Origin: Deltaproteobacteria bacterium
Lineage (GTDB): Bacteria > UBA10199 > DSSB01
Reading direction: 5' to 3'
DNA: 16,800 nucleotides
Assembly (NCBI GenBank): GCA_021414045.1
Contig: JAIOPF010000027.1
Coordinates: forward strand, 1 to 16,800
Position numbers and translations under genes: made by a program. Below are positions 1 to 16,800 of the stretch, in pieces. The first letter of the stretch is position 1. Every line of letters begins with the position of its first letter. Under the pieces are notes generated by a model that did not search any database, had not been told where the DNA came from, and saw only the letters and a program-made list of their open reading frames with translations.

Positions 1-21
1 GGGCATTCCGATTCGCCCTTA

Positions 22-426
22 ATGACTATGAAAATTGAAATCGTCACTCCCTACCAGAACATCACCTCTGACGAAGCCGACGAAATCTACGCCGTCGGCC
101 CCAAAGGGGAGTTTGGTGTTTTACCGGGTCATGCGCACTACATTACCCCGCTTGCGACGGGCCGTCTGTATTACCGCAAGGGCGGAAAGCGTTTTGCCTT
201 CGTGGTCGAAGGTGGCTTTCTCGAGGTTTACGAAGAGAAAGTGATCGTCATGGCTGACCATGTCGAGAAGGCCGAAGACCTCGATCTGGCGAAATCGAAG
301 CAAGAGCTCGATAAGCTCGAGAAACAGCTTTCGCAAGGCACCTTGGAACCCGAACAATACGAACAGCTCCAACGCCGTCGCCTCAAAGAGCAAGTTCGCG
401 TGCAAACCTTATCCGAGGCCGCCTAA
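22..426 (+). CDS. atpC: ATP synthase F1 subunit epsilon
   Basis: This is the epsilon subunit of the F-type ATP synthase, part of the central stalk that couples proton flow through Fo to ATP synthesis at F1 and that can inhibit ATP hydrolysis. The 134-aa length is normal for the family. Residues 3-85 form the beta-sandwich, with the family pattern EIVTP near the start and GEFGVLPGHAHYITPL at about 29-44; residues 88-134 are the charged C-terminal helical hairpin. Two in-frame ATGs exist, at 22 and 28. The second gives MKIEIVTP, which fits family starts better, and neither has a clear Shine-Dalgarno sequence. In most genomes atpD lies just upstream, but too little sequence is present here to see its end. 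No terminator is visible before the next gene 90 bp downstream. Confidence 0.96.
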   Translation: MTMKIEIVTPYQNITSDEADEIYAVGPKGEFGVLPGHAHYITPLATGRLYYRKGGKRFAFVVEGGFLEVYEEKVIVMADHVEKAEDLDLAKSKQELDKLEKQLSQGTLEPEQYEQLQRRRLKEQVRVQTLSEAA

Positions 427-502
427 GCCTCTTCCCAAATCCCAAGAAATTTTGCTGTCCCCCGATCCTAGGCTGGTTTACAAAGAAACCCGCAGTTTAA
501 AG

Positions 503-508
503 AAGGAG
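503..508 (+). promoter_or_regulatory. Ribosome binding site that fixes a TTG start
   Basis: AAGGAG lies 8 nt before a TTG at 517. No ATG or GTG with comparable spacing is present, so this site supports TTG as the start codon of the lipoprotein gene. Confidence 0.75.
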
Positions 509-516
509 AGGGTGCT

Positions 517-3198
517 TTGATACGTCGCGTTCATTGGCGGGTCCTACCTTGCGTTACCATATTGATCGCTTTGACCCTGGGGCTTAGTTCCTGCAGCGGT
601 TGTCGCGGCAAAAAAAAGACGACTCCGAGCAAAAGCACCATTTCTCAACCGTCGGCGACTCCCCCTCCCGAGGCCCCGCCTTCAACCCCTGCGGTCAAAT
701 CGACCCCTTCACCGGTGGCGACGCCTGCTGTGGGACTTAAGTCACCGGAGACTTCTGGCCCCAAAACTGGCGCAACTCCAGCTCCGGGATCCTTGGGAAC
801 CCCTAACCCCACCGCTAGCAACGGCGATCAAGTTCCGAATGCGGAAAGCCTTCCGACGGAAAGTCAGGCTATGATTCAAGTCAGCGTGGGGGATCCGATC
901 AAGACGGCGGAGGGAACAACCCTCGTTTTGGACAAAGCCCAAGCGAGTTATGGTGGGAAGGCCCCGTTGAAATTTCTTTGGACCCTCTTATCCGGGCCAC
1001 AAGAGGCGATCAAAATCGCGAAAAACACCGATCTTCAGCCTAGGGTCATGATTGGCGATCTCGAGGCGCCGACGGAGTGGCTCTTAAGATTGCAAGTCAG
1101 CGACGGAAAGACCGAAAACAGCGCAGATCTCAAGATCAGCGCCTTTCCCGCCCATCTCGAGGCCGTTGCTCGCATCGGCGGTGCCTGGGTCGGCGTCAAA
1201 CGCATGGGCGACAAATGGGTCGCGGCCCGGGGCAACGACCTGGAAATTTTATCGCCGGACTTAAGTCCCTTGGCAAAGGTTACCCTCGGGCGGGCGATTG
1301 CGCAATTCTTCGCGGCGGTGGATGCGACCGGCAAGGGAACGATCTACGTCCAGGCTCCCGAGGGAAATTGGTCGGTACTGCAATCGGACCCGGCCGGTGG
1401 TAGTAAAAAAACCGACTTTCCGCAGCTGGGGAAAAACATCCGGCGCGTCGTCCCCTTCGAATTTGACAATACGCCCTATGTCTTCGCTTTGCTGGAACGC
1501 AGCATCGACCTTTGGAATATCAGCGATCCCTTGCATCCCAAGCTTAAAACCAGTCTCGGCGGTTTCTTGAAAAATCCGCTCTTTTTGACCTTTCTCCAGC
1601 GGAACATCTATGTGGCGGAGGAAGACGCGGTTCACTTGATTGATTTTTCGACGGGGAATTTAGTAGCCTCGGTGCCTTCCGGTGGCTCTATCACTTCGCT
1701 GGCCACTTATAGCCTGGATGGTAAGAACTACCTGCTGACGGCGATTGGGAAAGACCGCACGGCCCAAGGCCGTAAGGATTACGGCCTGCGGATTTTTGAA
1801 ATCGACGCGGGAGGCCGTTTGGGAGGGGAAAAGCGGATCGCTGTCGGGGAAGGCCTGCCCGTGGATAGGGCCGTCATGATTCCCGGAGCCGGTCAGGTCT
1901 TGCTCAGTGTTCCGACGGAAAAGGGTTTGGCCTTGCGGATGATCGATCTCAAGCAAGGTAAAGAGATTCCGCTCAATGGCGAGGCCGCGCAGGGCTTCAT
2001 TGCGATCAGCGAAATCACGACAGGACGCATCGCCGATAATTCGGTGGCCCTGATTTCCGATGGAAATCAACTCAAGGCGCTGGCTTTCAAGCCAAACGGC
2101 GAACCGCCCAGCTCTTACAGCGTGACCTTGTTCAAAAACTTGCCCGGCATTCTCAGCGCCGCTTGGGTGAAGGCGAGCGGGGATGCGGCTCATCTATGGG
2201 TAGGAGACGAAGGAACCCAAGCGGGTGGGGCCTTGGCGATCTTGAACGGACAAGAGTTTCGAGTCAACGAGGCCTGGAATGCCCCGGACGGAACCTATCC
2301 GGCTCACGCGGATTTTCGGACGGGCGGGGACCTCAACCCTCTGCTTTACCTTTCCGAAGATCTGGCCGCGCTCAAGCATTCGGGAGCCGAGGGTCTTTTG
2401 GGCTTAAGTTCCAGCAATCCGAAAGACGCCAGTTCGGTGGACTTTTCCAAAAATTTGGTCGGCGTGATCAATCCTCAAGGACAGCTTCGAGGTTCGGGAA
2501 TTGCGGGTCGTTCGACGGAAGCGGGACTGCGCATCGTGATTGCCGTCTCGCGCGTTTCCGGAAACGTGGGTGGAGCGGGAATCGCCTTGTTGGACAAGCC
2601 AACGGCCCAAGCAGCCAAGGCCTTCCTTACGGGAGACTTGGCTAAGGCCATGACCTTGATCCCAATGCAGGATGACAGGGACGTCGCGCTGAGCGCCGAC
2701 GGGAAGGCCGCCTTCGTCGCCGCGGGGGCGGACGGGCTGATCGCCGTGGATCTTGAGAAAAAAATTCCGGTCGCTCGAATGAGCTTGGGCACCACCGATT
2801 GGATCGCGGACCGAGTGCTTTTGGGCAAGAACGGAGACCTGGCTTTGGTATCTTTCGTCAATCGGGCCACTCGCAAGGTTTTGCTGAAGACCTTCGGCAT
2901 CGGTTCGGGCCTGCAGATGCAGGAATACGGGACCATTGCGGGTCTTGCGGCGGTGAATACCGTCGAGGGCGTTCGAGCCCCGCGCCCGGCCTTGACCGAA
3001 GACGACCTCTATCTCTTCATTCCGACCCAGCCTCGGGTTTTGGGCGTCTACAATCTCAGCAATCCCGCGGATCCGGCCAAGATTGCCGAAATGGAAGTCG
3101 ACAGCGAAATCCGGGGAGTGGCCTTGGCCAATCGATTCAAAGATATCTTCTTGGCTTTGGGTCCGGCGGGAGTGGCCAAATTGGCCTTTGGTTTCTAG
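517..3198 (+). CDS. Large lipoprotein with PKD-like domain and LVIVD-type beta-propeller
   Basis: The predicted product is an 893-aa lipoprotein anchored in the cell envelope. Residues 1-26 form a lipoprotein signal peptide with basic residues, a hydrophobic core and lipobox LSSC, so Cys26 is the expected lipidated residue. Residues 35-115 are a Pro/Thr/Ser-rich linker of low complexity. Residues 118-208 resemble a PKD/Ig-like domain (LKFLWTLLSG, then LRLQVSDG). The rest is beta-strand-rich with repeats of the LVIVD type, for example LWNISDPLHPKL near 330 and VYNLSNPADPAKI near the C-terminus, which points to one or more beta-propellers for binding proteins or ligands. No catalytic motif is apparent. 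The start is TTG with a good AAGGAG. It may be co-transcribed with atpC. It converges on nth with a 4-bp overlap. The exact role is unknown. Confidence 0.88.
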   Translation: MIRRVHWRVLPCVTILIALTLGLSSCSGCRGKKKTTPSKSTISQPSATPPPEAPPSTPAVKSTPSPVATPAVGLKSPETSGPKTGATPAPGSLGTPNPTASNGDQVPNAESLPTESQAMIQVSVGDPIKTAEGTTLVLDKAQASYGGKAPLKFLWTLLSGPQEAIKIAKNTDLQPRVMIGDLEAPTEWLLRLQVSDGKTENSADLKISAFPAHLEAVARIGGAWVGVKRMGDKWVAARGNDLEILSPDLSPLAKVTLGRAIAQFFAAVDATGKGTIYVQAPEGNWSVLQSDPAGGSKKTDFPQLGKNIRRVVPFEFDNTPYVFALLERSIDLWNISDPLHPKLKTSLGGFLKNPLFLTFLQRNIYVAEEDAVHLIDFSTGNLVASVPSGGSITSLATYSLDGKNYLLTAIGKDRTAQGRKDYGLRIFEIDAGGRLGGEKRIAVGEGLPVDRAVMIPGAGQVLLSVPTEKGLALRMIDLKQGKEIPLNGEAAQGFIAISEITTGRIADNSVALISDGNQLKALAFKPNGEPPSSYSVTLFKNLPGILSAAWVKASGDAAHLWVGDEGTQAGGALAILNGQEFRVNEAWNAPDGTYPAHADFRTGGDLNPLLYLSEDLAALKHSGAEGLLGLSSSNPKDASSVDFSKNLVGVINPQGQLRGSGIAGRSTEAGLRIVIAVSRVSGNVGGAGIALLDKPTAQAAKAFLTGDLAKAMTLIPMQDDRDVALSADGKAAFVAAGADGLIAVDLEKKIPVARMSLGTTDWIADRVLLGKNGDLALVSFVNRATRKVLLKTFGIGSGLQMQEYGTIAGLAAVNTVEGVRAPRPALTEDDLYLFIPTQPRVLGVYNLSNPADPAKIAEMEVDSEIRGVALANRFKDIFLALGPAGVAKLAFGF

Positions 3199-3857
3199 CT
3201 TTTCCTCGATTTTTTGAGTCCCGAAAAATAGCGACAGCCGCGTTGCAAAGGGCAGGCGTCGCAGGCCGGCTTTCGAGCGTCGCAAAGGCCCCGGCCGTGG
3301 GCGATCAGCAGGTGGTGGGCCTCCGTCCAGTGCGCCCGGGGAATAGTCTTCTGTAGTTCCAGTTCCACCTGAAGCGGATTTTTGCCCTTCGCTAGTCCCA
3401 ATCGTCGAGAGACTCGAAAGACATGGGTGTCGACGGCGATGGCCGGAGTGCCGAAGGCGTTGGAGATGACGACATTGGCCGTTTTTCTGCCGACGCCCGG
3501 TAGCTGAGTTAAGGCATCAAAATTCTGAGGGACCTCTCCGTTAAATTCGTGGACGAGCTTCTGGCAGGTGGCGAGAATGTTTTTTGTCTTGGCCTGAAAA
3601 AGGCCGCAGGTCTTGATGTAAGACATCAGACCCTTTTCTCCCAGTTGCAGCATTTTTTGGGGCGAATCCGCCTTCTTAAATAGGTCGGGAGTAATGAGGT
3701 TTACACGCTTGTCGGTGCATTGGGCGGAGAGGATGGTGGCGATCAATAACTCAAAGGGGCTGCGGTAATCCAAGCCGCAGTGCGCCTCGGGGTAGAGCTT
3801 GCGGAGTTGGTCGAGAATGTTTTTAGCTTTGGCTGTGGGCACAAAATGAAGGGCCAT
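3195..3857 (-). CDS. nth: Endonuclease III (DNA glycosylase/AP lyase)
   Basis: This is a bifunctional base-excision-repair enzyme that removes oxidised pyrimidines and cleaves the abasic site. Its 220 aa match the family. The helix-hairpin-helix LPGVGRKTANVV lies at 119-130 with catalytic Lys125. The catalytic Asp is Asp143 in AVDTHVFRVSRRLGL. The [4Fe-4S] ligands are Cys192, Cys199, Cys202 and Cys208 with the expected C-x6-C-x2-C-x5-C spacing. The N-terminal block SPFELLIATILSAQCTDKRVN is also typical. The ATG at 3857 gives a normal N-terminus, but it sits inside a stable hairpin 17 nt after the 3' end of tRNA-Val, so translation initiation or co-transcription may be limited. Its stop overlaps that of the convergent lipoprotein gene within the palindrome CTAG. 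Confidence 0.97.
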   Translation of the reverse strand: MALHFVPTAKAKNILDQLRKLYPEAHCGLDYRSPFELLIATILSAQCTDKRVNLITPDLFKKADSPQKMLQLGEKGLMSYIKTCGLFQAKTKNILATCQKLVHEFNGEVPQNFDALTQLPGVGRKTANVVISNAFGTPAIAVDTHVFRVSRRLGLAKGKNPLQVELELQKTIPRAHWTEAHHLLIAHGRGLCDARKPACDACPLQRGCRYFSGLKKSRKS

Positions 3858-3870
3858 CCGTGGATGGCCC
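3851..3870 (-). terminator. Terminator-like hairpin between tRNA-Val and nth, covering the nth start codon
   Basis: A perfect inverted repeat, GGGCCATCC / GGATGGCCC, is separated by 2 nt, giving an 8-bp stem with a CACG tetraloop in RNA read from the minus strand. It is followed on that strand by the T-rich run TTCATTTT. It begins 4 nt after the tRNA 3' end, as expected for a tRNA terminator. The nth ATG is in the 3' arm of the stem. The U-tract is interrupted, so termination may be partial. Confidence 0.6.
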
Positions 3871-3874
3871 CTAA

Positions 3875-3951
3875 TGGTAGGCGTATGCGGACTTGAACCG
3901 CAGACCTCCTCGATGTGAACGAGGCGCTCTAACCAGCTGAGCTATACGCCT
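3875..3951 (-). tRNA. tRNA-Val, anticodon CAC
   Basis: Reading the minus strand from 3951 gives a full 77-nt cloverleaf. The acceptor stem AGGCGTA pairs exactly with TACGCCT. T8 and A9 are followed by the D-stem GCTC/GAGC. The anticodon stem CCTCG/CGAGG encloses the loop TTCACAT with anticodon CAC, which reads GUG (Val). The variable loop is AGGTC, and the T-arm is TGCGG-TTCAAGT-CCGCA. Discriminator A73 is followed by an encoded CCA. A73 and the A35/C36 anticodon bases match valine identity. It lies on the same strand as the upstream regulator gene and downstream nth. Confidence 0.97.
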
Positions 3952-4068
3952 GTATCCCCATTTGGGGAAATTTCCATTAACCTTGGCTTCGCGGATTGGC
4001 AACGGGAAAATCCACACCGAGGTCTCCATTTCTTCATTTGACCAAGAATGTAACAAAAGTAGTCAGTT
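3952..4068. other. Gap between regulator gene and tRNA-Val, with palindromes
   Basis: The gap contains CCCCATTTGGGG at 3956-3967 and the exact palindrome GGAAATTTCC at 3966-3975, directly upstream of the tRNA on its strand. A possible -35 TTGCCA (minus strand) has only a poor -10 partner. I see no confident promoter and no terminator for the regulator gene. Confidence 0.35.
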
Positions 4069-6849
4069 TTAAGTGGGTGTTGGAGATGGGTTTTTCCCGA
4101 ATTTGGGAGGGATACCGAACTGTTCGATCTTAAGATAAAGGGTACGGCGAGAGATCTTGAGCATTTGAGCCGCCTTGACTTTATTGCCACCTACCTTTTC
4201 CAGGGCATATAAAATCGCCTTTTTCTCCAGATCCGCGATTTGGGGGTCTAGTCCCCGGGACTCTGGATCTTGGAAATCCCCATTTGGAACGGCTTGCAAC
4301 TGCCGTTCGACCGAAGCCTTGGATTGTCTTAATTCTTCGAGGGACCTTTCCATTTCCTCGCGGGTCTCGGTGTGTCCCAGTGCCAGCGTGGCTTGGTCGG
4401 CCAAGGCCTCCAGCCATGGAAGGTGTTCGGCTTGAAATACCCCTTGGCGATGGCGATTTTCCAAGTAAAGCACCCCAAGGGCTCGAGACCCCGCCCGCAA
4501 AGGGACACAGAGCAAGGAGCGTAACGGCGTCGCCCGCGATGCGGCATGCGAACCGTCCTCATTTGGAGGTGCGTCATAAATAATTTGTGACGCACTTTGA
4601 CGCAGCACTTCCTCCGCGATACGGCGACCGAACCGCATCTCTTCTCGGTCCCAAATCGTCGGATCCAGGCGACGCGTGGCTCGCATCTCGAGTTGGCCTT
4701 GTTGGTCCAAGGCCACGAAGCCGCTTTCGGCATCGGTGAATCGCAGGGCCACCGTCAGCGTTTCTTCCAGCAAGGCCTGGGTGCTGCTTTGCTGCAGCAT
4801 GCGGCTTTGGAGGGAACGCCATTTTTCGAAAACGACCATGGCCCCGGACGAGCCAGAGGGTAGGGTACCGTCGGCGGTAGCGACCGCAGGTCTGGGGATC
4901 GCCTTGGCCTTGGCGATGGCTTCCAGGCCCTCTGTAATTCGCTGCTTTTTGCGATCCCGAAGAAAGCTGTCGCGATAGGGTTCGGGAACTTCGGGGAGTA
5001 ATTCGCTGAGAATTTCTTGGGCGCGGTGATAGGAAGCCTCGGCCTCCTCGAGGCGTCCTTGCAAGCGCTCGAGGTCTCCGATGTCCGTGTGGATTTGCCA
5101 GAGGATAATAGTGTCCGCACGGCCGGCGGCCTCCTCCCGGATTTTTTCGTAGGTGGCGGCGACCCATGTCGGCAGAATATTTCCCTGCGACACCGCTTGT
5201 TTCGCGCACAACCATTCCACTTGAAGGCCGTGGGGGCTTTCCCCCGCCTCGGCTTCGTATCGCTGGATTTCCCGGAGCGAGGCCTCGCGGGCTTCTTGGC
5301 GCCCTTGGGAGAACTCGAAATTGGCCCGTGCTAGCAGCGCCCGGATAATGACGGCCTTTTCGCCCAGATCCTTGGCCTGGACTAGGGCCTGACGAAGATA
5401 GTCTTCCGTTTTTTCCGGGTTGCCGCGGCCTTCTTCCGCGACGGTCATCAGATAGAGGTTGTCGGCGACCAGGGACGGCATTTCTTCTTGGCGTCCAAGG
5501 TCGAGCGAGCGAATGAGCGACCCTTCCGCCTCATGCCAACGCCCGAAATGAAGATAGAGCTGCCCGAGGCGATTTAAGATCGAGGCTTCGGTCTTGCGCT
5601 GAGTCAATTCGCGAGCCAGGTTCAGTGCGGACTGATAAAGCTGATAGGCCTTCGCCCACCGCCCTTGGTCGCCATAGAGCGCGGCGGCATTGACGGAAAA
5701 GGTCATTTCCTGATCGCGGCGCTTGGCTTCGTGAGCAAAATCCGCCGCTCTCTCGAAATGCAAGGCGGCCTGGACGAAATCCTTTTCGGCCTGACAGCTT
5801 AGTCCCTTGTAATTTTCAAACCTCGCCCTTTTGATCGCGGGTGCCTGGTTTAAGAGCTCTTCCGGTGTGGAATGGAGGAAGGTCTTTGCCTCGCGACGAC
5901 GACCCTGGCGAAAGGAAAGGTAGGCCCCTGTCAGGTAATACTCCAGGTTGGGCCGGGATTTCAGTGCAGGGTGTTCATGGAGTTTTAGTAATAAAGATTG
6001 GGCCTCGGCGAGGCGGCCGAGCTCGGACAGCAAATAAATGAGGGTCGCGAGAAAGTCAGCGACCAAGGCCGGGTTGGTCCATTGATAGACCTGGGGGATC
6101 CAGGGTTCAGCGAAGGCCAAGGCTTCTTTCTCGATGCATTGGATCACGCCGGGGGGGACGGCGCTTTCCCGCAGCATTTCAAGATCGAGGCCCCCTTTCT
6201 CCCAAGCTTCGGCACCAGGCAATTTTCCTAGAGCCATTTGGTAGAAGATCAGGCCCAAGGAGTAGAGGTCGGCTCGTGGGTCTGGTTGGTCACCCGCGAG
6301 CAGCTCCGGGGCCCAATAGGGCCTGCAGTCGGCCCAAGCTTCTTGGGGGAGATTCGGTCCTAGGGACAGGCCGAAGTCGGTTAATTTCAAATGTAGGCGA
6401 TCGGGGATTTTTTCTAGAGAATTTCCGGAAATCTTGAGGACCAACAGGCTTTCGGGTTTGAGGGCACCGTGGACGATGCCCCCCTCATGGAGTTCACCCA
6501 GGGCCCAAGCGGCTTGAACCATGAGTTGGAATACGATGCCCCACTCTTGAACCGCCGCCTCTTGGATTAAGCCCCTACCCTCCACATGCTCGGTGGAGTA
6601 AAAAAGCACCTCTCCCTCCTGGCCCCATTCGATGAGCCGGAGAAGATTGGGGTGCCGTAAAAGCTGAAGTTGGTCCCAATTTTGACGAAAGGCCTTAGGG
6701 TCGGGAGAAAATCCCTTCTGGAAGATTTTTAAGTTCAGGAGCCGTCCGGAGCTCTCGAGGTCTTTTGCTAAATAGGTAACTGCAAAAGCTCCTTGGTTTA
6801 GGATTCGAACTAGCTCGTAGCGTTGAACAATTTTTTTTTCATATTCCAT
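4069..6849 (-). CDS. Pseudokinase-TPR-GAF-Fis-HTH regulatory protein
   Basis: This 926-aa cytoplasmic regulator has a Hanks-type Ser/Thr kinase fold at about 8-270, helical TPR-like repeats at about 275-620, a GAF sensor domain at about 674-825, a short coiled coil at about 828-855 and a Fis-type helix-turn-helix at 868-912 (GGNKVKAAQMLKISRRTLYL). In the kinase domain the ATP-contacting Lys41, DFG (158-160), APE (180-182) and Asp194 are kept. The HRD motif, however, reads HGA at 127-129, and the following Asn is Ser134, so the catalytic Asp and a Mg ligand are missing; the glycine loop is also degenerate. It is probably a pseudokinase. There is no AAA+ domain, although this type of Fis HTH is usual in sigma-54 activators. 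The start at 6849 has no clear Shine-Dalgarno but lies correctly just before the glycine loop. Ligand, partner and target DNA are unknown. Confidence 0.9.
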   Translation of the reverse strand: MEYEKKIVQRYELVRILNQGAFAVTYLAKDLESSGRLLNLKIFQKGFSPDPKAFRQNWDQLQLLRHPNLLRLIEWGQEGEVLFYSTEHVEGRGLIQEAAVQEWGIVFQLMVQAAWALGELHEGGIVHGALKPESLLVLKISGNSLEKIPDRLHLKLTDFGLSLGPNLPQEAWADCRPYWAPELLAGDQPDPRADLYSLGLIFYQMALGKLPGAEAWEKGGLDLEMLRESAVPPGVIQCIEKEALAFAEPWIPQVYQWTNPALVADFLATLIYLLSELGRLAEAQSLLLKLHEHPALKSRPNLEYYLTGAYLSFRQGRRREAKTFLHSTPEELLNQAPAIKRARFENYKGLSCQAEKDFVQAALHFERAADFAHEAKRRDQEMTFSVNAAALYGDQGRWAKAYQLYQSALNLARELTQRKTEASILNRLGQLYLHFGRWHEAEGSLIRSLDLGRQEEMPSLVADNLYLMTVAEEGRGNPEKTEDYLRQALVQAKDLGEKAVIIRALLARANFEFSQGRQEAREASLREIQRYEAEAGESPHGLQVEWLCAKQAVSQGNILPTWVAATYEKIREEAAGRADTIILWQIHTDIGDLERLQGRLEEAEASYHRAQEILSELLPEVPEPYRDSFLRDRKKQRITEGLEAIAKAKAIPRPAVATADGTLPSGSSGAMVVFEKWRSLQSRMLQQSSTQALLEETLTVALRFTDAESGFVALDQQGQLEMRATRRLDPTIWDREEMRFGRRIAEEVLRQSASQIIYDAPPNEDGSHAASRATPLRSLLCVPLRAGSRALGVLYLENRHRQGVFQAEHLPWLEALADQATLALGHTETREEMERSLEELRQSKASVERQLQAVPNGDFQDPESRGLDPQIADLEKKAILYALEKVGGNKVKAAQMLKISRRTLYLKIEQFGIPPKFGKNPSPTPT

Positions 6850-6869
6850 ACTGAAAATATGACTACTTA

Positions 6870-6945
6870 ATTTACATTAAAATGGAAATAAAAACGAGAT
6901 TGGTAAATTTTAAATAATAAAACCAATAAGTTATATAATGTAAAT
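6870..6945. repeat. Nested inverted repeats upstream of the pseudokinase regulator gene
   Basis: The outer arms are ATTTACATTA (6870-6879) and TAATGTAAAT (6936-6945), exact over 10 bp. The inner arms are ATTGGT (6899-6904) and ACCAAT (6922-6927). They start 21 bp before the regulator's start codon, in very AT-rich DNA that probably carries its promoter, and could be operator sites or a 5'-leader stem. Confidence 0.5.
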
Positions 6946-7002
6946 ATTTTATACAGAAATAGAGATGGGATTCTTAGAAAACCAACTCTTTCACTGAGAG
7001 GA

Positions 7003-7018
7003 CTTGAGTGACCTCAAG
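7003..7018 (+). repeat. Short inverted repeat overlapping a Shine-Dalgarno sequence
   Basis: CTTGAG-TGAC-CTCAAG has perfect 6-bp arms and a 4-nt loop. The right arm overlaps AAGGAG at 7016-7021, which serves the micro-ORF at 7029. In RNA the stem could partly hide that ribosome site. Confidence 0.4.
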
Positions 7019-7028
7019 GAGATCAATC

Positions 7029-7070
7029 ATGGTGTGTTGGGCTTTGAAAATCATTATGAATACTTTTTAA
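7029..7070 (+). CDS. Possible 13-codon leader-type micro-ORF
   Basis: ATG at 7029 is preceded by a consensus AAGGAG with 7-nt spacing and opens 13 codons (MVCWALKIIMNTF) before TAA. It lies in AT-rich DNA between divergent genes. The good ribosome site is the only evidence; no terminator or attenuator pair is visible after it. It may be chance. Confidence 0.25.
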   Translation: MVCWALKIIMNTF

Positions 7071-7111
7071 ACATATTTTTCAGCATCTCAAATAAATGGG
7101 AATAATCTGAA

Positions 7112-7267
7112 ATGACCCAAACTTTAGAAAAAGGCGGGGTAATCCATTCAGAAAATGGGAAAGGATATTCCTGGATTGGGGCAAATTCACTACATGCAAT
7201 GGGAGGAAGGGAGCGAATTGGAGACTTTTTTCCGCAAATTAATTCCGTACAATCATTTAACTATTGA
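7112..7267 (+). CDS. Candidate 51-aa small protein, unrecognised
   Basis: An ATG-started frame of 51 codons begins MTQTLEKGGVIHSENG and ends QSFNY. It is hydrophilic, with no signal peptide, membrane helix or motif. There is no clear Shine-Dalgarno. It lies in AT-rich DNA ending 39 bp before a sigma-54 promoter sequence. A frame of this length can arise by chance in such DNA, so this is a weak call. Confidence 0.22.
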   Translation: MTQTLEKGGVIHSENGKGYSWIGANSLHAMGGRERIGDFFPQINSVQSFNY

Positions 7268-7306
7268 TTATTGAAGAGATATTTTAATTTATCCTCAATT
7301 GAAGTT

Positions 7307-7323
7307 TTGGCAGGGCCTTTGCT
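7307..7323 (+). promoter_or_regulatory. Sigma-54 promoter, first of three
   Basis: TTGGCAGGGCCTTTGCT has GG at 7309-7310 and GC at 7321-7322, the exact GG-N10-GC spacing of the -24/-12 RpoN promoter, with flanking TTGGCA and TTTGCT both matching consensus. The predicted transcription start is about 7334, which would run to the terminator at 7590-7626. Confidence 0.75.
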
Positions 7324-7335
7324 TATGTATTTGGT

Positions 7336-7566
7336 ATGGTACGACAAGCAAAGCAAAGCATCGCACAAGAGAAGACCTGGGAAGGAAGTCCCAACGAGTT
7401 TTTGGATGGAATCCATCTCGTTGGCGAGGAGGCACCTGCCTTTTCGGGAGATCCCTTGCTGCGGTCGGCCCTAGGTGAAGAACTACGGAGGATTCAGGCC
7501 CGCGCGACCAAAGGGGACAATATGGCCCGACGTTATGTCGGCAGTTGGCGCAAGGTGCTTGGTTAA
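7336..7566 (+). CDS. Small hypothetical protein downstream of a sigma-54 promoter
   Basis: The frame codes for 76 aa, unrecognised, mostly hydrophilic, with no signal peptide or membrane helix and a basic C-terminus (MARRYVGSWRKVLG). Its second half uses GC-rich third positions like neighbouring genes, which supports real coding. It ends 23 bp before a strong terminator and lies right after a sigma-54 promoter, so it appears to be the only gene of its transcript. The predicted transcript start at about 7334 leaves a leader of only 2 nt before this ATG, and an in-frame stop at 7300-7302 rules out a longer form. It is either leaderless or starts further in, for example at the TTG at 7402. The transcript could also act as RNA. 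Function unknown. Confidence 0.55.
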   Translation: MVRQAKQSIAQEKTWEGSPNEFLDGIHLVGEEAPAFSGDPLLRSALGEELRRIQARATKGDNMARRYVGSWRKVLG

Positions 7567-7589
7567 TTTTCTTTCAAGTGTTTGGGAGT

Positions 7590-7626
7590 GGGCCGGTCTG
7601 CTAGGGGTAGACCGGCCCTTTTTTTT
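7590..7626 (+). terminator. Strong rho-independent terminator
   Basis: A perfect 10-bp stem, GGGCCGGTCT (7590-7599) with AGACCGGCCC (7609-7618), has a 9-nt loop and is followed by eight T. It ends the unit that starts at the sigma-54 promoter at 7307. Confidence 0.93.
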
Positions 7627-7848
7627 CTCTCCTGAAATTTGTGACGCAGAATTCACCTAACTTAGCGCGTCAAAAAAATCATAAGTCCTTACTCATGATC
7701 CTTTCTGTGGATAAGTATTTTTAGCCCTTTCGCATCTGATTCTTGTGAAATTTTCCTCGAACTTTTAAGATGCCCAAAACCAAAAAACAGACATCGATTG
7801 TTATTTTCAGGCATCCGAATCGACGGCGATTCCGTCGACAAAAACATC
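7627..7848. other. Intergenic leader before the acyltransferase gene
   Basis: The stretch contains an inverted repeat TGACGC (7642-7647) / GCGTCA (7667-7672) followed by seven A. No convincing promoter or Shine-Dalgarno is seen. The acyltransferase frame is open from 7699, with a TTG at 7798 as the only earlier usual start codon. Confidence 0.35.
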
Positions 7849-8763
7849 ATGAATTCTCTCGCTCACACCCTGGAAGAACTCCTTAAAGCGCCCCGAAAAA
7901 CCCTGGAATCCCTATTGCCAATGGGTTCCATCGGAGAAATTCCGCAGCAGCTGAAGAAAATATTTTCCTTCGATTACGAAGATAAACCCTTGGAAGAAAA
8001 GTTCTTCGCGGCGCACCGGCATTGGCTCAAACTGCTGCATGATTATTACTTCCGCGTCGAACATGCCGGGCATCTTGCCGAAGTTACGGAATTGGCCAAA
8101 CGCGAAAAGGTGATCCTGATCAGCAACCACGCCAACACCCTCGAGGCAGCGCTCATTTGTTATTATTTTTATTCCAGGCATCTGGGCTTGGTGCGGACTC
8201 TCGTTTATAAAGAAGCCTTCCGTTTACCTTTGGTGAGGGAGTTTTTCCGCAGCGGCCAATGCATCCCGATCAGCGTCGCGGCGGGCAAGGAGGCATTGAA
8301 GAAGGACCATATCCTGCTCTTCCCGGAGGGAATGGATTTCATCAAGCATTATATCAAACGAGATTACGTGGTGAAATTCCACAAAGGCTTCCTGAACATC
8401 GCGAAGGAGTACTTGCAGGAGAACCCCGGCAAAAAGGTCCACATTGTGCCGGTGGGCCATGACGGCATCGATTATACGATCAAGTTTTGGGTCATCAATC
8501 ACCCCTTTCTCGTCGAAAAATTCATTAAGCCCTTCCTGCATTACCCCTATTTAGTCATTCCGAAGGCTCCTTTGGTTTTTCCGAGCAAAGCGATTTTCAA
8601 TTGGGGCCGGCCTCGGGCCGTAGGATTGGAAGAACTCAAGAGCGAGAAGTCCCTCATCAAGCTCACCCATGAGTTTCGTGGCGATATCGTCCGGCTTCGA
8701 CACCGCGCCAGGCAGCTACGCAAGCTGAGCAAACAAACCGAGTCATCGCCGGGCGAGGTTTAG
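7849..8763 (+). CDS. PlsC/LPLAT-type phospholipid acyltransferase-like protein
   Basis: This is a likely membrane-associated glycerolipid acyltransferase of the PlsC superfamily, which transfers acyl chains to lysophosphatidate or related lipids. Counted from the ATG at 7849 it has 304 aa. Block I is SNHANTLEAA at 92-101 with His94, and block III is LLFPEGMDF at 156-164 (FPEG at 158-161). VHIVPVGHDG at 197-206 fits the later strand. The acidic residue of the His-x4-Asp motif is Glu99 here. The region before 80 is helical and extends beyond a minimal PlsC domain. The C-terminus is basic (RLRHRARQLRKLSK). Neither the ATG at 7849 nor the TTG at 7798 (17 codons longer) has a clear ribosome site, so the start is uncertain. 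Substrate cannot be told from sequence. Confidence 0.85.
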   Translation: MNSLAHTLEELLKAPRKTLESLLPMGSIGEIPQQLKKIFSFDYEDKPLEEKFFAAHRHWLKLLHDYYFRVEHAGHLAEVTELAKREKVILISNHANTLEAALICYYFYSRHLGLVRTLVYKEAFRLPLVREFFRSGQCIPISVAAGKEALKKDHILLFPEGMDFIKHYIKRDYVVKFHKGFLNIAKEYLQENPGKKVHIVPVGHDGIDYTIKFWVINHPFLVEKFIKPFLHYPYLVIPKAPLVFPSKAIFNWGRPRAVGLEELKSEKSLIKLTHEFRGDIVRLRHRARQLRKLSKQTESSPGEV

Positions 8764-8797
8764 CCCCAAACTCCATCATATCCCCTCGAAACGATGG

Positions 8798-8817
8798 GAG
8801 ATTTTAGTTGAAATCTC
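8798..8817. repeat. Inverted repeat overlapping a -35 box, possible operator
   Basis: GAGATTT (8798-8804) and AAATCTC (8811-8817) are exact 7-bp arms with a 6-nt spacer. They cover the TTGAAA at 8808-8813 of the promoter for the PuuD-like gene. No T-run follows, so it is not a terminator. Confidence 0.45.
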
Positions 8818-8835
8818 AGTGAATCCCCTTAACAT
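8808..8835 (+). promoter_or_regulatory. Sigma-70-type promoter of the PuuD-like gene
   Basis: TTGAAA (8808-8813) and TAACAT (8830-8835) are separated by 16 bp. A start near 8842 would leave a leader of about 40 nt with AAGGAG at 8867-8872 before the ATG at 8880. Confidence 0.5.
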
Positions 8836-8879
8836 GCGGGAAATTCCACGTGCCTTGAGCCTTTATAAGGAGAGCTGTC

Positions 8880-9644
8880 ATGCAAACCACGGAAATCCTC
8901 CAGTCGGTTTTTCGCTGGATCCACGTCGTCGCTGGTATCTTGTGGATCGGCCTGCTGTATTTTTTCAATTTCGTGAATGGTCCCTTCGCCGCCACCATGG
9001 ACGGCGAAACCAAGAAAAAAGTCGTTCCCCAACTGATGCCCCGGGCGCTTTTTTGGTTTCGTTGGGGTGCGGCCTGGACCTGGGTCACGGGCGTGATTCT
9101 GGTCATGCTGGTGTTTTACCATGGCGGCGCTCTTTTTGAGGGAGCGACCCAAAACTGGAGCCTTCCGTCCTTCCTGATGATCGCCATCACCTTCCTGGGA
9201 GTTTTCGTCTATGACGCGATCATGAAAACCCTCGGTGCCAAAAATCTCAAGGCGGCGGTGGTGCTCTTTTTCCTGATCATCTCCGCATTGGTCTATTTCC
9301 AAGGGACCTGGGCCGGTTGGAGCTTTCGCGGTTATAATATCCATGTCGGCGTCCTATTCGGCACCATCATGGCTTTCAACGTTTGGTTTCGCATCTGGCC
9401 TTCGCAACGCAAGATCATCACCGCGGTTCGTGACGGTCAGGCTCCTGATCCGGCCGTGGTCGCCTTGGCGGGTTCGCGATCTCGACAAAACACTTATATG
9501 TCCATTCCCTTGGTCTGGACGATGCTCAACTCCCACAATAGCTGGGCGGCGAGCTGGTGGTGGTCGGTTTTGGCGGCTATCGCCTTGGGTTGGTTTGGCT
9601 GCAGCCATCTGCTGAAGAAGGCTCCGAAGGTGCAGGGGTTTTAA
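8880..9644 (+). CDS. PuuD-like urate hydroxylase membrane domain protein
   Basis: A six-helix inner-membrane protein of 254 aa that matches the membrane domain of the PuuD urate hydroxylase family. Hydrophobic segments lie at about 12-32, 60-80, 97-115, 124-144, 152-172 and 224-244. Family-like blocks are WIHVVAGILWIGLLYFFNFV near the N-terminus, NVWFRIWPSQRKII at 167-180 and SRQNTYMSIPLVWTMLNSHN at 201-220. His15, His155 and His219 are candidate functional residues. Full PuuD proteins carry a C-terminal cytochrome c domain with CxxCH. This one ends after the membrane part and its only Cys (241) is not in such a motif, so an electron acceptor would have to be separate. AAGGAG with 7-nt spacing supports the start. 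It has its own promoter and terminator. No purine-catabolism genes are adjacent, so urate as substrate is unproven. Confidence 0.85.
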   Translation: MQTTEILQSVFRWIHVVAGILWIGLLYFFNFVNGPFAATMDGETKKKVVPQLMPRALFWFRWGAAWTWVTGVILVMLVFYHGGALFEGATQNWSLPSFLMIAITFLGVFVYDAIMKTLGAKNLKAAVVLFFLIISALVYFQGTWAGWSFRGYNIHVGVLFGTIMAFNVWFRIWPSQRKIITAVRDGQAPDPAVVALAGSRSRQNTYMSIPLVWTMLNSHNSWAASWWWSVLAAIALGWFGCSHLLKKAPKVQGF

Positions 9645-9678
9645 GCTAGTCTTAAGTTGAGCAGAATATGAATTGTCA

Positions 9679-9714
9679 GGGCGATCTACGATAACGTAGA
9701 TCGCCCTTTTTTTT
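9679..9714 (+). terminator. Strong rho-independent terminator after the PuuD-like gene
   Basis: A perfect 12-bp stem, GGGCGATCTACG (9679-9690) with CGTAGATCGCCC (9695-9706), has an ATAA loop and is followed by eight T. Confidence 0.96.
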
Positions 9715-9730
9715 GAGGTTATCGGTTGGC

Positions 9731-9745
9731 CCTGCTTCAAGCAGG
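9731..9745. repeat. Short palindrome in the intergenic region
   Basis: CCTGCTT-C-AAGCAGG has exact 7-bp arms around one base. It lies about 110 bp upstream of the -24 box of the second sigma-54 promoter, a distance at which activator-binding sites often occur. The activator role is inference. Confidence 0.4.
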
Positions 9746-9854
9746 TTAATTGACCTTGCCCCGTCCCCATCCCTCTCCTCGCTATAAAACTTACAAAAAT
9801 AACATTTTGCAAAGGTGGAAAAATTGTAACTCCTTGAAATCCCTTATCCTGAAC

Positions 9855-9871
9855 TTGGCAATCCATTTGCT
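9855..9871 (+). promoter_or_regulatory. Sigma-54 promoter, second of three
   Basis: TTGGCAATCCATTTGCT has GG at 9857-9858 and GC at 9869-9870, exact GG-N10-GC. The predicted start is about 9882, giving a 75-nt leader with hairpin CCAGC/GCTGG (9886-9901) and AGGAGG before the secreted-protein gene. Confidence 0.78.
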
Positions 9872-9885
9872 CCTAATCCTCAGAA

Positions 9886-9901
9886 CCAGCCATTTCGCTG
9901 G
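9886..9901 (+). other. 5'-leader hairpin of the thrombospondin-repeat transcript
   Basis: CCAGC (9886-9890) pairs with GCTGG (9897-9901) around a 6-nt loop, 4 nt after the predicted sigma-54 start. It may stabilise the 5' end. Confidence 0.35.
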
Positions 9902-9956
9902 AATTCCAAAAGGAGAATCTTAGAAGAAAAAACAATTTAGGAAATAGGAGGATCGT

Positions 9957-10910
9957 ATGGAAACCAAAAAAGGACTGAAGTCCGCCATCTTTTCGATGGT
10001 AATGGGGTATTTCCTTCTAGGAAATGCCGCCTTCGCTCAAAGGATTCCTATATCCGGGGCGCTGTTCAAACCAACGTCAATTCTTGGGACGAATTCGGCA
10101 TTACCGACGAGCCGGTCTTTGAGTCCGACTGCCACTAACCCAATACAAATCCATCCCAAGGCCGAATTGTCCTCGAGCATCGCCGACAATGGGAACCCCA
10201 TCCAAATTCTTTCGGGTGGCGGCGGCAAATTAATTCCTCCAACGGAGTTGGGAGATGTTCAGGTCAAGCCGCAATTTCTAATAGATAACCCTAAACAATT
10301 TGCGGACCTTTTATCGAAGGTCGATTGGGACGAAGACGGCGTCGGGGAGAATGACAATTGCCGGTCGGTGCCAAATCCTTCCCAAGGCGATGTCGATGGC
10401 GACGGCATTGGAGATGCCTGCGACAATTGTCCCTTGCAAAATAATCCCAAACAAAAAAATTGGAACCAAAATAAATACGGGGACGCCTGCGAGGATTCCG
10501 ACGGTGATTACGCTTTCGATGACGTCGACAATTGCATCACCGTACCCAACAAAGACCAAGCCGATCTCAACGGGAACGGGACGGGGGATGCCTGCGATGC
10601 GGAGTGCGCGGAGGCGCCATCGTTGGCAATAAATGAAATTTCCGCATCGTGCAAATATCATAAGGCGGATGAATGCGATAAGATCGTGGGTGAAGGAACC
10701 TGTGACCCTGCATATTCGGAAGGACAGTTAGTAGTCACAAGCTTTCGTGTCATGGTGCCTTGGCAAACCCAAAACGCAAGTGACCTAAATATCACCTGTA
10801 ATCAGCATCGAGTGGTCGGAGGTTCCGTCTCCGTGAAGAGTCATGTAAAAGCTCTGAACTATTCGGAAGATTCCGGGGTGCTGGATACCAATGGTATTGT
10901 TGATCTATAA
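9957..10910 (+). CDS. Secreted thrombospondin type-3 repeat protein, cut short by an in-frame TAA
   Basis: The 317-aa product has a signal peptide at 1-27 (hydrophobic core 10-22, AFA cleavage site) and is exported. Residues 28-120 form a Ser/Thr/Pro-containing linker. Residues 123-214 carry Asp-rich, Cys-containing thrombospondin type-3 repeats such as DWDEDGVGENDNC, DVDGDGIGDACDNC and DLNGNGTGDACD, a fold that binds Ca2+. Residues 216-317 form a Cys-containing domain I do not recognise. The TAA at 10908 stops the frame, but the same frame stays open and protein-like for 54 more codons to a TGA at 11073-11075, so the gene is probably interrupted or read through. AGGAGG is 5 nt before the ATG, a sigma-54 promoter lies upstream and a terminator follows at 11111. 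Confidence 0.85.
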   Translation: METKKGLKSAIFSMVMGYFLLGNAAFAQRIPISGALFKPTSILGTNSALPTSRSLSPTATNPIQIHPKAELSSSIADNGNPIQILSGGGGKLIPPTELGDVQVKPQFLIDNPKQFADLLSKVDWDEDGVGENDNCRSVPNPSQGDVDGDGIGDACDNCPLQNNPKQKNWNQNKYGDACEDSDGDYAFDDVDNCITVPNKDQADLNGNGTGDACDAECAEAPSLAINEISASCKYHKADECDKIVGEGTCDPAYSEGQLVVTSFRVMVPWQTQNASDLNITCNQHRVVGGSVSVKSHVKALNYSEDSGVLDTNGIVDL

Positions 10911-11075
10911 AATGCCTATGACGTTGATTGGGCCGATGCCGCAAAAGCATTAACAGGTAATGTTGGGCAAGGGGGTAGCACCAGGGATTATCCCGACCGC
11001 AGTGAGTGCGAACTCACCGCCCAAGGAGTTTGCGGTAAAACCGCCACCGTGAATTTCTCGGTTTGGTGTCCTTGA
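10911..11075 (+). pseudogene. Severed C-terminal end of the thrombospondin-repeat protein
   Basis: In the same frame as the gene upstream, after its TAA, 54 codons read NAYDVDWADAAKALTGN and on to NFSVWCP before TGA. The piece has Cys pairs (ECELTAQGVC, VWCP) like the domain before the stop and no start codon with a ribosome site of its own. One base change at 10908-10910 would restore a 372-codon gene. Confidence 0.7.
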
Positions 11076-11110
11076 TCCCAGTTGGCGTGAGAGTCGCTTA
11101 TAAATCTAAC

Positions 11111-11156
11111 AGGTGGTGAAAGGGCTTATTAGGCGCTCTTTCACCACTTGTTTTTT
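11111..11156 (+). terminator. Rho-independent terminator after the thrombospondin-repeat gene
   Basis: AGGTGGTGAAAG (11111-11122) pairs with CTTTCACCACTT (11138-11149) with one G-T pair and a 15-nt loop, then G and six T. It follows the outer TGA at 11075 by 35 bp, which fits the longer version of the gene. Confidence 0.85.
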
Positions 11157-11166
11157 GGGGCCAAAA

Positions 11167-11280
11167 ATGAGGAACAAAAGGACGAATCACCGCGCGGAAA
11201 TCCGCCGGGCCCTCTGGCAAATTTGTGCCGAGACCAAGCGTTGGCCACGAGATCTGAAATTCCTCTTTTACAATTTTTAG
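11167..11280 (+). CDS. Candidate 37-aa basic small protein or gene remnant
   Basis: The ATG-started frame opens 37 codons (MRNKRTNHRAEIRRALWQIC and onward), rich in Arg/Lys. The middle is clearly more GC-rich than the AT-rich DNA on its right, as in a coding fragment. No Shine-Dalgarno is seen, and the frame starts just past a terminator, so it may be a remnant or chance. No family recognised. Confidence 0.22.
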   Translation: MRNKRTNHRAEIRRALWQICAETKRWPRDLKFLFYNF

Positions 11281-11297
11281 ACAATTAACAATTTTTA
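11270..11297. repeat. Direct repeat of ACAATTTTTA
   Basis: The 10-mer ACAATTTTTA occurs at 11270-11279 and 11288-11297, 18 bp apart, about 90-110 bp upstream of the third sigma-54 promoter. It could be an activator site, or simply low-complexity AT-rich DNA. Confidence 0.3.
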
Positions 11298-11379
11298 CGA
11301 ATAAAAATTTCAAAAACCAAAAACATTTTCCTGAATTCCTGTAACTAATTGAATTTAATAAATATTTAAAAAGGGTCGA

Positions 11380-11396
11380 TTGGCACTTCCCTTGCT
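11380..11396 (+). promoter_or_regulatory. Sigma-54 promoter, third of three
   Basis: TTGGCACTTCCCTTGCT has GG at 11382-11383 and GC at 11394-11395, exact GG-N10-GC, and is nearly the textbook TGGCAC/TTGC consensus. The predicted start is about 11407. The sequence after it (TTGCTTAATGTATT) closely resembles that of the promoter at 7307. Confidence 0.85.
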
Positions 11397-11406
11397 TAAT
11401 GTATTC

Positions 11407-11490
11407 GTAGAAGAGATGCCAAAAGGCATCCATCAAATAGACATCACGTAAATCCCATAACTGGCCGCCTTAACCGGGCGGCCTTTTTTT
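11407..11490 (+). ncRNA. Candidate sigma-54-dependent small RNA, about 84 nt
   Basis: A sigma-54 promoter with predicted start near 11407 and an intrinsic terminator ending at 11490 bracket only about 84 nt. Near the 5' end is a perfect hairpin GATGCC-AAAA-GGCATC (11415-11430), followed by a single-stranded, A-rich middle (about 11431-11460) and the terminator stem, a typical trans-acting sRNA layout. The only ORF is an 11-codon ATG frame at 11416-11451 without a good ribosome site. No known sRNA family is recognised. It could also be the leader of a longer unit, but the terminator argues against that. Confidence 0.6.
11463..11490 (+). terminator. Rho-independent terminator of the candidate sRNA
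   Basis: GGCCGCC (11463-11469) pairs with GGCGGCC (11477-11483) around a 7-nt loop, followed by seven T. Confidence 0.92.
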
Positions 11491-11501
11491 ACCCATTTTT
11501 C

Positions 11502-11651
11502 CTAAGACTCCGCTTCGACCAAATCAGGGGAAATTGTCCCGGGGCCCATGGGAAAGGAAGTGGGATCGGAGGAGATGTCCTGAATCTGCGAGGGCAACAA
11601 ATGCAAAAAGTCCTCGATAATCGGTTTGGTTACGGGAATTTCATCATCCAA
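11502..11651 (-). CDS. Possible small acidic protein or C-terminal gene remnant
   Basis: The minus strand holds a 49-codon frame from a TTG at 11651, beginning DDEIPVTKPIIEDFLHLLPS after the start and ending PDLVEAES. The composition is protein-like and acidic and codon choice resembles neighbours. The frame stays open further upstream, into the start of the large plus-strand gene. It has no clear ribosome site, and the opposite strand is open in the matching phase too. It could be the remnant tail of a lost gene. Confidence 0.3.
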   Translation of the reverse strand: MDDEIPVTKPIIEDFLHLLPSQIQDISSDPTSFPMGPGTISPDLVEAES

Positions 11652-11656
11652 ACGTG

Positions 11657-14600
11657 ATGTCGCAGGGCGAGGTGTCAATCTCGCCGGGGGTAGACATGGC
11701 CGACTTGCGTTTGGGCTCCAGGAAAATTTTATCTCTCGAGTCGCCCATCGGAGAGCGATCCGCGACCGAAGCTGGCGAAAGCGCGCGTCCGGATTCCAAC
11801 TTCGAGGACCTGCGTCAGGCTCTCGGCGCCTTGGTGCCGGCCTTGTTACGCGATGCCTCGGGTGGATTGGACCTTTCGCGGATCAAGGCCAAGAGCTTTT
11901 CGGAATTCAAGACTTTCCTTCAAGATCAAGCCGCGCTGAACGACGGTTTCAGCTTTCGCAATCCCTACGAGACATTGCTTCAGAATGAAAAATACGCGCC
12001 TCTGCTGAAGACGCTTTATCGGCGCATCGGGGGTTCTAAAGAAACTTCGACCTGCGACGCCGACCTTTTGCTGAAGTTCCAGGCGGAATTGGTCGAGATC
12101 GATGCGGATCGGTTCGTCCAAAGGCATTTCTCCTCCCAAGAAGGTCGCCGAAAATTAAGAAGCTACTTGGGAGACGCCCGTCATTTTCGCAAGGAAGCGC
12201 GCAGCGAACTGGTCAAAGCCATAGCCAGGGCCTCGGAACAAAATAAAACGGCGGCCTTCTACCAATTGGATGGGGTTACGAATCAGATCAGCCTATGGAA
12301 TTATTTCAACTGGTTCGTGACGGATGAGGAGTTGAACAAGGCGGTTCTGGCCGCCGAAGACCTGTTAAGCGCGGCGGATTATGTTTTTTCAGAACAGGAG
12401 AGGATCGCGGCAAAGGAAAAAAGCGATTCCAGCCATCGCTCGCTCTTGTCCGGAGAATACTCGGGAAGAGAGCTGACGGATGAGGATTGGAAGAAGTACG
12501 AAGCCTTGGCGGCTTCTCCCCAAAAGGGCCCGGTGGGAATTTTTCAAAATCAACTGGCCAACCTTTGGCTACTTACGGCCAACAACTCCAACTGGAAAAG
12601 CGAAGAGCAGGGTTCCCGACCCGAGGGACGCGGCCATATTCTCAGGCAAGTCGAGGATCTGCTGAGGCGAACCGAGACGATCCGAAGCGAAAAGGATTTT
12701 GAACGGCTTAACGAGCGTATCCAGGATTTTCTCAATGGCGAGATTCAAGGCTTGGGCCATGTCGAAGAATCCGTCCTGGACCGAACGCTGCGGGAATTGT
12801 GGGCTGAAGCGAAACACCAAACGATAGGCTGCGGATTGGAGGAGCTGTTCGAAGGACTTGGGGCCCAAAGACGCTCCGCCTATGAGGACCTGCGGCGTAG
12901 TTCGGAGGAATACAAGCATGCCATGGCCATGGGAGAGAAGATCCGCCTTTCAGGGCCTTCCGACGAAGGCCTGAAAGATTTGTCCTCGGCCCTGGAAGCG
13001 ACCAAGCTCCAGCTCTGGCATGGTTATAAGCAACATAAGGCACTCTCCCGGGGAATCTCCAACCTCGCCGGTGTCTTCGGTACCGGGGACATCGCGGAAA
13101 TCAGGAAGGCCAATGCCTTCATCGACCGGACCCTGCAAAAGCTCGGCAAGGACGGCCTTTCCAACGACCAGCGGATTCAGCTCTTGTCGGAATTGCATGA
13201 GTCCTTGCAAAAGAATGGCTTGCTCTACCGCGCCTTCGAAGCCGCCGAGATGGACGGCACCGAGCAACTCATTGGCCTCGCGCAGACGATTGTGGTCACC
13301 GCCGGAATGGCGATGGCAACCAAAGGAGCGGGGACCTTGATCCAAGTCGACCTGACCCTCATGCGCACAGCTATGGGAGCGCGAGCCTTTAGAATGGCGC
13401 AGGGTTTCGGGTTGGGGATGCAGATGACCACGGCGGAGAATGTCCTCTCTGTCGCGTCTGGAGAAGTTCGCCAGGGTCCGGAAACGGTAGGAAAGTGGTT
13501 CAAAGACGCCGTCGCCACAGGAACCTCGATGGCTCTTTCCGGAGCGCTGCATCTCAATCACACAACGAAAGAAAGCGTGATCAAAAACCTCTGGGCGCGA
13601 TACACCGTGAACGGCATCCAGGGAGCCCGCAATTTCCTGGTCGATACGGGGATGGAGGCTATAGAGGAACTGGTCGACCAGTATACTCGTCAAGTCCTTG
13701 AGGGGAAGAACGAGGCATTATCATGGCAAGAGCTGCACGAGATCGTCGCTCTCAGTTTGGCCGGTGGCGGTTTAAAAGTTGGCGCCGTCGCCGAAGCCAT
13801 AAGTGGCGGCGGGATCCCCGCTTCGGGAAAAGTCCGGAGACCTTCAACTCAATGGACCCAACCCTGGTTTCAAGCTTTGACGGCTCCCATGTGGACGATG
13901 ATGGGGGCGGGGAGTGTCGGCCCCTTGGGTCTTTTAGGAAAGCGATCAGGCGCGGCGTCATTAATTGAACGCTTAAAGGGTTTGCAGCAGGATTGGATGA
14001 AAAGGCTGGAAGGAAAGGGAGCCCGCCTAAAACAATGGCCTTTAGCGGCTCTTCTTTCCGGTTGGGGAGAAGATGTCCTCTGGCTCGACCGATACTTGAA
14101 GGAACATCCAGGGGAAGAGCCTCATTTGACGCAAGTGATATTGCCGCTGCCCAATCAAAGGATTTCCGCCGAGGATGGGGAGTATCATGACCTTTCTTTC
14201 ATGGAGACGACCCTCATCGCCCTTGACGGGCAGATCGGAGTCCCCTTCAGACACGGCGAATTCGATTCCCTGCATTATCTGTTTCCTCCGGAAATACTCC
14301 TGGCTTCGGCGAATGCCATTCACGGTACCCAAGCTTTTGAATTGAGGGAGGTCTCCCATTTGCTTTCCTTGGGAGAAATGCGGGGAATGATGTCCCAAAA
14401 CGCGAGGCCTCTGCTGATGGTCAAAGCTCCGCAGGATATTCACGGGTATCGTGGCGTGCACCCCTATTTGGCGGCCCTTCATGATGTCTATCACTGGATT
14501 AGGGTGAGCGGGGTTCCTTCGGAGCAAAGGACAAGGATGCTGGATCTCTTCGATGCCTTGGAAAGGGCGTCTCGCCGCGTCTCCGACCAGGAAGAGTTGA

Positions 14601-16800
14601 ATTTTTTTCGCGAGAAATTATTGGATGGCCATTGGAGGCAAATACCGACTTTGGAGGAGCTTGGAGCCGCGGCGATGGCGGAGAGAGAAGGGCTGGTATC
14701 GAGACCGCCCACTTCAGCGATTTTCGAAGGCTTAACTTCGCAATTAAGGAACGAACTCTACAATTTTTTTCATCCATCCCAATTCACCCGAATATCCCGT
14801 GAACCGGTAGTTATTTCGGGCAGTTTCTTCGCCTCGGGTAAGATGGGTTCGTTCGGGAACGTCTCCTGGGTCCCCGAAACCGAATACTTTTTCGAAAAGA
14901 AGCTGGGCGATGCCATGCCGGAGTTGATGTTACGCCCTGAAAAGGTGGCTGCCGAAGCGAAGTTGTCGGAGGAACTTCACGGACACCTGTTGATTGAGGC
15001 CCGAAAATTTGTTGAAACCGATCTTGGCAATTGGTGGAGGAAGTTACCGAGGATCCCAAGGCTGGAAAAAGAGAAAATCGTCTCCTCGGTCTATGACCGC
15101 CTAATTGCCAGCGCAAGGGTGGGTTCTCGCTTTTCGTCGATGCTCGAACATTCCGGGCATAACATCTATTATTACCAGCTGGGCCTCCACCACGCCGATC
15201 CTCATTGTCTTATCCTCTCGCGTCTTCACGGGATGATGCTGAATTTCGCTCGATGGGGAAAGATGGGCCTCGAACCGGAATGGTTCCCGGGATTTGAGGA
15301 AGGCGAGGATTTTCATGAAGAGTTCCCGCTCCTGCCCAAGCATCTTCGGGAACGGGATATTCCCGGAACCGAGGGCCGGTTATTTTTGGAAATCTCCCCC
15401 GGGATGTTTGAGAGCGCCCATGGCGTCGATTACCAACTCAGTTGGAAGGGAAAACTGCTGGGATCCGAGATCGAGGAAATCGTCCCGATCATGACGGCGG
15501 GTTTTCGCCGGGTGGAGGACGGGTACGCCATCGAAAAGATCCAGGGTGGAATCTACACCGATCTCGAGGGAAAGACGGCGCATCGACCTATCGGAGAACT
15601 GCGTGTGCGCGCTCCTTCTGGAAAAATAAAGAACCTTCCAGGTTTTGTGATGTCGACTCTGAAGGCCCGGGATCTGAAGGTATGGCTTCTGGAAACATTG
15701 ATGTCCGATTTGCGCCAAGAAGACCCGAAGGCGATTTTTTACTTTCGCAAGGGATCGCATTTGGCGTGGACTCTCCATAAACTCCGCGATCCTCGAGATC
15801 CAGGAAGGAATCTGAGAGATTCCGTGTCGAGTCTTCGTGGCGAAGACGTATTGGGCCTGCTTCGCAGTCGCGCGGGACAAATTCTCCAGGCGCGGCAGGC
15901 ATTGGCCAAGACAGGGGAAGGGCTAGTGCCGGAAGGACGGGCCTTAAAAGAGCTGCGCGGGGAAGGAGAAAAGGTCTCTCAGGCGCTGAAGGTTTTGTCA
16001 GGCTATGCGAAAACGGCCATGACTTTGAATTTTGAGGAAAAGGAAGGCCCCTACTACCAGCTCCCTTCCGATGGCATGTCGCGGCATCCCGTCCATATTC
16101 CCCAAACCCAACCGATTTTGGAGGAATTGCAAAAATGGCTCAGTGAATTCCGCGCCTCGGGTTTGCTTGCCGCGTTTGTCGGCTTGTCCACCTTGCTCCA
16201 ATCGAATATCGCGGAGGCCTACTCGGCCGCGCCAGCGATATTCGATCCCGCGGATATGGCGGAATGGATGGTTAAGGCTGGAGGCTTCCTGGCAAGCGGG
16301 GCGGCTTCCTACCTTGGTTGGAAATTTTTTTCGAACAAAAAGAAAGCCGTGGAAGCCCGACTTACCGAGGCAGGTTGGAATCAGCCGCAACGGGAAGCCT
16401 TTCTATCCCTTTATGCAAAAAAATCCGGATTTCTGACCGACTTGAATCCCAAGCTGTTGGAGGCACTGGCTGAGTTGAAGCGGCTCGATTTCAAAGCTGA
16501 AAACCAGTTTATCCTCTTGATCGGCATGCTGAATAAGGGGTCGCAAAACCCAATAAGCAACCTACAAAACTTAACCGAAATTCTCCGGTTTTTAGAAAGA
16601 TTGGAACCTCCCCAGGGAGAAATGGAAGGATTGCTTTGCTCCATGCTTCCCACGGTGGGACATCGGAATTTTCCAGTTTTTGAAGACCTTCTGAAAGCGG
16701 TTCGAGGAATGTCCAGCTGGGGAATGACCTGGTCGAAGATCGTCGACGTTCTGGAGCAAGGAAGGGGAAACGCCTCCTACTCGAATTATTTTTTGGATGG
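11657..16800 (+). CDS. Giant protein of unknown function, 3' end outside the window
   Basis: One reading frame stays open for 1,714 codons and runs off the window; codon use is uniform and typical. I recognise no family. The N-terminus (MSQGEVSISPGVDMADLRLG) has no signal peptide. Residues 1-530 are hydrophilic and strongly helical. Residues about 535-610 are Gly/Ala/Met-rich and hydrophobic. Residues about 700-715 have a Gly-rich stretch (SLAGGGLKVGAVAEAI). A His-rich part has HDVYH at 942-946, and H-SGH/LHHADPH clusters around 1165-1185. Residues about 1503-1560 hold two hydrophobic segments around EAYSAAPAIFDP, followed by a basic FFSNKKK. This resembles large effector or toxin-like proteins with membrane-active segments, but that is only an impression. 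Starts: ATG 11657 (no ribosome site) or ATG 11696 (GGGGGT 4 nt before it); a stop at 11618 limits the frame. Confidence 0.85.
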   Translation, partial: MSQGEVSISPGVDMADLRLGSRKILSLESPIGERSATEAGESARPDSNFEDLRQALGALVPALLRDASGGLDLSRIKAKSFSEFKTFLQDQAALNDGFSFRNPYETLLQNEKYAPLLKTLYRRIGGSKETSTCDADLLLKFQAELVEIDADRFVQRHFSSQEGRRKLRSYLGDARHFRKEARSELVKAIARASEQNKTAAFYQLDGVTNQISLWNYFNWFVTDEELNKAVLAAEDLLSAADYVFSEQERIAAKEKSDSSHRSLLSGEYSGRELTDEDWKKYEALAASPQKGPVGIFQNQLANLWLLTANNSNWKSEEQGSRPEGRGHILRQVEDLLRRTETIRSEKDFERLNERIQDFLNGEIQGLGHVEESVLDRTLRELWAEAKHQTIGCGLEELFEGLGAQRRSAYEDLRRSSEEYKHAMAMGEKIRLSGPSDEGLKDLSSALEATKLQLWHGYKQHKALSRGISNLAGVFGTGDIAEIRKANAFIDRTLQKLGKDGLSNDQRIQLLSELHESLQKNGLLYRAFEAAEMDGTEQLIGLAQTIVVTAGMAMATKGAGTLIQVDLTLMRTAMGARAFRMAQGFGLGMQMTTAENVLSVASGEVRQGPETVGKWFKDAVATGTSMALSGALHLNHTTKESVIKNLWARYTVNGIQGARNFLVDTGMEAIEELVDQYTRQVLEGKNEALSWQELHEIVALSLAGGGLKVGAVAEAISGGGIPASGKVRRPSTQWTQPWFQALTAPMWTMMGAGSVGPLGLLGKRSGAASLIERLKGLQQDWMKRLEGKGARLKQWPLAALLSGWGEDVLWLDRYLKEHPGEEPHLTQVILPLPNQRISAEDGEYHDLSFMETTLIALDGQIGVPFRHGEFDSLHYLFPPEILLASANAIHGTQAFELREVSHLLSLGEMRGMMSQNARPLLMVKAPQDIHGYRGVHPYLAALHDVYHWIRVSGVPSEQRTRMLDLFDALERASRRVSDQEELNFFREKLLDGHWRQIPTLEELGAAAMAEREGLVSRPPTSAIFEGLTSQLRNELYNFFHPSQFTRISREPVVISGSFFASGKMGSFGNVSWVPETEYFFEKKLGDAMPELMLRPEKVAAEAKLSEELHGHLLIEARKFVETDLGNWWRKLPRIPRLEKEKIVSSVYDRLIASARVGSRFSSMLEHSGHNIYYYQLGLHHADPHCLILSRLHGMMLNFARWGKMGLEPEWFPGFEEGEDFHEEFPLLPKHLRERDIPGTEGRLFLEISPGMFESAHGVDYQLSWKGKLLGSEIEEIVPIMTAGFRRVEDGYAIEKIQGGIYTDLEGKTAHRPIGELRVRAPSGKIKNLPGFVMSTLKARDLKVWLLETLMSDLRQEDPKAIFYFRKGSHLAWTLHKLRDPRDPGRNLRDSVSSLRGEDVLGLLRSRAGQILQARQALAKTGEGLVPEGRALKELRGEGEKVSQALKVLSGYAKTAMTLNFEEKEGPYYQLPSDGMSRHPVHIPQTQPILEELQKWLSEFRASGLLAAFVGLSTLLQSNIAEAYSAAPAIFDPADMAEWMVKAGGFLASGAASYLGWKFFSNKKKAVEARLTEAGWNQPQREAFLSLYAKKSGFLTDLNPKLLEALAELKRLDFKAENQFILLIGMLNKGSQNPISNLQNLTEILRFLERLEPPQGEMEGLLCSMLPTVGHRNFPVFEDLLKAVRGMSSWGMTWSKIVDVLEQGRGNASYSNYFLD

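Follow-up and report, generated by a model that had tools for sequence, protein, structure and literature searches.

Three matches to the sigma-54 (RpoN) -24/-12 promoter element lie on one strand within 4.1 kb of a deltaproteobacterial contig, each followed by a short terminated unit. Such an arrangement raises the question of whether the three units form a local regulon or belong to a larger set, and what kind of product each of the sites would drive. Here, we report a computational analysis of the window, that is, the whole stretch of 16,800 nucleotides, in the context of its own assembly and of related genomes. The features discussed are the following.

4069 to 6849, minus strand: gene of a kinase-TPR-GAF-Fis regulator that lacks the sigma-54 AAA+ domain
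7308 to 7323, plus strand: putative sigma-54 promoter 1, 16-mer TTGGCA-GGGCC-TTTGCT, predicted +1 at 7334
7336 to 7566, plus strand: gene of a conserved orphan protein of 76 amino acids, ATG at the predicted +3, identified by homologues and codon-position bias
7590 to 7618, plus strand: intrinsic terminator of unit 1
9856 to 9871, plus strand: putative sigma-54 promoter 2, the weakest of the three, TTGGCA-ATCCA-TTTGCT, predicted +1 at 9882
9957 to 10910, plus strand: gene of a secreted TSP3-repeat protein, AGGAGG before the ATG, ending at an in-frame stop (10908 to 10910)
10911 to 11075, plus strand: the same frame, open past the stop and matching the C-terminus of the homologue P0010
about 11108 to 11152, plus strand: hairpin (18 pairs, -28.1 kcal/mol, z -5.6) with a U-run behind it, terminator of unit 2
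11381 to 11396, plus strand: putative sigma-54 promoter 3, the strongest of the three, TTGGCA-CTTCC-CTTGCT, predicted +1 at 11407
11407 to 11490, plus strand: predicted short RNA of about 84 nt, with a 5' hairpin, a single-stranded middle and a terminator (11463 to 11483)
11654 to 16800, plus strand: first part of a gene for a very large protein; the gene runs off the window; start codon at 11654, 11657 or 11696

Three sites within a genome-wide set

The three exact sites with GG-N10-GC spacing described in an earlier, sequence-only reading of this DNA are all present on the plus strand. They lie outside the main genes, in agreement with the intergenic position assigned to them, except that site 11381 falls within a 112-aa minus-strand open reading frame (ORF) that we take to be spurious. 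The short terminated units said to follow the sites were likewise recovered, each with its terminator. A scan of the window allowing up to two mismatches returned 6 matches vs 6.2 expected by chance. With a scoring matrix trained on 60 genomic sites other than these three, exactly the three sites reached a score of 12 or more, with none on the minus strand and a shuffled-sequence expectation of 0.45. Ranked from the weakest among 63 sites, site 7308 is 23rd (leave-one-out score 19.3), site 9856 third (15.2) and site 11381 59th (25.4). Site 7308 is kept at the same place, together with the 76-aa ORF, in both same-genus genomes searched (G001, TGGCAGCCGTCTTGCT; G002, TGGCAATCCATTTGCT).

The presence of rpoN, on which the sequence-only reading depended, is supported by a match to the PF04552 DNA-binding domain on contig C294 (E 8.1e-65). 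The pattern TGGCA-N6-TTGCW occurs 63 times in the 2.6-Mb assembly vs 9 times for the reversed control, and 24 to 75 times in seven relatives vs 1 to 7 for the control. The assembly also contains 29 matches to the AAA+ activator domain (PF00158), 22 of them strong. Counting 24 of these domains, the five weakest having been dropped beforehand, 13 of the 63 sites are located within 5 kb of an activator domain, compared with at most 6.1 expected (P 0.01), and 10 of the 24 domains have a site within that distance. The three sites look like real members of this set of about sixty, spread over the genome. What the computation establishes is the sites with their excess over the genome, the presence of rpoN and of activator domains, and the conservation of the first site; transcription itself is inferred.

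The clustering had been read as a local RpoN regulon, in which one nearby activator would serve three units with a single function. The presence of three same-strand sites in 4.1 kb next to a kinase-GAF-Fis regulator is compatible with this view, as is the overall excess of adjacent site pairs (11 vs 5.9 expected, P = 0.024, in a placement simulation that ignores contig ends). Two triples of sites within 4,090 bases were observed (on C107 and C247; 0.30 expected, P of two or more = 0.046). Clustering of the sites is, nevertheless, weak: at least one such triple arises in 24% of random placements of the 63 sites, and the site density in the window is not far above the genomic background. The adjoining kinase was rejected as the activator; judged by its domains, it is by itself no sigma-54 activator, and none of the 29 activator-domain matches lies on the contig of the window. 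In the stretches of approximately 275 bases that precede the sites, no inverted repeat common to all three was detected (activator-specific sites may differ), and in G001 and G002, the 5' neighbour of the 76-aa unit is another gene, not the kinase. We rejected the local regulon on the genome-wide counts and the placement simulation, and regard it as very unlikely. A dispersed RpoN set with many activators, comprising a leaderless unit 1, a unit 2 led by a Shine-Dalgarno (SD) sequence and a terminated RNA in unit 3, is the joint explanation that we consider likely.

A conserved gene with its start codon next to the predicted +1

For unit 1, the sequence-only reading had offered either a 76-aa ORF or an RNA. 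The former stands and the latter does not, in view of the homologues and of the excess of third-position substitutions. Homologues were detected in G001, G002 and as protein P0002, and the N-terminus is conserved in all four sequences; no Pfam match to the 76-aa protein was found. Between the window and G001, substitutions are distributed over the codon positions as 19/12/39. Because the changed codons in this pair are 24 synonymous and 28 nonsynonymous, the coding case here rests on codon-position bias; between G001 and G002, 11 changed codons are synonymous and 1 is nonsynonymous. The stem of the terminator is kept in G001 with paired changes. As far as sequence comparison can tell, what unit 1 contains is a gene for a conserved protein and not one for an RNA.

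Counted from the promoter element, the ATG of this gene is at the predicted +3 in the window and at +7 in G001 and G002, so the mRNA should be leaderless. RpoN polymerase would start 2 nt before the ATG (6 nt in the two relatives), and the ribosome would load at the 5' end of the mRNA without an SD sequence.

Start codons behind sites across the class

In the usual picture, transcripts from sigma-54 promoters have ordinary leaders. Across 46 genomes of the class, an ATG was found at +1 to +4 of the sites in 388 cases vs 137 at +8 to +11, and by genome, the difference is upward in 45, downward in none and tied in 1 (Wilcoxon 5e-9). In 14 genomes outside the class, the respective counts are 17 vs 14. 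In the own genome, an ATG that opens at least 60 codons is at +1 to +4 in 7 of the 63 sites and at +5 to +14 in none. Thus, the unit-1 layout, with the predicted message start almost at the start codon, appears to recur across the class. We consider it somewhat probable that this class of uncultured deltaproteobacteria systematically begins many RpoN-dependent mRNAs at the start codon or no more than 3 nt from it, the 76-aa gene included, and in this way couples activator-gated transcription to leaderless translation; unit 1 would then be one case of a class-wide habit.

The same excess could come from a preference for certain bases where transcription begins rather than from leaderless translation. 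A C precedes the ATG in 72 of 133 class cases among those listed, and some of the near-start ATGs open no long frame; in G002, where 18 of 64 sites were examined, none of the three ATGs at +1 to +4 opens 60 codons. Against a mere base preference, frames of at least 60 codons follow 12 of 20 class loci at +1 to +4 vs 6 of 23 at +8 to +11, and behind several of the near-start ATGs, domains or signal-peptide-like stretches begin right away (a kinase domain from residue 11, Y1-transposase domains from residues 13 and 16). Coding constraint in the 76-aa frame points the same way, and we judge the base-preference account improbable. Of the 15 distinct leaderless-looking frames inspected, 5 have a nearby in-frame SD-led start instead.

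A TSP3 gene with an in-frame stop and a candidate RNA

The description of unit 2 as a secreted TSP3 protein holds insofar as the unit is terminated and has a promoter-like site upstream; what it missed is that the stop is in-frame relative to the homologue P0010. This homologue has 383 amino acids and is 59% identical to the TSP3 protein over the first part, and the translation of the frame past the stop shows 72% identity over 53 columns to P0010 residues 333 to 383. Unit 2 would yield an mRNA with a normal SD leader; the secreted TSP3-repeat protein that it encodes is truncated in this assembly. It is possible, although rather unlikely, that site 9856 is a chance match and that the gene uses another promoter. 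The site is the third weakest of all, an orthologous locus was searched for and not found, and the A after TGGCA is unusual, with A or G there in only 6 of the 63 sites, near half of the 9 reversed-control matches. Arguing for a genuine promoter, only 0.15 matrix matches with a score of at least 14 are expected per window, the site is intergenic and on the strand of a gene with AGGAGG that begins 85 nt further on, and another TSP3 gene (on C138) also lies behind a site. TSP3 and the very large gene adjoin in C107 and C138; no TSP3 repeats were found by a crude motif scan of the ORFs beside the copies examined from other genomes, and a standing pair was rejected.

For the third unit, the proposed RNA of about 84 nt retains its site, stable fold and terminator, and may be either a free RNA or the terminated leader of the large gene. 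The RNA folds into two hairpins (-27.2 kcal/mol, z -4.2). With E values up to 1 admitted, a homology search of unit 3 found matches in 42 of 60 genomes, the own genome among them, all of them short and none covering the RNA; the best non-self match (E 4.5e-4) comprises 27 bases of the promoter stretch, and the remaining ones were treated as chance. Rfam matches were below the cut-off (sroB, 24.9 vs 44 bits; isrD, 17.4 vs 37). With neither conserved sequence nor an Rfam match above the cut-off, the RNA was placed in no RNA family. Within 120 nt of +1, terminators are found at 6 of 63 sites vs 18 of 1029 control windows, at none of 49 sites in G004 and at 1 of 17 in G002.

The very large gene has an open frame of 1715 aa within the window, four further copies in the own assembly and representatives in 11 of the 60 genomes, own included; its product has no Pfam match at E 0.01. 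A site lies directly upstream of the copies on C184 and on C36 of G002, and a site with a terminator upstream of those on C107 and C127. When 15 distinct loci of this gene, taken from relatives or from named records, were compared, a strong site (score of at least 20) was located no more than 100 nt upstream at 2 of them, and a weaker one at or near the start at 3. The strong promoter 3 would make the terminated RNA, and we lean slightly toward a leader of the downstream gene, the expression of which would need read-through. A free regulatory RNA unrelated to the large gene, like the sigma-54-driven Pxr of Myxococcus (PMC5568312), has a chance not far short of even: the fold is stable, early terminators recur at other sites, and an RNA of this kind on C118, before a kinase-activator gene, has hardly changed in G002, whereas the sequences on either side of it have diverged. 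The large-gene copies driven directly by such sites speak for the leader, and no relative covers the RNA itself.

Comparison with known systems

The system resembles bacterial sigma-54 regulons in its -24/-12 elements, rpoN, many AAA+ activators and dispersed targets; high activator counts have been reported for Myxococcota and Desulfobacteria (PMC12316311). It differs in its targets, since of the 25 target proteins scanned (from 63 sites), 16 lack a Pfam match above a cut-off, and in its starts, an appreciable fraction of which look leaderless. With bacterial leaderless mRNAs, it shares the 5' AUG and the lack of room for an SD sequence. In Sinorhizobium meliloti, 171 leaderless start sites have been mapped (PMC3616915), and in Deinococcus-Thermus, leaderless mRNAs next to the -10 region are described as common (PMC12340547). 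Here, in contrast, the peak is behind -24/-12 elements, and a low-power comparison of 224 ORFs of the own genome showed no such peak behind sigma-70-like -10 hexamers. Among the matches listed in the open PMC literature, no papers treat leaderless sigma-54 mRNAs as a class, which is not proof of absence in print.

Pxr of Myxococcus xanthus, a small multi-hairpin RNA, is made from a sigma-54 promoter and is encoded next to the gene of a sigma-54 regulator (PMC5568312). The RNA in the window precedes a very large gene, whereas that on C118 precedes an activator gene, and the likeness to Pxr is one of description. Chlamydia trachomatis has a secretion-linked sigma-54 regulon with type III effectors (PMC7482065); here, there are an SctV-like gene and targets with polar N-termini. 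S, T, P, N and Q account for 34% of target residues 2 to 30 vs 26.5% in controls (31 vs 68 proteins, P 0.002), whereas the hydropathy of target and control N-termini is no different (P 0.65), and we leave a type III effector regulon as a compositional hint.

Implications

If the leaderless reading is true, and a visible share of the sigma-54 promoters in a lineage lies 10 to 13 nt before the AUG, enhancer-dependent transcription would there be tied to leaderless translation. Through the state of the ribosome (dependence on 70S or on initiation factors), translation of the targets could then be tuned as well, and a second gate would be added to that of the activator. The layout can also be used to call start codons in the genomes of unculturable organisms, and likewise small orphan genes of the kind of the 76-aa gene.

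Predicted sigma-54 sites in the window and across the genome

The three candidate sigma-54 (-24/-12) promoters at 7308, 9856 and 11381 lie where the sequence-only reading had placed them, on the plus strand, each with GG-N10-GC spacing and all outside the main genes. A loose pattern (up to two mismatches) by itself says nothing, because it matched the whole window six times, with 6.2 matches expected by chance. A promoter matrix trained on 60 other genomic sites gave exactly three matches scoring at least 12, all on the plus strand, compared with 0.45 expected, and the three look like real promoter-type sites.

The gene rpoN, the presence of which had been named as a check, is found on contig C294 (E 8e-65). 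The assembly (2.6 Mb in 385 contigs, estimated completeness 84%) contains 63 occurrences of TGGCA-N6-TTGCW and nine of the reversed pattern, so that a few of the 63 probably match by chance; the corresponding counts in the seven nearest relatives are 75/3, 64/5, 71/3, 49/5, 30/2, 24/1 and 52/7. This excess in the genome itself and in all seven relatives points to a large RpoN promoter set of which the window sites appear to be part. The proposal of a local RpoN regulon fails, given that there are 63 sites genome-wide and that 24% of random placements contain at least one stretch of 4,090 bases with three sites. The assembly has two such triples (on C107, the first 16,800 bases of which are the window, and on C247), and 11 adjacent site pairs lie within 4,090 bases, compared with 5.9 expected under random placement. 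Sigma-54 regulons that are likewise large, with many activators, have already been described elsewhere (passages in PMC12316311).

The assembly yields 29 matches to PF00158, namely, 22 strong, two partial (C41 and C23) and five weaker ones, many of them in open frames of 1,100-1,700 aa; within the stretch scanned, the protein on contig C118 has the arrangement kinase-TPR-GAF-AAA+. Thirteen of the 63 sites are within 5 kb of one of 24 PF00158 matches (the five weaker ones omitted), with at most 6.1 expected. We assign no activator to the three window sites because the search found no PF00158 match on C107 and the regulator encoded there lacks AAA+.

Features of the window
4069-6849, minus strand: regulator with kinase, TPR, GAF and Fis domains, without AAA+
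10908-10910, plus strand: in-frame stop in the TSP3 gene, beyond which the homologue P0010 continues

In its lack of the sigma-54 AAA+ domain, this kinase-TPR-GAF-Fis protein contrasts with the kinase-activator fusion on C118.

Units downstream of the three sites

The first unit had been read as a 76-aa ORF or an RNA; homologues in G001 and G002, two other genomes of the genus, and codon-position bias argue for a protein. The ORF is 76 aa long in the window and 75 aa in G001 and G002, with a further homologue, P0002, identical in length and start. Both same-genus genomes searched have a sigma-54 site at the equivalent place before the ORF and retain the downstream acyltransferase, and the terminator stem is retained in G001 with paired changes. 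Between the window and G001, 47 residues are common, substitutions at codon positions 1, 2 and 3 number 19, 12 and 39, and the changed codons comprise 24 synonymous and 28 nonsynonymous ones (11 and 1, respectively, between G001 and G002). The ATG is at +3 relative to the predicted +1 (7334) in the window and at +7 in G001 and G002, leaving no space for a Shine-Dalgarno sequence.

The 9856 site, third weakest of the 63 by matrix score, precedes the gene of a secreted TSP3-repeat protein, with a predicted leader of 75 nt containing AGGAGG. The unit has its own terminator, a strong hairpin with a U-run, as in the earlier description. The gene is cut short, by mutation or assembly error: P0010, a full-length homologue of 383 aa from the protein search, matches the window's frame past the stop with its residues 333-383. 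Searched against the relatives, the gene yielded matches to its repeat region and no orthologue over its full length.

The 11381 site belongs to the strongest: in ascending order of score it is 59th of 63. Counted from the predicted +1 (11407) through the U-run, the RNA expected behind it measures about 84 nt, as anticipated, and has a 5' hairpin and a terminator; the homology search found no relative covering it. The gene downstream spans at least 1,700 codons. The assembly carries four more copies of it, 11 of the 60 genomes searched (this one included) show a match, and named records contribute relatives at six loci from three isolates, all "Deltaproteobacteria bacterium" MAGs. A sigma-54 site immediately precedes the copies on C184 and on G002 contig C36, and on C127, as in the window, a terminator separates site and gene. 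Of 15 distinct loci from relatives or named records, two have a strong site within 100 nt upstream, three have a weaker site close to or at the start, and the remaining loci have none there. These arrangements mildly favor a conditional leader of the very large gene, a free RNA being nearly as likely. The encoded proteins (window 11654-16800, C184, C127, C57, C138) are related in their N-terminal part; open frames of relatives reach 6454 aa, and AAA domains lie further along in one copy.

Across the genome, a terminator occurs within 120 nt of +1 at 6 of 63 sites, compared with 18 of 1029 control windows; in the relative G004, none of 49 sites has one just after +1. One such RNA, the C118 leader before the kinase-activator gene, is almost unchanged in G002, with different flanks: some 50 nt of this terminator-bearing sigma-54 leader are near-identical between the two genomes of the genus (L085 on C118, L301 on G002 C10). 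Pxr, a small RNA from a sigma-54 promoter beside a sigma-54 regulator, is a known precedent (passages in PMC5568312).

Several further observations concern other loci. Two TPR or TPR-like genes whose N-termini are similar (L083 on C28, L088 on C74) have a GGCGCACACCC-like stretch in common in their leaders; the C28 leader, the one scanned of the pair, had no Rfam match. L083:5245-5327 (minus strand) matches the c-di-GMP-I riboswitch (37.5 bits, cut-off 35). In the assembly, an SctV-like type III export gene (L125 on C56) is broken into two frames that overlap; both pieces score better against SctV than against FlhA models, yet under full-length cut-offs. The target proteins at L008, L065, L067 and L073 have tyrosine- and acid-rich N-terminal stretches (YYADAY or similar).

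Proposed leaderless starts across the class

Among the 63 sites of this genome, 12 ATGs fall at +1 to +4, seven of them opening at least 60 codons, and no ATG at +5 to +14 does so. We compared the pattern with ATG at +1 to +4 and at +8 to +11 in 60 genomes. The 46 genomes of the class gave 388 and 137 matches, respectively (45 genomes higher at +1 to +4, none lower, one tie; Wilcoxon 5e-9), and the 14 genomes outside the class 17 and 14. Eight genomes of the order (428 sites) have 59 ATGs at +1 to +4 and 19 at +8 to +11, with about 27 expected under equal base use. Among the matches listed, the ATG of 133 class matches is at +4 in 52, +3 in 40, +1 in 29 and +2 in 12.

The long-frame check covered 30 of 405 matches at +1 to +4 and 30 of 151 at +8 to +11; among the matches listed, 12 of 20 and 6 of 23 class loci, respectively, open at least 60 codons. 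An alternative start led by a Shine-Dalgarno sequence is nearby in 5 of 15 distinct long frames inspected and absent nearby in the other 10, one of which has a distant TTG alternative. Known domains follow such ATGs closely (a kinase domain from residue 11, Y1-transposase domains from residues 13 and 16); 4 of the 10 proteins scanned had no Pfam match. The Y1-type transposase genes at L211 and L212, from two genera of one family, have a predicted leaderless start behind a sigma-54-like site. Four of six ATGs at +1 to +4 open 60 codons in G004 (49 sites); none of three does among the 18 of 64 sites examined in G002, which counts against the leaderless reading.

Leaderless mRNAs are a kind already described in bacteria (passages in PMC3616915). 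Among the papers listed in our literature search, there was no account of leaderless sigma-54 starts as a class-wide habit; one may still have been published. The point worth attention is the predicted leaderless layout of the 76-aa gene and its recurrence across the class.
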